The notes under the pieces are model-generated. The model saw only the letters and a program-made list of their open reading frames with translations, did no database searches and was not told the DNA's origin. From Nitrospirota bacterium (lineage in GTDB: Bacteria; Nitrospirota; JACRHJ01), in NCBI GenBank assembly GCA_021784575.1, contig JAJYHX010000004.1, forward strand, positions 1-64,000: a DNA stretch of 64,000 nucleotides, in the 5' to 3' direction. The position numbers were made by a program, and so were the translations under genes. Shown piece by piece: positions 1 to 64,000 of the stretch (position 1 is the first letter of the stretch; each line of letters starts with the position of its first letter).

Positions 1-19
1 TCTTTTTCTCGGCAGTCAT
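1..19 (-). CDS. Start of a gene running off the left edge (partial)
   Basis: On the minus strand an ATG at position 19 is preceded by a strong Shine-Dalgarno GGAGGAAG at good spacing and opens the reading frame MTAEKK before the window ends. Only six codons are visible, so the product cannot be named. The ribosome-binding site is the main evidence that this is real. A 10-bp inverted copy of the start region lies upstream (see repeat entry). Confidence 0.45.
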
Positions 20-83
20 GTCTTCCTCCTCGGCTAAGGGTTTTGTGGTGAAACCATCTTAACCAAAGAGCGGCATGACTGCC
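11..83. repeat. 10-bp inverted repeat spanning a start codon
   Basis: GGCAGTCATG at 11-20 is perfectly complementary to CATGACTGCC at 74-83. In a minus-strand transcript the upstream arm would pair with the start codon and the next two codons of the partial gene at the left edge. This is seen in sequence; a regulatory role is inference. Confidence 0.5.
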
Positions 84-142
84 AGTTTTTAATAACTTTC
101 TGTAGGGGAAGAGCTTAACTTTTCCACATTATGTGTAAAAGC

Positions 143-1747
143 TTAGTTGTAAAGCTTAAGCGGTTTATATATTTTGTACGGCCCGAACTGCGCAACCATC
201 ACGCATCCATCGTTGAGAAATCTGTTCATCAGTGGAGCGTAATCATTAAAATCCCATTTTTCTCTTCTATCTAGTCGAAAATCAAAATGCACTATGTATT
301 TTGCCTTATCCCGCACATTACTTACTAATTTTTTTTCATCCTCCGAACTTTTAAGAACCAACGGGGCAAGATACTCGTAATTCATAACATTAGGCCTTTG
401 CGTTATAAAATAAATTCCAGGCATAGTGGTTGAGTATATTATGTCGTTCTTCTTTGTATGAGTATCTATATAAGAGACAAGTCCCTCGATTATATTTGCA
501 TCGGACTGAGCAACATATACAGGGGCAACTTTAATATTTAAAAGTTTTAAAGGCTGTTGTGGCTTTTGTATATTCATAAACATAATAAGATGATAAATAT
601 GGAATAGCGGAAAAACAGACAGGGACGCTACAATTACAATTTTTATGGCTTTATTATCATAACCCCTGTTTACCGCCATAGCTTCCGCTTTCCCATAAAT
701 TAACGATAAAAGATAGCAACCCATAATATACGTAGGAAGTAAAGAAATTAATGAATACAAATAAAATGGCACGAGGATCCATTTAGGCAATGACAAGATA
801 CCCCATGCAAAAATAATTAGAAGATATGAAGTTTCTTTATCCCAGGTTTTTCTAATTAGCCTTCTAAAAATTACGAAGAACACTATTAGAATGATTATTA
901 TTGGTATATAGTAGTAAAACTGTTGGGCAAGATACGTATGAATACTGTTCCAGTTGATACCTGAACTTATAAAATTAAAAAATGGTTTGGGGAAAATTTT
1001 CCCATATTGGACTTCGGCTCCAACTGCCCATAAAAAACACCAATACACTAAATCTCCCAAGGCATTGTGATAATAGAAATAAAAAACAACTGGCAAGATT
1101 ACAGCTGCTACCGGCGCAAAAAAGATCAATAGTTCCCGAATCATGCCTTCCAAGTTTATGCGCCTATAGGTATGAATTTGCCTTAAAAATATCGCGCATA
1201 TTCCAAGTGCCAGCATAAAAATCCCGGTATCTTGCATAAAAAATAAGTTAAGCCCCGCAAAAACCCCTGAAAGGATCAGCCATTTACACTTCCCTCTATC
1301 CAAATATATAAACAACAATGAAATTGTAGGAATACTTAAAGCGGTATAAAACACCTTGTGTGGAAATCCATTTGCAAAGATATAAAGAATACACGCAAGA
1401 AATGCAAAAAAAGATGGCATTAATTTCTTTGAGAGCGGGTAAAGAAATATGACACCTACTAATTGTGCCGTGCCCCACATCAGCCTCTCAACAAGAATGT
1501 TTTGACCAAAAATTTTAAAAAGCCCCGCAAGAAGCATGTAGCGTCCGGGCGCATAAACTACTGGAATATTTTTATAGAGGATATCCCCTCTGGCGATCCT
1601 TTGTGCTGCAGATAATATGCTACCCTCGTCAAAAAGGTTGAGACCGTACCTATAGGTAGACATCGTGTGTATAATTTGGATGCCTGATAGCAACATTACT
1701 AAAAATAATGCATACCCTTTGAATGTTTTTTGGTGCGCCTTGTGCAT
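143..1747 (-). CDS. ArnT/PMT-like GT-C membrane glycosyltransferase
   Basis: 534-residue polytopic membrane protein of the GT-C fold type (ArnT / dolichyl-phosphate mannosyltransferase-like). Such enzymes move a sugar from a polyprenyl-phosphate carrier to a periplasmic acceptor. After the first membrane helix (about residues 11-29) comes an acidic loop LFDEG, the place where GT-C enzymes carry their catalytic Asp/Glu. About ten hydrophobic segments follow, then a soluble C-terminal domain from about residue 410. It lies 25 bp downstream of the radical SAM gene and probably ends the operon that starts at 4815. No Shine-Dalgarno is visible before the ATG, so the start is less certain. The acceptor and sugar are unknown. 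Base composition is clearly more A+T-rich than most of the window. Confidence 0.7.
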   Translation of the reverse strand: MHKAHQKTFKGYALFLVMLLSGIQIIHTMSTYRYGLNLFDEGSILSAAQRIARGDILYKNIPVVYAPGRYMLLAGLFKIFGQNILVERLMWGTAQLVGVIFLYPLSKKLMPSFFAFLACILYIFANGFPHKVFYTALSIPTISLLFIYLDRGKCKWLILSGVFAGLNLFFMQDTGIFMLALGICAIFLRQIHTYRRINLEGMIRELLIFFAPVAAVILPVVFYFYYHNALGDLVYWCFLWAVGAEVQYGKIFPKPFFNFISSGINWNSIHTYLAQQFYYYIPIIIILIVFFVIFRRLIRKTWDKETSYLLIIFAWGILSLPKWILVPFYLYSLISLLPTYIMGCYLLSLIYGKAEAMAVNRGYDNKAIKIVIVASLSVFPLFHIYHLIMFMNIQKPQQPLKLLNIKVAPVYVAQSDANIIEGLVSYIDTHTKKNDIIYSTTMPGIYFITQRPNVMNYEYLAPLVLKSSEDEKKLVSNVRDKAKYIVHFDFRLDRREKWDFNDYAPLMNRFLNDGCVMVAQFGPYKIYKPLKLYN

Positions 1748-1772
1748 ATTTGTTTTTTACAATTACTTCTCT

Positions 1773-3233
1773 CTATCCCTTTTCTCTTGCCAATATTTTA
1801 AAATATGAAATTCCAAACGACATAAGGCGCGATAAAAACCGTAATCGTGGAAAATTCTTAAATAGCGTAAACAAATACATCGGCCTAAAATAAAATCTTC
1901 GGTATGCCTTTCCTATCGCACTGTTAATGTCTTTGGGGTATAAATCATTAACTTTCACAACTGCATTTTTCCCGTCATTATGAAAATAATCATAACTATC
2001 CACGGTTATCATATTCTCTTTTATAGCGATACAATAAAATTCGGTTCCTGGAAAAGGTATGGCTGGATAAAATTCTACGAAATCCGGGTTTAATTGAATT
2101 GCAAATTTGATTGTATTTGTTATGCTTTTTTTTGTTTCTCCGGGTAGACCAAATATAAAATATACAAGCGATATTATTTTAGACTCTCTTAACAATTTTA
2201 CAGTTTGAGTTATTTGATCCGGGGTAGTTCTTTTGCGCATTCTATTGAGCATATCTTCATCGCCACTTTCGCCGCCGATCGAAAGCATTGAACATCCAGC
2301 TTCTGCCATCAAATTAAACATCTCTCTATCCAAACAATCTACCCTTGTATTGCTCCACCACGTAATATTAAGCCTGTCCTTTATTATTCCCCTACACAAT
2401 TCCTTTACAAACCCTGGGTTGTATGTAAAATCGTCTGCGTAAAACCAAAAATGTCTAACATCAAATTTCTCAATATTCAATTTTATTTCCTCAATGATAG
2501 ACTCAACAGAGCGGTACCGCACCTTGTAGCCATAAAATATATGGCCTACGCAAAAAATACATCTTTGCGGGCATCCGCGGCTTGTATTAATAATCAGATA
2601 AGGTTTATTAAATACCGGATGAATATAATACTTAATAGGCAAAAATTCCCATGCGGGAATTCCAAGTGAATCTAAATTATCGCAAAAAATTGATGGATTT
2701 TTTTTTATACTTTGACTTTTTGTTGCAAGACCTGGTATGTCTGTAAAGTTTTTTGTTCCCGCAGAGGCTTCGTCAGCGATTTTAAAAGCAACTACTTCAG
2801 GCTCACCAGAAATTACTGCATCAATTGCAGGATTGTCTTTGATAATTTCATTGGGTGAGACTGAAACATGTACACCAAATGCGATCAAAAAAACTTTGGG
2901 TATTTTTTTTTTAATTTCTTCCGCAGTCTTAACATCATATGAAAAAGTAGGAGTCGACGTATTTAAAAAAATGAAGTTTGGCTTCCATTCATAAAGTTTT
3001 TCATTCAGAGCATCTACGCTTATATTCTCGGCAATACAGTCCCAGACTTTTACCTTGTACCCCCCCTTTGAAAGACCTGACGCCATATACGCCAATGTCA
3101 TCTGCGGTATTGAATTTTTTCTGATCTTCTGGGAAAGCTGGCACCGTCCCTCGCGGATAAAAGGAACGGGATATGGCGGGTTGATCAAGGCAAATTTCAG
3201 CGGATTATTAGTGGCCCTTAAACTATTCATCAC
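1773..3233 (-). CDS. B12-binding domain radical SAM protein
   Basis: 486 residues with an N-terminal cobalamin-binding-type Rossmann domain (starts ALINPPYP, about residues 13-160) and a radical SAM domain whose cluster motif is TSRGCPQRCIFC (CxxxCxxC), followed by GGESGDED and FGLPGE motifs typical of the family. The N-terminal domain lacks an obvious DxHxxG cobalamin-ligand motif, which is common in this group. Family members carry out radical methylations or rearrangements on lipids, sugars or natural products; the substrate is unknown. It sits between a GT2 and a GT-C glycosyltransferase, 5 bp downstream of the GT2 stop, so a role in modifying a surface glycan or lipid carrier is the likely reading (inference). 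Confidence 0.8.
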   Translation of the reverse strand: MMNSLRATNNPLKFALINPPYPVPFIREGRCQLSQKIRKNSIPQMTLAYMASGLSKGGYKVKVWDCIAENISVDALNEKLYEWKPNFIFLNTSTPTFSYDVKTAEEIKKKIPKVFLIAFGVHVSVSPNEIIKDNPAIDAVISGEPEVVAFKIADEASAGTKNFTDIPGLATKSQSIKKNPSIFCDNLDSLGIPAWEFLPIKYYIHPVFNKPYLIINTSRGCPQRCIFCVGHIFYGYKVRYRSVESIIEEIKLNIEKFDVRHFWFYADDFTYNPGFVKELCRGIIKDRLNITWWSNTRVDCLDREMFNLMAEAGCSMLSIGGESGDEDMLNRMRKRTTPDQITQTVKLLRESKIISLVYFIFGLPGETKKSITNTIKFAIQLNPDFVEFYPAIPFPGTEFYCIAIKENMITVDSYDYFHNDGKNAVVKVNDLYPKDINSAIGKAYRRFYFRPMYLFTLFKNFPRLRFLSRLMSFGISYFKILAREKG

Positions 3234-3238
3234 TCGAT

Positions 3239-3976
3239 TTACTTGCCAATATTTTTAACAACAAGAACCAAGTACCCGATTATAGTTGCATAGTTATTCA
3301 TTTTACTCGAACTTTCCTTGAGATCATACCGTAATATTAAAGGAACTTCTGCCACAGACGCTTTCAGGCGTATCATCTTTATTAAAATTTCCGGCGTTGC
3401 GGTAAATCCAAGACCTTTCAATTCTATAAAATTATTCTTATAAATATCAATAGCTTTTTGTATTATGTTAACCTTGTATGCCCTATAACCACAAGAATAA
3501 TCTTTAAGACCTTTAACCGGAAAACATGTTTTTGCAAGCAGGTTTGCTCCCCTACTGAAAAATCTTCTATTCCAAGACAGACCTACTTGCTGTCCGCCTT
3601 TTGCATACCTGGATGCCACAACAATATCGTAACCCTCGTTAAGTTTATCTATCATAGCCGGGATACAACCCGGATCTTGGGTATCGTCCGCATCCATACA
3701 TATAGCTACATCGCCATTAGCACCGAGCGTCGCGACTTGTTCAAACCCGTCCCTTAGCGTCTCCCCTAGCCCACGGTTCATTTTGTGAGTTATTATATTT
3801 ATGGGGATAACGGCTGAGAGTCTTTCAAGGATTTGCTGTGAATCGTCCTTGCTTCCATCGTTTACGGCTATGATCGTATATGGTAATCTGGCGGTTATTA
3901 ATACGTTTTTAATCTTTGTAATCAGTGTCTCAAGTCTGGCGGCTTCATTGAAAATAGGGAGGATTATGTAAATCAT
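3239..3976 (-). CDS. Family 2 glycosyltransferase
   Basis: GT-A fold glycosyltransferase of the dolichyl-phosphate mannose synthase-like type. It shows the N-terminal ILPIFNEA strand, the VNDGSKDDS nucleotide-binding motif and the metal-binding motif MDADDTQDP. There is no C-terminal membrane anchor, apart from one mildly hydrophobic stretch near the end. The track begins the ORF at 4024, but I take the internal ATG at 3976: it gives the usual N-terminus (MIYIILPIFNEA, 245 residues) and overlaps the methyltransferase stop as ATGA, a typical translational-coupling arrangement. It probably transfers a sugar from a nucleotide sugar to a lipid carrier that feeds the neighbouring GT-C enzyme (inference). 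Confidence 0.85.
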   Translation of the reverse strand: MIYIILPIFNEAARLETLITKIKNVLITARLPYTIIAVNDGSKDDSQQILERLSAVIPINIITHKMNRGLGETLRDGFEQVATLGANGDVAICMDADDTQDPGCIPAMIDKLNEGYDIVVASRYAKGGQQVGLSWNRRFFSRGANLLAKTCFPVKGLKDYSCGYRAYKVNIIQKAIDIYKNNFIELKGLGFTATPEILIKMIRLKASVAEVPLILRYDLKESSSKMNNYATIIGYLVLVVKNIGK

Positions 3977-4815
3977 TTGATTTTTTGAATTTTTCTGAAA
4001 TAGACTATCATATAAAACCCCCAATATTGATGAGTAATTTTTTCAAGCCACCATAAAAATTTTTTCATTGCATTAAAAAAAAAACATTTTCTTCGTGGTA
4101 AAAAATCTATTAAACGGCTAAAACCTGTTTGATAGCATTCAATTTTAATATCAAAATGAGAAAAGATTTTTTTTACTTCACGTTTCGAATATTTATTTAA
4201 TACGGGACAGTGTAACAGCTCTAATATTGCTGTACCTTTTGTCGGGTTAAGTTCTTTTGGGGCAGAGAGTTTATATTCCCCGTAAAAACTCTTTAACGAT
4301 CTAATTAATGAAACAATTGTAGATTGTATAGTATATTTGCGGTACATCATTACAGCCCCATATCCATCAGACTTTAGCACTTTGTAAATTCCTTCAAATG
4401 CTGCTGTTATATCTGGTGTATGATCTAACACTCCATAAGAATAAACAACATCTATTGAATTCTCTTTTATCGGCAGTTCTTCGGCATCAGCCAAAATTAG
4501 ATCGATATTAGGACAATTGAGTCTTTTTATTTTCTCGGAAGCTAATCTTATTGAATTTTCGGTGATATCAATACCTATAACTTTTCTTGCTTCTTTTGCT
4601 AATAGCAACGTATCAAGGCCAGGTCCACAACCTATTTCCAAAACCTTTCTATCTGATAGATTTAAATTTTTTATTATTTGTGGAATCCACGGCTCCTTTT
4701 TATACCTCCATTCGCTCTGTTCTTCAACGGAACTCCAGGAGCCTCCACAGGGATTGCTATTCCAAAAATGTCTCGATAAACTTTTAGCTTCCCTTTTAGA
4801 TTCTTTAGATCCCAT
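3973..4815 (-). CDS. Class I SAM-dependent methyltransferase
   Basis: 280-residue UbiE/Coq5-type methyltransferase. Motif I reads VLEIGCGPG, followed by the acidic IGID that binds the SAM ribose, then ADAEELP and the post-motif DVVYSYGVLDHTPD. The C-terminal part is less conserved and basic, and ends in aromatic-rich sequence. It is first in a four-gene A+T-rich glycan cluster and overlaps the GT2 gene by 4 bp, so methylation of a sugar or a lipid-linked glycan is likely. The substrate cannot be told from the sequence. No good Shine-Dalgarno precedes the ATG; a promoter lies so close that the message may be leaderless. Confidence 0.8.
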   Translation of the reverse strand: MGSKESKREAKSLSRHFWNSNPCGGSWSSVEEQSEWRYKKEPWIPQIIKNLNLSDRKVLEIGCGPGLDTLLLAKEARKVIGIDITENSIRLASEKIKRLNCPNIDLILADAEELPIKENSIDVVYSYGVLDHTPDITAAFEGIYKVLKSDGYGAVMMYRKYTIQSTIVSLIRSLKSFYGEYKLSAPKELNPTKGTAILELLHCPVLNKYSKREVKKIFSHFDIKIECYQTGFSRLIDFLPRRKCFFFNAMKKFLWWLEKITHQYWGFYMIVYFRKIQKIK

Positions 4816-4820
4816 GATTT

Positions 4821-4849
4821 CTTATACCATCATTCTTGTTTTTTTTCAA
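4821..4849 (-). promoter_or_regulatory. Sigma-70-like promoter for the glycan cluster
   Basis: On the minus strand TTGAAA (4849-4844), a 17-nt spacer and TATAAG (4826-4821). The -10 box ends 5 nt before the ATG of the methyltransferase, so transcription would start at about the start codon itself. Confidence 0.45.
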
Positions 4850-4868
4850 TAAAAACCATTAAGAAAGA

Positions 4869-4895
4869 AGATGCCCTCCAGTATGAAGGGCATCT
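4869..4895 (-). terminator. Hairpin terminator after the NHL protein gene
   Basis: Perfect 9-bp stem AGATGCCCT / AGGGCATCT with a 9-nt loop, 25 bp downstream of the stop at 4920. On the minus strand it is followed by the T-rich run TCTTTCTTAAT, a weak but plausible intrinsic terminator. It separates this gene from the glycan cluster. Confidence 0.6.
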
Positions 4896-4919
4896 CAAAA
4901 TTTCCAATTTAGTCAATCG

Positions 4920-7900
4920 CTATGGCAGTGCCTGAACTGCCGCTGTTTCAGGCGAATAACTACTGTTCACCCCGTCCGTTGTAGCCGAAACCTTGTAATA
5001 GTAATTAACACCTGAAGTCGCAGTGGTATCGACAAATGAGCTTGTGCCAGCCGTCACTTGCCCTATCTTCGTATAGGGACCGCCATATTGGGTTGCGCGC
5101 CATATGTAATAGTATGTAACATCCATTGCGCCTTTTGGAATGCTCAATGAATTCAAAGGATCGTCATCAGACAGCACCCAACTTACCGTTATTTGTTTCG
5201 AGGCTGGCGTTGTAGTAACGCCGTTTGGCGCGAGAGGGTGAAGCACTGCGAGGAAGGCAGTCACGGTATTAGGAGTAGTATAACCGCTTGTAATTTCCGT
5301 ATAATCATAGTTAGTAGAGTACCCTTCAATAGGCAGATTGGAGGTAGCCACTGCATATCCGACGGTTCCAGTAGCAACTCCCGCCATTTCCGGGCTGAAA
5401 GATACAAGCCCCTGAGCGGCCACTGTTTTTGTTTGAGTCAAGATCAATGAACCGCTACTGTTATACCAATTCATTGTCACGTTAACGGAAGCGCTGTTAG
5501 GATTCATGACCGTCTCCCACGTCGTAAAGCCGCTTGAAGACGTAGCGGTTGCCTGAAAATTCCCAAAATACAATATATTACCTGAGTATATCGGGTTTTG
5601 AAAATTATACGAGGCACCTTGCCCAATGTAATTCGTTGTAAAACCAAGTAAAGATGCGGTCGGCGCTGTGATTATCGATGTACCTTTTGTTGTCCATGTA
5701 GTTGCGGGACATGCTGGCTCAAGCGCAGTTATTCCACACAAAGCAGGCGTCCAGCTCGCCGAGCCATTTGCTGTATAACTTTTAGTTTCTGGCCCCAAGT
5801 CGTTGCCCGATATGTCATGCCAATCTGCCGTGACATTTATCGAAGTGCTTGACGAACTTTTTAACGAATACCATGTTGACCATGTGGCATCCCAGTTACA
5901 TGGATTTTGATTATAAAAGTTAGAGGTATAGTAAATCGGCACCTGATCGTTGGGAGTAAATAATTCATAGCCATCGGTCATCTGATAGATATGTGTATTA
6001 GTGTCCCAAAAATCGTAACGTATATATCCCAAAACCGGGCTTGGGCAGTCTATCTCGATATTCCCCTTTGTTGCGGTTATCCCTGCATATTTAGGCGCCC
6101 ATTTAACGTTTCCATGTGCGGGAATAGTAATATTGATCGGTGTGCCGCCGGGATTTAACAGGGTATTTGTCATATCATAAACATAAATGGAAACCGTAAC
6201 CGCGCTGGCATTAGGATTTTTCAGGAAGAGATATGTAAATTCATCGCGCGAATGAGTGTCATAGTTAACCAAGTTATCCCATAAAGGACAGTAGAGGGTC
6301 GTATAAGCTTTAGAAGCCGGAAGCATAGCCGGCCCTGATTCCTCTAACGCCGTATTGTTATTAAACACGTCCATATATTCGTTGCCTATCAATATCCCCC
6401 CCTGCATAGCTATTTCTACACTGCCCGTGGAGGTACTATTGGGGTATGTCGAAGGATCTATCTCAATGCTCTGATGTGGTCCAAAACTAAGACCGCTTGT
6501 GTTGGTGGCATTGCCGTTCATATCGTAAATCGTCATAGTACCTGTTACGCTGTTCGTTGTAGGATTGGATACTTCAAATCGCGTTGTCCAACTCTGATTC
6601 GGAGTGCTAACACCTTCCACCGAAGTCTCGTTGCCAAAAGCGTAATACATACCTACAAGGGTTCCGGATGGCGCCTGGCAGGTCGAGGTGTCCAACGGGT
6701 CTGTCTGTCTTAAGACTTGGGCACCATCTTTTAGCGTACAACCGTCGGTATTCGGATTGTTCGGGTTTGTATGCACATAGTATGCGCTACCGTTATATGT
6801 CCCGGCGGCTACTCTGCCCTCTTCCTGACCGTCTGTAAGTCCGTCGCCGTCGCTGTCGGCCTTGGTCATGTCGGTAGAGGCATTATTGTAGTTATAGTTG
6901 TGCACCTGGCCGCTTATGGCGTCCGTATAGCTGCCGGAACCGTTATATGTGCCGTTGAGCTCATCCCCGTTGAGCAAGCCATCACCGTCGTAGTCGGTGT
7001 TTGAGGCGCCGTAGAGGGCATACAGGTAGTTGGTATAGTTGGGGGTATTAGCCCCGTTGGGTTCTGTCCAAGTATTCCCGTCGTAACTGGTGCCGTCGGT
7101 AATTATGCTGAACTTGCTGCTGGTGGCTGTGGCAATATTGCCCGATGCATCGGTGACGGTAGCATATATTTTCCAGTCGCCGGTAGGCTCTGGCGGAGTA
7201 ATATTATACCCGCCGATATAAGCAGTCCAGTTCCAGGCAAAGGTACCGTTATAGCTCCCGCCCGCAGTGGATATGGTGGCCGTCTGTGTGGCAAGCGGCA
7301 ACAACACCGACGGGGCAAGAACATTGTAATAATACAATTTTACAGTAAGATTTCCGGCGTTCGGGTCTGAAACCGTATAACTGATAGTATACGGCGTGGC
7401 CGTCGGGACGGTGTCCGCGGCAGGAGTAAGCGACGTAATGGACGGCGGCGGGCCCTGATTAGCGACAAATACCGCTATATTGCTGCTCTGGTTGTTTGCA
7501 ACATACAACTCCTGTCCGCTGTTTCCATAGCCAAGCGCCACACCCGTCGGAGTGTTGAGGTAGCCCTGCGTGGCGCTGCCGGAATAATTGAATGCGGCAT
7601 TCAGGGTGGCGCCGTTTATATCGAACTCCTGGACAACCTGCTGTAATGAATCGTCTACAAGAAGACGGTTGAAAATGCTGTCATACGCCAGGTCGCTTAC
7701 ACGAAGGAACTTGCCAAAACCATCGCCCTCGGCTCCCACGCTAGCTTGCCATGTCGGGGCGGTAGTTATGGCTTTGGTTGTGTCATTATAAACATAGTAA
7801 AATTCCTGCACCCTGTAGTTTCCCTGGTCGCCAACGTAAAAATACTGCGTAGTAGCGGTGCCGGAGTCACTGCTGTTGGCGAAAGTTATACCTGATGGGA

Positions 7901-8468
7901 AATAAAAATACCCGTTTGTATTACCGGAGGTGCCAAAGTATGAATTATAGCTTCCATCGGCGTTATAAATAAGTACGACGTCGTTGTCGCCATCAGCGAC
8001 AAATATCTGCCCGGAAGGAGCGATCGCAATGCTGTCCGGGAAGCTGATTACAGAAGACGGGGCGGGCGCAGCCGGTGCCGGAAGCTTATTGCCAGTAGTG
8101 CCGGGCAGGTTGGTCAAGACGCCGGTTTTGTCATATATCCATACGCATTTGTTGGTGGAATCGCCCACGAATATGTTATTGGTATCAACGGCTACGCCGA
8201 CTGGCGAACCGCTGATGGAGAATGAAAACTGGTAGTTGTAATTTTTGTCGTATTTCCTGACTGCGTAATCGCCCCCTCCGGCGTCGGTAACATAAATGTC
8301 GCCGTTTGCCGAATCAACCGCGATCTTGTCTGGCTGCAAAAGATTCCCTGAACTTATAGCAGTCGTGTATGTTCCATATCCCGCCGCCCAGCTCTTGGCT
8401 GGACCAATGGAAACACCGAAAACAACGACCAGCAAACCTGCAAGGCAAAATAACCCGAGCCTCCTCAT
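4920..8468 (-). CDS. Large exported NHL-repeat / calcium-binding / FN3 protein
   Basis: 1182 residues from the chosen ATG. The track's TTG start at 8588 adds 40 residues and would lie inside a promoter element; the ATG at 8468 gives a clean signal peptide (MRRLGLFCLAGLLVVV, cleavage near AKSWAA) and has GGTGGG upstream. Domain order: signal peptide; NHL-type beta-propeller repeats to about residue 340 (for example NGDIYVTDAGGGDYAVRKYD); an Ig-like domain; two thrombospondin type-3-like calcium loops (DYDGDGLLNGDE and DSDGDGLTDGQE); about 400 residues of Thr/Ser/Asn-rich beta-sandwich repeats; a C-terminal fibronectin type III domain. No C-terminal anchor or sorting motif is seen, so it is probably secreted or loosely surface-bound. 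The function is unknown; an extracellular matrix or adhesive role is a guess. Confidence 0.8.
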   Translation of the reverse strand: MRRLGLFCLAGLLVVVFGVSIGPAKSWAAGYGTYTTAISSGNLLQPDKIAVDSANGDIYVTDAGGGDYAVRKYDKNYNYQFSFSISGSPVGVAVDTNNIFVGDSTNKCVWIYDKTGVLTNLPGTTGNKLPAPAAPAPSSVISFPDSIAIAPSGQIFVADGDNDVVLIYNADGSYNSYFGTSGNTNGYFYFPSGITFANSSDSGTATTQYFYVGDQGNYRVQEFYYVYNDTTKAITTAPTWQASVGAEGDGFGKFLRVSDLAYDSIFNRLLVDDSLQQVVQEFDINGATLNAAFNYSGSATQGYLNTPTGVALGYGNSGQELYVANNQSSNIAVFVANQGPPPSITSLTPAADTVPTATPYTISYTVSDPNAGNLTVKLYYYNVLAPSVLLPLATQTATISTAGGSYNGTFAWNWTAYIGGYNITPPEPTGDWKIYATVTDASGNIATATSSKFSIITDGTSYDGNTWTEPNGANTPNYTNYLYALYGASNTDYDGDGLLNGDELNGTYNGSGSYTDAISGQVHNYNYNNASTDMTKADSDGDGLTDGQEEGRVAAGTYNGSAYYVHTNPNNPNTDGCTLKDGAQVLRQTDPLDTSTCQAPSGTLVGMYYAFGNETSVEGVSTPNQSWTTRFEVSNPTTNSVTGTMTIYDMNGNATNTSGLSFGPHQSIEIDPSTYPNSTSTGSVEIAMQGGILIGNEYMDVFNNNTALEESGPAMLPASKAYTTLYCPLWDNLVNYDTHSRDEFTYLFLKNPNASAVTVSIYVYDMTNTLLNPGGTPINITIPAHGNVKWAPKYAGITATKGNIEIDCPSPVLGYIRYDFWDTNTHIYQMTDGYELFTPNDQVPIYYTSNFYNQNPCNWDATWSTWYSLKSSSSTSINVTADWHDISGNDLGPETKSYTANGSASWTPALCGITALEPACPATTWTTKGTSIITAPTASLLGFTTNYIGQGASYNFQNPIYSGNILYFGNFQATATSSSGFTTWETVMNPNSASVNVTMNWYNSSGSLILTQTKTVAAQGLVSFSPEMAGVATGTVGYAVATSNLPIEGYSTNYDYTEITSGYTTPNTVTAFLAVLHPLAPNGVTTTPASKQITVSWVLSDDDPLNSLSIPKGAMDVTYYYIWRATQYGGPYTKIGQVTAGTSSFVDTTATSGVNYYYKVSATTDGVNSSYSPETAAVQALP

Positions 8469-8584
8469 AACCCACCGCCTTTTCTGTTTTAAATTTGAAA
8501 TCTCAAAATGAATAAGTTCTGAAGTTATGCGTCTCTTCCTTAAAAACTCTATAAAATCAAAGCTATCTTCAGTATATATTGGAA

Positions 8585-8600
8585 GCAATAACTATGCCAA
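8585..8600 (-). promoter_or_regulatory. Sigma-54-type -24/-12 promoter
   Basis: The minus strand reads TTGGCATAGTTATTGC. This places GG and GC exactly 10 nt apart, as in the RpoN consensus TGGCAC-N5-TTGC. It lies about 105 nt upstream of the ATG of the NHL/FN3 protein gene and points toward it. Matching by eye only. Confidence 0.6.
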
Positions 8601-8811
8601 AGCATTAACAATCCGGCTTCTTACGGGCTGCGCAGCCCTCAATCTCCCTATTAAAAAAAGAAAAAATAATCTTGAAAGGTTTTAAATTCAAAAAACGCTC
8701 CAAAATCGCAATTTCCTCTAAATAAATCAAAAAAATCAGCAAAATCAAACTATTAAGCCATATAAACAAACGTTGGCCGCGCCTGATTAGCCGCAATGCA
8801 ATCAGTATTTT

Positions 8812-8835
8812 CACTCAAACGGCTTGAGTGTTTTT
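8812..8835 (+). terminator. Small hairpin followed by T5
   Basis: CACTCAA-ACGGC-TTGAGTG forms a perfect 7-bp stem followed on the plus strand by TTTTT. It lies just past the stop of the minus-strand radical SAM gene. The T-run is on the wrong side for that gene, so its use as a terminator is doubtful. Confidence 0.3.
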
Positions 8836-8837
8836 GC

Positions 8838-10250
8838 TCAAATCTTGAATAATTTGATGCCGGCCCTGGCCTTGCTCTTCAGTTCCGAGAACGACTTTAA
8901 GCCCTTGATGCCCTTCCAGATATACCCGGGCCGGAGGTAGAAGTCCTTGTATCCCCTGTGCAGGAGTTCCACAAGTTCCTCCCTGTCAAGGTATTCATCC
9001 CATACCTTCGGGGTAAAACCGGCCTTCGGGGTCTTGGCGAATTCCCGCCAGTAGTCGTCTTTCAGGACACCCCTTTCAAACCCCATGCGGTAGAGGTCCG
9101 TCTCCGGAAAGGGCGTGGTAATGGCCAGGTGCAGGTAATCTGGGGACAACTCCCCCGCCAGACGCAGGCTTTCTTCCATCTGCGCCCTCGTCTCGCCCGG
9201 GGAGCCTATCATAAAATACGCCAGGATGGATATTCCGGCGTCTTTTGTTTCCCTGAATGCCCGGCGCACCTGTTCTATGGTTATCCCCTTCCTCAAAGTC
9301 TTTATCACTTCAGGGCTTCCCGCCTCAACGCCGTAATGGATCCGCTCGCAGCCGGCGTCCTTCATGGCCTTTAACATCTCCGGGGTTATGGTATCCACCC
9401 TCGCCCGGACGTCCCAGCCAACCTTCAAGCCGCGTTCCGTTATCTCCCGGCATATCTCTGAGACACGCTCCTTTTTTACGGTAAACGTGTCGTCGTATAT
9501 CAGAAACTCCCTAATCCCCAGGCCGACGCACTGCTCCATTTCATCCACGACATTCACGGCCGGGCGCGGGCGGAAGCGCTTGCCAAGGTGCGGCCTGTCG
9601 CAAAAAAGACACCTGAAGGGGCAGCCGCGGCTGGTTATCATAGTGGTCACGGGCTGCGTTTTTGCGATGAGCGAGTAATATTTTCTGTAGGGCGTTAGGT
9701 CCCTCGCGGGGAAGGGGAGCGAGCCTAAATCTTCGATAAGCGGCGGGTTGCCGGTATTTATAATCTCACCGTTATGCTTAAACACCAGGCCCCTTGTTTT
9801 CCTCAGCGCGGCGGGGTTGTGCAGGTTGTTAACAAGCGCGGAGAAGACCTCCTCGCCCTCCCCCAGCGCCAGGAAATCCACGCCCGGCAGGTTTATGGTT
9901 TCCTCCGGGTAGATATACGGGTGCGGCCCGCCCATTACGACCTTTATCTCTTTGTCTATCTCCTTTACAAGCCTTGCCGTCTCGCAGGCGTCAACGAGCG
10001 TAAAGGTCGTGGCCGTAATCCCTACCACATCCGGCTTTTCAAGCGCAATGCGGCTTTTTAGCTCAGGATAACCCAGTTCCTCGACGACGGCGTCTATTAC
10101 CTTTATCTCGTGCGGGGTGTTCTCGCGGGCATAGGCCGCGACATAAAGTATGCCGAGCGGCGGGTTATACCCGCGTTCCTCGTCCACGACGGACGGTATA
10201 TTGTTGGTTATAAGGTTTAGCTGCGGCGGGTTTACGAGGAGGACTTTCAT
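8838..10250 (-). CDS. B12-binding domain radical SAM protein
   Basis: 470 residues: an N-terminal cobalamin-binding-type domain (starts LLVNPPQ; GGPHPYIYPEE near residue 107) and a radical SAM domain with SRGCPFRCLFC (CxxxCxxC), then GVEAGSPEV and MIGSPGET. The architecture is that of the BchE / hopanoid-modifying / magnesium-protoporphyrin cyclase-like group, but nothing in the context points to bacteriochlorophyll or hopanoids. It lies 15 bp downstream of a membrane GT-C gene and ends a long co-directional gene run. The second such protein in the window (1773-3233) is only distantly similar. Probable role: methylation or rearrangement of a lipid or glycan; the substrate is unknown. Confidence 0.8.
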   Translation of the reverse strand: MKVLLVNPPQLNLITNNIPSVVDEERGYNPPLGILYVAAYARENTPHEIKVIDAVVEELGYPELKSRIALEKPDVVGITATTFTLVDACETARLVKEIDKEIKVVMGGPHPYIYPEETINLPGVDFLALGEGEEVFSALVNNLHNPAALRKTRGLVFKHNGEIINTGNPPLIEDLGSLPFPARDLTPYRKYYSLIAKTQPVTTMITSRGCPFRCLFCDRPHLGKRFRPRPAVNVVDEMEQCVGLGIREFLIYDDTFTVKKERVSEICREITERGLKVGWDVRARVDTITPEMLKAMKDAGCERIHYGVEAGSPEVIKTLRKGITIEQVRRAFRETKDAGISILAYFMIGSPGETRAQMEESLRLAGELSPDYLHLAITTPFPETDLYRMGFERGVLKDDYWREFAKTPKAGFTPKVWDEYLDREELVELLHRGYKDFYLRPGYIWKGIKGLKSFSELKSKARAGIKLFKI

Positions 10251-10265
10251 TATGCCTGAAGTTTC

Positions 10266-11786
10266 TTAATCATAATTCTTCAACACCGAAAGATGCCTTT
10301 TCCCTTCGTCCCAACTTACCAAAATTGCATTCATATTTAAAGCCTTTGCTGTCTTAGCATCGGCGAGAATTTCGGCGGCCTTGGATTCTCCTGGTCCTTG
10401 ACTGCTCCATATAAATTCAAGGCGATTACTTTTTTTTGTAACTGCTATAGGCCATACATGTTTGCCAGGCTTGGATAATAATTGACCAATACTATTGAAT
10501 CCCCAATAAGAAAAACGCGCTCCTTTATAAAATTTCGGTGGATCGATAATAAAAACCGCTTCGTCCCTACGTGCGTGGACAGCAATATCGTTCAAGTCAT
10601 TATAGACGGTCCTCATCCTTACGGATGCTCCCACCCATGCTTTGTTGTTGTTGTATAACATAAAGCCGTAGAGACTAAAAATTATCACCGTTAAAAAAAT
10701 AACCCTTGGCGAATATACCGAGGCGCCATTTACCGCACCCATCAACAGCCAGGACACAAGAATGCAAAAACCCCCGGATGCCAGATACAAGTATCTGGAA
10801 TTCCACATATCTTTCCCAATTTCAAGTATGCCAATATATGGCAAGCACGTAACCAACATCAAAAATAGAGAAAATAGCAGTATCCTATAATTTTCCCATA
10901 TTTCATTTCGCCGGATAACCAGCAATAGTACTAAGGCGGCGGACGAAAACCAGAAAATATACAAGGAACCGCTTGTGAAGATTTTTCTGTCGACGGGATA
11001 TATAAAATTAACCGGGTTTCTGATAAACAGCGTTTTTAAAAAATCTGTTTTGTTGGTATGTAAAATAATACCGTGATCTCCTAATCCGCCAAACATAATA
11101 AACCGGAACATGAAATAAAATACCAATAAGATAAAGAACGGCAAGTGGGTCTTTATCCTAGTTTTTAAACCCGTATTCTTTCCCCATAGGAAATCATAAA
11201 AAAGAAGAACCACCGGCAAGACAACGCTCGCTTCAAAGGAAGCGATGGCCAGTATTATGAACAGTACAGTTGCGCCGTAATAAACGGCTTTCCCCTTCTT
11301 CAGATAACCTTCAAAGGTTATAAGACCTGCAAGGAAAAAAAAGGTGCTGAGCAGGATATTGTTGGCGCACAACCAGGAGGCCGGCTCGGCATGTAAAGGA
11401 CTAAGCGCGAACAGCAAGCCCGCAAAAAAGCTCATTTGCTTATTCCCGGTGATATTTAAAACCACCCAAAAAAGGAGAATCGCATTAAGGCAGTTAAGCA
11501 ATACGTTTACCAGATGCGAGAGCGCGGGCCGCATACCAAAAATAAGATACTGGATTTTCCATAAAACTTCCGCGAGGGGGTGATAGCGGACAAGATCGTT
11601 TTTCGGAACATAATTTTGAACGAAACCGGCCAACAACGGTAGATGAATACTCCTTAAAAGAAAATTAAAATCCTCGCCTAAATAAAACCCTTTGGCAATC
11701 ACCTCCCAATACGGAATAATCCCAAGGGTTATTATTACGATAACATAAAAAATTATACGCCCATCTCTCTCTTTTACCTTATCCAC
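10266..11786 (-). CDS. TMTC-like GT-C membrane protein
   Basis: 506 residues with about ten membrane helices. The motifs RYHPLAEVLW and FALSPLHAEPASWLCANN resemble the HP and HxE...R/N signatures of TMTC-type O-mannosyltransferases, but no TPR repeats follow. The track begins at 11975, entirely inside the upstream GT2 gene with a non-membrane, arginine-rich extension. I choose the GTG at 11786, which overlaps the GT2 stop by 13 bp and starts VDKVKERDG just before the first helix. The C-terminal about 90 residues are soluble. The gene is more A+T-rich than its neighbours. It could transfer a sugar from a polyprenyl-phosphate donor made by the adjacent GT2 (inference). Confidence 0.65.
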   Translation of the reverse strand: MDKVKERDGRIIFYVIVIITLGIIPYWEVIAKGFYLGEDFNFLLRSIHLPLLAGFVQNYVPKNDLVRYHPLAEVLWKIQYLIFGMRPALSHLVNVLLNCLNAILLFWVVLNITGNKQMSFFAGLLFALSPLHAEPASWLCANNILLSTFFFLAGLITFEGYLKKGKAVYYGATVLFIILAIASFEASVVLPVVLLFYDFLWGKNTGLKTRIKTHLPFFILLVFYFMFRFIMFGGLGDHGIILHTNKTDFLKTLFIRNPVNFIYPVDRKIFTSGSLYIFWFSSAALVLLLVIRRNEIWENYRILLFSLFLMLVTCLPYIGILEIGKDMWNSRYLYLASGGFCILVSWLLMGAVNGASVYSPRVIFLTVIIFSLYGFMLYNNNKAWVGASVRMRTVYNDLNDIAVHARRDEAVFIIDPPKFYKGARFSYWGFNSIGQLLSKPGKHVWPIAVTKKSNRLEFIWSSQGPGESKAAEILADAKTAKALNMNAILVSWDEGKRHLSVLKNYD

Positions 11787-12637
11787 CGGTCTCTCCTGAC
11801 CATGACATCCGTGATTAGACCGATGAAGCCTATCTGGAACCCGAGCAGGACGGCAAGCAGTCCCGCCTCCGTGACCCTGTGAAAGCGGACAAGCGTTACT
11901 ATGACATGGTATATCCCTACTGCAAGAAAAAGGAGACTTGTAGGCAGGAAGACCTTCAGGGGATTGAAATAGCATATCACCCGGATTATGAGCAGGAAGA
12001 AGTTCGAAAAGTCCTTTATCGGCCTTATCTTGGACTTGCCCCTCGCGCGGACGAGGTAGTTTATGGGTATGTATTTTACGTTATATCCGTCGGAGAGCAG
12101 GGCGAGCGTTATGGTGGTGGTGAATGAAAAGCCGGATGGCAGAAGGTGAAAATATTTTATAGCCAGTTCTTTTCTAAACGCCCGGAGGCCGGAGTTAAGG
12201 TCGGGTATCTTCGTCTCGGAAAGATAATCCGCAAGCTTCTTTAAGATAAATTTCGCCGGGCGGCGAAAAAGCGGGATATTCACGTCCCTGCCGGTCCTTG
12301 CGCCGACGACCATGTCGTAGCCTTCATCCATGCCGGATAGAAGCTCCGGTATCATCTCCGGCGGATACGTCCCGTCCGCGTCCATTATGACGATGACATC
12401 GCCCTTGGCGCTTCTTATGCCGGTCTTGAGAGACGCCCCATATCCCTTGTTCTCCGGGTGCGTGAGGATTAGCGCACTCTGGCCCACGAGCTTCGCGGCG
12501 GTGCCGTCGGATGAACCGTCGTCCACAACGATTATCTCGTATTCAGAGCCGGATTTGGCAAGTGTTTCGTGTATCTTGCCTACGACGTCCCTTATAGACC
12601 CGGCCTCGTTGTATGCCGGTATGATTATGCTTACCAT
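11774..12637 (-). CDS. Family 2 glycosyltransferase with C-terminal membrane segments
   Basis: 287 residues of the GtrB/DPM1-like type. The catalytic domain shows SIIIPAYNEAGSI, VVDDGSSDGT and the metal-binding MDADGTYPPEM. Two hydrophobic segments at about 218-240 and 248-270 anchor it to the membrane. Such proteins make polyprenyl-phosphate sugars that GT-C enzymes then use, and the next gene downstream is a GT-C enzyme overlapping by 13 bp, so the pair probably works together. It is separated by 20 bp from the DUF2062 gene upstream. Confidence 0.85.
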   Translation of the reverse strand: MVSIIIPAYNEAGSIRDVVGKIHETLAKSGSEYEIIVVDDGSSDGTAAKLVGQSALILTHPENKGYGASLKTGIRSAKGDVIVIMDADGTYPPEMIPELLSGMDEGYDMVVGARTGRDVNIPLFRRPAKFILKKLADYLSETKIPDLNSGLRAFRKELAIKYFHLLPSGFSFTTTITLALLSDGYNVKYIPINYLVRARGKSKIRPIKDFSNFFLLIIRVICYFNPLKVFLPTSLLFLAVGIYHVIVTLVRFHRVTEAGLLAVLLGFQIGFIGLITDVMVRRDRWIR

Positions 12638-12657
12638 TTAAGAGCTTCCCGCTTGTA

Positions 12658-13206
12658 TTAATCTATTTTTAACCCCGCCCGGCTATGCGGCTTATCCGGC
12701 GCTGCCAGGCCTTCTTTTCTTTTTCTGTAATATTTTATACCGAAATATGCCGCGAAATAAGATATTACAGAGGCCACAACCCCCGCGGCAGTTGTCCCGA
12801 ATCCGAATGCATACGCATAGGGTTTGAACTCCCTGATAAAGCCCCTCCAGAAGGCTATTTCCCAGACCTCGTGCCTGGCTGTCCGGCCCAGGAACTGCGC
12901 CGTGATATGGCTGTAGTTCATCGGTGGAATATCGAAACCCATATTTCGCATGGCCGATACCGTAAGCCATGTCGGCACAATATAAACGAAGGCTATCGTC
13001 CAGGGGTTGTTCACGAACGTCCCGGTAAGGGCTACAACCTTGTTCAGCCGGAATAGCCACGCCAGAGTCAGGATTATTATCCAATGGATGCCGAGAAACG
13101 GCGAGAACGCAACAAACACGCCCACGGCGAACGACCTTGCAAGGTCGTGCGGCGTCTCATCCAGGTGCAGAATATGTCTTATGCCTTCTTTAAATTTCCC
13201 GGTCAT
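12658..13206 (-). CDS. DUF2062 membrane protein
   Basis: 182 residues matching the DUF2062 family: HDLARSFAVGVFVAFSPFLG near the N-terminus and GTFVNNPWT after it, with three to four membrane segments and a basic C-terminal tail. The molecular function of DUF2062 is not established. In many genomes the domain is found beside or fused to GT2 glycosyltransferases, and here a GT2 gene follows by 20 bp. The start ATG overlaps the thiL stop (ATGA), which supports the chosen start and translational coupling. Confidence 0.8.
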   Translation of the reverse strand: MTGKFKEGIRHILHLDETPHDLARSFAVGVFVAFSPFLGIHWIIILTLAWLFRLNKVVALTGTFVNNPWTIAFVYIVPTWLTVSAMRNMGFDIPPMNYSHITAQFLGRTARHEVWEIAFWRGFIREFKPYAYAFGFGTTAAGVVASVISYFAAYFGIKYYRKRKEGLAAPDKPHSRAGLKID

Positions 13207-14450
13207 TCGAAATGCTTGTAACCCTTTGCCTTAAGCGTTCTTCTTTTCCCCCCGGCTGATTCTATGTATGCCGAACCCGTCTCTAGCACCTCTCCGATCT
13301 TCGTGAATGTGACTTTGGCCCTTCTCCCAAGCGCAGCCATCAGGCGTTCTGTCGGTTGCCGTCCGCGCGTCGAAACTCCCTGCGCGCCGCGCCCTGCCCG
13401 TCCGACCGCCCGGCTTGCCTCCCCCCGACCCCTTGCCGTGAACAGAAGCTCGTAGTCCTCACCCCCGGAAAGCGCAATATCGAGCGCCCGTTCCCTGCCA
13501 GCATACGCCATGAGCTCCTCGGAAAGCGGCAATCTGTCTTCGTATATGACCGCCCCGGCGCCGGAAGCCTTCAGGATATGCAGCAGGTCGGAGGATATCC
13601 CGTCGCTTATGTCTATCATCGCGGTGGCGATTCCGGCCTTTCCGAGGAGCCTCCCGGCCTTGATGCGCGCCTGCGGCCTCAAGTGCCGGGAAAGGAGGTA
13701 TTGTCCGGCGCCCGCGTGACGGGGGCCAAGCGACTTCATTTCAACCTTCTCCCGGCGCTTCGCTCCACCCTCCCCCGCAGCCGGCCGGCCGGCCGCGGGC
13801 GGGGAGGACAAACACATACCCGCCTTCAGAATTTCCAATCCCGCCGCGCTGTCTCCAAGCGTCCCGGTAACCCATATCCCGTCCCCGGGCCTGGCATTCG
13901 ACCTCATCACGGCTCGGCCATGTTCCACACGGCCCGTTATGGAGATATTTATGAATATCGGCCCCGGAGTATTGGACGTATCTCCGCCCGCGAGCCTTAT
14001 ACCGGACTCCCGCCCGGCCTCATCCATACCCGAATACAACGCCCTGAGCTTCCGGAAGTCCATGCCTCCCGGCGCGGCTATTGAGACGAGGTAAAAAAGC
14101 GGCTCCCCGCCCATCGCGGCTATGTCGCTTAAGTTTGCCTGGAGGGCCTTGTATCCCAGGTCTTTGAGCCCGGTATAAGAAAGGTCGAAATGTATGCCTT
14201 CAACCAGCAAATCGGCGGAGGCAAGCAAATCGTATGGAGTTCCCGCACTCCCTTTTTTGCCGCCTCCCGCCTCTCCAGCACCCTTGCCGCCGCCCCATCT
14301 GAAGACCGCGGCATCGTCTCCTATGCCCGCCAGGAGCCTGAATCCCGGACGGCTCCTGCGTCCTTTTTCATCCGGAGCCCGGCCTCCGAAGGCGTCAGCT
14401 ATTTTATCGATAGCCCCAAACTCGCCGAGAGTCCGTAAAGTTGGGGTCAT
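13203..14450 (-). CDS. thiL: Thiamine-monophosphate kinase with extra loops
   Basis: ThiL phosphorylates thiamine monophosphate to thiamine diphosphate with ATP in the cytoplasm. Core motifs are present: [10 protein letters not shown] at the N-terminus, [19 protein letters not shown], the GGDTS loop, [12 protein letters not shown] and [11 protein letters not shown]. The protein is 415 residues, longer than the usual 310-340, because of at least three Gly/Ala/Arg-rich insertions (around residues 53-66, 215-250 and 345-370). The catalytic motifs are untouched, so the enzyme is probably active. Overlaps of 4 bp with lon upstream and with the DUF2062 gene downstream place it inside an operon. Confidence 0.88.
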
Positions 14451-16804
14451 TTCAGAAGTGCTATTTCGAGCACCTCGTCCATGTGCTCGACGAATTTTAT
14501 CTCAAGGCTTTTACGGACGAGTTTCGGGATGTCTTCTATGTCCTTGGCGTTTCTTTTCGGGACTATCACCGTTTTTATGCCCGCGCGCCTCGCGGCGAGG
14601 GTTTTCTCCTTAAGGCCGCCGATGGGTAGAACCCTGCCCCGCAGCGTAATCTCGCCGGTCATGGCGACATCCTTGCTTATCGGCCTGCCGGTAAGAGCGG
14701 AGGTAAGCGCGGTTCCCATCGTTACGCCCGCGGACGGCCCGTCTTTCGGTATGGCCCCAGCCGGGACGTGGATATGAAGGTCGGTCTTGCCGAAGACGTC
14801 TTCCTTTATGCCGAGGGAAGGAGCCTTGGAGCGGACATAGGAGAGCGCGGCCTGCGCGGACTCCTTCATAACCTCTCCCAGGTGGCCGGTCAGGGTAAGG
14901 CTGCCCTTGCCTTTCATCGTCGTGGCCTCTATGAAGAGTATATCCCCGCCCGTCTCCGTCCAGGCAAGCCCCGTCGCCACACCAACCTCGTCCTTTTCCC
15001 GCTCTTCCTCCGGCAGGAACCGTGGCGTGCCGACATACTTGTGCAGTTCCTTGGGCGTAATGTGTATCGGGCCTTTTTTGCCCTCTGCAATCTTCCTGGC
15101 CACCTTCCTGCATATGTTTGCGACCTCGCGCTCAAGGTTCCTTAAGCCGGATTCCCTTGTATACTGGGATATGAGCTGGGTTAGGGCCTGGTCGGAGATT
15201 ATGATGTCTTTCTCCGTCACACCGTTCTCCTTGAGCTGACGCGGTATCAGATATTTCAGCGCGATTCCCTTTTTTTCCTCTTCCGTGTAGCCCGCGAGGT
15301 GTATGGTCTCCATCCTGTCCTTCAGGGCCGGGATTATGGGATCGGCCAGGTTCGCGGTGGTGATGAACATGACGTTGCTCAGGTCGAACGGCACAGCGAG
15401 GTAGTGGTCTACAAAAGCAAAGTTCTGCTCCGGGTCGAGGACTTCGAGCAGGGCAGCGGACGGGTCTCCCCGGAAGTCCGCTCCGACCTTGTCCACCTCG
15501 TCGAGCATGAAGACGGGGTTATTCGTGTTGCACTGCCTAATACCCTGAATAATCCTGCCCGGAAGCGCCCCGACGTAAGTCCTTCTGTGCCCGCGTATCT
15601 CGGCTTCGTCACGGATCCCGCCCAGGGACATCCTGAAGAACTCGCGCCCAAGCGCCCTGGCGATGGATTTCCCAAGGGACGTCTTGCCCACGCCCGGCGG
15701 CCCGACGAAGCAGAGTATGGGGCCTTTCAGCTTCTCTTTTAGCTTCCTGACGGAGAGGTATTCGAGTATCCTGTCTTTTACCTTCTCCAGGTCGTAGTGG
15801 TCCTCGTCGAGTATTTTCTTCGCGGCGGCAATGTCTAAGTTGTCCTGCGTGCTCCTTGCCCAGGGAAGTTCGGCCAGCGTCTCTATGTAGGAGCGTATGA
15901 CGGCGGACTCGGCGGCGTCCGGGTGCATCCTCTCGAGGCGCTTGAGCTGCTTCTCCGCCTCGGCCATGACCTTCTCCGGCATCTTCGCTTCTTCCACCTT
16001 TTTTCTAAGGTCATTAAGTTCCTCGGTGCGCTCGTCCGTGTCGCCAAGCTCCTTCTGGATGGCCTTCAGCTGTTCCCGGAGGAAATACTCTCTCTGGCTC
16101 TTGTCTATCTCGCCCCTGGCCGACGCCTGTATCTTCTGCTGCATCGTCAGGACTTCGAGCTCCTTCGAGATTATCTCGTTTACTTTTGTCAGCCGCTCCC
16201 TGGAGTCCGTAATCTCAAGGACTTCCTGGGCTGTCTCGACCTTAAGACCGAGGTTCGAGGCGACAAGGTCTGCAAGCTTGCCGGGGTCATCGATGTTTTC
16301 CACTATGACCATGATGTCCGGCAGGAGCATCTTGCCAAGAGAGATCATCTTCTCAAGCTGCTCCTTGACGTTTCGCATCAGGGCCTCAACCTCAAGCGTC
16401 AGCTTCTGCTCCTTCGGCTCCACGACCTTCTCGATGTTAACAAGGAAATAAGGTTCGGTCTGAACGTATGTGTTGATTTTAGCCTTGGACATGCCCTGGA
16501 CGAGTATCTTAACCCGCCCGTCCGGGAGCTTCAGCATGCGCATTATCATTCCTACCGTGCCGACATCATAGAGGTCTTTAGGCTCCGGGTTTTCGGTGTT
16601 CAGGTCCCTCTGCGCCACAAGCAGGATGAGCCTGTTGCCGGACAGGGCGTCGTCGATAGCCTTTATGGACATGTCCCTGCCGACAAAGAGCGGGAGTATC
16701 ATGTACGGGAAGATAACGATGTCCCGTATGGGCAGAAGGGGAAGCCTGTCCGGTATCTCTACCTGCTGCTGTTCTTCCTGGAGTTGTTCGCTTTGTTCGG
16801 CCAC
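14447..16804 (-). CDS. lon: ATP-dependent Lon protease
   Basis: 785 residues, normal for bacterial LonA. It has the N-terminal substrate-binding domain ([13 protein letters not shown]), a long coiled-coil region (about 190-300), an AAA+ domain with Walker [11 protein letters not shown] and Walker [10 protein letters not shown], and a C-terminal peptidase domain with the Ser-Lys dyad (KDGPSAG, Ser about 691; GGLKEK, Lys about 734). It degrades misfolded and regulatory proteins in the cytoplasm. The stop overlaps the thiL start by 4 bp. The small heat-shock protein gene lies 24 bp upstream, a sensible stress-response pairing. Confidence 0.97.
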
Positions 16805-16828
16805 TATGCTCTGGTCTCCTTTTTGTTT

Positions 16829-17272
16829 TTATTTCCGCTCGATTTTAATCCTTATCGGTTCTCCGCGCTTTTCCTTGACTTTCGGGAATGTTACGGTCAA
16901 AACACCCTTTTGATAGACGGCTTTTCCCTCCTTCGGGTTTATCGGGACGGCAATCCTGATTATCCTCCGAAACGGCTCGAATGACCGCTCCATGCAGAGG
17001 TAGTTCACTCTTTCGCTTTCGCAAAGCCTCTCGCGCTTAATCCCTTCGACGGTCAGGAAACCGTGGAATATGCAAATGCCTATCAGGGACGGGTCTATGC
17101 CGGGCAGGTCGACTTCCACGACCACGCCTTCCTTTGTTTCATAGAGGTCGAGAAGCGGCCCGGATGTCTCGCCGATGCCGGAGCTTTTCTCGTCCTCTTC
17201 TATAAGCCTCAGGAGATTTTTAAATTCCTCCCCTATAACGCTGGATGGAAAACCGGCTTTCTTTACCGCCAT
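16829..17272 (-). CDS. Hsp20 / alpha-crystallin small heat-shock protein
   Basis: 147 residues. The alpha-crystallin domain spans about 43-135 (LLDLYETKEGVVVEVDLPGI to KGVLTVTFPKV), followed by a C-terminal IRI (IxI-type) motif that docks neighbouring subunits in the oligomer. The N-terminal arm is short. It acts as an ATP-independent holdase for unfolding proteins. It sits between galU (24 bp upstream) and lon (24 bp downstream) on the same strand, so it is probably co-transcribed with both. No CIRCE element was seen. Confidence 0.93.
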   Translation of the reverse strand: MAVKKAGFPSSVIGEEFKNLLRLIEEDEKSSGIGETSGPLLDLYETKEGVVVEVDLPGIDPSLIGICIFHGFLTVEGIKRERLCESERVNYLCMERSFEPFRRIIRIAVPINPKEGKAVYQKGVLTVTFPKVKEKRGEPIRIKIERK

Positions 17273-17295
17273 TTAAACCTCCCGCACACAATCTA

Positions 17296-18177
17296 CTACA
17301 GGTTCAGTCCCTTTATATATTTTCTGAACTCGACGCCCAGGCTCTGGTCCTTGAGGGCATATTCCACCGTCGCCTTCAAAAACCCCAGCTTGTCCCCGGC
17401 ATCGTAGCGCGTTCCCCTGAACCTGCATGCATAGACGGGCCGCTCCTTGATCAACCCCTGGAGCCCGTCCGTAAGCTGTATCTCTCCGCCCTTGCCGGGC
17501 TTTGTCTCCTTTAAATGGCCGAAGATATCGGGCGTCAGCACGTACCGGCCTATTATGGCAAAATTCGACGGCGCTTTTCCCACGGAAGGCTTCTCAACCA
17601 TCTCCCGGACCTGATATACCCCGCGCTCCACTTCTATGGCATCTATTATGCCATAACTCGATACGGCTTCTTTCGGCACTTCGCATATCGCCACCACCGG
17701 AGAGCGGTATTTCTCGTAGACGTCCACGAGTTGTTTCGTGGCGGGCGTTTTTGCGTCTATTATGTCGTCTGAGAGTATAACTGCGAAGGGCTCGCCGTCG
17801 ATGGAAGGCTCCGAGCACAGCACCGCGTGGCCAAGCCCCAGAGCCTTTTTCTGGCGGATATAGGAGAAATTCACCATGTTCGATATCCTCTCCACCTCCG
17901 CCAGGAGCTTCAGTTTGTTCTTTTCCCTGAGCTCGTATTCAAGCTCGAAGGATATGTCGAAATGGTCTTCGATGGCCCGCTTTCCTCTGCCGGTGATGAT
18001 GATTACCTCATCCATCCCGGAGGCAACGGCCTCCTCCACGCCATATTGTATAAGCGGCTTGTCAACGAGGGGGAGCATCTCCTTCGGCGAGGCCTTGGTG
18101 GCCGGAAGGAACCGGGTGCCCAGGCCCGCGGCGGGGAAAACGGCCTTCCTTATCCTGCTCTTATTCTTCTCCCTCAA
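17296..18177 (-). CDS. galU: UTP-glucose-1-phosphate uridylyltransferase
   Basis: 293 residues, full length. It shows the nucleotidyltransferase signature FPAAGLGTRFLPATKASPKE, then DKPLIQYGVEEA, LGLGHAVLCSEP and the GTRYDAGDKLGFLKA C-terminal motif typical of GalU. It makes UDP-glucose for glycan and envelope synthesis in the cytoplasm. The start codon is TTG, nine nucleotides after GGAGGG. A sigma-70-like promoter lies 55-83 bp upstream. It heads a run of same-strand genes (hsp20, lon, thiL). Confidence 0.95.
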   Translation of the reverse strand: MREKNKSRIRKAVFPAAGLGTRFLPATKASPKEMLPLVDKPLIQYGVEEAVASGMDEVIIITGRGKRAIEDHFDISFELEYELREKNKLKLLAEVERISNMVNFSYIRQKKALGLGHAVLCSEPSIDGEPFAVILSDDIIDAKTPATKQLVDVYEKYRSPVVAICEVPKEAVSSYGIIDAIEVERGVYQVREMVEKPSVGKAPSNFAIIGRYVLTPDIFGHLKETKPGKGGEIQLTDGLQGLIKERPVYACRFRGTRYDAGDKLGFLKATVEYALKDQSLGVEFRKYIKGLNL

Positions 18178-18231
18178 GAGGCTTTACCCTCCACAATCCG
18201 CCAAGGCCATTTCAGAGCACTGTAACGCTTA

Positions 18232-18260
18232 AGTTTAAATAAAACAAGAGTAAAAGTCAA
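18232..18260 (-). promoter_or_regulatory. Sigma-70-like promoter upstream of galU
   Basis: Minus strand TTGACT (18260-18255), 17-nt spacer, TAAACT (18237-18232), in an A+T-rich gap between coaE and galU. Confidence 0.45.
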
Positions 18261-18274
18261 ACTTATTCAGTATA

Positions 18275-18871
18275 TTACTCCGCCAGTTTCTGGTATATCT
18301 CCCTCGCCTGGCGGATTGCGAGCGATACGTCGCCATCATTGTCGATAATCCACGAGGCGTATTTTTTCTTCTCGTCCAGAGGCATCTGCGCCTCCACTCT
18401 CAACACCGCTTCTTCAGGCTTCAGCCGGCAGTTCTTAATCAATCTGTCCACCTGCGTCTCTTTCCTGCACCACACCACAATCAGGCCGTCCATCCTGCGC
18501 CATACGCCCGATTCTATCAGGAGCGCGGCGTCGAATATTACAAGCGCGTCCGGTTCACTCTTCGTTATCTCATCCATAATTTCGGCCTCGCGGCGAAACA
18601 CTTCCGGATGCACCACGCCTTCCAGCCTGACTCGCTTCTCGGGGTTACGGAACACAATATCCCCCAAAGCCTTCCTGTCGATACGGCCGTCGGAGGAAAG
18701 TATTCTCCTCCCGAAGAGTTTCACGGTCGCCCGGTATGTCTCCGTCCCCGGCATAAGCGCCTCGCGCGCCAGCAAATCGGCGTCTATTATTCTCGCGCCC
18801 ATCTCGCCAAGTGCGCGGCTTATCGTGCTTTTTCCGGAGGCTATGCCCCCGGTGAGGCCGATTTTCTTCAT
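18275..18871 (-). CDS. coaE: Dephospho-CoA kinase
   Basis: Catalyses the last step of coenzyme A synthesis, phosphorylating dephospho-CoA at the 3' ribose hydroxyl. The P-loop GLTGGIASGKST is at the very N-terminus, followed by IDADLLAREA and the lid region. I start at the ATG at 18871 (MKKIGLTGG, 198 residues, normal size) rather than 18901, because a purine-rich GAGGGGCGGGGA lies just upstream and the family begins right at the P-loop strand. It is the first gene of the minus-strand run; 19010 diverges from it. Confidence 0.93.
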   Translation of the reverse strand: MKKIGLTGGIASGKSTISRALGEMGARIIDADLLAREALMPGTETYRATVKLFGRRILSSDGRIDRKALGDIVFRNPEKRVRLEGVVHPEVFRREAEIMDEITKSEPDALVIFDAALLIESGVWRRMDGLIVVWCRKETQVDRLIKNCRLKPEEAVLRVEAQMPLDEKKKYASWIIDNDGDVSLAIRQAREIYQKLAE

Positions 18872-18968
18872 TCCCCGCCCCTCTTTTGCCGCCCCAAACA
18901 AGCCTTTTCTGCTACAATTATAACCCGATTTTATTCCCCGGTGTCAAAAATTCGGCATTGTGAAGTAG

Positions 18969-18974
18969 TATAAT
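18969..18974 (+). promoter_or_regulatory. Possible -10 box for the 19010 gene
   Basis: TATAAT lies 36 bp upstream of the ATG at 19010, but no convincing -35 hexamer is seen at the right distance. Confidence 0.3.
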
Positions 18975-19009
18975 GTCTGATAAGATTCTTAAATCCTCAA
19001 GAAAGCATA

Positions 19010-20422
19010 ATGTGTAAAATCGTTTTTATATTCGCAGCCTTCATAGCCCTTTCTTCTCCGGCCCTTGCCGCGCCCTCGGTGCGCCAGAGGTTTAACCTCG
19101 GTTTCTCTCCTCCCCTGATAGCCGTCAGCCGGTTCAATTCCGGCGGCGAACTCCTTGCCGTCCAACTCTCGGCCAATGGCAGCCAGCCCGCCCGCGTTAT
19201 CGCTGTAAGCCGAAGAGGCGGGCTTAAGCTTGTCGAAGACCTCACGGACAAGAAAACCCTTACCGTCCCCGGCCCCAGGCTATGGATAGCTCGTGCCGGG
19301 CAAACCGGCGGGCCAAAAACCGGTCAACCCAAAAATAGTCTGCCGGTTGAGGCCGGTCTGCCGGCGACGCCGATCTCGAAGGAGCTTCCGGTTATCCGCC
19401 GCCGGGTATGGCTCGCCAAATCCGGCGAGTGCTATGCCGTCGCCTACTTTGCCTCCGGGGGGTGGTACGAGATCCGGTATATGGACAAGGACGGGAAACT
19501 GCTCTTTATAGCCGCGCCGAAGGACGATTACGGCCTAGCCTCCGTAATCATCTCCGACGACGGCTCACGCGTGCTCATAGACGACGAGACTCCGCCGTAC
19601 AGCATGACAAAACCCGGACAGAGGCTTTATCTCTACGATCGAAACGGCAAACTGCTTATGGACAGGGACGCGGGTGAAAACCTCGACGGCTGGCTCGATG
19701 CGCAGGACGGATTCATGGCGGCGGACGGGAGCTGTTTCGCCGCGCCGATGGGTATGGGGAAAAGGCAATGCTCCTCGATAGTCCTCCTGGACAAAAACGG
19801 AAAACAGATGTGGAAAGAGTCCTATTTCCCACGGCATATCATAGAAGGCTGTCTGGGCGGCCTCTTCCGCGTGCGCGGGGGAAATCTCTCGTTCATAAAC
19901 CTGATTGACAGGCAGGGCAACCTGAAGACTGTCGGGCGCAAAGGATACGGTTTTGAGCTTATGCTCTCAAAGGATGCAAAAAAGGCATATATGATGATGT
20001 TCAAGCCGTTCGACGTAAAAAACAGCGGCCTGACAAGGCAGATTAAGGCCATATTCCCAAAAGCGGAGGTCATTGCCGTGAACCTCCCGGAGCTTGCCGT
20101 CTCGGCCGGTAGACCGGCTTCAACCGGTAGACCGGCCTTGACCGGCGGCCGGGTTTCAGATCCCCAGCCGGCCCGGCCAAACAGCCTGGCTTCAGATATC
20201 AAGATAGCGCTTTCACCGGACGGGAAAAGCTTCATCTGCTACGCCAGCCGCGCTGCAATGGGTATGCAGGAAACCGTCATCCGGCTTTTCGGCGAAGACC
20301 AAACCTTGCTCTGGGAAAAATATTTCTTCCAGGCCGGGATTGTGCCAAAATTCACAGGCAGCCGGGATTTTCTACTGAAGTTCGGCTACCCCGTCAAAAG
20401 GCTCGCGTTCTTCTCGCCTTAG
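19010..20422 (+). CDS. Secreted propeller-like protein of unknown function
   Basis: 470 residues with a clear signal peptide (FIFAAFIALSSPALA, cleaved before APSVRQ). The rest alternates short strands with turn motifs such as YMDKDGKLL, YDRNGKLLMD, LLDKNGKQMWKE and DRQGNLK, which suggests a WD40/PQQ-like beta-propeller. I cannot name a family. Two interruptions made of Gly/Pro/Thr/Arg (about residues 103-125 and 365-390) are encoded by copies of a short palindromic DNA repeat. The one at 20104-20136 is a tandem hexapeptide GRPAST/GRPALT. It is divergent from coaE and convergent with the efflux operon. The Shine-Dalgarno is weak. Confidence 0.7.
   Translation: MCKIVFIFAAFIALSSPALAAPSVRQRFNLGFSPPLIAVSRFNSGGELLAVQLSANGSQPARVIAVSRRGGLKLVEDLTDKKTLTVPGPRLWIARAGQTGGPKTGQPKNSLPVEAGLPATPISKELPVIRRRVWLAKSGECYAVAYFASGGWYEIRYMDKDGKLLFIAAPKDDYGLASVIISDDGSRVLIDDETPPYSMTKPGQRLYLYDRNGKLLMDRDAGENLDGWLDAQDGFMAADGSCFAAPMGMGKRQCSSIVLLDKNGKQMWKESYFPRHIIEGCLGGLFRVRGGNLSFINLIDRQGNLKTVGRKGYGFELMLSKDAKKAYMMMFKPFDVKNSGLTRQIKAIFPKAEVIAVNLPELAVSAGRPASTGRPALTGGRVSDPQPARPNSLASDIKIALSPDGKSFICYASRAAMGMQETVIRLFGEDQTLLWEKYFFQAGIVPKFTGSRDFLLKFGYPVKRLAFFSP
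19342..19367 (+). repeat. Palindromic repeat, copy A (inside 19010 gene)
   Basis: GCCGGTTGAGGCCGGTCTGC and following CGGCG. It contains the core GGCCGGTCTGCCGGC (19351-19365), shared with copies B and C, and is read in frame as VEAGLPAT. Confidence 0.6.
20104..20150 (-). repeat. Palindromic repeat, copy B (inverted, tandem; inside 19010 gene)
   Basis: The core CCGGTAGACCGGC occurs twice at an 18-bp period (20106-20118 and 20124-20136), with a degenerate third unit. The reverse complement matches copy A over GGTTGAAGCCGGTCTACCGG. Confidence 0.6.
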
Positions 20423-20459
20423 CGGGTCGCAACCGGCTTGCCCACGCAATTTATTCCCC

Positions 20460-21914
20460 TTATTTCTTTGAAGAGGTAAGCTCCCCGGCCGTGGGAAGGC
20501 TTGAGGCGTCCCAGCCGCCGCCCAGCGCCTTGATAAGCAGCACGCTCGCGTTCAGGCGCCGGCCCTGTATGTCAATTGCGCTTTTCTCGTTTCCAAGCTC
20601 GGCGCTCTGGGCCGATATGACGTTCAGGTAGGCGACGGTGCCCGCCTTATACTGGTTCGTAATAATCGCGGTGGACTTCTTTGCGGCCCTTACCGCCGCG
20701 TCCTCGGTTATCGCCTCCCGCCAAAGTATCTTCAGGGCGGCCAGGTTGTCCTCGACCTCCTGAAACGCGACGAGGGTAGTCTCCCGGTATGCCGCCACGC
20801 TTGCGTCATACGCGGCCCTTGCCTCGGCGGTCTGCGCGTGTCTTAAGCCCCCGCTGAATATCGTCCAGCCCAGGGACGGGCCGAAAGACCAGAAGCGGCT
20901 CGGCCAGGTAAGCCACTTGGATATACTCCCGCTCTGGAATCCGCCGGACGCGCTTAAGGTGATGCTTGGATAATACGCCGCTTCGGCGACGCCTATCTGG
21001 GCGTTGGCGGCGACGACGCGCCTTTCCGCCGCAGCGATGTCCGGCCTGCGCTCCAGAAGCTCCGACGGCACGCCGACGGGTATCGCCGGGGGAGAGGCCG
21101 TTAGCGGCAGAGGGGGAATCGAGAAGCTTGACGCCGGCGTCCCGACAAGCACGGCGATGGCATGTTCAAGCTGGGCGCGTTGAACGCCGAGGTCTATATC
21201 CTGGGCCTCCGTGGTCTTGAGCAGGGTATCCGCCTGCGCAACGTCCGCCTCGGACACGACACCGGCGTTGTAGCGGTTCGTCGTGAGCTTTAGGGACTCT
21301 TTGTATAGGGAGACGGTGGAATCCAGCAGTTTTTCCTGGGCGTCGAGGGTGCGGAGCTGGAAGTAGTCCTGCGCAAGCTCAGACTGGATGCTGAGCTCCG
21401 CCGAGGCCAGGTCCGCCGCGCTCGCCTGCGCGTTAGCGCTGTTCGATTCCACGCTCCTCCTCACCTTGCCCCAGAAGTCCGGCTCCCACGACGCGTTTAC
21501 CGGCAGGGAGTAATCTGACGACTCGGTACGCTGAATAAACCCGCCGAAACTTGAGACTGTCGTCGTGGAAGGACTCGACCTGGCGAATGACACGCCTGCG
21601 CCGATGGTCGGGAAGTATGCGGCGCGTGCTGCCATGACCAGCGCGCGCGCCTGCCGGAACTGGGCCTCTGCCTGGATAATGTTCTGGTTAGAGACGTTGA
21701 CTTTTGCCTCAAGCCTGTCCAGAGTCGGGTCGTTGTATATCTTCCACCACGGCCCCCGTATGCGATTGTCCGCCGGTTGGGCGGTCTTCCAGCCGCTTAT
21801 CTCCTTGAAAACCGGCGGAGTTGCCGCAGAAGGCCGGACGTAGTTCGGCCCGACGGCGCACGCCGCAAAAACCGAAAGAATCATGGCCGCGAATATAAGC
21901 CTGAATATCTTCAT
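20460..21914 (-). CDS. Outer-membrane efflux lipoprotein (OprM/NodT family)
   Basis: TolC-like outer-membrane channel of a tripartite efflux system. I begin at the ATG at 21914 (MKIFRLIFAAM, 484 residues): it gives a lipoprotein signal ending in FAAC and the family start AVGPNYVRP. The track's extra 94 residues lie in the upstream pump gene and are out of character. GGAGGG sits close to this ATG; an ATG at 21935 is an alternative. Two repeated coiled-coil outer-membrane-efflux modules follow (ASWEPDFWGKVRRSVES; GVPSELLERRPDIAAAERR). It is the last gene of the RND operon, 30 bp after the pump stop. Confidence 0.9.
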   Translation of the reverse strand: MKIFRLIFAAMILSVFAACAVGPNYVRPSAATPPVFKEISGWKTAQPADNRIRGPWWKIYNDPTLDRLEAKVNVSNQNIIQAEAQFRQARALVMAARAAYFPTIGAGVSFARSSPSTTTVSSFGGFIQRTESSDYSLPVNASWEPDFWGKVRRSVESNSANAQASAADLASAELSIQSELAQDYFQLRTLDAQEKLLDSTVSLYKESLKLTTNRYNAGVVSEADVAQADTLLKTTEAQDIDLGVQRAQLEHAIAVLVGTPASSFSIPPLPLTASPPAIPVGVPSELLERRPDIAAAERRVVAANAQIGVAEAAYYPSITLSASGGFQSGSISKWLTWPSRFWSFGPSLGWTIFSGGLRHAQTAEARAAYDASVAAYRETTLVAFQEVEDNLAALKILWREAITEDAAVRAAKKSTAIITNQYKAGTVAYLNVISAQSAELGNEKSAIDIQGRRLNASVLLIKALGGGWDASSLPTAGELTSSKK

Positions 21915-21943
21915 ATCCCTCCGAGAATTACGCATAGCCGCGT

Positions 21944-24900
21944 TTAGTTGATTGCCGGATCCTTTGCATGAACCGCCCGCTTGCCCTGCACCCATAGCCT
22001 GAAGCGGTCCAGGTAGAGATACATCACCGGCGTCGTGAAAAGTGTCAGCATCTGGCTGAATATAAGCCCTCCGACGATTGTCAGGCCGAGCGGGCGCCTT
22101 AGCTCCGAGCCTACTCCTCCGCCTATCGCCAGAGGCATCGCGCCCAGAAGCGCCGCCATGGTCGTCATCATTATCGGCCTGAACCGCAAGAGACACGCCT
22201 GATAGATGGCGTCCACGGGGTTTTTGCCGTCCTTTCGTTCCGACTCCAGGGCAAAATCCACCATCATTATACCGTTCTTTTTTACTATGCCAATCAAAAG
22301 AATTATGCCTATCATCGCTATTACGCTCAAGTCCGTCCCGGTAATCATCAGCGCAAGCGCCGCGCCTACGCCCGCGGACGGAAGCGTGGACAGTATCGTA
22401 AGGGGATGGACGTAGCTCTCGTAGAGTATGCCGAGAACGATATAGACCGAGGCAAGCGCGGCAAGTATCAGAAGCGGCTCGTTGGCAAGCGAGGTCTGGA
22501 AGGCCTGGGCTGTGCCGGAGAAGCTCCCGAGTATGTTCGCGGGCATACCGAGTTTCCTGGCCGTATCCTCGACTGCGTTTACCGCATCTCCCAGCGCAAC
22601 GCCGCGGCGGAGGTTAAATGAAATGGTGACGGAGGGATACTGCCCCTGGTGATTCACTGAGAGCGATGTGTTTTCCGGCTTGTAGCGCGTGAATGCGCTG
22701 AGAGGCGCCTGGCCGCCGCCGGACGTCGGCACGTATATGTATTTCAGGGAATCCGGACGCTGCCAGAAACGCGGCGCGACCTCCATCACTACGTGGTACT
22801 GGTTCAGTGTGGAGTAGATTATGGACACCTGCCTCTGGCCGAAGGCGTCGTAGAGGGTGTTGTCTATCGCCTGCGGCGTAATGCCGAGCCGGGCCGCAGT
22901 GGGGCGGTCTATAACGAGAGTAGCCTGAAGACCTTTGTCCTGGAGATCGCTGTTTACGTCGGTAAGCTGCGGCAGACGGCGCATTTTCTCAAGCAGGCGC
23001 CTGGTCCAGAGGGCAAGCTCGGGCAGGTTATTGCCCTGCAGGGTGTATTGATAAAGGGCGCTGCTGAGTTTGCCGCCGACGCGGAGGTCCTGCACGGGCT
23101 GGAGGAACGTCGGCGCGCCCGGCACGGAGGCGAGCTTCTTCCTGAGCCTCGCCATTACCGCGAGGATGCTTGATTTCCGTTCGCTGAAGGGTTTCAGCGC
23201 TATGAACATCCTTGCGGTGTTGGTGGTCGAGCCGCCGCCGCCCGTGAACCCTATAACATAGTCTACTTCAGGATCTTTTTTTATTATGTCCACTACCTCT
23301 TCGAGCTTTTTCTTCATGGACTGAAACGATACGTTCTCCGCCGCCTGGATATTCCCGAAAAGACGCCCGGTGTCCTGGAGCGGGAAGAAGCCCTTGGGGA
23401 CTATTGTGAAGAGGTATATGCTGAAGCCGACCGTAGCCGCAAGGAGGAGTATCATGAAGAAGTGGTGCTTGAGCGCCCACCTCAGGCTTAACTCGTAGCG
23501 CCGGTGTATAAAGTTGAATGCGTTCTCGCTTATCCTGTAGGCATGGCCGTGCCGGTAGTGGTCTCCAGGCTTGAGCATCACGGCGCAGAGCATCGGTGTG
23601 GATGTGAGAGACGCAATAAGGGAGACGAACACCGCGGAAGAGAGCACCACGGCGAACTCCCGGAACAGGCGACCGACAATACCGCCCATAAGCAGTATCG
23701 GCGTAAAGACGGCTATAAGCGAGAGGCTCATGGAAAGGACCGTGAAGGATATTTCGCGCGTGCCGATGATTGCCGCCTGGAATGGTTTCTCGCCCTTCTC
23801 GATATGGCGGGTAATGTTTTCGAGCACGACTATGGCGTCATCCACGACGAAACCTGTCGCGACCGTAAGCGCCATGAGCGAGAGGTTGTCCAGAGAATAG
23901 CCGAAGATATACATTATCCCGAAGGTGCCGATTATGGAAACCGTGAGGGCGACAGCCGGTATGACGGTGGCGCGCACAGTCCTTAGGAAGGCGAAAACGA
24001 CGAGTATGACGAGTATGCCGGCGATAATCAGGGTCTCCTCGACATGCAACAGGGACGCCCTTATGGGCGGCGTGCGGTCCAGCACGACTGACATGCTCAC
24101 GTTTTGCGGAAGCACGGCCCTGAAATGAGGCATAAGCGCCTTGATGCTGCTCACCGTCTGGATGATGTTCGCGCCGGGCTGGCTGAATATGACCAGCATG
24201 ATTGCGGGCTTCCCGTTAACAAAACCCGCGGCGCGCACATCCTCTACGGAGTTGGTGACTTTGGCCACGTCTTTTAAACGCACCGGCGCGCCGTGCCTGT
24301 ACGCGATAACAAGATTTTGATACTGCGCGGCCTTGTAGAGCTGGTCGTTGGTGTATATCTCAAGTGTCCTGCCCGTGTTCGTAATCTGTCCCTTGGGCCT
24401 GTTCGCGTTGGCGGCGGCAAGCGCGGCGCGCGCGTCCTCAAGGCTTACGCCGTAGCTTGACATGACCATGGGATCGAAATCCACGCGCACAGCCGGGAGC
24501 GAGTGCCCGCCCACAAAGACCTCTCCTACGCCCTTCACCTGCGAGAGCTGCTGCTGGATGACGTTCGAGGCTACGTCGTAGATCCTGGATTTGGGGACCG
24601 TGTTGGAAGTCAGGGCAATTATAAGAATCGGCGCGTTGGCCGGATTTACCTTGCGATAGGTCGGATTGCTCGGCAGGTTTGCCGGCAGATACCCGCGCGC
24701 AGCATTTATTGCCGCCTGCACGTCCCGCGCGGCCCCGTTGATGTCCCGGTTTAAGTCGAACTGAAGCACAATGCCGGTCTCGCCGCGTGTGCTGGTGGAG
24801 GTCATCTCCGTAACGCCGGCTATTCGCCCGAACTGCCGCTCAAGCGGCGCTGCGACGGATGTCGCCATCGTTTCCGGGTCCGCGCCCGGCAGGCCCGCCT

Positions 24901-25042
24901 CAACGGAGATCGTCGGGAAGTCCACCTGCGGCAGGGGCGATACCGGCAGCAGGCGGAACGATATTGCCCCGGCAAGGATTATCCCTGCCGTAAGAAGTGT
25001 CGTCGCGACAGGTCTCTTTATAAATATTTCGGAGATGTTCAT
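21944..25042 (-). CDS. RND efflux pump, HAE1 family (MdtC-like)
   Basis: 1032 residues, normal for a hydrophobe/amphiphile RND pump: twelve membrane helices and two large periplasmic loops. The proton-relay aspartates in helix 4 are present in [14 protein letters not shown]. The N-terminus [20 protein letters not shown] is characteristic. It is the second of two adjacent pump genes, 12 bp after the first, as in mdtABC systems where two different pump subunits form a mixed trimer. Exported compounds cannot be predicted. Confidence 0.93.
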   Translation of the reverse strand: MNISEIFIKRPVATTLLTAGIILAGAISFRLLPVSPLPQVDFPTISVEAGLPGADPETMATSVAAPLERQFGRIAGVTEMTSTSTRGETGIVLQFDLNRDINGAARDVQAAINAARGYLPANLPSNPTYRKVNPANAPILIIALTSNTVPKSRIYDVASNVIQQQLSQVKGVGEVFVGGHSLPAVRVDFDPMVMSSYGVSLEDARAALAAANANRPKGQITNTGRTLEIYTNDQLYKAAQYQNLVIAYRHGAPVRLKDVAKVTNSVEDVRAAGFVNGKPAIMLVIFSQPGANIIQTVSSIKALMPHFRAVLPQNVSMSVVLDRTPPIRASLLHVEETLIIAGILVILVVFAFLRTVRATVIPAVALTVSIIGTFGIMYIFGYSLDNLSLMALTVATGFVVDDAIVVLENITRHIEKGEKPFQAAIIGTREISFTVLSMSLSLIAVFTPILLMGGIVGRLFREFAVVLSSAVFVSLIASLTSTPMLCAVMLKPGDHYRHGHAYRISENAFNFIHRRYELSLRWALKHHFFMILLLAATVGFSIYLFTIVPKGFFPLQDTGRLFGNIQAAENVSFQSMKKKLEEVVDIIKKDPEVDYVIGFTGGGGSTTNTARMFIALKPFSERKSSILAVMARLRKKLASVPGAPTFLQPVQDLRVGGKLSSALYQYTLQGNNLPELALWTRRLLEKMRRLPQLTDVNSDLQDKGLQATLVIDRPTAARLGITPQAIDNTLYDAFGQRQVSIIYSTLNQYHVVMEVAPRFWQRPDSLKYIYVPTSGGGQAPLSAFTRYKPENTSLSVNHQGQYPSVTISFNLRRGVALGDAVNAVEDTARKLGMPANILGSFSGTAQAFQTSLANEPLLILAALASVYIVLGILYESYVHPLTILSTLPSAGVGAALALMITGTDLSVIAMIGIILLIGIVKKNGIMMVDFALESERKDGKNPVDAIYQACLLRFRPIMMTTMAALLGAMPLAIGGGVGSELRRPLGLTIVGGLIFSQMLTLFTTPVMYLYLDRFRLWVQGKRAVHAKDPAIN

Positions 25043-25054
25043 GCTAAAATTTTT

Positions 25055-28000
25055 TCAGGCTCGCTCCGCGAGATTCTTCTTCTTGATCCTCCCCGCAATC
25101 CTGTCGAACGCGAGATATATCACCGGCGTGGTAAAAAGGGTGAGCGCCTGGCTGACTATCAGACCGCCTACAATGGATATTCCGAGAGGGCGCCTGAGCT
25201 CCGAGCCAACACCGCGTCCGAGGGCGAGCGGAAGCGCGCCAAGAAGCGCCGCGAAGGTCGTCATGAGTATCGGGCGGAACCTCAAAAGACAGGCCTGGTA
25301 TATGGCATCGGTTGGGCTTTTGCCCTCGTTTCTCTCAAGGTCGAGCGCGAAGTCGACCATCATAATGCCGTTCTTCTCCACGATGCCTATGAGAAGTATT
25401 ATGCCGATTATGGCGACGACGTTTAAGTCCGAATGAAACATTATCAGGGCAAGGAGCGCGCCGACTCCAGCCGAGGGCAGGGTGGAGAGTATCGTCACGG
25501 GATGGATATAGCTTTCGTAGAGGACGCCGAGGATTATGTATACCGTAATGAGCGCGGCAAGTATCAGCAGCGGTTCGTTGCTTAAAGAGGCTATGAACGC
25601 CTGGGCCGTGCCCTGGAAGCTCGCCTGTATGCTTGCCGGAAGCCCCAGGCCCTTTACGGCCTTCTCGACCGCCGAGACCGCGCCGCCAAGCGACGCGCCC
25701 GGCGCGAGATTGAAAGACGCTGTTACCGCCGGGAACTGCCCAAGGCGGTTTATCACGAGCGGGGCCGTCGTTTCCGATGCCCTGGTAATTGCGCCGAGCG
25801 GAACTTCCCCGCCGCCGGAACTCCTGAAGTATATTGACTGAAGCCCCCGCGGATCCTGCTGGAACTGCGGCTTTACCGACATCACGACCCTGTACTGGTT
25901 AAGCTCCGTGAACATCGTGGATATGAGCCTCTGGCCGAACGCATCGTAGAGCGTATCGTCTATCGTCTGCGGCGTGATGCCGAGTCTTGATGCGGTGCTC
26001 CTGTCAATGTCGAGGTTTTCCTGAAGTCCCTTATTCTGCTGGTCGCTGCTGACGTCGGCAAGTTCCGGCAGTGTTCCGAGTTTCTTTATTACGCGCGGCG
26101 CCCATAAATCAAGCTCGTCTGCGTTTGGGTCCTCCATCGTATATTGGAACTGCGTGCGGCTCTGGCGAACATCGACGGTTAGGTCCTGCACCGGCTGCAT
26201 GAAAAGCCTTATGCCCCGGACTGCCGCGAGTTTCGGCTCGAGCCGCCGGATGATGGCGCTCGCGCTTATGCCGCGTTCGGAAAGCGGTTTCAGGTTTATA
26301 AGTATGCGTCCGGTGTTCAGCGTCGTGTTTGTCCCGTCCACCCCGATGAAAGACGACAGGCTTTCCACCGCCGGGTCTTTAAGGATTACATCCGCCAGTT
26401 TCTGCTGCCGCACGGCCATTGCAGGAAAGGATATGGACTGCGGGGCCTCGGATATTCCCTGTATTACCCCCGTATCCTGTATCGGGAAGAAACCCTTTGG
26501 AATAACCGTATACAAAACCACCGTCAGCACGAGCGTGCCCGCCGCGACCAGAAGCGTCGCGGTCTGATGATCGAGCACTATGCGCAGGAGTTTTCCATAC
26601 CGCGCTATTACCCTGTCGAACATTCCCTGGGACCATCGGTAAAACCTCCCTTGCCTTTCCTCCGGCGTGTGCTTTAATAGCCTCGCGCACATCATGGGCG
26701 TAAGCGTAAGGGAGACAACCGCGGAGATAAGGATTGTAACGCCAAGGGTCAGGGCGAATTCCCTGAAGAGGCGCCCGACGACATCGCCCATGAAAAGGAG
26801 CGGTATCAGAACCGCGATGAGCGATACGGTCAGGGACAGGATGGTAAAACCTATCTGCCTGGAACCCTTGAGCGCCGCCTCAAGAGGCGGATCTCCCTGC
26901 TCGACGAACCTTGCTATGTTTTCAATCATCACTATGGCGTCGTCCACGACAAAACCCGTGGAGATGGTAAGCGCCATAAGCGAGAGGTTGTTCAGGCTGA
27001 ACCCCATGAGATACATTACGCCGAACGTCCCGACAAGGGACAGTGGAACTGCCACGCTCGGGATGACAGTCGCGGAGAGGTTCCGAAGGAAAAGGAATAT
27101 GACCATTACAACGAGCGCAATGGCAAGGAGCATCTCATACTGCACGTCCCGCACCGAGGCGCGGATGGTGGTGGTGCGGTCGGTCAGGATTGAGACGTGT
27201 ATTGACGGCGGAAGGGTGCTTTCAAGCTGCGGCAGGAGCTTCTTTATGCTGTCCACGACAGCGATTACATTCGCGCCGGGCTGCCTCTGGATGTTAAGTA
27301 TCACTGCGGGGGTCTCGTTCATCCAGGCCGCCTCCTGCACGTTCTCGGCCCCGTTTATAACCTCCGCCACGTTCGAAAGCCGCACGGGCGCGCCATTCTT
27401 ATACGCCACGACGAGAGAGCGGTATTCCCCGCTCGAAAGCAGCTGGTCGTTCGCCCCGATAATATAAGACTGGTGCGGGCCGTCGAAGCTGCCCTTCGCC
27501 TGGTTTACATTTGAGGCGCTGATAGCCGAGCGGAGGTCTTCGAGAGTCATGCCGTAGGAAGCGAGCGCCGCCGGGTTCACGCGAACGCGCACGGCAGGTT
27601 TTTGGCCCCCGCCGATGCTCACGAGACCCACGCCCGGAACCTGGGAAATCTTCTGGGCGAACCGCGTGTCGGCGATATCCTCCACCTGCGGCAGCGGCAT
27701 GGATTTGGACGTGAGGCCGAGTGTAAGCACTGGGGCGTCCGCGGGATTGACCTTGCTGTATACGGGCGGGTTAGGCAGGTCTTTGGGCAGGAAGGTTCCC
27801 GCCGCGTTGATTGCCGCCTGGACCTCCTGCTCGGCTATGTCGAGGCTTAAATCGAGGCTGAACTGAAGCGTGATTATGGAACTGCCGCCTGAGCTTGCCG
27901 AGGTCATCTGGGCGAGGCCCGGCATCTGCCCGAACTGCCGCTCAAGCGGCGCCGTTACGGACGAGGCCATGACGTCCGGACTTGCGCCCGGATAGAACGT

Positions 28001-28144
28001 CCGCACCTGGATGGTCGGGTATTCCACCTCCGGCAGGGCGGATACGGGAAGCTCGCGGTATGCCACGGCGCCGGCCAGGACGATGGCAATCATCAGGAGC
28101 GTCGTCGCAACCGGGCGGGTTATGAACGGCCGGGAGATGTTCAT
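25055..28144 (-). CDS. RND efflux pump, HAE1 family (MdtB-like)
   Basis: 1029 residues with the same twelve-helix architecture as the next gene and recognisably homologous along its length. Helix 4 reads [20 protein letters not shown] with both relay aspartates. The start ATG overlaps the adaptor stop by one base (TAATG), which suggests coupled translation. An adaptor followed by two pumps is the MdtABC arrangement; assigning B and C is by position only. The pumps are driven by proton motive force and work with the adaptor and the outer-membrane channel encoded on either side. Confidence 0.93.
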
Positions 28145-29322
28145 TATTTCCTTATTATCTCCACCGGGCTTCCGTCCTTAAGCCGCTCCATTCCGTCCGT
28201 CACGACAATCTCGCCGGGCGAGATACCGGAGGTAACCGCAATTTTGCCGCCCTCCGTCTCGCCGGTGGTAACAGGCCGCATCGAGGCTGTGTTTCCTGGC
28301 CGGACGATATACACATATTCGCCCCGGCTGCCCCTCTGAACGGCGACGGATGGTATTACCACGACGCCCCGGAGGGTCTTGACAAGCAGGGAAGCGTTTA
28401 CGAACTGGTTGGGAAATAGTTCGTCCCCCGGGTTGCTGAAAATGGCCTTCACCTTTACCGTCCCGGTAGACGGGTCTATCTGGTTATCGAGCGTAAGCAT
28501 ACGCCCGGATGCGATTTTGTGCCGCATCGCGCGGTCGTAGATGTCCACGAGCGGGCGTCCGCCCTTTCGGAGCCGCGCCTGGAGCTGGGGCAGGTAATCC
28601 TCCGCGATGGGGAAAACCACCGTTATCGGGTGATCCTGCGTTATCACGACAAGGCCGGTAGTATCGGTCGCATGGACTATATTCCCGGCGTCTACAAGTC
28701 TAAGCCCGACGCGCCCGCTCACCGGCGCGGTTATGCGGGAATAAACGAGTTGGAGTTTTGCGTTGTCTATAGCCCCCTGGTCGGACTTAACCACGCCTTC
28801 GTACTGGCGCACAAGGGCCGCCTGCGTGTCAAGCTGCTGTTCCGGGATGGAGTTCTGAGACCACAAGAGCTTGTAGCGTTTCAAGTCTGCTTTCGCATTA
28901 TCGAGGAACTGACTGTCCTTCGCCATCTGGCCCTGGGCCTGGATAAGCTGAACCCGAAAAGGCCGAGGGTCTATCTGCGCCAGAAGCTCTCCCTTTTTCA
29001 CTTCCTGGCCTTCGCGGTAGTTCACCCGCATAAGCTCGCCGTCCACGCGGGTCTTGACCGTCACGGTATTTAGGGGGACAACCGAGCCAAGACCTGTAAT
29101 ATAGACATTTATGTTGCCCTTTTTTGCCGGGACCACGGAAACGGCCGCCGGACGCTGGGCCGGTTTGGGTATTTTTTTGGCAGCCCCGGAGCGCTCCAGG
29201 GCGTATATTCCGACTGCCGTCAGGCACAATACAACCAGGAAAAAAAATGCTTTCTTCCCTGGCGAAGCGCTTCCAATCTTTACTACTTCATCGATTTTAC
29301 TTGTTTTTTCCTGTTCGGACAT
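28144..29322 (-). CDS. RND periplasmic adaptor (membrane fusion protein, MdtA-like)
   Basis: 392 residues from the ATG at 29322, which has GAGGTG eight nucleotides upstream; the track's GTG at 29331 overlaps that ribosome-binding site. There is one N-terminal membrane anchor (about 26-44), then a basic linker, the lipoyl-like half-motif [26 protein letters not shown], an alpha-helical hairpin (about 120-185), the second lipoyl half [18 protein letters not shown], and beta-barrel and membrane-proximal domains. It bridges the pumps and the outer-membrane channel. It is first in a four-gene operon. Its leader holds a terminator-like hairpin. Confidence 0.93.
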
Positions 29323-29464
29323 TGAAGTCACACCTCACTGCTCGGTTTATCTTATATTGGGTGGATAAAATCCATTATAACCAAAAAACCCATTGAATCT
29401 ACTATTAAATTTAAAAAAGCCTATCTTATAGACGGCATAGAAAACCGGCTGGTTACAAATGGAC

Positions 29465-29504
29465 AAAAATTTGCCCGCGCCGGAGGGAGGAATCGGCGCG
29501 GGCA
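29465..29504 (-). terminator. Terminator-like hairpin in the efflux operon leader
   Basis: Perfect 11-bp inverted repeat TGCCCGCGCCG / CGGCGCGGGCA with an 11-nt loop. On the minus strand it is followed by AATTTTTG, so it has the form of an intrinsic terminator. No gene ends here on the minus strand; it stands 140 bp before the adaptor gene, which suggests attenuation. Confidence 0.55.
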
Positions 29505-29656
29505 GAGGTGTCTTCCTTATCTCGCGGCAGGATCAGGAAGAAGAAAAATTTTCAAGGCATCTTCAGCAGACCCGGAAGTGTCATAATGCAAAATTAAAGC
29601 AGAGAGTTGTTGCAGTTTGATTAAAGAAACATTAAGTTATGATGAAGTTCTCTTTT

Positions 29657-29684
29657 TTGTTGGACGAAAAAAATGAAATATAAT
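29657..29684 (+). promoter_or_regulatory. Sigma-70-like promoter for phoB
   Basis: TTGTTG, a 16-nt spacer and a perfect TATAAT, ending 40 bp before the phoB ATG. A TGGAGA ribosome-binding site follows at 29710-29715. Confidence 0.6.
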
Positions 29685-29723
29685 AGAGTAAGACTGTAAA
29701 AAAAACGTTCTGGAGACTTAAAG

Positions 29724-30413
29724 ATGTCCGAGAATATCCTCGTGGTGGACGACGAGAAAGACCTGCTGGAGCTGGTGGAATACAACCTCGCCAAGGAAGG
29801 CTACAAGGTAACTACCGCGGAAAGCGGCGTGGACGCCCTGAAAATCGCCCGGAAAGATTCCCCGTCTCTTATTGTGCTCGATATAATGCTCCCGGGGATG
29901 CAGGGCCTGGAAGTGCTCCGAGAGCTTAAGAAAAAGCCCGACAGCCAGGACATTCCCGTAATCCTTCTGACGGCCAGGGGCGGAGAGCTCGATCGCGTGC
30001 TCGGACTGGAGCTCGGCGCGGACGATTACGTAACCAAGCCTTTTTCGCCAAGGGAACTTGTGGCAAGGGTGAAGGCGGTGCTGAGGAGGTTCTCCGCAAA
30101 CGGTCATGCGCCGACAGTCATAAAGGCAGGCGGTCTGAAGATAGACTTGGACAAAAACAAGGTTTACTTGAACGATAACCCGCTCACCCTCTCCCCCACG
30201 GAGTTCAAGCTCCTCAAATACCTGGCCCTGAACAGAGGCAGGGTCCTCCCTCGAGAAAAACTCCTCGACAATGTCTGGAAGGACGACCAGTTCGTGGAGC
30301 CCCGGACGGTGGATGTCCACATACGGCGCCTGAGGGCCAAGATCGAGGAAGACCCGGAGAACCCAGCCATCATAAAGACCGCGCGCGGCATTGGATACGA
30401 GATGGCCGAATGA
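29724..30413 (+). CDS. phoB: Phosphate-regulon response regulator PhoB
   Basis: 229 residues: an N-terminal receiver domain with acidic pocket D9/D10, phospho-acceptor D53, T83 and K105 (YVTKPFSPREL), followed by an OmpR/PhoB winged-helix DNA-binding domain ending RGIGYEMAE. It is followed with a 4-bp overlap by the histidine kinase gene, and 1.4 kb further on by a Pho box, a phosphate-type porin and the pst genes. This context makes PhoB the best reading among OmpR-family regulators. Confidence 0.9.
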   Translation: MSENILVVDDEKDLLELVEYNLAKEGYKVTTAESGVDALKIARKDSPSLIVLDIMLPGMQGLEVLRELKKKPDSQDIPVILLTARGGELDRVLGLELGADDYVTKPFSPRELVARVKAVLRRFSANGHAPTVIKAGGLKIDLDKNKVYLNDNPLTLSPTEFKLLKYLALNRGRVLPREKLLDNVWKDDQFVEPRTVDVHIRRLRAKIEEDPENPAIIKTARGIGYEMAE

Positions 30414-31720
30414 CGAATACCACGGCGGTTCTTTCCTTATTTATCGCCCTTATTATCGGTTGGTCGGTTCTGTCCCGGCTGCGGCTTGCCCGCAGGGTTG
30501 ACCGTATGACAGCCTTCACCGGAAAGATAGCGGCGGGGGATTTCGGCAGCCGTATCGCCTCCGGCGGCGGGGACGAACTCGGCATCCTCGCCGAGAACCT
30601 TAACCTCATGGCCGAGCAGCTCAAGAAAAACGTGGATGCGCTCTCGAAGGAAAAGGGCGTTCTGACTGCGGTGCTGAAAGGGATGGCGGAGGGTGTCATG
30701 ATGACAGACGCCCAGGGCCGGGTGGGGCTTGTAAATCCCGCATTCCTCAGGACGTTCGGCATAAGGGAGGAGGACGCCGTAGGCAGGCCCCTTGTCGAGG
30801 TGATAAGGAATGAAGGGCTTTTAAACCTCTATAAAACCGCGCACGAACGGAAGGATTATGCGTCCGGCGAGATTGAGACCAGCCTCCCGGAACCCATGTA
30901 TTTCATTGCCGGATGCGTGCCCCTGATGATAGAGGAGGGCTTCTCCGGGATTGTCATAGTCCTGCACGACATCACAAGGATGTTTCAGCTCGAACGTGTC
31001 CGCAGGGATTTCGTGGCCAACGTGACCCATGAGCTTAAAACGCCTATCTCCGCCATACAGGGCTTCGCGGAGACACTGATGGACGGCGCGATAAACGACA
31101 AGGATAACGGCTTGAAATTTCTGGGGATAATTGAATCCAACGCCCGCAGGCTCTCCAGGCTCGTTGAGGACCTGATGACACTTTCGAGAATCGAGCTTGG
31201 CGAGGTCAGGCTTCAGGTGAGGCCGGTCTCGCTTAAGGACGTTGCGGCTGAGGCCGCGGCGCTCCTTGAGCCGAAGATCATGGAAAAGGGCATAAAACTG
31301 ATATTTGAGTTCCCCGCCGATATGGCGTCCGCCCTGGCCGACAGGGACAGGCTCTACCAGATAATCCTGAACGTCCTCGACAATGCCGTAAAATATACCC
31401 CGCACAAAGAGAGCATCGTCGTATCCGGGGCCTGCCCGCCTGCCGCCGAGGCCGGTCAACCGGCAACGGTAGAGGTTTCCATAACCGACACCGGCCCCGG
31501 GATCCCGCAGGAGATGCTGCCCCGGCTGGGAGAGCGCTTCTTCAGGGTGGACCCGGCGCGCTCACGCGAGCTTGGAGGCACCGGCCTGGGCCTCGCAATC
31601 GTCAAGCACCTTGTAAGGCTCCACGGCGGAAGCTTCAATATCGAAAGCCCCGTCCAGACAACCCTCTCCCAAGGCTCCAGAGGGACAAAAGTCACTCTCA
31701 CCTTCAAATCTTCCCTGTAA
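30410..31720 (+). CDS. phoR: Phosphate-regulon sensor histidine kinase PhoR
   Basis: 436 residues. One N-terminal membrane helix (about 6-24), a HAMP-like linker (25-75), a PAS domain (about 85-195), HisKA with the phosphorylated His207 in NVTHELKTPI, and a HATPase domain with N325 and the DTGPG motif (360-364). There is no periplasmic sensor loop and no second membrane helix; like E. coli PhoR it probably senses the Pst/PhoU state from the cytoplasmic side. A 13-residue insert (341-353) in the ATPase domain coincides with a palindromic DNA repeat. ATGA overlap with phoB. Confidence 0.88.
   Translation: MTNTTAVLSLFIALIIGWSVLSRLRLARRVDRMTAFTGKIAAGDFGSRIASGGGDELGILAENLNLMAEQLKKNVDALSKEKGVLTAVLKGMAEGVMMTDAQGRVGLVNPAFLRTFGIREEDAVGRPLVEVIRNEGLLNLYKTAHERKDYASGEIETSLPEPMYFIAGCVPLMIEEGFSGIVIVLHDITRMFQLERVRRDFVANVTHELKTPISAIQGFAETLMDGAINDKDNGLKFLGIIESNARRLSRLVEDLMTLSRIELGEVRLQVRPVSLKDVAAEAAALLEPKIMEKGIKLIFEFPADMASALADRDRLYQIILNVLDNAVKYTPHKESIVVSGACPPAAEAGQPATVEVSITDTGPGIPQEMLPRLGERFFRVDPARSRELGGTGLGLAIVKHLVRLHGGSFNIESPVQTTLSQGSRGTKVTLTFKSSL
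31440..31467 (+). repeat. Palindromic repeat, copy C (inside phoR)
   Basis: The core GGCCGGTCAACCGGC (31450-31464) lies within CTGCCGCCGAGGCCGGTCAA and is read in frame as AEAGQPAT. It is the same family and frame as copy A in the 19010 gene. Confidence 0.6.
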
Positions 31721-31829
31721 TCAAAAATTAAAGTATCCTTAATAACGCTGTAACAATTACCTGCTATCCTTGCGCCGAAATGCTTTGAAAGGAGGTGAAA
31801 AGGCCCGGCAGTGGCGGATTTAACGGACT

Positions 31830-31857
31830 TGTAACATAACTGTAATAATTTTGTAAC
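31830..31857 (+). promoter_or_regulatory. Pho box: three TGTAAY repeats at 11-bp spacing
   Basis: TGTAAC at 31830, TGTAAT at 31841 and TGTAAC at 31852 form direct repeats exactly 11 bp apart with A+T-rich spacers, the layout of PhoB-binding Pho boxes. A further CTGTAACA lies upstream at 31749-31756. The site is immediately before the phosphate-type porin and pst genes. Confidence 0.7.
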
Positions 31858-31873
31858 AGAAGGGGTGATAACA

Positions 31874-33157
31874 TTGAGAAAATATCTGAGCGCTGCGGTT
31901 TTTGCGTTGTTTCTTTTGTCCATAACCGCATCGGGCTGGTGCCAGACGCCGGCGCTGTGGCAGGACCCGAATACCGGGCAGGTCTTTACAAAACCGGGGA
32001 AGGGCAGAGTCCCGGTTGACCTGTCCACGCTTCAGGCGGCGCCCCAAAGCTCGCCCGCACAGGCTGCTCCGGCTCCGGCGGGGGATTACAGCAGCCAGGC
32101 GTTCAAGGACGCCGTCTTAAGCGCCGTCGGCGAGAAGAAGGCCAGGACTTACCCGAAGATAAAGATCGGCGGCCTGATGTATGGCGAGTATTACTATAAT
32201 TTCGACAAGGAAAACCCGATAGTCGAAAACGGCCACAAGGACGCCAGAAACGCCTTCGTCCTGAACAGGGGCTATTTAAACGTCTTTGCCGACCTGACCC
32301 CGCAGATAGGCGTCAGGATAACATCGGATTTAAGCCGCGTAAGCGCGCCCGGCGACAACAACAACGGGGACTATGAGTTCAGGCTGAAGTATTATTACGT
32401 GGACTTCCACAAGTTCCTTCCGTTCTATCCCGGCATGGAAGTCAAGATGGGGCAGTTCCAGACGCCGTGGCTGGACTACGAGGAAGGGCTCTGGGAGTTC
32501 CGCGTCGTTGACAACATGCTGATAGAGAAAGAGGGTTACATAAACGCGGGCGACCTCGGCGTGGACTTCCGCGGGCCGTTCCCCAAGGGCTACGGCTCCT
32601 GGCAGGTATCCGTTGACAACGGGGAGGGCTATCACGCAGACGAGCAGAACAAGTACAAGGCGGTCGAGGCGCGGCTTACAGTAAACCCGCTCCCGCAGAT
32701 AGGCGCCCTGAAACAACTCCAGTTCTCCGGCTACGCCAAGGTTTCGCAGCAGGACTTCCTGCACAAGAACTACAGGTATATCGCCTTCGCGGGCTACAAG
32801 TATCACGACGACGCCTTTATCGCGGGCGAGTACGACTGGACGAGCGGCAAGGACCCGGAGGGGCTGACCCATACCGGCGTGAACAACATCAAGGGCCAGG
32901 GTTTCTCCACGATGGCCTGGTACAGGATGCCTTTCTGGAAGCCCATCAGGATACTGGGTCGTTTCGACAAGTTCAGGCACGACGAAGACGCGCCGAACAC
33001 CACCGTAACCAGGTGGATATACGGCGTGGCTTATGACGTCAACAAGAACGTGATGTTCGTGCTCGACAATGACAGGACCATCACCGGCACGGCCCTGAAG
33101 AAAGTAGGCTATCTCGACAGCAACCTGGCGAAGGTGGACTTGCAGGTGCAGTTCTAA
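31874..33157 (+). CDS. Phosphate-selective porin O/P family protein
   Basis: 427 residues: signal peptide (RKYLSAAVFALFLLSITASG), a short Pro/Ala/Ser linker, then a beta-barrel with alternating strands, including the family-like segments MKMGQFQTPWL and GDLGVDFRGPF and a C-terminal aromatic strand (KVDLQVQF). Such trimeric porins (OprP/OprO type) let phosphate or polyphosphate cross the outer membrane. The track starts at a GTG at 31865; the TTG at 31874, eight nucleotides after AAGGGG, fits better. It lies between a Pho box and pstS, which supports a phosphate role, although the family also includes channels for other anions. Confidence 0.8.
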   Translation: MRKYLSAAVFALFLLSITASGWCQTPALWQDPNTGQVFTKPGKGRVPVDLSTLQAAPQSSPAQAAPAPAGDYSSQAFKDAVLSAVGEKKARTYPKIKIGGLMYGEYYYNFDKENPIVENGHKDARNAFVLNRGYLNVFADLTPQIGVRITSDLSRVSAPGDNNNGDYEFRLKYYYVDFHKFLPFYPGMEVKMGQFQTPWLDYEEGLWEFRVVDNMLIEKEGYINAGDLGVDFRGPFPKGYGSWQVSVDNGEGYHADEQNKYKAVEARLTVNPLPQIGALKQLQFSGYAKVSQQDFLHKNYRYIAFAGYKYHDDAFIAGEYDWTSGKDPEGLTHTGVNNIKGQGFSTMAWYRMPFWKPIRILGRFDKFRHDEDAPNTTVTRWIYGVAYDVNKNVMFVLDNDRTITGTALKKVGYLDSNLAKVDLQVQF

Positions 33158-33176
33158 TGGGGTTATTTAAAAGTTC

Positions 33177-33206
33177 CTGGATTCCCGCTTTCGCGGGAGT
33201 GACAGG
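33177..33206 (+). repeat. Palindromic REP-like element between porin and pstS
   Basis: CCTGGATTCCCGC-TTT-CGCGGGAGTGACAGG, flanked by a further TTTAAA / TTTAAA pair (33166-33171, 33210-33215). This kind of repeat is widespread in bacterial genomes. When translated it gives the familiar false peptide WIPAFAGVTG, which explains the long N-terminal extension of the ORF in the track. Confidence 0.75.
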
Positions 33207-33228
33207 TTGTTTAAATAGGAGATTAAAA

Positions 33229-34230
33229 ATGAAAAATGTTCTTATGATTGCAGCCGCGGCGATGCTCATTGCCGCATCCGTCTCCACCGCCTCGGCCATG
33301 ACGCTTAATGCGGCTGGCGCGACGTTCCCGTATCCGCTCTACTCGAAGTGGTTCTATTCCTATGCGAAACAGACAGGGACAAGGATAAACTATGCCGCCA
33401 TAGGAAGCGGCGCCGGAATTCAGCAGATTGAGGCCAGGACGATCGATTTCGGTTGCAGCGACGCGCCGCTCCCGGGCGGTGTGCAGAGGAAAAATAACCT
33501 CTTCATGTTCCCGACCGTCGGCGGCGCCGTGGCTATGGCGTATAACCTCCCCGGCGTAAGGACGGGCCTGAAGCTTCTGCCTTCGACAATAGCCGACATA
33601 TATCTCGGCAAGGTAAGGAAATGGAACGACCCGGAGATAACAAGGCTGAACCCCGGCGTGAACTTCCCCAACATGCCTGTGATAGTCGTGCACCGCTCCG
33701 ACGGCTCCGGGACAACGAATATCTTCACCTGGTTCTTAAGCGACGTAAGCCCGGCATGGAGACAGCGGGTAGGCTCCGGCACGTCCGTCAACTGGCCGGT
33801 CGGCCTGGGCGGCAAGGGGAACCAGGGGGTCGCCGGAACAATACAGAAGACCCGCGGCGCGTTCGGCTATGTCGAGCTTGCCTACGTCCTCCAGAGCGGC
33901 ATGACCTACGCGGCCCTGAAGAACAAGAGCGGCAACTGGGTATATCCCAGCCTTGCAAACGCCAGGGAAGCGGCCAGCCACGCGAAGATACCACCGGATT
34001 TCTATATCAAATTCACGAATTCTCCCGGCAAGAACTCGTATCCCATAGCCGGGTTCACCTTCATGCTCGTCCCGAAGAACCTTGCCCCGGCCAAGGCCGC
34101 CGCGGTAAAGAGCTATGTCAAGTGGGCCTATACGAACGGGGACAAGGACGCGTTATCGCTGGACTATGTCCCCCTGCCCGCCAGGCTCAAGACAAGAATT
34201 TTAAACGAGCTTGACAGACAGGTAAAATAA
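33229..34230 (+). CDS. pstS: Phosphate-binding protein PstS
   Basis: 333 residues from the ATG at 33229, which has AGGAG at good spacing; the track's start at 33157 reads through a repeat element. Signal peptide MKNVLMIAAAAMLIAASVSTASA, then LNAAGATFPYPLYSKW, the family N-terminus. Phosphate-contact motifs are ATFPYP, DFGCSDAPL and HRSDGSGTT. It captures phosphate in the periplasm and hands it to PstC/PstA. First of the pst genes and 15 bp before pstC. Confidence 0.95.
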   Translation: MKNVLMIAAAAMLIAASVSTASAMTLNAAGATFPYPLYSKWFYSYAKQTGTRINYAAIGSGAGIQQIEARTIDFGCSDAPLPGGVQRKNNLFMFPTVGGAVAMAYNLPGVRTGLKLLPSTIADIYLGKVRKWNDPEITRLNPGVNFPNMPVIVVHRSDGSGTTNIFTWFLSDVSPAWRQRVGSGTSVNWPVGLGGKGNQGVAGTIQKTRGAFGYVELAYVLQSGMTYAALKNKSGNWVYPSLANAREAASHAKIPPDFYIKFTNSPGKNSYPIAGFTFMLVPKNLAPAKAAAVKSYVKWAYTNGDKDALSLDYVPLPARLKTRILNELDRQVK

Positions 34231-34245
34231 AGAAGGAACGGTTTT

Positions 34246-35187
34246 TTGGCTGAGCGGCTGAGCAGAAAAAAGATAATAAGCCCCGAAAAGATCTTTATGG
34301 GCATGACAGCTATTTTCTCCCTGTCGGTGCTGCTCATATCGGCGCTGGTGGTCTACGAGCTTTTCAGCGCCTCGGAACCCACGTTCCACAAGTTTGGGTT
34401 TAAGTTCCTGATAACGAAGGATTGGGACCCCGTGCAGAAGGTGTACGGGGCCCTTCCTTTTATCTGGGGGACGTTCTATACCTCCTTTATTGCCCTGCTT
34501 ATCGCATTGCCCGTCAGTCTCGGCATCGCAATATTCCTCTCGGAGCTTGCGCCGGCCTGGCTGCGCAGTTCCGTGGGCTTTCTTATAGAACTGCTCGCGG
34601 CGATTCCAAGCCTGATTTTCGGCCTTTGGGGGCTTTTCGTGCTCTCGCCCCTGCTTCAGCAATATATCGAGCCGCCGCTCTCAAACCTCAGCTTCCTGCC
34701 GTTTTTCACGGGCTATCCACTGGGACTGGGATTCCTGAACGCCGGCCTTCTGCTTGCCGTTATGATAATCCCGACCATCTCTTCCATTTCGAGGGACGTG
34801 ATGTATACCGTCCCGGCCAACCAGCGCGAGGGCGGCCTGGCGCTCGGCATGACGAGGTGGGAGGTCGTCTCGAAGGTCGTCATCCCAAACAGCCGCTCCG
34901 GCATACTCGGCGCAGTCGTGCTGGGGCTTGGACGCGCACTCGGCGAGACGATGGCCGTCACGATGGTAATCGGCAACACGCCCCAGTTTTCGCTCTCCCT
35001 GCTCGACCCCGGCTATACCATATCGAGCGCCATAGCGAACCAGTTCACGGAGGCGTTCGACAAGCTCCAGATCTCGGCGCTCATAGAACTCGGCCTTATA
35101 CTGTTCGTGATAAGCGTAATCATAAACGCGTTCGCGAAGCTTCTGATGTTCCGCATGAACCGGTTCTCCGGAGGGGCGAGGATATGA
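34246..35187 (+). CDS. pstC: Phosphate ABC transporter permease PstC
   Basis: 313 residues, six membrane helices, with the ABC-permease EAA loop (REGGLALGMTRWEVVSKVVIP). The N-terminal helix and the large first periplasmic loop (KFLITKDWDPVQKVYGAL) are typical of PstC. It forms the inner-membrane channel with PstA. The start is TTG at 34246 with AAGGAACGG upstream. The stop overlaps the pstA start (ATGA). Confidence 0.95.
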   Translation: MAERLSRKKIISPEKIFMGMTAIFSLSVLLISALVVYELFSASEPTFHKFGFKFLITKDWDPVQKVYGALPFIWGTFYTSFIALLIALPVSLGIAIFLSELAPAWLRSSVGFLIELLAAIPSLIFGLWGLFVLSPLLQQYIEPPLSNLSFLPFFTGYPLGLGFLNAGLLLAVMIIPTISSISRDVMYTVPANQREGGLALGMTRWEVVSKVVIPNSRSGILGAVVLGLGRALGETMAVTMVIGNTPQFSLSLLDPGYTISSAIANQFTEAFDKLQISALIELGLILFVISVIINAFAKLLMFRMNRFSGGARI

Positions 35188-36041
35188 AAACGGACTTCCG
35201 GTATATACGGCGGAAGGTGTTCGGGACGATGATGCTCGGGCTGTCTCTCCTCGCCGCTCTGGCGGCGGTATCGATGCTCTTCTGGATACTCGGCTACACG
35301 TTTGTAAAAGGAATATCAGCCGTAAATCTCGATTTCTTCACAAAGCTCCCCACTCCCGTCGGCGTCCCCGGCGGAGGTCTCGCCAACTCCATCGTCGGGA
35401 GCATCATAGTCGTCGGCATGGCGGCAATGATGGCCATCCCCGTGGGGATAGCGACGGCAATATATCTCTCGGAATACGGCAGGGGCGCTTTCGCCTCCAC
35501 CGTCCGGTTTGTCTCCGACGTCCTCGCGGGAGTCCCGGCGATAGTCGCCGGCATAGTCGCCTATGCGCTCGTTGTAACGCGGATGCACAGGTTTTCGGCC
35601 TTCTCCGGCTCCGTCTCGCTCGCCCTTCTCATGCTGCCCATAATCATACGCTCTTCCGAGGAGATATTCAGGACAGTCCCCGACACGCTGCGCGAGGCGT
35701 CTTTCGCCCTGGGCGTCCCGAAATGGAAGACGATACTGAGCATAGTCCTGAAAACGGCAAGCGGCGGTCTTGTTACCGGCACGATACTCGCCATAGCGAG
35801 GGTCGGCGGCGAGGCGGCGCCGCTTCTCTTCACGTCGTTTTCAAACTCCTTCTGGAATTTCAACCCCGGCCAGCCGATAGCGACACTGCCCGTGGATCTT
35901 TTCAATTATTCCATCTCGCCGTACCGGGACTGGCAGCAGAAGGCGTGGGCGGCGGCGCTCGTGCTGGTCGGTATGGTACTTGTTCTGAATATTTCTGCCC
36001 GGCTCTATCTTGCGCGGAAAGGGTTCAAGCGAAATGGCTGA
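35184..36041 (+). CDS. pstA: Phosphate ABC transporter permease PstA
   Basis: 285 residues, six membrane helices. It has the N-terminal segment [20 protein letters not shown] and the EAA loop [20 protein letters not shown], both characteristic of PstA. The track's ORF at 34422 is an open frame through pstC; the real start is the ATG at 35184 that overlaps the pstC stop by 4 bp. Its end overlaps the pstB start by 8 bp. It partners with PstC in the membrane. Confidence 0.95.
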
Positions 36042-36792
36042 CAAGATCGCCGTAGAAGGTTTAAACGCATGGTTCGGAAAGACGCAGGCCCTGCACGACA
36101 TCAACATGGCCGTCCCGGAGAACTCCATAACGGCGATAATAGGCCCGTCCGGGTGCGGCAAGTCCACTTTCATCCGGTGCATAAACCGTATGCACGAGGA
36201 GATACGCGGGGCTTATTCAGGCGGCAGGGTAGTCCTCGACGGCGAAGACGTCTACGGCAGTGGAGTTGACCCGGTGCTGATAAGACGGCGCCTTGGGATG
36301 GTATTTCAGAAGCCGAACCCGTTTCCCACCATGTCCATCAAGGAGAATGTCGTCGCGGGAATCATATTGAACAGGAGGCTTGGCAGGCACGAGATAGACG
36401 AGACGGCGGAGACATACCTGAAGCGCGCGGCGCTCTGGGACGAAGTCAAGGACCAGCTCAACAAGCCCGGGATAAGCCTCTCCGGCGGCCAGCAGCAGAG
36501 GCTCTGCATAGCCCGCGCCCTGGCCGTGGAGCCGGAAGTGCTGCTCGCGGACGAGCCGGCCTCCGCGCTCGACCCCATATCCACGGCAAAGATAGAAGAC
36601 CTCTTTACCGACCTCAAGGAACGGTATACAATAGTGGTGGTGACTCACAACATGCAGCAGGCGGCGAGGATATCCGACAGGACCGCGTTCTTCCTCTCCG
36701 GGCGTCTGATAGAATACGGGACGACCGACAAGATCTTCACCAACCCGTCGGACAAGAGAACGGAAGATTACATAACCGGCAGGTTCGGATAA
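36034..36792 (+). CDS. pstB: Phosphate ABC transporter ATPase PstB
   Basis: 252 residues: Walker [11 protein letters not shown]-loop ([14 protein letters not shown]), ABC signature LSGGQQQRL, Walker [14 protein letters not shown] and switch His in VVVTHNM. The NPFPTMS stretch is typical of PstB. The start at 36034 ([10 protein letters not shown]) overlaps the end of pstA by 8 bp; the track's start eight codons earlier lies inside pstA. It powers phosphate uptake from the cytoplasmic side. Confidence 0.96.
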
Positions 36793-36803
36793 GGAGAAAA
36801 CAC

Positions 36804-37463
36804 TTGGGCAAAATACTCGAGAAAGAGCTTAGCGATTTAAAGGAGCGGCTCCTGACGATGGGTTCGGTCGTCGAGGCCCAGGTCGCGCGTTCCATCAAGT
36901 CTCTCGTTGACCGTGATAGCGACCTCGCCCGGAAGGTCATAGACGCCGACCACGAGGTAAACCGGATGGAGGTGGAGATAGACGAGGAGTGCATAAGGCT
37001 CCTGGCGCTCAGACAGCCGGAGGCGGGAGACCTGCGCTTTATTACCACGGCCATGAAGATTGTCACGGACATAGAGAGGATAGGAGACCTCGCGGTGGAC
37101 GTGTCGGAGCGCGCGATTGAGCTGAACGAGGAGCCGCTGCTGAAGCCTTACATAGACGTGCCGAGGATGGCAAAGGCCGCAAGGAACATGCTGAAGGAGG
37201 CCCTCGACGCCTTTGTAAACAGGAACTCCGAGCTCGCGTGGTCCGTCCTGGACGAGGACGACTTTGTAGACGAGCTGAACAAGCAGATATTCCGGGAGCT
37301 TCTGACGTTCATGATAGAAGACCCGCACTCCATATCCAGGGCCATAAGGATAACCTACGTATCGAAATATCTGGAGAGAATCGCCGACCACGCCACGAAC
37401 ATCGCCGAGATGGTTGTATACCTTGTCGAGGGCAGGCTCATAAGGCACATGGACAACCAGTAG
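36804..37463 (+). CDS. phoU: Phosphate signalling protein PhoU
   Basis: 219 residues made of two repeated three-helix PhoU bundles (about 10-100 and 115-205), with family motifs EVNRMEVEIDEECIRLLALRQP and ARNMLKEALDAFV. PhoU links the Pst transporter to PhoR, keeping the kinase off when phosphate is plentiful. The start is TTG at 36804, preceded by AAGGAG. It is 11 bp downstream of pstB and is the last gene of the phosphate block. Confidence 0.95.
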   Translation: MGKILEKELSDLKERLLTMGSVVEAQVARSIKSLVDRDSDLARKVIDADHEVNRMEVEIDEECIRLLALRQPEAGDLRFITTAMKIVTDIERIGDLAVDVSERAIELNEEPLLKPYIDVPRMAKAARNMLKEALDAFVNRNSELAWSVLDEDDFVDELNKQIFRELLTFMIEDPHSISRAIRITYVSKYLERIADHATNIAEMVVYLVEGRLIRHMDNQ

Positions 37464-37630
37464 CTTAGGCCCCCTCCCGGCTTCCGGAAACGAGTCTCCG
37501 GGCATCCCCGTATCGCCCGCCTAATTTCCTGATATCTATCATGTTTTTTGTTGATGCCCGCTCAGTGTATGCAGGCGCCTCCCGTGCTAAAATCTCATAA
37601 AATTAAAACCCCAACATAAGGAGACAGCGC

Positions 37631-39235
37631 ATGGGAATGTTCTGCTGGCAGTGTGAACAGGCCGCGAAAGGAACCGGCTGCACGGTCAAAGGTGTTTGCG
37701 GGAAGGACGAAAACACGGCCTTTCTCCAGGATGAGTTAATATCGGCTGTTAAAGGCATATCGCGGTATGCCTCCCGCGCCGCGAAGACGGGCAAAAGGGA
37801 CGAAGAGGTAGACGTCTTCGTTACGGAGGCTCTTTTTTCCACGCTTACCAATGTAAATTTCGACCCTGCCCGCCTCGAAGACTGGCTTAAAAAGGCCGAC
37901 GAGATGAGGGCAAGGGCAAAGGCGATGTGCGAGGCGGCTGGCAGGGAGCCCGAGGCGCCTGCCCTTGATGCCCTCGTGTCCATCACCGCACGGAAGGAAA
38001 AATACGGCGAGGACATAGTCTCGCTCCAGGAGCTTCTGACATACGGCGTAAAGGGCATAGCCGCTTATGCCGACCACGCCTGTATCCTTGGGCAGACGGA
38101 CGCCTCGGTCTTTCGCTTTATACACGACGCCATGAGCTATCTGGCCGAAGAAGTACAGACTATGGAGAGGCTCTTCGAGCTGGCCTTGCAGGCCGGAGCG
38201 GTAAATTTAAGGGCAATGGAGCTTCTTGACGGCGCAAATACGGGCGCGTACGGCCACCCCGTCCCGGCGAAGGTCCGGGTAACGCCCGTCAAGGGCAAGG
38301 CCATAGCAATATCCGGACACGACTTGAAAGACCTAGAAGAACTGCTTAAGCAGACCGCAGGGAAAGGGATAAACGTATACACGCACGGAGAAATGCTCCC
38401 GGCGCACGGATACCCCGGGCTTAAGAAATACCCGCACCTGGCCGGAAATTACGGCGGGGCATGGCAGGACCAGGTGAAGGAGTTCGACGCCTTCCCCGGC
38501 GCCGTCGTAATGACGACCAACTGCATCCAGAAGCCCCGCGAAAGCTACAGGGGCAGGATATTCACGACCGGGTTGGTTGCCATGCATGGTGTTACGCACA
38601 TAAAGAACAGGGATTTCTCGCCCGTAATCGAGGCTGCGCTTAATGCCCCCGGATTTGCCGAGGATGCTCCCGAACAGACCATCCTTACGGGTTTCGCCAG
38701 GGAAACGGTTATGAGCGTCGCGGGCAAGGTCATCGATGCGGTAAAGGCCGGGAGCATCAAACACTTCTTCCTGATAGGCGGCTGCGACGGCGCAAAATCC
38801 GGCAGGAACTACTACACCGAACTGGCAATGGCCGCGCCCAAAGACTCCGTAATCCTGACGCTTGCGTGCGGAAAATACCGTTTCAACAAGCTGGAATTCG
38901 GCGACATCGGCGGGATACCGAGGCTGCTCGACATCGGCCAGTGCAACGACGCCTATTCCGCGATAAAGATCGCCGTGGCGCTTGCCGAGGCCTTTGGAGT
39001 CGGCGTAAACGACCTGCCGCTCTCGCTCGTGCTTTCGTGGTATGAGCAGAAGGCCGTGTCGATACTCCTGACCCTGCTGCACCTCGGCATAAAGAACATC
39101 CGCATAGGGCCGTCGCTCCCGGCGTTCCTCTCGCCTAACGTCGCCGGGGCGCTGGTCGAGACATTCAATATTATGCCGATTACCACTCCGGAGGCCGACC
39201 TTAAGGCCATGCTCGGCCGGGAATCCGGGGCGTAG
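37631..39235 (+). CDS. hcp: Hydroxylamine reductase (hybrid-cluster protein)
   Basis: 534 residues, full length. The N-terminal cysteine pattern C5-x2-C8-x8-C17-x5-C23 (FCWQCEQAAKGTGC, then TVKGVCG) fits class I Hcp proteins of strict anaerobes. Hybrid Fe-S-O cluster ligands lie further on (for example TTNCIQ, GCDG, LACGKYRFN). Hcp reduces hydroxylamine and acts on nitric oxide in nitrosative stress. Its own transcription unit: 167 bp from phoU, ending in a bidirectional terminator. No adjacent hcr reductase gene is present. AAGGAG precedes the ATG. Confidence 0.95.
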   Translation: MGMFCWQCEQAAKGTGCTVKGVCGKDENTAFLQDELISAVKGISRYASRAAKTGKRDEEVDVFVTEALFSTLTNVNFDPARLEDWLKKADEMRARAKAMCEAAGREPEAPALDALVSITARKEKYGEDIVSLQELLTYGVKGIAAYADHACILGQTDASVFRFIHDAMSYLAEEVQTMERLFELALQAGAVNLRAMELLDGANTGAYGHPVPAKVRVTPVKGKAIAISGHDLKDLEELLKQTAGKGINVYTHGEMLPAHGYPGLKKYPHLAGNYGGAWQDQVKEFDAFPGAVVMTTNCIQKPRESYRGRIFTTGLVAMHGVTHIKNRDFSPVIEAALNAPGFAEDAPEQTILTGFARETVMSVAGKVIDAVKAGSIKHFFLIGGCDGAKSGRNYYTELAMAAPKDSVILTLACGKYRFNKLEFGDIGGIPRLLDIGQCNDAYSAIKIAVALAEAFGVGVNDLPLSLVLSWYEQKAVSILLTLLHLGIKNIRIGPSLPAFLSPNVAGALVETFNIMPITTPEADLKAMLGRESGA

Positions 39236-39273
39236 GCACAGGCTTGGTCCGGGCAAATAAGCGGCAAGGACAA

Positions 39274-39303
39274 AAAACCCCGCCTTAAAAAAGGCGGGGT
39301 TTT
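39274..39303. terminator. Bidirectional intrinsic terminator, hcp / clpX
   Basis: AAAACCCCGCCTT-AAAA-AAGGCGGGGTTTT: a perfect 13-bp stem with flanking A and T runs, placed between the convergent ends of hcp and clpX. It serves both strands. Confidence 0.92.
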
Positions 39304-39357
39304 ATTTTGAGCGATAACGGGTAGCAGGGGCCATAAAATCCCCCTCGCGGACGAACC

Positions 39358-40614
39358 CTAAGAGGCCTCTTTTTCCTCTTTTTCGTAGAGGAGTATCGCC
39401 GGCTCGCGGCTGTTGATTACCTCCTCGTTTATCACGACTTCCTTGACGTTCTGCTGGGACGGCACGTCGTACATGAGGTCGAGCATGACCTCTTCGAGTA
39501 TTGCCCGAAGGCCTCTGGCGCCGGTCTTCCTCTGGACGGCCTTTTTCGCGATTGCCTTCATCGCGCCGTCCGTAAAGCGGAGCTTCACGCCCTCCATCGT
39601 CATAAGCTTCTGGTATTGCTTGATAAGCGAGTTCTTCGGTTCGGTGAGGATGGCGACCAGGGCCTCCTCGTCAAGCTCAACGAGCGTGGCAATAACCGGC
39701 ACCCTGCCGATGAACTCCGGTATCATGCCGAATTTCAGTAGGTCCTCCGGCTGCACCTGCGCCAGTATCTCGCCGATTTTCCTCTCTTTTTTGGAATGCA
39801 CCTCCGCGCCGAAACCCATGACCTTCTCGCCGCCCCGGTGCTCGATTATCTTGTCTAGGCCCACGAACGCGCCGCCGCAGATAAAGAGGATATTCGAGGT
39901 GTCCACCTGTATGAACTCCTGGTGCGGGTGTTTCCTGCCGCCCTGCGGCGGGACGGAGGCCACGGTGCCCTCGATAATCTTCAGAAGCGCCTGCTGGACG
40001 CCCTCGCCGGAGACGTCGCGCGTGATGGACGGATTCTCCGACTTGCGGGAGATCTTGTCTATCTCGTCGATATAGATGATGCCCCTCTGCGCCCGCTCGG
40101 CGTCGTAATCCGCCGCCTGGAGGAGTTTCAAGACTATGTTCTCTACATCCTCGCCGACATAACCCGCCTCGGTGAGGGTGGTTGCGTCGGCGATTGTAAA
40201 GGGCACGTCGAGCATCCGGGCAAGGGTCTGGGCCAGCAGTGTCTTGCCCACGCCTGTCGGGCCGATAAGCAGGATGTTGGATTTCTGGAGTTCCACGTCG
40301 TCGAGTTCGGTTACCGGCGTGGATATTCGCTTGTAGTGATTGTGCACGGCTACGGAAAGAATCTTCTTGGCGCGCTCCTGGCCTATGACGTATTCGTCAA
40401 GGAAACGCTTTATTTCCGCAGGCTTGGGGAGTTTGGGCTGGCCCGCGGCGCGTTCCTCGTCCCATTCCTCCGCAACAATGTCGTTGCATAGTTCTATGCA
40501 TTCGTCGCAGATAAAGACGGTGGGACCGGCTATGAGCTTCCTGACCTCGTCCTGGCTCTTTCCGCAGAAAGAACAATGATGGACAGCCTTGTCGTTATCC
40601 GTTTTCTTCTCCAT
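39358..40614 (-). CDS. clpX: ClpX ATPase of the ClpXP protease
   Basis: 418 residues. N-terminal zinc-binding domain ([10 protein letters not shown], then [10 protein letters not shown]), AAA+ domain with Walker [16 protein letters not shown], Walker [10 protein letters not shown], and the ClpP-contact IGF-type loop region ([10 protein letters not shown] follows the pore loop). It unfolds tagged substrates and feeds them to ClpP. It is 60 bp downstream of clpP in the classic tig-clpP-clpX order. Confidence 0.97.
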
Positions 40615-40674
40615 CTGTAAAAAACCTCCTGCTACTACATGTATCGCCGTTACTTCCTTGTCAAAGTAACAATG

Positions 40675-41274
40675 CTATAATTTCCCCGGCCCCTCCGGCA
40701 GCCTCTCGATGACGGCGTCGATAAGGCCGTATTCCTTCGCCTGGATGCCGCTCATAAAGAAATCCCGGTCCGTGTCTATTGCGATCTTCTGGATGTCCTG
40801 TCCGGTGGCCCTGGCGAGAACCTGGTTCAGGGCCTCCTTCATCCTAAGAATTTCCCTCGCGTGGATGTCGATATCCGTCGCCTGCCCCTGAAAACCAGCC
40901 GAGGGCTGGTGTATCATAATCCTCGAATTCGGCAGGCTGAACCGTCTGCCCTTCTCGCCCGCGGCCAGGAGAAGCGCGCCCATGCTGGCGGCCTGACCGA
41001 GGCATATAGTGGATACCGGCGCCCTGACGTAATTCATGGTGTCGAATATCGCAAGCCCGGCCGTGACCACCCCGCCGGGGCTGTTGATATACAGGTGGAT
41101 TTCCTTGTCCGGGTCGTCCGCTTCAAGGAATAACAGTTGGGCGATTACGGCGTTGGCGACGTCGTCGTCGATTGCGGTTCCAAGGAAAATAATCCTGTCC
41201 TTGAGCAGCCGGGAGTAAATATCGTAGGCCCTTTCGCCCCGCACCGTCTGCTCTATGACGTACGGAATGAGCAT
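40675..41274 (-). CDS. clpP: ClpP protease subunit
   Basis: 199 residues. Catalytic triad Ser97 ([14 protein letters not shown]), His122 ([10 protein letters not shown]) and Asp171 (DTDRDFFMS), with the family N-terminus [19 protein letters not shown]. It forms the tetradecameric proteolytic chamber used by ClpX. It lies between tig and clpX on the same strand. A gap of 126 bp to tig may hold its own promoter, but none was clear. Confidence 0.97.
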
Positions 41275-41400
41275 TAAACCCTCCGGGAAATGGGAACTTT
41301 CAATTGGAAATAATTCCTATTGTATTTTAAACCAATTCACGCATAAAAGCAACGGCGGCCTGACTTAATTTTACCTTAAAAAAGAATTTTTGGTAAATTT

Positions 41401-42693
41401 TCAGGCGGCTTTGACCTTTTTTGACTGAGATAGCACAAGTTCGAGCGTCTTCTCCTCCCCAAGCATCCCCCTGAGCGCCTCCATTCCGCCTTCCCTCCGC
41501 GAATAGAGTTCCTTTAAATCCTTGGGGTTATGCCCCATCTGGGCCGCAAGGCGCTGTATCCCCTGCTCCAGCTCCTGGTCTGAAACCCTGACCCCTTCCT
41601 TGTCCGATATTGCGGCAAGAACAAGAGATACCTTTACCCTCTCGGAGGCCATTTTCACGGCCTCTTCCTCGAAACGCTTCATCTCGGCGCCGGCTTCTTC
41701 AGGCTTCAGCCCGGAGGATAAAAGCTCCCGGCGTTTCCTCGCCTTAAGCGAGCCTATTTCCCTGTCCACCAGGGACTGCGGCAATTCAAAATCGTGCCGC
41801 TTCCCGAGCTCTTCCATTATCTTGCCTTTCTGCATCTCGGCCTGGTTCCGGCGTTTTACGTTCAGGATGTCCTCGCGCACCTTTGCCTTCAGCTCGTCCA
41901 GGCTTTCGGCAATCCTCGTATCCTTTGCGAACTCATCGTCAAGGTCGGGGAGGATTTTCTTCTTTATGTCTTTCAGCGTTATTTTAAAGACCGCCTCCTT
42001 CCCGGCCAAGTCTGCGCTCTTGTAACCTTCCGGAAACGTTACGGTAATTTCCTTGGAATCGCCATTTTTCATCCCCATTACCTGCTCCTCGAAGCCGGGT
42101 ATGAAGCTTTCCGAGCCCAGGTTCAGGGGGTAGTTTTCGGCCTTTCCCCCGGGTATTGAGGCCCCGTTTGTGAACCCTTCAAAGTCTATCACTGCAAAAT
42201 CGCCTTTTGCCGCCGGACGGTCTTCGGAGACCGCTTCCAGCGTGGAATTTACGTCCCGCAACTCAAGAAGTGCCGAGGAAAGCTCCTCCTCCGAGACGGA
42301 AAGCTCCTCTTCCGGGACTTCTATGCCGTTGTAGTCCAAGGAAATTTCCGGACGCACCTCCACTTCCGCAGTGAAGGAGACAGGCTCTCCCTTTTTAATC
42401 TTGAAATCGCTTTCGGCAAACTTCGGCTCGTCCACCGGGATAATGCCCGCATCCCGGACAGCCTGGAAGTAATTCACCGGGATTATCCGCTCCAGGACAT
42501 CGGCCTCGACGCTCTTTCCATATTTTTTTTCGAGAATCTCCCTGGGGACATGTCCAGGCCTAAAACCTTCTACTTTCACGGACTTGTTGAGTTCCGCATA
42601 GGCCTTGTTAAGTGCGGCGCTTATGTCCTCTGAGGATATTTCGACTTTCAGGCGCTTCCTGGTCTTTGCAAGTTCTTCAATCTCGAATTTCAT
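41401..42693 (-). CDS. tig: Trigger factor
   Basis: 430 residues from the ATG at 42693 (MKFEIEELAKTRKRLKVEI). The track extends the ORF to 42891 by reading through the tRNA-Leu gene, which cannot be right. It has the N-terminal ribosome-binding domain with a GFRPGHVPRE signature (normally GFRxGKxP; here His replaces the Lys), a PPIase domain (about 155-240, DFAVIDFEGFTNG) and a long helical C-terminal chaperone domain. It binds nascent chains at the ribosome exit. It heads the tig-clpP-clpX set. Confidence 0.95.
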   Translation of the reverse strand: MKFEIEELAKTRKRLKVEISSEDISAALNKAYAELNKSVKVEGFRPGHVPREILEKKYGKSVEADVLERIIPVNYFQAVRDAGIIPVDEPKFAESDFKIKKGEPVSFTAEVEVRPEISLDYNGIEVPEEELSVSEEELSSALLELRDVNSTLEAVSEDRPAAKGDFAVIDFEGFTNGASIPGGKAENYPLNLGSESFIPGFEEQVMGMKNGDSKEITVTFPEGYKSADLAGKEAVFKITLKDIKKKILPDLDDEFAKDTRIAESLDELKAKVREDILNVKRRNQAEMQKGKIMEELGKRHDFELPQSLVDREIGSLKARKRRELLSSGLKPEEAGAEMKRFEEEAVKMASERVKVSLVLAAISDKEGVRVSDQELEQGIQRLAAQMGHNPKDLKELYSRREGGMEALRGMLGEEKTLELVLSQSKKVKAA

Positions 42694-42732
42694 ACGGCTA
42701 TGGTCTCCTGTAGGTTCAAGTTTGGCTTTCTT

Positions 42733-42815
42733 TGGTGCGAGAGGGGGGACTTGAACCCCCATGGTTGCCCACCGGATCCTAAGTCCGGCGCGTCTGCCAG
42801 TTCCGCCACTCTCGC
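42733..42815 (-). tRNA. tRNA-Leu (anticodon TAG), CCA encoded
   Basis: On the minus strand: acceptor arm GCGAGAG pairs with CTCTCGC, anticodon stem-loop CCGGA-CTTAGGA-TCCGG (anticodon TAG, reads CUA), T arm GGGGG-TTCAAGT-CCCCC and an encoded 3' ACCA. The variable arm is GTGGGCAACCA-like. It lies 40 bp upstream of tig, in the same direction. Confidence 0.95.
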
Positions 42816-42982
42816 GAAACCTTAAAGTTTTAAATTTATCATAACCCGTGATTTTAATCAATATTTTTAATTCCATGTTTACCTTTCGCACGGGCCGGTT
42901 TTATATTCTTGACAACGGGATACCGATTCCAGTAGGCTTACGTAACGGACGGTTCCCGAGATTTTTTTTGCCGGAGCGGATG

Positions 42983-43360
42983 ATGTGGCAGAGGATTTTA
43001 CTGATTGCGGCTGCCGGGGTGACCGGGACATTATCGCGTTACTGGCTTTCCGGGTTTGTATACCAGGCCATGGGCACGCGGTTCGCTTACGGCACTCTGG
43101 CCGTGAATGTAATAGGCTGTCTTCTGTTCGGCGTTGTCTGGGCGCTGGCCGAGGAAAGGATGGCGATTTCCTCGCTTGCCCGCACCGTCATCCTTGTCGG
43201 GTTCATGGGCGCCTTCACAACCTTTTCCACCTTCGCGTTCGAGACCATGAACTACGTCCGGGACAGCCAGTTTACGCTTGCCTTCCTTAATGTCGCCGCG
43301 AACTGTTTCCTGGGTTTCGGGGCGATTGTTTCAGGGGTATGGATTGCAAGAATAATTTAG
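42983..43360 (+). CDS. crcB: Fluoride channel CrcB/Fluc
   Basis: 125 residues with four membrane helices. Conserved Fluc features are GTLSRYWLSG, the pore Asn in VNVIGCLLFG and the GFMGAFTTFSTFAFE segment. Dual-topology dimers export fluoride. The track begins at 42848 in non-coding sequence; of two adjacent ATGs (42980 and 42983) the second has better spacing from GGAG. No fluoride riboswitch was recognised upstream. It is followed 10 bp later by a DUF190 gene, a common pairing. Confidence 0.92.
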   Translation: MWQRILLIAAAGVTGTLSRYWLSGFVYQAMGTRFAYGTLAVNVIGCLLFGVVWALAEERMAISSLARTVILVGFMGAFTTFSTFAFETMNYVRDSQFTLAFLNVAANCFLGFGAIVSGVWIARII

Positions 43361-43370
43361 AGAGGATAAC

Positions 43371-43712
43371 GTGAAGCTTCCGGAAGAAGCTGAGCTCCTA
43401 AGGATATTTATCGGCGAGTCCGACAGGTATGAAGGCAGACCGCTCTACGAGGCGATAGTCGAGGAAGCTCGCCGGCAATGCCTCGGCGGCGCAACGGTTT
43501 TCCGCGGGCTTCTTGGCTACGGCGCGCACAGCCGTATGCACACGGCCAAGCTGCTCCGGCTCTCGGAGGACCTGCCTATAATAATCGAGATAGTGGATTC
43601 GACCGAGAAGATTCAGGGCTTCCTCCCGGACCTCGACCGCATGATGGAAGAAGGTCTCGTAACCGTCGAGCGGGCGAAGGTGCTGGTCTACAGGCATTCC
43701 AGGGAAAAATAA
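43371..43712 (+). CDS. DUF190 domain protein
   Basis: 113 residues, a PII-like small protein of the DUF190 family: ELLRIFIGESDRYEGRPLYE at the N-terminus, GATVFRGLLGYG in the middle and VEIVDSTEKIQGFLP-type strand (IIIEIVDSTEKIQGFLPDLD) later. The start is GTG at 43371, 10 bp after crcB. DUF190 genes often neighbour crcB, and a role in fluoride handling has been suggested by context only. It probably forms a cytoplasmic trimer (family inference). Confidence 0.88.
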   Translation: MKLPEEAELLRIFIGESDRYEGRPLYEAIVEEARRQCLGGATVFRGLLGYGAHSRMHTAKLLRLSEDLPIIIEIVDSTEKIQGFLPDLDRMMEEGLVTVERAKVLVYRHSREK

Positions 43713-43723
43713 CCGAGGGTTAA

Positions 43724-44578
43724 ATGCTCCTTAAAATACTTGTGCTTGCGGCTGTGCAGGGCGCCGCGGAGCTTCTGCCCGTTTCAAGCTCCGCGCATGT
43801 CATCATTGCAGAGAAGCTGATGGGGCTTAAGCCCACAAGCCCGTCCATGACGCTGCTTCTCGTGATGCTCCATACGGGCACGATGTTCGCGGTGATTATT
43901 TATTTCTGGAAGTCCTGGAAGAGAAGCTTCTTCTCTTCCAGACAGAGATTCATCGAGGCGGCCAAGTATATAACAATAGCCACTTTTTTCACCGGCGTGG
44001 TGGGCCTGGCGTTGAAGTATCTCATCGAAAAATACATGCTTCGGGGTATACCGCACGCCCAGATAGAGATGATTTTCGGCAACATGACGCTTATTTCCGT
44101 GTCCCTGGCCGCAGTGGGGGTTATGATAATCATTGCGGGTCTGGCGAAGAAAAAAACGGGGGAGATCAAAAAGCTGGGGATAAGCGAATCCTCGGTTATC
44201 GGGGCCGTGCAGGGACTTTGCCTTCCGTTTCGCGGGTTTTCCCGCTCGGGAGCGACAATATCCGCCGGTCTCCTTTTGAACATGGCGAAGGACAAGTCTG
44301 AGGAGTTCAGTTTCGCGCTTGCGGTAGTCCTTACACCGCCCGTTGTCATACGGGAGGTCTGGAGGCTTCTGAAGGCCCGGGAATTGACATCCCAGGCCGG
44401 GGTAAACTTCACGATTTTCTATCCGAGCCTGCTTGGAATGGTATTCAGTTTTATCTCAGGGCTCCTCGCGCTTGTCTGGCTTTCCAGCTGGCTCGAGAAG
44501 GGCAAATGGCAGGTCTTCGGCTACTACTGCATCTTTGCATCGGCGGTCGTCTTCACGCTGCACAGGATGGGGTATTAG
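43724..44578 (+). CDS. uppP: Undecaprenyl-diphosphate phosphatase
   Basis: 284 residues, polytopic. Catalytic signatures are AAELLPVSSSAH near the N-terminus and RGFSRSGATIS in the middle (the two halves of the active site). It recycles undecaprenyl diphosphate to the monophosphate carrier for peptidoglycan and other envelope glycans. It follows the DUF190 gene by 11 bp. The C-terminal helices end at HRMGY. Confidence 0.93.
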   Translation: MLLKILVLAAVQGAAELLPVSSSAHVIIAEKLMGLKPTSPSMTLLLVMLHTGTMFAVIIYFWKSWKRSFFSSRQRFIEAAKYITIATFFTGVVGLALKYLIEKYMLRGIPHAQIEMIFGNMTLISVSLAAVGVMIIIAGLAKKKTGEIKKLGISESSVIGAVQGLCLPFRGFSRSGATISAGLLLNMAKDKSEEFSFALAVVLTPPVVIREVWRLLKARELTSQAGVNFTIFYPSLLGMVFSFISGLLALVWLSSWLEKGKWQVFGYYCIFASAVVFTLHRMGY

Positions 44579-44656
44579 GGCGGTCTATACGTGCGGTTAA
44601 GTATCGCTGCCGCCGGGCGGGACACCGCGTATCAGGGCGGTTTTACACGGGCGCGG

Positions 44657-44797
44657 TCAAATATCGCCGCTCTCGGCCTCCGCAAAAGGCGGCCTTTCTT
44701 CCCGTATTGCTTCGCGTCTCCTGAAAATCAGATATACAGCCGCTCCCGCCGCCATGCCAGCCGCCAACCCCAGGCCGAGCCTCATGTATCGTTTCAT
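44657..44797 (-). CDS. 46-residue single-span membrane protein
   Basis: Missing from the ORF track because it is short. The minus strand reads MKRYMRLGLGLAAGMAAGAA, then VYLIF and a charged tail RRREAIREERPPFAEAESGDI. Basic N-terminus, one Gly/Ala-rich helix, basic stop-transfer, acidic end. GGAGG stands seven nucleotides before the ATG. It starts 32 bp after the galT stop on the same strand, so it may share that transcript. Function unknown; it could be a small membrane-anchored subunit or a chance ORF, but the ribosome-binding site and topology argue for a real gene. Confidence 0.6.
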   Translation of the reverse strand: MKRYMRLGLGLAAGMAAGAAVYLIFRRREAIREERPPFAEAESGDI

Positions 44798-44829
44798 GGT
44801 GCGCCTCCGGAACTTTTAACCCAAGTATA

Positions 44830-45825
44830 TCATACGATGCGGAAGTCTTTCATAAAGGCCGCCGTCTCTTCCGGGATTGTCACGTTTATGAACATCCCGG
44901 AGCCGAGCTCGAAGCCCGCAACCTGCGTAAGCCTCGGTATTATCTGAAGATGCCAGAGGTAATAGGACTTGTGTTCGTCGTCCACGGGGGCGGTGTTTAC
45001 AACGACATTATAATCCGGGTTGTCGAGGCTTAGGTACATCTTCATAAGGACTTCCTTCAGGACGCGGGCAAGGTCCGTTATCTCGGCCTCGGTTATATGC
45101 CCGAACGACGGCTTGTGTTCCTTTGGCATGATCCATGTCTCAAATGGATAGTGCGAAGCGAAGGGGTGTATGACCGTAAAGTGTTTTGTCGAGGCGACAA
45201 TCCTCTTGCCGTCCTCAAGCTCCGCCTGTTGGATGTCGAAGTGAAGCGAGCGGCCCGTATTGTCGTAATACTGCGTCGCAACCTCGTATTTCCTTCTGAT
45301 ATACGGCGGCACGATTGGAGAGGCGACTATCTGCGTATGCGGGTGTTCAAGCGACGTGCCCGCCTCACTGCCGTAGTTCTTGAAGATTATTATTACCTTC
45401 ACCTTGGGGTCTTTTCTGAACGCCGCATACCTGTCCCTGTACATCTTTATCAGGTTCTCGACGTGGCCGTCCGCCATGAACGGGATAATCTCGTTATGAA
45501 GAGGCGTCTCGACGATTATCTCGTGTCTGCCGTAACCGTGCGTCTTCCTGAAGAACTTCCATTCGGTCCTCACCATGTCCCCTTCGGGCGTGAGGGCCGG
45601 GAACTTGTTCGGCACGGCGCGTATCTTCCAGGCGCCGTCTTCGCTAAAAACGGCTGTCGTCTCCGGGGTAAGACTCTCGTTCCCGATGCAGAAAGGGCAC
45701 TTCGGGTCGTGCGCGGGGACTTTTACCTGCGCGGTCTTGCGCTTGAAGTCGTCTGGGCGCTTTGCCCGTTCTTTTGCAATGATTATCCAGTCGTAGGTGG
45801 TCGCGTCCTGTCTAAGCTCGGACAT
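44830..45825 (-). CDS. galT: Galactose-1-phosphate uridylyltransferase
   Basis: 331 residues. The HIT-superfamily active site HPHTQIVASP holds the His that is uridylylated. CPFC near residue 40 and a later HPFASHYPFETW provide metal and substrate contacts. It exchanges UMP between UDP-glucose and galactose-1-phosphate. No galK or galE is adjacent, so it may serve glycan precursor balance with galU (17.3 kb) rather than galactose use. Some relatives act as other nucleotidyltransferases on sugar phosphates. Confidence 0.88.
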   Translation of the reverse strand: MSELRQDATTYDWIIIAKERAKRPDDFKRKTAQVKVPAHDPKCPFCIGNESLTPETTAVFSEDGAWKIRAVPNKFPALTPEGDMVRTEWKFFRKTHGYGRHEIIVETPLHNEIIPFMADGHVENLIKMYRDRYAAFRKDPKVKVIIIFKNYGSEAGTSLEHPHTQIVASPIVPPYIRRKYEVATQYYDNTGRSLHFDIQQAELEDGKRIVASTKHFTVIHPFASHYPFETWIMPKEHKPSFGHITEAEITDLARVLKEVLMKMYLSLDNPDYNVVVNTAPVDDEHKSYYLWHLQIIPRLTQVAGFELGSGMFINVTIPEETAAFMKDFRIV

Positions 45826-45899
45826 AAGCCGCCCTCCCGTGATTAGTGATATTTTCCAATACTACTACCCGGCAGCCGCAAAATCAACGGATAAAGCCC

Positions 45900-47363
45900 T
45901 CACTCTTTTTCCTTCCATATTATACCCTCCGGCATTTTATATTTTATCGTCGTGGAGCCGTTCCGCACTACGCCGGAGAACCACGAGTTGTCTTCCCAGA
46001 ATATCCCTTCGGGCATCAGCACCCTCACGGCGGCAAGCCGCCCCTTGCCCTGAAGCTCAACCGGCCCGGAATCGCGCGCCTTCCGCCTCGCCGGGTCGTA
46101 GCCGTAGAGCTCGGTGTCGAAGGAAACCCATGCGGGGTTTTGCGATGCGTCGTATTCGAGCGTAATCCTGTATATCCCCGGCGCCGCATGTTTTACGAAG
46201 AAAGAAGCGGTTCGCCGGCCTTCCTTCAGGTCCGTCCCGCCGGAGGCCGGAGGGGCCGAGCCGGGGTTCGGCGGACAAGGCGTCCAACTGTTTAATATCC
46301 TGTATCTGACAAGACCCTTGAAATCAAATTGCACCGCTATGTCGGCAGGGTTGTATGAAACGGATATTTCGTCTTCGGCCGTGCGGCCCTGCGGGTCGCG
46401 CACGGACGCACGGATCTTGTTTATTCCTTCTTCAAGGGTCACCTGCGCCTTGAACTTTCCATTTCTCGTCGGCACCTCCAGCAGGGACTCGCCAACCAGG
46501 ACGTTTACGGAGCTTATTCCCTTCCCGATAACGGCGCCCGAAACCTCTATCGTCTTCACCGCCGCAATCCCTCCCGATGGATAAAGTATCTTTATCTCAG
46601 GCGAAATGTCCGGCTTTAGCGGCACGCCGATTCCGGCGCCATGAGCCTTCGAGAATATCGGTTCCGAGACCGTCGTCACGTTACCCATCCCCGAAAAATT
46701 ACCCTGAGTCGGGATATTCACCGGTTCGGCGGCCAGTTCTGCGGCCGGTTCGGGCGTCGGCTCAGTGACCGGTTCAGTGGCCGAAACATCCGGCAAGGCG
46801 GATTCTGCGGGCGGCCTTGCGGTGGAATATCCGGAAAACGGCGCAGCATTATCCGTGGACATCGGCTGGAAAACAGGGCCGTTCCCCTCGTCGGATACGG
46901 GTATTACCGGCCCTGCGGAAGCCAGAACGACTTCCTTTTGAGTGCCTTTTATGACTAAAACACCTTTGGGGGCGTTATCGGAAACGGCGCCTTCTTCGCT
47001 GTTTTTTGAGACGGGTTTACCGGTTTCATGCGTGGTTTTTATCGCGGCTGCGGCCAGAGAATGACTGTGCGGCGCCTTATGCGCGGGTGTGACCTTGCGG
47101 GCGGCTTTCTTTCGGGGGGCCTTGATATTCCGGGGGACATTGTGTTCCTCTCGAACCGGGGCGGGCGGGCGCTCTTCGGGAAGGGTTATGAGATGCACAA
47201 AAGAGAGCGTCTCCCGCACGGGATTTCCATAGACCACCGATATTTGCGTAAGGGCGATTGCCGCGCATAAATGGAACAGCAGGGAAAACAGCGCGAATGA
47301 CCGCAATATCCCCGACTTCTTCTGTTTTACTGCTATGCGTTCGCGTCCGCGGCATTTCTTCAT
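45900..47363 (-). CDS. TonB-like N-terminus plus Ig-like domain protein, unknown function
   Basis: 487 residues from the ATG at 47363, which begins one base after the DUF192 stop (TGAGATG); the track's start lies inside that gene. An N-terminal membrane helix (about 17-37, ALFSLLFHLCAAIALTQISVV) is followed by a long Pro/Ala/Lys-rich region resembling TonB-type energy transducers, including degenerate TEP/AEP repeats (ATEPVTEPTPEPAAELAAEP). Then an Ig-like/glucodextranase-B-type domain (about 258-345, KILYPSGGIAAVKTIEVSGA) and a C-terminal beta-rich domain (about 360-487). No TonB C-terminal domain is recognised. It looks anchored in the inner membrane and periplasmic. It follows the Tad genes and DUF192 in one direction, so it may belong to the pilus operon. 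Confidence 0.65.
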   Translation of the reverse strand: MKKCRGRERIAVKQKKSGILRSFALFSLLFHLCAAIALTQISVVYGNPVRETLSFVHLITLPEERPPAPVREEHNVPRNIKAPRKKAARKVTPAHKAPHSHSLAAAAIKTTHETGKPVSKNSEEGAVSDNAPKGVLVIKGTQKEVVLASAGPVIPVSDEGNGPVFQPMSTDNAAPFSGYSTARPPAESALPDVSATEPVTEPTPEPAAELAAEPVNIPTQGNFSGMGNVTTVSEPIFSKAHGAGIGVPLKPDISPEIKILYPSGGIAAVKTIEVSGAVIGKGISSVNVLVGESLLEVPTRNGKFKAQVTLEEGINKIRASVRDPQGRTAEDEISVSYNPADIAVQFDFKGLVRYRILNSWTPCPPNPGSAPPASGGTDLKEGRRTASFFVKHAAPGIYRITLEYDASQNPAWVSFDTELYGYDPARRKARDSGPVELQGKGRLAAVRVLMPEGIFWEDNSWFSGVVRNGSTTIKYKMPEGIIWKEKE

Positions 47364-47364
47364 C

Positions 47365-47724
47365 TCACTCCGTGACGGGCAACAGAACAAGCTCATCCCC
47401 CGGCCGGGCCGAACGGTCTTCGGTCGTCCCCGCCGCGACCTCGATCACGCCTGCGGCCCGCGGATGCCATGCGGATATGCGGAGGGGCTTCATGTTCCTC
47501 GTAATGGCGATTATCCTTCCCCGCCTGTCAAAGAATATGACGTCTATCGGAAAACGCATCCCCACCGTATGGACCGAACTGCACGGCATTATGACAAGGC
47601 CCTCGCCTTCATTCAACCTTTCCCTGCCCAGGAGGCCCTTCATCCTCGGGAAGGCCTTACGCGCGACTTCCGCATACGCCAGGACGGCATTGTTTGACCT
47701 GTTTATTATCCTGACCTTTTCCAA
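47365..47724 (-). CDS. DUF192 protein
   Basis: 119 residues of the DUF192 family: RMKGLLGRERLNEGEGLVIM, then HTVGMRFPIDVIFFDRRGRII and the closing AAGVIEVAAGTTED. The function of the family is not known. Many DUF192 proteins are exported, but this one has no signal peptide. It lies 16 bp downstream of tadC and one base before the Ig-like protein gene. DUF192 genes are often found next to Tad loci. Confidence 0.88.
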   Translation of the reverse strand: MEKVRIINRSNNAVLAYAEVARKAFPRMKGLLGRERLNEGEGLVIMPCSSVHTVGMRFPIDVIFFDRRGRIIAITRNMKPLRISAWHPRAAGVIEVAAGTTEDRSARPGDELVLLPVTE

Positions 47725-47740
47725 CCTTAAGGCCGTCCCT

Positions 47741-48676
47741 TCATTTGACCACGTGTCCGAATATCGCGCTGTATATCCTTATCCCCGCCGGGCCGAGCAA
47801 CACAACGAACATGGCCGGGAATATGCACGTCGCCAGAGGAAATATCAGCTTGATGGACGTCTTGGCGGCGGCCTCCTCGGCCATCTGGCGTCTCCTGGTC
47901 CTTAGGGAGTCCGAATGGACCCTGAGCGCCCTCGACAGGCTCGCCCCGAGCTTGTCCGTCTGGATGAGAAGCGCCGCCAGGGACCTTATGTCCTCGACGC
48001 CGGTCCTCTCGCCCATGTCCCTGAGCGCTTCCGCCCGAGGCTTGCCGGCCCTTGTCTCCTGGCTTACAATCAGGAACTCCGATGCCAGGACATTCTTGGA
48101 GAACAGCTTGTCCTGGACTATCCTTATAATCGCGGCGTCCAGCCCCAGGCCCGCTTCCACGCAGACGGTCATGAGGTCCAGCACGTCCGGGAGCGAATGG
48201 AATATCGCCGTCTTCCTGTTCTTAAGCTTGTGCCTTAAAAAAACATTGGGGACCAGAAGGCCGACTATGAAACCGGCTATCCCTCCAAGCAAGGCCAACT
48301 TCATGCCGGTCACAGGGTAAAGCCCCAGGGTAACGACGGCGAACAGGCCCACGCTCAATATTATCTTGATACCGCCGAATACCGCGACCGCGCCGGGGGA
48401 GCGGTACCCGGCCTGCACAAGCATCCGCCCGTAATAGGTTTTGGCGCGGGGTGACATAGGCATTACGGCGCTTATCTCTCCCACCTTCTGCGACCAGCCC
48501 GATTCGGTCTCTTTTGAGAGGATCTCGGGACGCTCGGGCGCATCGGCGGATTTCAGCTCCCGCAGCCGTTCGCCGATGTCGGTCTTACGTAAAGCAAGCG
48601 TCCTCAGTATTAAAAATGCGGCGAAACCGATTGCAATAAACACCGAAACGGATACCAGATAAATGCTGACAGGCAT
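47741..48676 (-). CDS. tadC: Tad pilus platform protein TadC (type II secretion F domain)
   Basis: 311 residues with an N-terminal helix, a cytoplasmic four-helix T2SSF domain (LDLMTVCVEAGLGLDAAIIRI, KADALRDMGERTGVEDIRSL-like segment) and C-terminal helices (KLIFPLATCIFPAMFVVLLGPA). With TadB it forms the inner-membrane platform moved by the CpaF/TadA ATPase. It is 9 bp downstream of tadB. Confidence 0.93.
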   Translation of the reverse strand: MPVSIYLVSVSVFIAIGFAAFLILRTLALRKTDIGERLRELKSADAPERPEILSKETESGWSQKVGEISAVMPMSPRAKTYYGRMLVQAGYRSPGAVAVFGGIKIILSVGLFAVVTLGLYPVTGMKLALLGGIAGFIVGLLVPNVFLRHKLKNRKTAIFHSLPDVLDLMTVCVEAGLGLDAAIIRIVQDKLFSKNVLASEFLIVSQETRAGKPRAEALRDMGERTGVEDIRSLAALLIQTDKLGASLSRALRVHSDSLRTRRRQMAEEAAAKTSIKLIFPLATCIFPAMFVVLLGPAGIRIYSAIFGHVVK

Positions 48677-48685
48677 TGCCGCCTC

Positions 48686-49657
48686 CTATACCTTTATGGC
48701 TATTATCCGTTTAATGATGAAAAAGCCTATCACCTGCAACGACAGCGCGGCTATTGCCATATAAAGACCCGTGTGCGTCTTTACAAGCGGCCTCAGATAA
48801 GCGGGGTTTATAAACATAAGCGCAAGGACGAGGAAAACGGGCAGGGCGGCAAGGATGTATCCCGACATCCTGCCCTGGGCGGTATATACCCTGAGCTGCC
48901 GGTATACCTTCAGGCGCTCCCTTATGGTAACGCCCAGCTTCTCCAGCAGCTCCGCCAGGTTTCCGCCCGCATCCTTCTGTATGTTCACCGAGGTCACGAA
49001 GAATTCCAGGTCCATGCTCGGCATCTGGGTTGTCATGTTGTCGAGCGCATCCGACAGAGGGAGCCCGAAGTTCTGCTCGTCGTATGCCGTCTTGAATAGC
49101 TTCGCAACCGGCTCGGGAGATTCCTGGGAGACTATCTGCATCGCGCTCACAAACGAATGCCCGGCCCTGAGAGACAAGGCCATCATATCCAGCGTATCCG
49201 GAAACAGCTCCGTGAATTTTCTGAGGCGCTTCTGCACCATGTTAAGCAGGAAGACATACGGTATGAACGCCAGCACAAGCCCTATCATAACACCGACGAG
49301 TAACCCCCGGTGGATAATCACGCATCCCAGAACCCCGACACAAAAAAGCAGGGCCGTTAGCAGAACCAGCGTCCCCACGCTGAGTTTCGTATCCGAATGA
49401 CTTATCAGTTTCTGCATCCTGCGCGCCGGACTGAACCGGTAAAGCATTTTGTTTAAAAAAGGCACTTCGCTTAAGATCTGGGACTTCAATATCAATGACG
49501 TGTCCCGGGCGGCGGCATCTCCCTTCGCTATCGACTGAAGCCTGCGCCGCACCTCGCTTTTGACAGATCCCCTGGTTAACGCGATTCCATAGTATATGCC
49601 CAGAATTGCGAGGAACGTCGCCGCAAAGACGACTGTCATTATAATGAGGATGTGCAT
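48686..49657 (-). CDS. tadB: Tad pilus platform protein TadB (type II secretion F domain)
   Basis: 323 residues: two N-terminal helices, then the T2SSF domain (PDTLDMMALSLRAGHSFVSAM; GGNLAELLEKLGVTIRERLKV) and two C-terminal helices. It pairs with TadC. It is separated by only 3 bp from the cpaF stop upstream, so translation is probably linked. Confidence 0.93.
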   Translation of the reverse strand: MHILIIMTVVFAATFLAILGIYYGIALTRGSVKSEVRRRLQSIAKGDAAARDTSLILKSQILSEVPFLNKMLYRFSPARRMQKLISHSDTKLSVGTLVLLTALLFCVGVLGCVIIHRGLLVGVMIGLVLAFIPYVFLLNMVQKRLRKFTELFPDTLDMMALSLRAGHSFVSAMQIVSQESPEPVAKLFKTAYDEQNFGLPLSDALDNMTTQMPSMDLEFFVTSVNIQKDAGGNLAELLEKLGVTIRERLKVYRQLRVYTAQGRMSGYILAALPVFLVLALMFINPAYLRPLVKTHTGLYMAIAALSLQVIGFFIIKRIIAIKV

Positions 49658-49660
49658 AGC

Positions 49661-51031
49661 TTACGCCCTCCTTGTTTCCTCAAATATATTTACGGGAAGG
49701 TCTATCCCGGCAAGGCGGAGTTTCTCGGCGAATCTGGGCCGCACCCCGGTTGCCTTGTACTCGCCTATTACATCTCCGTCCTGGTTTATGCCTTTCTTTT
49801 CAAACAGGAAGATGTCCTGCATCACTACAACGTTGCCCTCCATGCCGGTGACCTCGGAAACCTTTATTATCTTTCTCGTGCCGTCCGAAAGGCGGGCCAG
49901 CTGCACGATGATGTTAATGGCCGAGGCTATCTGTTCCTTTATGGCCCTGTCCGGGAGGTCCATGCCGGCCATCATTACCATTGTCTCAAGCCTGGAGAGG
50001 GCATCCCTCGTGGAATTGGCGTGGATGGTCGAGACGGAGCCGTCGTGCCCGGTGTTCATGGCCTGCAACATGTCCAGGGATTCGCCGCCTCTCACCTCGC
50101 CCAATATTATTCTGTCGGGCCGCATCCGGAGCGCGTTCCTGACAAGGTCCCTCTGCGTTATCTGGCCTGCGCCTTCGATATTCGGCGGGCGTGTCTCCAG
50201 GCGCACAACATGTTCCTGCTTGAGCTGCAACTCAGCCGAATCCTCGATCGTCACTATGCGCTCGTCACCGGGCACGTACTCAGAAATAATGTTTAACAGG
50301 GTGGTTTTGCCGCTCCCCGTCCCGCCTGAGATGAGCATGTTCAGACGGGCCTTTACCGCGCCCTTCAGAACCTCGGCCATGCTTTCGGTCAGCGAGCCGT
50401 TGGCCAGGATATTTTTCATCCTGAGCGGGTCCGCGCCGAACCGTCTTATCGAGAGCGCCGGGCCGTCTATCGCAAGCGGCGGTATAATCGCGTTTACACG
50501 TGAGCCGTCCGGGAGGCGCGCATCCACCATAGGACAGGACTCGTCTATCCTTCTGCCCACCTTCGAGACTATGCGGTCGATTATCTGCATGAGGTGCGCG
50601 TCGTCCCGGAAGGCGACGTCCACCTTGTGCAGCCTTCCGGATTTCTCCACGTATATGTTCCGCGAGTTGTTTACAAGTATATCCGATATGTCCGGGTCGG
50701 TCATCAGGGGCTCCAGGGGGCCGAGGCCGAACGTCTCGTGCTGGATGTCTACAATCAGGCGCTCCCTTTCTATCTGGTTCAGCGGGACGTTTTCACCGCT
50801 TATCATGTCCGTGAGGATGAGCGCTATCTCGTTTCTAAGCTGGCTTTTTTCTATGTTTTCGAGGTTGCCGAGGTCAAGCTTTTCTATAAGCCGCCTGTGT
50901 ATCCTGGACTTGAGCTCCTGATAGTGGTCTTTCCGGCTTTCGATTTCCACGTCGGGCAGGGTCGTTTTCGGCGGGTCCTGCTTCTTCGCATCGCCCGGCT
51001 TTAAATTCAACAATCTCTCTTTTAAGCTCAT
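49661..51031 (-). CDS. cpaF: Tad pilus assembly ATPase CpaF/TadA
   Basis: 456 residues of the type II/IV secretion ATPase superfamily. Walker [20 protein letters not shown], Asp box [13 protein letters not shown], Walker [17 protein letters not shown], and a His box ([15 protein letters not shown]). A disordered N-terminal stretch and a helical domain precede the core. It powers Flp pilus assembly from the cytoplasm. The start overlaps the cpaE stop by 4 bp. Confidence 0.95.
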
Positions 51032-52176
51032 TTCGGCCTCCCGGCAAAATAATGCTCCACTTTGGCCGCGAAATCTCTGTATGATTTGCTGATCTCAGAG
51101 TTTGGGAACAGGACCGGCAGCGGCTGCCCTCTGTTAATGGATGTTATTACGGAGTTGAAATCGTTGGGTATGTCCCAGAAACAATCGTAACCGAGTGTCT
51201 TTTCAGCGTCTTTTATGCTTATGTCTCCTCTTTTCAGATACCTGTTGACAACAAGCTTCACCTTGCCTCCCATGTCGAGCCTGCTGAACACGGTGAGCGA
51301 TTTCTGGAGGCTCTTGATTGAGGGCAGGCTCATGACCCCGACTGCGACTATCAAATCGGACACGTCGAAGGCCGCGAGGTTCATTTCGTTGAACGAGCCT
51401 GCGGAGTCCACGACTACATAGCTGAACATCTTCTTCAGGAGGTTTATCACGGCCCTTGCGTCGTTGGGAGTTACGCTTATCGCTTCCTCGATTGTTTTCG
51501 GCTCTCCGAGCAGATAAATCCCCGATGCGTGTTTTGCGAGGACTCCCCTCAGGAAGACGGCGTCGAGCCTGGAGATGTTGGCCGTAACGTCCGAAATCGT
51601 ATATTTCGGTTTCAGGTTCAGGAATATGCCCGCGTCCCCGCCTTCGAGGTCGAGGTCTACCAGGACCACCTGCTTGTTGGTTGCCAGGTGAAGGCTTACG
51701 GCAAGGTTGGTGGCTATGGAGGTATTCCCGGTTCCTCCCTTTGGAGAGAAACAGAGTATGGCCTTGCCGTGCGCGTTTGCTTCGCCGCCGGAGGGAGACG
51801 AGGCGAGCGACCCGATTTTCTTTAACGAATTGAAAATATCCCTCGGCTTTATCGGCCTCGGCAGAAAATCGCTCGCGCCGGAGCGCATGGCCCTAAGGAT
51901 TATATCGGATGAGCTGTCCCGGGAAATGGCGAATATGGACAGCCCGGGGACCGCCTCCAGCATTTTCTCCATTACCTGAAATGCCTGCGGCAGGTCAATA
52001 TCCAGGTCTATCAGCACAAGCGTCGGTTTCAGCTTGAGGATGCCTTCATACCCGGAAGAGTAGTTTTTCGCCGTTCCGGCCACCGTCATGCCAGCAAACT
52101 GGCTCAATATCTCCGTCGTCGCGCTTCTCGAATCCTCGTCTCCGTCTATGATAAATGCTGTTACGCGTTCGGTCAT
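51028..52176 (-). CDS. cpaE: Tad pilus assembly protein CpaE/TadZ
   Basis: 382 residues: an N-terminal receiver-like domain (about 5-125; [12 protein letters not shown] and the PRPIKPRDI loop) and a ParA/MinD-like ATPase domain from about 138. The deviant Walker A reads KGGTGNTS: the signature first Lys is kept, but the P-loop Lys is Asn. Such changes are known among CpaE/TadZ proteins. The family places the pilus machinery at a cell pole. 20 bp after the TadG-like gene. Confidence 0.92.
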
Positions 52177-52196
52177 TTTTGTTCTTTCCCATGAGA

Positions 52197-53732
52197 TTAA
52201 TGATTGACAAGTCCATATTTGAGGTTCGGGTCCACAAGCACTACCGCGCCCTCGGCATCGACATCATTCACAAGCTGCTGAAGTTTCTGGGTAAAACTGC
52301 AATCCGGCGCGGGGTCGCTTTGCGGCGGCTGCAGGATATATTCGTCGTCCGCCCCCAGCTGCGGCGGCAGCGGCACGGCGTGCCCGTATGCCGTCCCTCC
52401 GCCCTTGCCGTTAGGCCCTCCGGGGTCGAGCGTCGAGGGGTCTCCGTTAAAGGGGCTGTCCGAGTAGCCGTCTATCTGGATTATGCCGTAACCGACCACC
52501 GTTACCGCGTCCGCCACGCTGTTGCCTGGAGTATGCGTGCCGTCATAGACCATCACTATCAGCTTCGAGCCTTTCGGATACTGCTGCCAGAACCTTATTC
52601 CGTTCAGGCTGTCGGTCGCCAAATAGAATTTCTTGTTGAGCGGGTTCGAGCCGCTGCTGTCGAAATAGGGAATAGTGGCGTACGGGCACTGGGACGGGTC
52701 GTTTCCGTTGGAAGTGTTATAGTTGTCGTCTGGATAATAGTTTGGAGAATACCTGATTATCTCTCTCACGGCGTTCGGCGGAATGACGTTGGACGGTATG
52801 CCGTTGAACAGATAGCTGAAGTTGAGGTCGTATTTAGTCGGGTTGACGGTGCCGGAGTTCGCCGATGGTATCTGTGAGAAGTTGCTGGGGCATGAGGGAC
52901 TGCATGTGCCCGTGTTGGCATTCTGCTGGACCTCATACCACGTTCCGTTACCATTGTGATAATCCGTCCTGAGCAGGACGTCGACGTAACCGTTCATATT
53001 GAACGAACTCTTATTGACGTTAGCCGCGGCGCCTATTATGGCGAAGGTCTTTCCTCCAAGCCCCGGAGTGAGATTGTCCGCATTCAGAGACCTCATGAAA
53101 CTATCCGGGTATACCTGGTTATACGGCGACCCGGGGGTAGGGCTAGAACCTTCGTTCCAGTACTCGTTGACCGCTATGGGCACAACGTTGACATTGTGTA
53201 TCCTCGCGGCAATTGCCACCGAGGATATTCCCGTATTGAATAGCGAGAATACGCGCGAGAACCAGTTCTCGACCAGAGGCTGCGCGGGTATTGTCCCCTG
53301 GCGCCGGGCGTATACCTCGACTGCGTTGATGGGCGCAGTCCCGCCGGTGACGGCGGGCGTGAAGACGCCTTTGGCCCAGTTCCCGACGATTATATCCGCA
53401 TCGGGCTGAAGCGCCACCGGTATCGGCCCCCCAACGGGCGCTCCGGGAGACGGCCCGTATGCCGGCACGTCTGAATAGGCCACGTCCGCAAAGTTCAGGG
53501 CCGCGATCCTCTGCGCCGCGTCCCTGGCGTAGGTCTGGGTGGTGTCGGTCGTGCCGTCGAGGTTCTCCGCCCCGGCGAGGGCGGCGGCGTCCGCCGCCAC
53601 CTGAAGCTGGTTCTTCACCTGATACAGGTGCCCGATGTCTATGGCCATGGCGGCCATCCCCATTAGCACTACCAGAGACAGCGCCAGCAATACCAGCGAG
53701 AACCCTTTTTCGTTTTTAACCGCTTTAAACAT
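52197..53732 (-). CDS. TadG-like pilus-associated protein
   Basis: 511 residues. The N-terminus KNEKGFSLVLLALSLVVLMG, then AIDIGHLYQVKNQLQVAADAAALAGA is the TadE/TadG-like signature: a prepilin-like single helix with a large periplasmic part. The remaining about 400 residues are Asn/Pro/Gly/Tyr-rich and not recognised. TadG-type proteins are minor components of Tad systems, often with a von Willebrand domain; none is evident here. It lies between the secretin and cpaE. Confidence 0.85.
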   Translation of the reverse strand: MFKAVKNEKGFSLVLLALSLVVLMGMAAMAIDIGHLYQVKNQLQVAADAAALAGAENLDGTTDTTQTYARDAAQRIAALNFADVAYSDVPAYGPSPGAPVGGPIPVALQPDADIIVGNWAKGVFTPAVTGGTAPINAVEVYARRQGTIPAQPLVENWFSRVFSLFNTGISSVAIAARIHNVNVVPIAVNEYWNEGSSPTPGSPYNQVYPDSFMRSLNADNLTPGLGGKTFAIIGAAANVNKSSFNMNGYVDVLLRTDYHNGNGTWYEVQQNANTGTCSPSCPSNFSQIPSANSGTVNPTKYDLNFSYLFNGIPSNVIPPNAVREIIRYSPNYYPDDNYNTSNGNDPSQCPYATIPYFDSSGSNPLNKKFYLATDSLNGIRFWQQYPKGSKLIVMVYDGTHTPGNSVADAVTVVGYGIIQIDGYSDSPFNGDPSTLDPGGPNGKGGGTAYGHAVPLPPQLGADDEYILQPPQSDPAPDCSFTQKLQQLVNDVDAEGAVVLVDPNLKYGLVNH

Positions 53733-53759
53733 GGCTCCCCTCTTGCGTGAACACCCCGG

Positions 53760-55244
53760 TTATTTAAGCTTCTCCGGGTCGAGAGACCTGTGCGTAGGCA
53801 TAAGAGGTATCCATCTCAGGTCCTCTTTCTGCTGCTTGTTCGGCTCGTTCGCTCCGGGGAACTTAACCTTCTTGCCCGGGGCCATCGGCTGCATGAGCTT
53901 CGGCGTTATGAAGAACAGGAGCTCCTGGTCTTTTTTGTTCATGGTCTGATACCTGAAAAACGCGCCTATAATCGGGAGGTCTCCAAGCACCGGTAGCTTG
54001 GCCAGCTCCTTGCTCCAGGTATTGTTTATAAGGCCCGCTATTACGAACGACTGGCCGTCCTTCAGGTCAACCGCCGTCGAGACCCTGTTGGTAGAGAATA
54101 CCGGCATGGAAAAGCCGTTGATTGACGCCTCGTTGCTGGATATGCTGCTGACCTCCGCCGGGTCTATATTAAGCCTGATAAGCCCGGTTTCCGTAACTAT
54201 CGGATTGAAATTGAGCCGCACGCCGAACTTCTTGTAATAGACGCTGACAGTCGGGGTGCCGCCGGCGTTAGCGGAGGTTACCACCGGCACAGGCACCTCG
54301 CCGCCGGCCAGGAATGTGCCCCTCGCTCCGCTCCTCACTATGAGGTTCGGCTCGGCGAGTATCTTGGCCAGCCCCTTGGAGGCAAGCGCCTGAAGCAGGT
54401 ACTGGACTCCGTTATGCCAGTCCACCACGCCGAACGTGGCGCCGTTGATGTTATTGGTGGTAAGCCCGCCGCTCTGCATCCCCTGAAGGAGCGGCCCTAT
54501 AGTGGAGAGGCCGCCGGTAACCGGCGAGACGGCGGAATCCAGCGTCAGGTATTTGCCGGCATACGACCAGTTGATGCCGAGCTTGGACGACGCGTCCCTG
54601 TCTATGGAGGCGACCGTTATCTGGAGCATGACCTGCGGCGAGCCTTTCACTTCGAGGAGCATCACGAACTGAAAGCCGTTGCCCTGGCCGGCGCCGACGG
54701 GACGGACCTCTTTTACCACGCCTCCCTGGAGGACGTACAGCTCCTTCTCCGTAATGTCCCTGCCGAAACCGAGCAGGAGGTTCCGCACCTTCTGGAGCCT
54801 GTAATCCGTCGATACGGCGCCGGTAACCACCAGGGTATTGCTGTTTATCATCTTGAACTGGATGTCGTCGCCCGGGGCGATCTTTTTTACCTGCGACTTA
54901 AGCCCTGACAGGTCCACCCTGACATTCACGTCGAAGAACGTCTGGCTGCCGTTTTTCTCCCAGACTATGAGCGTTGTATCCCCGATTTTCTTGCCGTTTA
55001 TCTGGATGTCCTTCGGGTCCACAACGACGACATCCGCCACGGCCGGATCGGCAATGGAGACCGTTTTTACGGCCACCGGGATGGTAATGACGGTGGCCTT
55101 ACCGACGATTACATTAATGGGTACGGCCTTGGCGGCTTCCGCGAGACCCGCCGGAAACATAATGGATATGCCAACTGCAAGCGCAAGGACAATCGACGGC
55201 ATGTGCCCGGCCCTTAGCCTAAACAGTCTGTGTGCTTTGTTCAT
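53760..55244 (-). CDS. cpaC: Tad pilus secretin CpaC/RcpA
   Basis: 494 residues: signal peptide (about 1-37, ending GLAEAAKA), an N-terminal pilus-assembly domain (INVIVGKATVITIPVAVKTVS), a BON-like domain (about 140-180) and a C-terminal secretin domain (ANAGGTPTVSVYYKKFGVRLNFNP; TETGLIRLNIDPAEVSSI). It forms the outer-membrane pore for the Flp pilus. 31 bp after cpaB. Confidence 0.93.
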   Translation of the reverse strand: MNKAHRLFRLRAGHMPSIVLALAVGISIMFPAGLAEAAKAVPINVIVGKATVITIPVAVKTVSIADPAVADVVVVDPKDIQINGKKIGDTTLIVWEKNGSQTFFDVNVRVDLSGLKSQVKKIAPGDDIQFKMINSNTLVVTGAVSTDYRLQKVRNLLLGFGRDITEKELYVLQGGVVKEVRPVGAGQGNGFQFVMLLEVKGSPQVMLQITVASIDRDASSKLGINWSYAGKYLTLDSAVSPVTGGLSTIGPLLQGMQSGGLTTNNINGATFGVVDWHNGVQYLLQALASKGLAKILAEPNLIVRSGARGTFLAGGEVPVPVVTSANAGGTPTVSVYYKKFGVRLNFNPIVTETGLIRLNIDPAEVSSISSNEASINGFSMPVFSTNRVSTAVDLKDGQSFVIAGLINNTWSKELAKLPVLGDLPIIGAFFRYQTMNKKDQELLFFITPKLMQPMAPGKKVKFPGANEPNKQQKEDLRWIPLMPTHRSLDPEKLK

Positions 55245-55274
55245 TACCGCTCTCCTTTTTAAGGTCCGGGTTCT

Positions 55275-56135
55275 CTATTTGAAAGTCTGACTGCTTATTG
55301 CGCTGCCCCTTATCACCCTTATGGAACTCATGCTCGCCTTCCTTGCGCGGGGTTTCCTTCTTATTACGCGGGCAATCCTCCGGACAGGCCTTGCGGGCGC
55401 GCTACCGAGGAGCGAATATACTGTTGCGCCGGTGGTTTTGACCTTCTGGGTGTCTCCCTCATGTTTCAGGACAAGCTGAATCCTGTTCTCGCTCGCGAGC
55501 GCGAGTTTCTCCGCCTGTTCCGGCTTTACATCCAGCGTTACCGTCGGCACCGTTACAGGCTTGCCTTCCTTCTGCTCAAGTATCTGGCCGACGGCAAGCA
55601 CCTTTATGTTCTGGAGTATTATCTTGCTTATCCTCGTATTGATGCCCGCGCCCGCGGGCTGATAGGGAGAGTTGACGGTGGCGATGACATCGACAACCGC
55701 GTTCGGGAGAATAAAACCAGCCACCCCCGCCACGTCGTTTACCGCCAGCGTAATCGCCCTGTCCCCGGGCGGTATGATAAAGCTCATCACCCCGGTGTCG
55801 GATTTGACGGGCGCGAGAGAGGATTCGAGCACCGGAGTCCCGGCGGGTATGTCGGTAACCGCGAACCTGCCCGTCGCCAGCCTGGCGTCCACGAACCCGC
55901 CCTTCGGCACGCTGCTTGCGGGCCAGGAGGCGGTTTTAAGCATGGGTGCCTGTATAATCGTGCCGAAGGGTATGTCCGACGCCGCGACGACCACCTGCCG
56001 GACCTGCGTCTTCGCCTGCATGACCTCGCGGTTCTTTGCGCTTAAATAACTGAAGACCATATACGCCGCCACGGATGCCAGCGCCAGCGCGGCAACGACA
56101 ACCGTCACGGTTCTCAATCTCGTAGGTGTGGCCAT
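55275..56135 (-). CDS. cpaB: Tad pilus assembly protein CpaB/RcpC
   Basis: 286 residues: one N-terminal membrane helix (about 9-29), then an SAF domain (VVVAASDIPFGTIIQAPMLK) and the RcpC/CpaB domain (FIIPPGDRAITLAVNDVAGVAGFILPNAVVDVIAT). The C-terminal tail is unusually basic (RPVRRIARVIRRKPRARKAS). It is thought to stabilise the secretin pore in the periplasm. Located between the TadE-like genes and the secretin gene. Confidence 0.93.
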   Translation of the reverse strand: MATPTRLRTVTVVVAALALASVAAYMVFSYLSAKNREVMQAKTQVRQVVVAASDIPFGTIIQAPMLKTASWPASSVPKGGFVDARLATGRFAVTDIPAGTPVLESSLAPVKSDTGVMSFIIPPGDRAITLAVNDVAGVAGFILPNAVVDVIATVNSPYQPAGAGINTRISKIILQNIKVLAVGQILEQKEGKPVTVPTVTLDVKPEQAEKLALASENRIQLVLKHEGDTQKVKTTGATVYSLLGSAPARPVRRIARVIRRKPRARKASMSSIRVIRGSAISSQTFK

Positions 56136-56174
56136 ATCATGCCTCCATTATTTCTCGTGGAACGGTTACGACCG

Positions 56175-56654
56175 CTACTGTTGCGGACCCTGATACATCA
56201 TGGCAGCCCGCCTTACTATGGGCACAGTCCCGTCCAGAACCGGTATTATCTCACCGCTTAAGGCACGGAAATCATACGTTACTATAACGCTTATTGTATC
56301 GCCAGACGATATGTTATCGAAGGTCTTTGCCTGGCCGGACCGGCCCGTGGCGGAGAGATTTACGAAGACGTCTCCGCCCGGAACGGCGCCAATCTGCGCG
56401 GTTATCTGGCCGAAGGTGTAGTTTGTGACGTTGGATGTGAAGGTCTGGGCGTTTGGTTGTTTTGGTTGTTCGGATGCGAAACGCGCGCCTGCGCGCGCGC
56501 CGTTTGTCATGATATTGCCGCAATGCCAGGCCCGCGCAAACTCCGTTATCGCCAGGAGAAGCGTGACAAGGAGAAGCGCCACCAGCGCAAATTCAACAAG
56601 GGCCTGTCCCTTGACGCATCGCAGGCTGTTTTTGGCATCCGTAAGACTTATCAT
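56175..56654 (-). CDS. TadE-like pseudopilin
   Basis: 159 residues. The prepilin-like motif KGQALVEFALVALLLVTLLL has a Gly followed by a Glu at position +5, as in substrates of the Tad prepilin peptidase. One helix is followed by a periplasmic domain with NGARAGARFAS, typical of TadE. It lies 40 bp before cpaB and beside a second TadE-like gene. Confidence 0.88.
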   Translation of the reverse strand: MISLTDAKNSLRCVKGQALVEFALVALLLVTLLLAITEFARAWHCGNIMTNGARAGARFASEQPKQPNAQTFTSNVTNYTFGQITAQIGAVPGGDVFVNLSATGRSGQAKTFDNISSGDTISVIVTYDFRALSGEIIPVLDGTVPIVRRAAMMYQGPQQ

Positions 56655-56687
56655 CGAATATAACCCTTAAGTTAATCCGTATACGCG

Positions 56688-57155
56688 CTACTCGACGAGG
56701 ATGGACGCGGATCTCGTCATGGGCACAGTGCCGCTGAAATAAGACTTTTGATTACAAGATGTTACGATGCCTGGAATAACCTCAAAATCATATACCACCG
56801 AAACTCTCAGCGTGTCGCCGTGAGTCGCGTCGCTTACCAGTTTCTGAGCATTTGTGTTCTTGTCGAACACCTGGACGCTTGGGGTGCCCTGTATCCCGTC
56901 CGGCGGGATTACGGCGCCAATCTCGCTCCTGAGATATGTTTCTATCAGCGTTTGCGAGGTGGATGAATTGCCCAGCACCGCGCCGTACCGGGCGGCGGCC
57001 CGGACGGAATTATCGAGATTATTGGAATAAAACCAAGCTCTTCCAAATTCTATGATGCCGAAAAAAAGCGCCAGGAAAAGGGTTATTACGATGGCTGCTT
57101 CCACCATCGCCTGCCCCTTGCGGTTTTTTATGACGGTATTGCCCCCGGGCTTCAT
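56688..57155 (-). CDS. TadE-like pseudopilin
   Basis: 155 residues. The motif RKGQAMVEAAIVITLFLALF is a prepilin-type leader and helix with Glu at +5, then IIEFGRAWFYSNNLDNSVRAAARYGA, the TadE signature. It resembles the next gene along its length (for example RVSVVYDFEVIPG versus SVIVTYDFRALSG), so the two look like a duplicated pair. 93 bp after the Flp pilin gene. Confidence 0.88.
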   Translation of the reverse strand: MKPGGNTVIKNRKGQAMVEAAIVITLFLALFFGIIEFGRAWFYSNNLDNSVRAAARYGAVLGNSSTSQTLIETYLRSEIGAVIPPDGIQGTPSVQVFDKNTNAQKLVSDATHGDTLRVSVVYDFEVIPGIVTSCNQKSYFSGTVPMTRSASILVE

Positions 57156-57247
57156 GGCTGCCTCCTTTCGTCAAGGCCAAAATACTGCACCTTGCAGTCT
57201 GGCCCCGCCGGACATTGCATCCGGCGGGGCAGTTCGGTTTTGCGGTC

Positions 57248-57454
57248 TTACGAGCCTATGCAGGTAGCAACTGTGTTGAGCCTGCTGGAGACATTGGTGC
57301 CGAGCGTTGAAAGCGCAACTATGGCGACTATGGCTATAAGCGCCAGGATGAGGGCGTATTCCACGAGGGCCTGCCCTTCTTCGTTTTTCAGAACGTCCTT
57401 TGCCTTCTCCATTAAATAAAAACCCTTGAACTTTCCTATCAGCCTGTTAATCAT
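57248..57454 (-). CDS. flp: Flp/Fap-type pilin subunit
   Basis: 68 residues from the ATG at 57454, six nucleotides after GGAGG; the track's ATG at 57460 directly abuts that site. The motif EEGQALVEYALILALIAIVA is the Flp hallmark: cleavage after Gly, with Glu and Tyr at +5/+6. After processing it is a very short, hydrophobic pilin. It is the first gene of the Tad operon, behind a strong promoter. The prepilin peptidase needed to process it is not encoded in this window. Confidence 0.95.
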   Translation of the reverse strand: MINRLIGKFKGFYLMEKAKDVLKNEEGQALVEYALILALIAIVAIVALSTLGTNVSSRLNTVATCIGS

Positions 57455-57566
57455 TTTCATCCTCCGTTTCGTTAATTAACGCCCGTTCCCTCATGCTGCT
57501 CTTAACTGCAACCCTGCCCCCGTTCGCCTCCTTTCATTAAAAGTATTAAATTTTTTTTGGAGCTTA

Positions 57567-57595
57567 AATATAACAACTTCTTAGTATCTTGTCAA
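57567..57595 (-). promoter_or_regulatory. Strong sigma-70-like promoter for the Tad operon
   Basis: Minus strand TTGACA (57595-57590), a 17-nt spacer and TATATT (57572-57567): consensus -35, near-consensus -10, about 110 bp upstream of the flp start. Confidence 0.7.
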
Positions 57596-57791
57596 TATTA
57601 ATAATCTAAATAGTTGGATAATCACTTATGTTAATTATTTTCTTCTTTAGTATTGATTCGTTCTTTAAAAGAAATGTAACGAAACTCCCCGGTTTTGTCA
57701 AAAACCTTTAATGTATTACAGGAAGTTATGCGCTCTCAAGCCGATTAGCGCCGAAATATTAAAAAAAAATAAAATAGACAATCATAATTTG

Positions 57792-57820
57792 TTGTAAAAA
57801 AATTGCTCGTCTGTTATACA
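57792..57820 (+). promoter_or_regulatory. Sigma-70-like promoter for the 57842 ATPase
   Basis: TTGTAA (57792-57797), a 17-nt spacer and TATACA (57815-57820). It is followed by GGGGAGGTGAGAA, a strong ribosome-binding site, and the ATG at 57842. Confidence 0.5.
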
Positions 57821-57841
57821 TAGATGCAGGGGAGGTGAGAA

Positions 57842-59248
57842 ATGGGGCAGTCGCTTGGTGAAATGCTTACAAGTGCCGGAGTAATAACGGATACGGAGTT
57901 AGAAACGGCTCTCGAACGACAGAAATTATACGGAGGGCGCCTTGGCGCGAACCTGATATCCATGGGATTCATCACCAGGGAAACCCTCGACACCTTTCTT
58001 CACCACAAGCCCAAAAGACCGGCCACACTCGAAGACACCGGCCTGCCATCCGCATTTATTTCCGAGCTTGCGCTCAAGATTGCATCCTCGCTCGGGACGT
58101 TCACAATCGGCGAGGTTTCCAAAAGGATAAAGCTGCCTTCGAATATAGTTGACACAACCATACAGTCCCTCAGGCAGGACAAACTCTGCGAAGTGAAGGG
58201 CGGAGCTGGTTTTGCTCCAATAACCTATACGTTTTCCATCACGTCGGCGGGAAGGCAGCGCGCCGCCGAGCTTATCGAAAACAACCGTTATGTCGGTCCC
58301 GCACCGGTGTCGCTGGATGACTATACCAAGGCATTCGATTATCAGACGGCCAGGAACATGTTCATCCCGGAGGAAAGGCTGCGGGAGGTATTCTCTCCTT
58401 TCATATTGGACGACAGGATCTTCGAGCAATTCGGGCCGGCAGTCAATTCGGGCAAATCGATATTCATTTACGGCCCGGCCGGCAACGGCAAAACGGCCCT
58501 GGCGGAGGCCATAGGCTCGTTGATGGGCGATGAAATTTATATCCCGTACTCAATCTCGGTTGAACGGGAGATAATAAACGTCTTCGACCCGATTAACCAC
58601 AGGGAATTGCGGTCTGACGGCGAAAACAACCTGTCGTCCGACGAGAGGTGGGTCCGCTGCCGCAGGCCGATTGTGCTTGTCGGAGGAGAGCTGACCCTGA
58701 ACATGCTCGACCTGGAATACAACCCGGCCTATAAATTCTACGAGGCGCCGCTTCAGCTTAAGGCGAACGGCGGAGTATTCATAATAGACGATTTCGGAAG
58801 ACAGCTTGTCAGTCCGAAGCATCTCCTTAACCGGTGGATCGTGCCGCTCGAACGCAGAACGGATTTCCTGACGCTTCATACCGGCAAGAAGTTCGAGATA
58901 CCCTTTGAACAGCTCGTGGTTTTTTCTACCAACATCGAGCCGCATGAGCTTGTGGACGAGGCTTTTTTAAGACGCATCCGCTACAAGGTCAAGATGGATC
59001 ATCCCACGAAGAAGGATTTCGCGGATATATTCCGACTGGTATGCGAGAGAAACTCCATCGAATTCAAACCCGACGTCCTCGATTACCTGCTGAAAGAGTA
59101 TTACGAAAAAAAGGACGTAAAATTAAACTCCTGCCATCCCAGAGACCTGATAGACCAGATAATAGACATGGCGCATTTCCGCAATGAAAAACCGGCCCTT
59201 ACGAAAGATGCCATAGACAAGGCGTGGAACAATTATTTCGTGTGCTGA
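57842..59248 (+). CDS. MshEN-like domain plus AAA+ ATPase of unknown function
   Basis: 468 residues. The N-terminal about 55 residues (SLGEMLTSAGVITDTELETA, then GGRLGANLISMGFI) resemble the MshEN/GspE-N domain found on pilus and secretion ATPases, some of which bind cyclic-di-GMP. Then a winged-helix-like part (about 65-145) and an AAA+ core with Walker A GPAGNGKT (211-218), Walker B VFIIDD (312-317), a sensor-1-like STNIEP and an arginine-rich EAFLRRIRYKV. It is not a secretion ATPase of the CpaF kind; it looks like an MoxR/Cdc48-type remodeller. It is divergent from the Tad operon across a shared control region, suggesting a role in pilus assembly or control (inference). Confidence 0.75.
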   Translation: MGQSLGEMLTSAGVITDTELETALERQKLYGGRLGANLISMGFITRETLDTFLHHKPKRPATLEDTGLPSAFISELALKIASSLGTFTIGEVSKRIKLPSNIVDTTIQSLRQDKLCEVKGGAGFAPITYTFSITSAGRQRAAELIENNRYVGPAPVSLDDYTKAFDYQTARNMFIPEERLREVFSPFILDDRIFEQFGPAVNSGKSIFIYGPAGNGKTALAEAIGSLMGDEIYIPYSISVEREIINVFDPINHRELRSDGENNLSSDERWVRCRRPIVLVGGELTLNMLDLEYNPAYKFYEAPLQLKANGGVFIIDDFGRQLVSPKHLLNRWIVPLERRTDFLTLHTGKKFEIPFEQLVVFSTNIEPHELVDEAFLRRIRYKVKMDHPTKKDFADIFRLVCERNSIEFKPDVLDYLLKEYYEKKDVKLNSCHPRDLIDQIIDMAHFRNEKPALTKDAIDKAWNNYFVC

Positions 59249-59606
59249 TTCCACGCGCCGCTTCGCCCCCATGCTAATAAGCCTCACATCTCTTCATACT
59301 GCTCCCCTGAGCGCGAAATGATACACCAGTTCCGGCATGTCTTCACGCCTGTCCCGAAGCGGCGGGGTCGAGGCGTGAGAGTTCCCCGTTTTATCTCAAG
59401 AAACACGTGGAATGCGGATACCGACAATTAATTCAAAGAGGAATGTATGCCTAATTTCAAGGCAAATTTTTAGGGAACCGGCGCGGGTCTTGTTCGCCCG
59501 CTCGCGCACTTTACCGGCGATTTGATATTGGAAGGAGTTAAACTGCCCCTGGGTTTTTCTGCATGTCCGGCCCGGTCCCGGTTGTTTGTGTTTGCAAAAA
59601 GCTCTG
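59249..59606. other. Non-coding interval with a gene fragment
   Basis: About 360 bp between the ATPase gene and the nitronate monooxygenase-like gene. Apart from the NtrC-like fragment at 59294-59376 nothing is recognised: no long ORF, tRNA or clear promoter. Confidence 0.5.
59294..59376 (-). pseudogene. Fragment of an NtrC-type sigma-54 activator
   Basis: One minus-strand frame reads TPPLRDRREDMPELVYHFAL, then RGAV and a stop. This matches the PPLRERREDIPxLxxHF motif in the C-terminal part of the AAA+ domain of NtrC-family sigma-54 activators. The sequence on either side does not continue the domain, and no effector-domain or HTH sequence follows. It is a remnant at most. Confidence 0.5.
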
Positions 59607-60764
59607 TTACAAATCTGTGACAGTGAGCTTGCGGCAAGCAGCGTGTTTTCCCTTTGCTACGGCTTTTTCACCCTGCCCGAAAAGGTCTTCTATCACGTCC
59701 CGGACATGCACTATTTCCCTGCAGCGGGCGGCGTTGGAACCGGAGAAGATAAGCCCCTCCTCGACATCTCCTTTATGAGCGGCCGTCAAAGCCTTTGCAA
59801 TGCAGAAACCCGTCTTCTCGGTCCGGAGCGAGCAGTGCTTGAGGCAATTTATCGTGCAGCGGTGGCCCTCCGGCGGACCCGCGCTCAACTTCTCGGAAAA
59901 TGCGTTCCTAATCGCCCTGCCGGGAAGGCCCACCGGGCTCTCTACAAGGATAATATCGTCGCTTTTGGCTTCTAAATACATCTGTTTGAATGCGTCCGGG
60001 GCATCACACTCGAACGTGCAGACAAAGCGGGTGCCCATCTGCACCCCGCGCGCACCCATCCCGAAAGCGCGCAGTGCGTCCTCCCTGCTCCATATGCCTC
60101 CGGCGGCAAGCACGGGGATATCGACTTTCAGCTCGGCGGCCAGGAATTCCACCAGATCCGGCACCACCTTCTCCAGGGTCATCTCGCTGCTGAATACCTC
60201 TTCGGCGCGCGCTCCGAGATGCCCGCCCGCCATAGCCGGGGCCTCCACGACAATCGCGTCCGGAAGGCGGCCGTGCAGCTTATCCCACTTCTTGATTATG
60301 AGCCTTGCCGCCTTTACGGAAGAGACTATGGGGACGAGCGCGACGTCCGGAAAGTCTTTCGTATACTCCGGAAGCTGCATCGGCAGCCCCGCGCCGGATA
60401 TGATGACCTGGGCGCCTTTTTCAGCGGCGGTCCTGACCATGTCTTCGTAATCGGTCAGGGCGACCATGCAGTTAACGGCGATTATGCCGTCCGGGGCGAT
60501 TATTCTCGCGGCGGCAATCTCGTCCGCGAGGGCGAGCTTGTTGGACTCGAAGTAGTTTTTGCCCGTGTAGTACTTGGAGGAAAACCCCAGGCCGACCGAC
60601 GCTATTGTCCCGATACCGCCTGCTTTCGCCACCGCGCCCGCCAGGCCCGATGCCGAGATTCGGACGCCCATCCCACCCTGCACAAGCGGATATGCGGGGA
60701 TATATTTTCCGATTTTTAACAGTGGCAGGTTTACCGAGGTGGAGTTGGATTTTTCTTCGCGCAT
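59607..60764 (-). CDS. Nitronate monooxygenase-like FMN flavoprotein
   Basis: 385 residues of the NMO / 2-nitropropane dioxygenase / FabK-like TIM-barrel family: PLVQGGMGVRISASGLAGAV at the N-terminus, ALVPIVSSVKAARLI, EAPAMAGGHLGAR and the FMN phosphate-binding AAGGIWSREDALRAFGMGARG, GVQMGTRF. The family includes nitronate oxidases and enoyl-ACP reductases, and the exact substrate is not decided by sequence. A C-terminal extension with several Cys residues (CTINCLKHCSLRTEKTGFC) is typical of one NMO subgroup in anaerobes. The gene stands alone. Confidence 0.85.
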   Translation of the reverse strand: MREEKSNSTSVNLPLLKIGKYIPAYPLVQGGMGVRISASGLAGAVAKAGGIGTIASVGLGFSSKYYTGKNYFESNKLALADEIAAARIIAPDGIIAVNCMVALTDYEDMVRTAAEKGAQVIISGAGLPMQLPEYTKDFPDVALVPIVSSVKAARLIIKKWDKLHGRLPDAIVVEAPAMAGGHLGARAEEVFSSEMTLEKVVPDLVEFLAAELKVDIPVLAAGGIWSREDALRAFGMGARGVQMGTRFVCTFECDAPDAFKQMYLEAKSDDIILVESPVGLPGRAIRNAFSEKLSAGPPEGHRCTINCLKHCSLRTEKTGFCIAKALTAAHKGDVEEGLIFSGSNAARCREIVHVRDVIEDLFGQGEKAVAKGKHAACRKLTVTDL

Positions 60765-61109
60765 TCGCCTTATGCTTTCTTTAATTTTTTCTATATCTTT
60801 GAAAGCGCGGCGTTTCGGCGTGCTTAAGAAAGGTATAGAACTTTAAGGTTCTTGCGGGTAGCATAACATACCCCGCTTCCGATAGCTATATTATTCTACG
60901 CAGTCCGGTCATTACAGATATAGCTTGTAATTCGCCTCGTTTCGTGTATAATGTAGCGAATTTGGCTATCAGGCCAATAACCGTTCGCTTACAGTCTCGC
61001 CAGTCTTTTTCGGAAACCTCCCCTGAAAAATTACAGTGCTTGCGTCGGCGGATGAAATGCGCCGGCCATTGCCGTGCAATAATCAAGACGGTAGTTCAGA
61101 AGGAGAGAA
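60765..61109. other. Divergent control region, NMO-like gene / RNA helicase
   Basis: 345 bp without a convincing gene. It contains a promoter toward the helicase (60925-60952), a hairpin GCGGGTA/TACCCCGC (about 60854-60877) and a hairpin TTGGC-TATCA-GGCCAA in the helicase leader. The 66-residue minus-strand ORF here shows no ribosome-binding site and no family features. Confidence 0.5.
60925..60952 (+). promoter_or_regulatory. Sigma-70-like promoter for the RNA helicase
   Basis: TTGTAA, a 16-nt spacer and TATAAT. Transcription from here would give a 5' leader of about 150 nt. Confidence 0.55.
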
Positions 61110-62354
61110 ATGACTTTTAAGGAACTCAATTTATTACCCCAGATATTAAAGGCCTTGGAGGGCTGCGGGTACAAATCCCCCACGCCCATTCAGGAGAAGG
61201 CCATCCCCCGGGTCTTGGCGGGCGATGATTTGATAGGGCTCGCCCAGACCGGGACGGGCAAGACCGCGGCATTCGTGTTGCCGCTTCTTCAGAGGCTGAC
61301 CCAGAGGCCCAGGGGACGCGTGCGCGTCCTGGTAATAGCTCCAACGCGTGAACTCGCGGAGCAGACGCACAAGACTTTCGGTACCCTCGGCCGGCATGTT
61401 GATTTCAGGAGCGCCGCCGTCTACGGCGGCGTCGGAATTGGCCCGCAGATCCAGAAGTTGAGGAAGGGCGCCGAAGTAATCGTCGCCTGTCCGGGAAGGC
61501 TTCTGGACCATATCGAACGGGGAACGGTGGACCTCCGGGGAGTGGAGGCCCTCGTGCTGGACGAGGCGGACAGGATGTTCGACATGGGCTTCCTGCCGGA
61601 CATCAGGAAGGTCATGAAAAACCTCCCGGCCCGCAGGCAGACGCTTCTTTTTTCGGCCACAATGCCGACGGATATAAGGAAGCTCGCGCAGGAGATATTG
61701 CAGGACCCGGTGACCGTTCAGATAGACCACGAGACGCCCGCGGAAACCATATCGCATGCGCTCTACCCTGTCGAGCGTCATTTCAAGACCACATTCTTGA
61801 TGGAGCTTCTCTCGCGCACTAAAACTGAATCCATCCTCGTCTTTACCAAGACCAAGCACCGGGCAAAGAAACTCGCCGAACAGCTCCAGATGGCGGGATA
61901 CAAGGCTGCGTCCCTACAGGGCAACCTATCCCAGAACAAGCGCCAGGCGGCGCTGGACGGTTTCCGCAGGGGCTCGTTCAAGATACTCGTGGCCACGGAC
62001 ATAGCCGCCCGCGGGATAGATGTCTCAAGGATTTCGCACGTCATAAACTACGACATGCCGGACAGCTCCGAAGCCTACACCCACAGGATAGGCCGCACCG
62101 GTCGGGCATGCAGGACCGGCGAGGCATATACCCTTGTCACCCCCGAAGACGCCGAGATGGTCGCGGCGATCGACAGGCTGCTGGGCAGGAAGACGGAAAG
62201 ACGCGCCTTGCAGGGACTGGAATATACGGTACCCGAAATAGGCAGGGTATCTCCGGCGCCAGCGTCCAGGCAAGCACCTTCACGCGGCGGATACGCGGCA
62301 AGGCGGAGCGGAAACAGGCAACCACAGTTGAGACGCCGGGCCGGAGTCAACTAG
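61110..62354 (+). CDS. DEAD-box RNA helicase (RhlE-like)
   Basis: 414 residues: Q motif (FKELNLLPQILKALEGCGY, then SPTPIQEKAIP), motif I AQTGTGKT, Ia PTRELAEQ, II VLDEADRMFD, III SATMP, and helicase C motifs V (VATDIAARGIDV) and VI (HRIGRTGR). The C-terminal tail is short and Arg/Pro-rich, which fits RhlE-like proteins better than DeaD/CsdA. It unwinds RNA in ribosome assembly or mRNA turnover. AAGGAGAG precedes the ATG. Its own transcription unit, with a promoter, a long leader and a strong terminator. Confidence 0.95.
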   Translation: MTFKELNLLPQILKALEGCGYKSPTPIQEKAIPRVLAGDDLIGLAQTGTGKTAAFVLPLLQRLTQRPRGRVRVLVIAPTRELAEQTHKTFGTLGRHVDFRSAAVYGGVGIGPQIQKLRKGAEVIVACPGRLLDHIERGTVDLRGVEALVLDEADRMFDMGFLPDIRKVMKNLPARRQTLLFSATMPTDIRKLAQEILQDPVTVQIDHETPAETISHALYPVERHFKTTFLMELLSRTKTESILVFTKTKHRAKKLAEQLQMAGYKAASLQGNLSQNKRQAALDGFRRGSFKILVATDIAARGIDVSRISHVINYDMPDSSEAYTHRIGRTGRACRTGEAYTLVTPEDAEMVAAIDRLLGRKTERRALQGLEYTVPEIGRVSPAPASRQAPSRGGYAARRSGNRQPQLRRRAGVN

Positions 62355-62367
62355 CTGAAATATTTGC

Positions 62368-62411
62368 AAAAAACAAGGGGTTACGGCTTAAGCCGTAACC
62401 CCTTGTTTTTT
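62368..62411. terminator. Perfect 22-bp-arm palindromic terminator
   Basis: AAAAAACAAGGGGTTACGGC, then TTAAGCC and the exact mirror, ending in T6. It is a 44-bp perfect palindrome and would terminate the helicase transcript; by symmetry it works in both directions. Confidence 0.93.
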
Positions 62412-62412
62412 A

Positions 62413-62458
62413 TGCCAGGCGATACTGGGTTCGAACCAATGCCCCCTGCCGTGTGAGA
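62413..62458 (-). other. 3' half of a tRNA-Val (CAC), probable attachment-site remnant
   Basis: The minus strand reads CTCACAC-GGCAG (anticodon loop with CAC and the 3' half of the anticodon stem), a short variable region, T arm ATTGG-TTCGAAC-CCAGT, acceptor strand ATCGCCT and GGCA. The 5' half (acceptor, D arm, CTGCC) is absent, so it is not a working tRNA. A 3' half cut at the anticodon loop is the usual footprint of tRNA-targeting integration. Confidence 0.6.
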
Positions 62459-62615
62459 CCGAATAATGCAAAATTCGTAAGTGGGCTGTTTACTTAAGAA
62501 ATTCCATATTCCAATGTTTCCACCGATTCCGTCTATTTCTGTCTTTTGCGCAGGTTTTCGTTACACCCGCTACAGTGACGACAGCCATATTTAACTGGAA
62601 GAATAAAAAGATTTT

Positions 62616-63641
62616 TCAGCAGATTCGCGGCAGCTGTTCCCCGGAGAGCATGTCTACTATCCTAGTCCCGCCGATAATTGTTTTCATGAGGACTTTACCC
62701 GCAGGCTCTGCCAGAACCTCTCCGATTATCGCCGATTCCCTGCCGCAGGCATTTTCCCGCATTACCGCGAGCACGTCCCTGGCGCAGGATTTCGGAACCG
62801 CCACGACAAGTTTGCCCTCATTTGCGACGTAAAGGGGGTCGAGCCCCAGTATCTCGCATGCCCCACGCACAGGCTCTCTAACGGGCAAAGAAGACTCGTC
62901 TATGACAATGCAGATACCCGATTCAGCGGCGAACTCCACAAGAGTCGAGGCAAGTCCGCCCCGGGTTGGGTCCCTGAGCGCGTGGACCTCTCCTGCCGCA
63001 ATAATATCGGCTACAAGTCCGTTAAGAGGCGCGGTGTCGCTTTCTATGTTCGCCTCAAAATCAAGGCCTTCCCGTCTCGAGAGCACCGCCATGCCGTGAT
63101 CCCCCAGGGTGCCCGAAACCAGGAGCGCGTCTCCCGGATTAAGTCCTTTGGCCGTTATATTCAGCCCGGCTGGGACAACGCCCACGCCTGCGGTATTTAT
63201 GAAAACTCCGTCCGCCTTGCCCCGCTCCACGACCTTAGTATCGCCAGCGACTATAGCCACGGAAGCCCTGTCCGCCGCCTCTTTCATAGAAATAACTATT
63301 TTGAAGAGATCCGCGAAAAGGAACCCTTCCTCTATAACGAACCCGGCTGTGAGATAAAGAGGCTTCGCGCCGGACATCGAGAGGTCGTTTACCGTACCGT
63401 TGACGGCGAGGTCTCCTATATTGCCGCCAGGGAAGAAAAGCGGACTGACGACGTACGTGTCCGTTGTGAGAGCGAGCCTGCCATTCGGGATTTCAGGCAT
63501 TGGGAGAACCGCCGAGTCCTCAGAGCCAAGCCCGGGGTAACTTCCCTTGAGCGCGGGCAGAAAGAGCCTCTCTATAAGCTCCCGCATCATTTTACCCCCG
63601 GAGCCGTGGCCGAGCATAATCTTATCCGCCCGAAACGTCAT
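62616..63641 (-). CDS. hypE: [NiFe] hydrogenase maturation factor HypE
   Basis: 341 residues from the ATG at 63641, which overlaps the hypD stop (ATGA); the track's start at 63743 lies inside hypD. The N-terminus KIMLGHGSGGKMMRELIE and the C-terminal PRIC with its terminal Cys are diagnostic: that Cys receives a carbamoyl group from HypF, which HypE dehydrates to thiocyanate for the Fe-CN ligands. Also LTTDTYVVSPLFFPGG, NDLSMSGAKPLYL and DPTRGGLAS. It belongs to the AIR synthase-like fold shared with ThiL. Confidence 0.95.
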   Translation of the reverse strand: MTFRADKIMLGHGSGGKMMRELIERLFLPALKGSYPGLGSEDSAVLPMPEIPNGRLALTTDTYVVSPLFFPGGNIGDLAVNGTVNDLSMSGAKPLYLTAGFVIEEGFLFADLFKIVISMKEAADRASVAIVAGDTKVVERGKADGVFINTAGVGVVPAGLNITAKGLNPGDALLVSGTLGDHGMAVLSRREGLDFEANIESDTAPLNGLVADIIAAGEVHALRDPTRGGLASTLVEFAAESGICIVIDESSLPVREPVRGACEILGLDPLYVANEGKLVVAVPKSCARDVLAVMRENACGRESAIIGEVLAEPAGKVLMKTIIGGTRIVDMLSGEQLPRIC

Positions 63642-64000
63642 CTCGCACCGTATTTGTAATAGGCCGCGCAGCTGCCCTCGAAAGAGACCATGCATGCGCC
63701 GACAGGGGTCTCCGGCGTGCAGGCCTTCCCGAAAAGGGCGCACTGAGGAGGGGTCTTCAACCCCCGGAGGACAAAACCGCAGATGCAGCCTTTTACCTCC
63801 CGGGGCTTGTTCGTTTTTATGTCGAGAGCTTTTTCAGCATCGTACGCGGCATACCCGGCCTTTAATTTCAGGCCGCTTCCGGGTATAACTCCTATGCCGC
63901 GCCAGTCGGCGTCGGACGGTTCGAAATACCTTTCCAGCACCTCTCTTGCGACCGGGTTGCCTTCTTCAGATACCGCGCGACGGTACTGTATCTCGACCGA
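63638..64000 (-). CDS. hypD: [NiFe] hydrogenase maturation factor HypD (C-terminal part)
   Basis: The frame is open to the right edge, so the start is outside the window; about 120 residues are seen. The C-terminal HypD features are VIPGSGLKLK, the Cys motifs GCICGFVLRGLKTPPQCALFG and ACTPETPVGACMVSFEGSCAAYYKY, which bind the [4Fe-4S] cluster. HypD works with HypC to build the Fe(CN)2CO centre. Its 4-bp overlap with hypE indicates a hyp operon continuing to the right. Confidence 0.93.
   Translation of the reverse strand, partial: SVEIQYRRAVSEEGNPVAREVLERYFEPSDADWRGIGVIPGSGLKLKAGYAAYDAEKALDIKTNKPREVKGCICGFVLRGLKTPPQCALFGKACTPETPVGACMVSFEGSCAAYYKYGAR

Follow-up and report, generated by a model that had tools for sequence, protein, structure and literature searches.

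The AAA+ ATPase gene and the divergent Tad operon

The window, a 64,000-nucleotide stretch of a Nitrospirota contig (JAJYHX010000004.1, positions 1 to 64,000), contains a 468-codon open reading frame with an ATG start that occupies exactly positions 57842-59248 of the forward strand, with GGGGAGGTGAG directly upstream. An initial annotation had described its product as an N-terminal domain of the pilus ATPase type fused to a winged helix and an AAA+ core, and both the reading frame and this architecture were confirmed by profile matches, an AlphaFold model and conserved motifs (Table 1). The opposite strand carries a complete Tad/Flp operon in the order flp, tadE, tadE, cpaB, cpaC, tadG, cpaE, cpaF, tadB, tadC and a DUF192 gene. 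Because the operon has its own cpaF, the AAA+ gene does not replace CpaF (TadA), an ATPase of the same pilus system that belongs to a different P-loop family.

The flp gene and the AAA+ gene are separated by 381 bp and not by the 390 bp first given for a shared control region. This region contains six promoter-like sites, against 1.3 in shuffled sequences (positions 57461-57841). The promoter scan returned a strong sigma-70-like candidate on the flp side (11 of 12 consensus matches, with a TG), but just two weak candidates on the side of the AAA+ gene (9 of 12 matches each), so the proposal that sigma-70-like promoters face both ways is half supported. A strong GC-rich hairpin of 11 pairs lies between flp and tadE (window positions 57202-57230) and might attenuate the expression of tad relative to that of the pilin. 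At the other end of the operon, a DUF192-like gene recurs 3' of tadC in several Nitrospirota tad loci (window positions 47365-47724; L040:11826-12185; L066:16612-16953; L067:6849-7190), with the Pfam match checked for the window copy only.

Table 1. Positions of the AAA+ ATPase gene, its domains and the neighbouring Tad genes in the window.
Feature	Position	Strand	Basis
tadB and tadC platform genes	47741..49657	-	homologues found with tadB/tadC queries
cpaF/tadA motor ATPase	49661..51031	-	PF00437
cpaE/tadZ	51028..52176	-	Response_reg and ParA-like
tadG-like	52197..53732	-	PF13400, PF09977
cpaC/rcpA secretin	53760..55244	-	PF00263, PF13629
cpaB/rcpC	55275..56135	-	PF16976
Two tadE-like pseudopilin genes	56175..57155	-	PF07811
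flp major pilin, 70 aa	57248..57460	-	congeners have Flp-type pilins at this place
Divergent region, 381 bp, between flp and the AAA+ gene	57461..57841	.	head-to-head in 4/4 congeners carrying the AAA+ gene
Sigma-70-like promoter candidate for flp/tad, TTGACA-17-TATATT	57567..57595	-	promoter scan
Tad-associated AAA+ ATPase gene, 468 aa	57842..59248	+	25-member family alignment
MshEN-like domain, residues 4-56; motif I Arg = Ser4, motif II Gln = Lys56	57851..58009	+	NF053729 E 8e-17, residue comparison, four-helix model
MarR-like winged helix, residues ~61-150, common to the family	58022..58291	+	model pLDDT ~90, Foldseek to MarR proteins, MarR_2 match in one member
AAA+ core, residues ~171-467	58352..59242	+	conserved Walker A, Walker B (DD), sensor 1 Asn, RR pair; AAA+ fold by Foldseek
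Walker A, GPAGNGKT (211-218)	58472..58495	+	conserved motif
Walker B, VFIIDD (312-317), then family signature FGRQ	58775..58792	+	family alignment

A conserved family of winged-helix AAA+ proteins

Comparison with homologues indicates that the real unit is the winged helix plus the AAA+ core, and not the MshEN fusion. The AAA+ query matched 22 of 396 Nitrospirota genomes, including one (G197) with a relic that contains stop codons, and 75 records of the plasmid collection (approximately 36-43% identity among the matches listed). The plasmid relatives come from Rhizobium, Sinorhizobium, Ensifer, Burkholderia, Paraburkholderia, Photobacterium, Salipiger and Pseudorhodobacter, and their matches mostly begin near residue 57, i.e., past MshEN. 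Beyond Nitrospirota, the family occurs in Alpha-, Beta- and Gammaproteobacteria, for which its prevalence is known from plasmids only. No phage record matched, and a search of genome contigs with the protein yielded a near copy as the sole true relative, along with two short P-loop matches from Ruminococcus.

In an alignment of 25 members, the nucleotide motifs are conserved, comprising Walker A, an hhhhDD Walker B, a sensor 1 Asn and an RR pair (GPAGNGKT, VFIIDDFGRQ, FSTN and the RR pair in the window protein). The window protein also has the two family signatures seen in this alignment, a GGELT motif and a Walker B that reads DDxGRQ. ATP hydrolysis is only predicted, since an Asp stands at the position of the catalytic Glu of Walker B. 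A DD pair in Walker B is also found in active AAA+ proteins such as DnaA.

The initial description was of a MoxR/Cdc48-type AAA+ core, but no MoxR or Cdc48 profile scored above its cut-off. The same holds for all Pfam and NCBIfam AAA models searched with the core of the window protein (bpMoxR, 17 bits against a cut-off of 27; AAA, 16.3 against 21.2; CDC48, 15.3 against 802), and the match to the IteA/IetA model was weak (28.6 bits against 510). Sequence profiles lean to IteA and CdvC. The full-length AlphaFold model resolved the MshEN domain and the winged helix, with the AAA+ part modelled poorly; a model of the core on its own was little better (pLDDT 68) and predicts a hairpin before the sensor 1 strand. 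Its structural matches are AAA+ proteins including Lon, MCM, BchI and PspF, with TM-scores of at most 0.45 among the matches listed. The window protein resembles MoxR, Cdc48, CdvC, IteA/IetA, Lon, MCM and BchI in its P-loop core and predicted hairpin, but differs from MoxR, Cdc48 and related proteins in these low scores, and its AAA+ clade is unsettled because the core model is mediocre. The best match of the core model was an entry titled as uncharacterised, Q8U0N8 of Pyrococcus furiosus (8p49; E 1.5e-8, TM 0.39). An archaeal origin of Tad has been proposed, to which this model-based match is possibly relevant.

Members of the family are associated with Tad pili

A search for this architecture and its neighbours in other genomes had been suggested with the initial annotation. 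We carried out this search and found that the homologues are associated with Tad genes, with one clear exception. In all nine plasmid-collection loci that were read, cpaB, cpaC, cpaF, tadB and tadC adjoin the family gene, which is located after tadC in Rhizobium, Sinorhizobium and Pseudorhodobacter and just before cpaB in Burkholderia, Paraburkholderia and Photobacterium. In the genus of the window, the gene is head-to-head with flp in all four carriers (spacing of approximately 381, 398, 269 and 262 bp). Outside this genus, the MshEN-bearing homologues on long contigs all lie 4-6 kb 3' of tadC on the same strand (4/4), an arrangement recorded for families f21 and f23. The stretches read around the AAA+ gene of family f18, up to approximately 10 kb on each side, contained no Tad gene, but rcpC is present elsewhere in the genome in 12 of 13 carriers.

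Among the 396 Nitrospirota genomes, cpaB/rcpC was detected in 20 of the 22 carriers of the AAA+ gene versus 30 of 374 non-carriers (Fisher p = 4e-18), and at the level of genera it co-occurs in 11 of 13 (p = 8e-10); both tests ignore phylogeny and count genomes or genera as independent. The clear exception is G124, where the AAA+ gene (G124:C82, L070) is intact and encodes a long N-terminal part of a different kind, and where the genome has no TadE or RcpC match. The relic in G197 is a broken AAA+ gene with in-frame stops (G197:C33:274618-275107, L082) in a genome that also lacks TadE and RcpC matches, as expected if the AAA+ gene decays after Tad loss. Conversely, a profile search, which had no positive control of its own, found no copy of the gene in 19 Tad-bearing genomes. 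The gene is thus an accessory of some Tad systems, on which Tad pili do not generally depend.

An association with Tad pili is supported by these comparisons of gene content and order. In two phyla the relatives are placed inside or next to tad clusters, or else are unlinked but occur together with Tad, and the link to a pilus is stronger than the sequence alone had shown. At the family f18 loci L069 and L077, the recurrent neighbours are ABC-transporter-type permeases and a possibly nuclease-like protein with ITAQDLYN(F/Y)TKC near its start.

In a transcriptome paper, a tad operon of Vibrio parahaemolyticus includes VP2426, listed only as a 'Predicted ATPase with chaperone activity', between the prepilin peptidase genes and rcpC (PMC7859628). 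This is the position of the homologues in Burkholderia and Paraburkholderia, and in Photobacterium the gene is likewise just before cpaB. VP2426 is a probable Vibrio counterpart, judging from synteny and annotation; the Photobacterium relative differs from the window protein in having no MshEN. We found no study of the function of this ATPase in the open literature, and term searches of papers on the tad clusters of Sinorhizobium, Bradyrhizobium, Aeromonas, Vibrio vulnificus and Aliivibrio turned up no such AAA ATPase. The initial view that this combination could not be assigned to a characterised system holds as far as function goes, but a similar ATPase in a Tad operon had already caught the attention of annotators. 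The new elements are the family as defined here, its linkage to Tad in two phyla, its fusion to MshEN and the decay of the ligand site.

The winged helix is probably not a classic DNA reader

In the AlphaFold model, residues 70-147 form a winged helix (HHHEEH, pLDDT ~85-90) that Foldseek pairs with MarR proteins (best E 0.003, probability 1.00). This MarR-like fold, and the head-to-head placement in all four congeners carrying the gene, would suit a protein that regulates transcription of the divergent flp/tad operon, binding DNA through the winged helix and using ATP as a switch. We consider this reading rather unlikely. The putative recognition helix has a charge of zero or below in 22 of the 25 members (-1 in the window protein), which argues against a classic DNA reader, and the gene is co-directional in or beside the tad cluster, or unlinked to it, in other taxa, so the divergent arrangement is specific to the genus of the window.

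The MshEN domain lacks two ligand-contacting residues

Residues 5-55 match NF053729, an NCBIfam model of an MshE-related c-di-GMP domain (E 8e-17, 60.8 bits, cut-off 38), and the N-terminus also matches the solved N-domain structures of PilF and MshE by sequence. The AlphaFold model has four helices in residues 2-53 (pLDDT ~85-90). In its 53-residue double motif, spacing and four-helix bundle, the domain is like the MshEN (GSPII) domains of MshE, PilB and PilF, but it lacks the motif I Arg and the motif II Gln and is fused to a winged helix and AAA+ core, not to a secretion-type ATPase. MshEN was found in families f1, f13, f21 and f23 (six Nitrospirota genera) and is absent from all other homologues. 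In a tree of the shared core, its distribution is compatible with one gain followed by later loss, with weak support for the deep branches.

The initial annotation proposed that this domain binds c-di-GMP and that the AAA+ ring then gates or remodels Flp pilus assembly. Several observations are in line with such a gate: the NCBIfam c-di-GMP model matches all seven MshEN members scanned, the 24+5+24 motif spacing is exact, most hydrophobic positions are as expected, and the motif I Gln and motif II Arg are kept. The genome also carries five GGDEF domains and so probably makes c-di-GMP. However, missing nucleotide-binding residues had been named beforehand as evidence against the proposal, and two are replaced in all eight MshEN homologues. 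The guanine-stacking Arg of motif I (position 1) is S, S, K, L, L, T, F or L (Ser4 in the window protein), and the phosphate/ribose-binding Gln of motif II (position 24) is K, K, M, I, H, K, H or H (Lys56 in the window protein). In MshE, the Arg stacks on guanine and the Gln bonds ribose and phosphate, and Arg9 and Gln32 matter (PMC5013675). In PilF GSPII-A, a Ser in place of Arg and a missing Gln go with lost c-di-GMP binding; Gln residues had to be restored to recover binding, which was abolished when Ser was put back at an Arg position (PMC12002112).

We compared these residues with 29 other MshEN proteins of the phylum. The motif I Gln is kept in all 29, the motif II Gln and Arg in 23 each, and the motif I Arg in 16, which indicates that the motif I Arg by itself is often lost (13/29), whereas loss of the motif II Gln is a minority state. 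The genome of the window also encodes an MshEN protein with an intact motif pair (G000:C5:303674-303868, RLG..Q twice). Moreover, the domain appears to have been deleted in frame in a congener, where the first dozen residues are joined to the linker (L039:15038-16312, G002; MGMKFGEKNIR-ALPPPP, compared with MGIKFGERLIRAG...MNAMPPPP in G003), although an assembly error may account for this even with the gene inside an 81-kb contig. Given this deletion and its absence from other homologues, MshEN cannot be the core of the system. The domain probably has little or no affinity for c-di-GMP, and c-di-GMP control of the ATPase is doubtful; the replacement of both residues in all eight homologues weakens the proposed gate, which we regard as unlikely. 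The domain nonetheless appears to be under purifying selection despite its lost ligand residues, with a dN/dS of 0.12 against G001 (0.06 for AAA+) that rests on only six nonsynonymous differences.

A candidate third ATPase of Tad pili

Tad pili function in attachment, biofilm formation, surface sensing and predation. A single bifunctional motor, CpaF, is thought to power their extension as well as their retraction. The conservation and genomic context described above point to a real but under-described Tad accessory ATPase. Our preferred reading, which we hold with moderate confidence, is that it is an AAA+ remodelling ATPase dedicated to Tad, and the third nucleotide-driven component, beside CpaF and the ParA-like CpaE, in a subset of Tad systems. 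The protein would form a ring and use ATP to remodel a Tad component, with the CpaF/TadB/TadC motor and platform or pilin handling as candidates; the remodelling function is suggested by membership of the AAA+ class. The winged helix may be a partner-binding rather than a DNA-binding module, and MshEN, an acquisition of a single Nitrospirota branch, probably serves to dock the ATPase on a partner. More tentatively, and somewhat less probable in our judgement, many Tad machines may have such a third ATPase in the form of a winged-helix AAA+ ring, which would act on the motor or platform to remodel it. One Nitrospirota branch would then have captured an MshEN domain that lost its ligand site through decay and is now used for docking.

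It is very improbable that the protein is another kind of AAA+ ATPase, such as an IetA-type defence ATPase or a general chaperone, that lies near Tad genes by chance, because the tad neighbourhood recurs in two phyla, the co-occurrence holds when the genes are unlinked and no protease partner is annotated beside the gene in annotated neighbourhoods, despite the weak matches to IteA/IetA and CdvC and the presence of the gene in G124 without detectable Tad. The defence ATPase in particular was rejected on its IteA/IetA score, far below the cut-off, and on the Tad context.

If the dedicated Tad ATPase is real, it would be a candidate for switching, resetting or dismantling the machine in a subset of Tad systems, and a third ATPase absent from current lists of Tad components. 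The MshEN domain also warns against taking a score above the cut-off of a 'c-di-GMP-binding' profile as evidence that the ligand is bound. A second group of MshEN proteins, which are not PilB-type, is also without the motif II Gln (G000:C5:5342-5497 at L003, and L014, L020 and L034), and its 'c-di-GMP-binding' label deserves a check.
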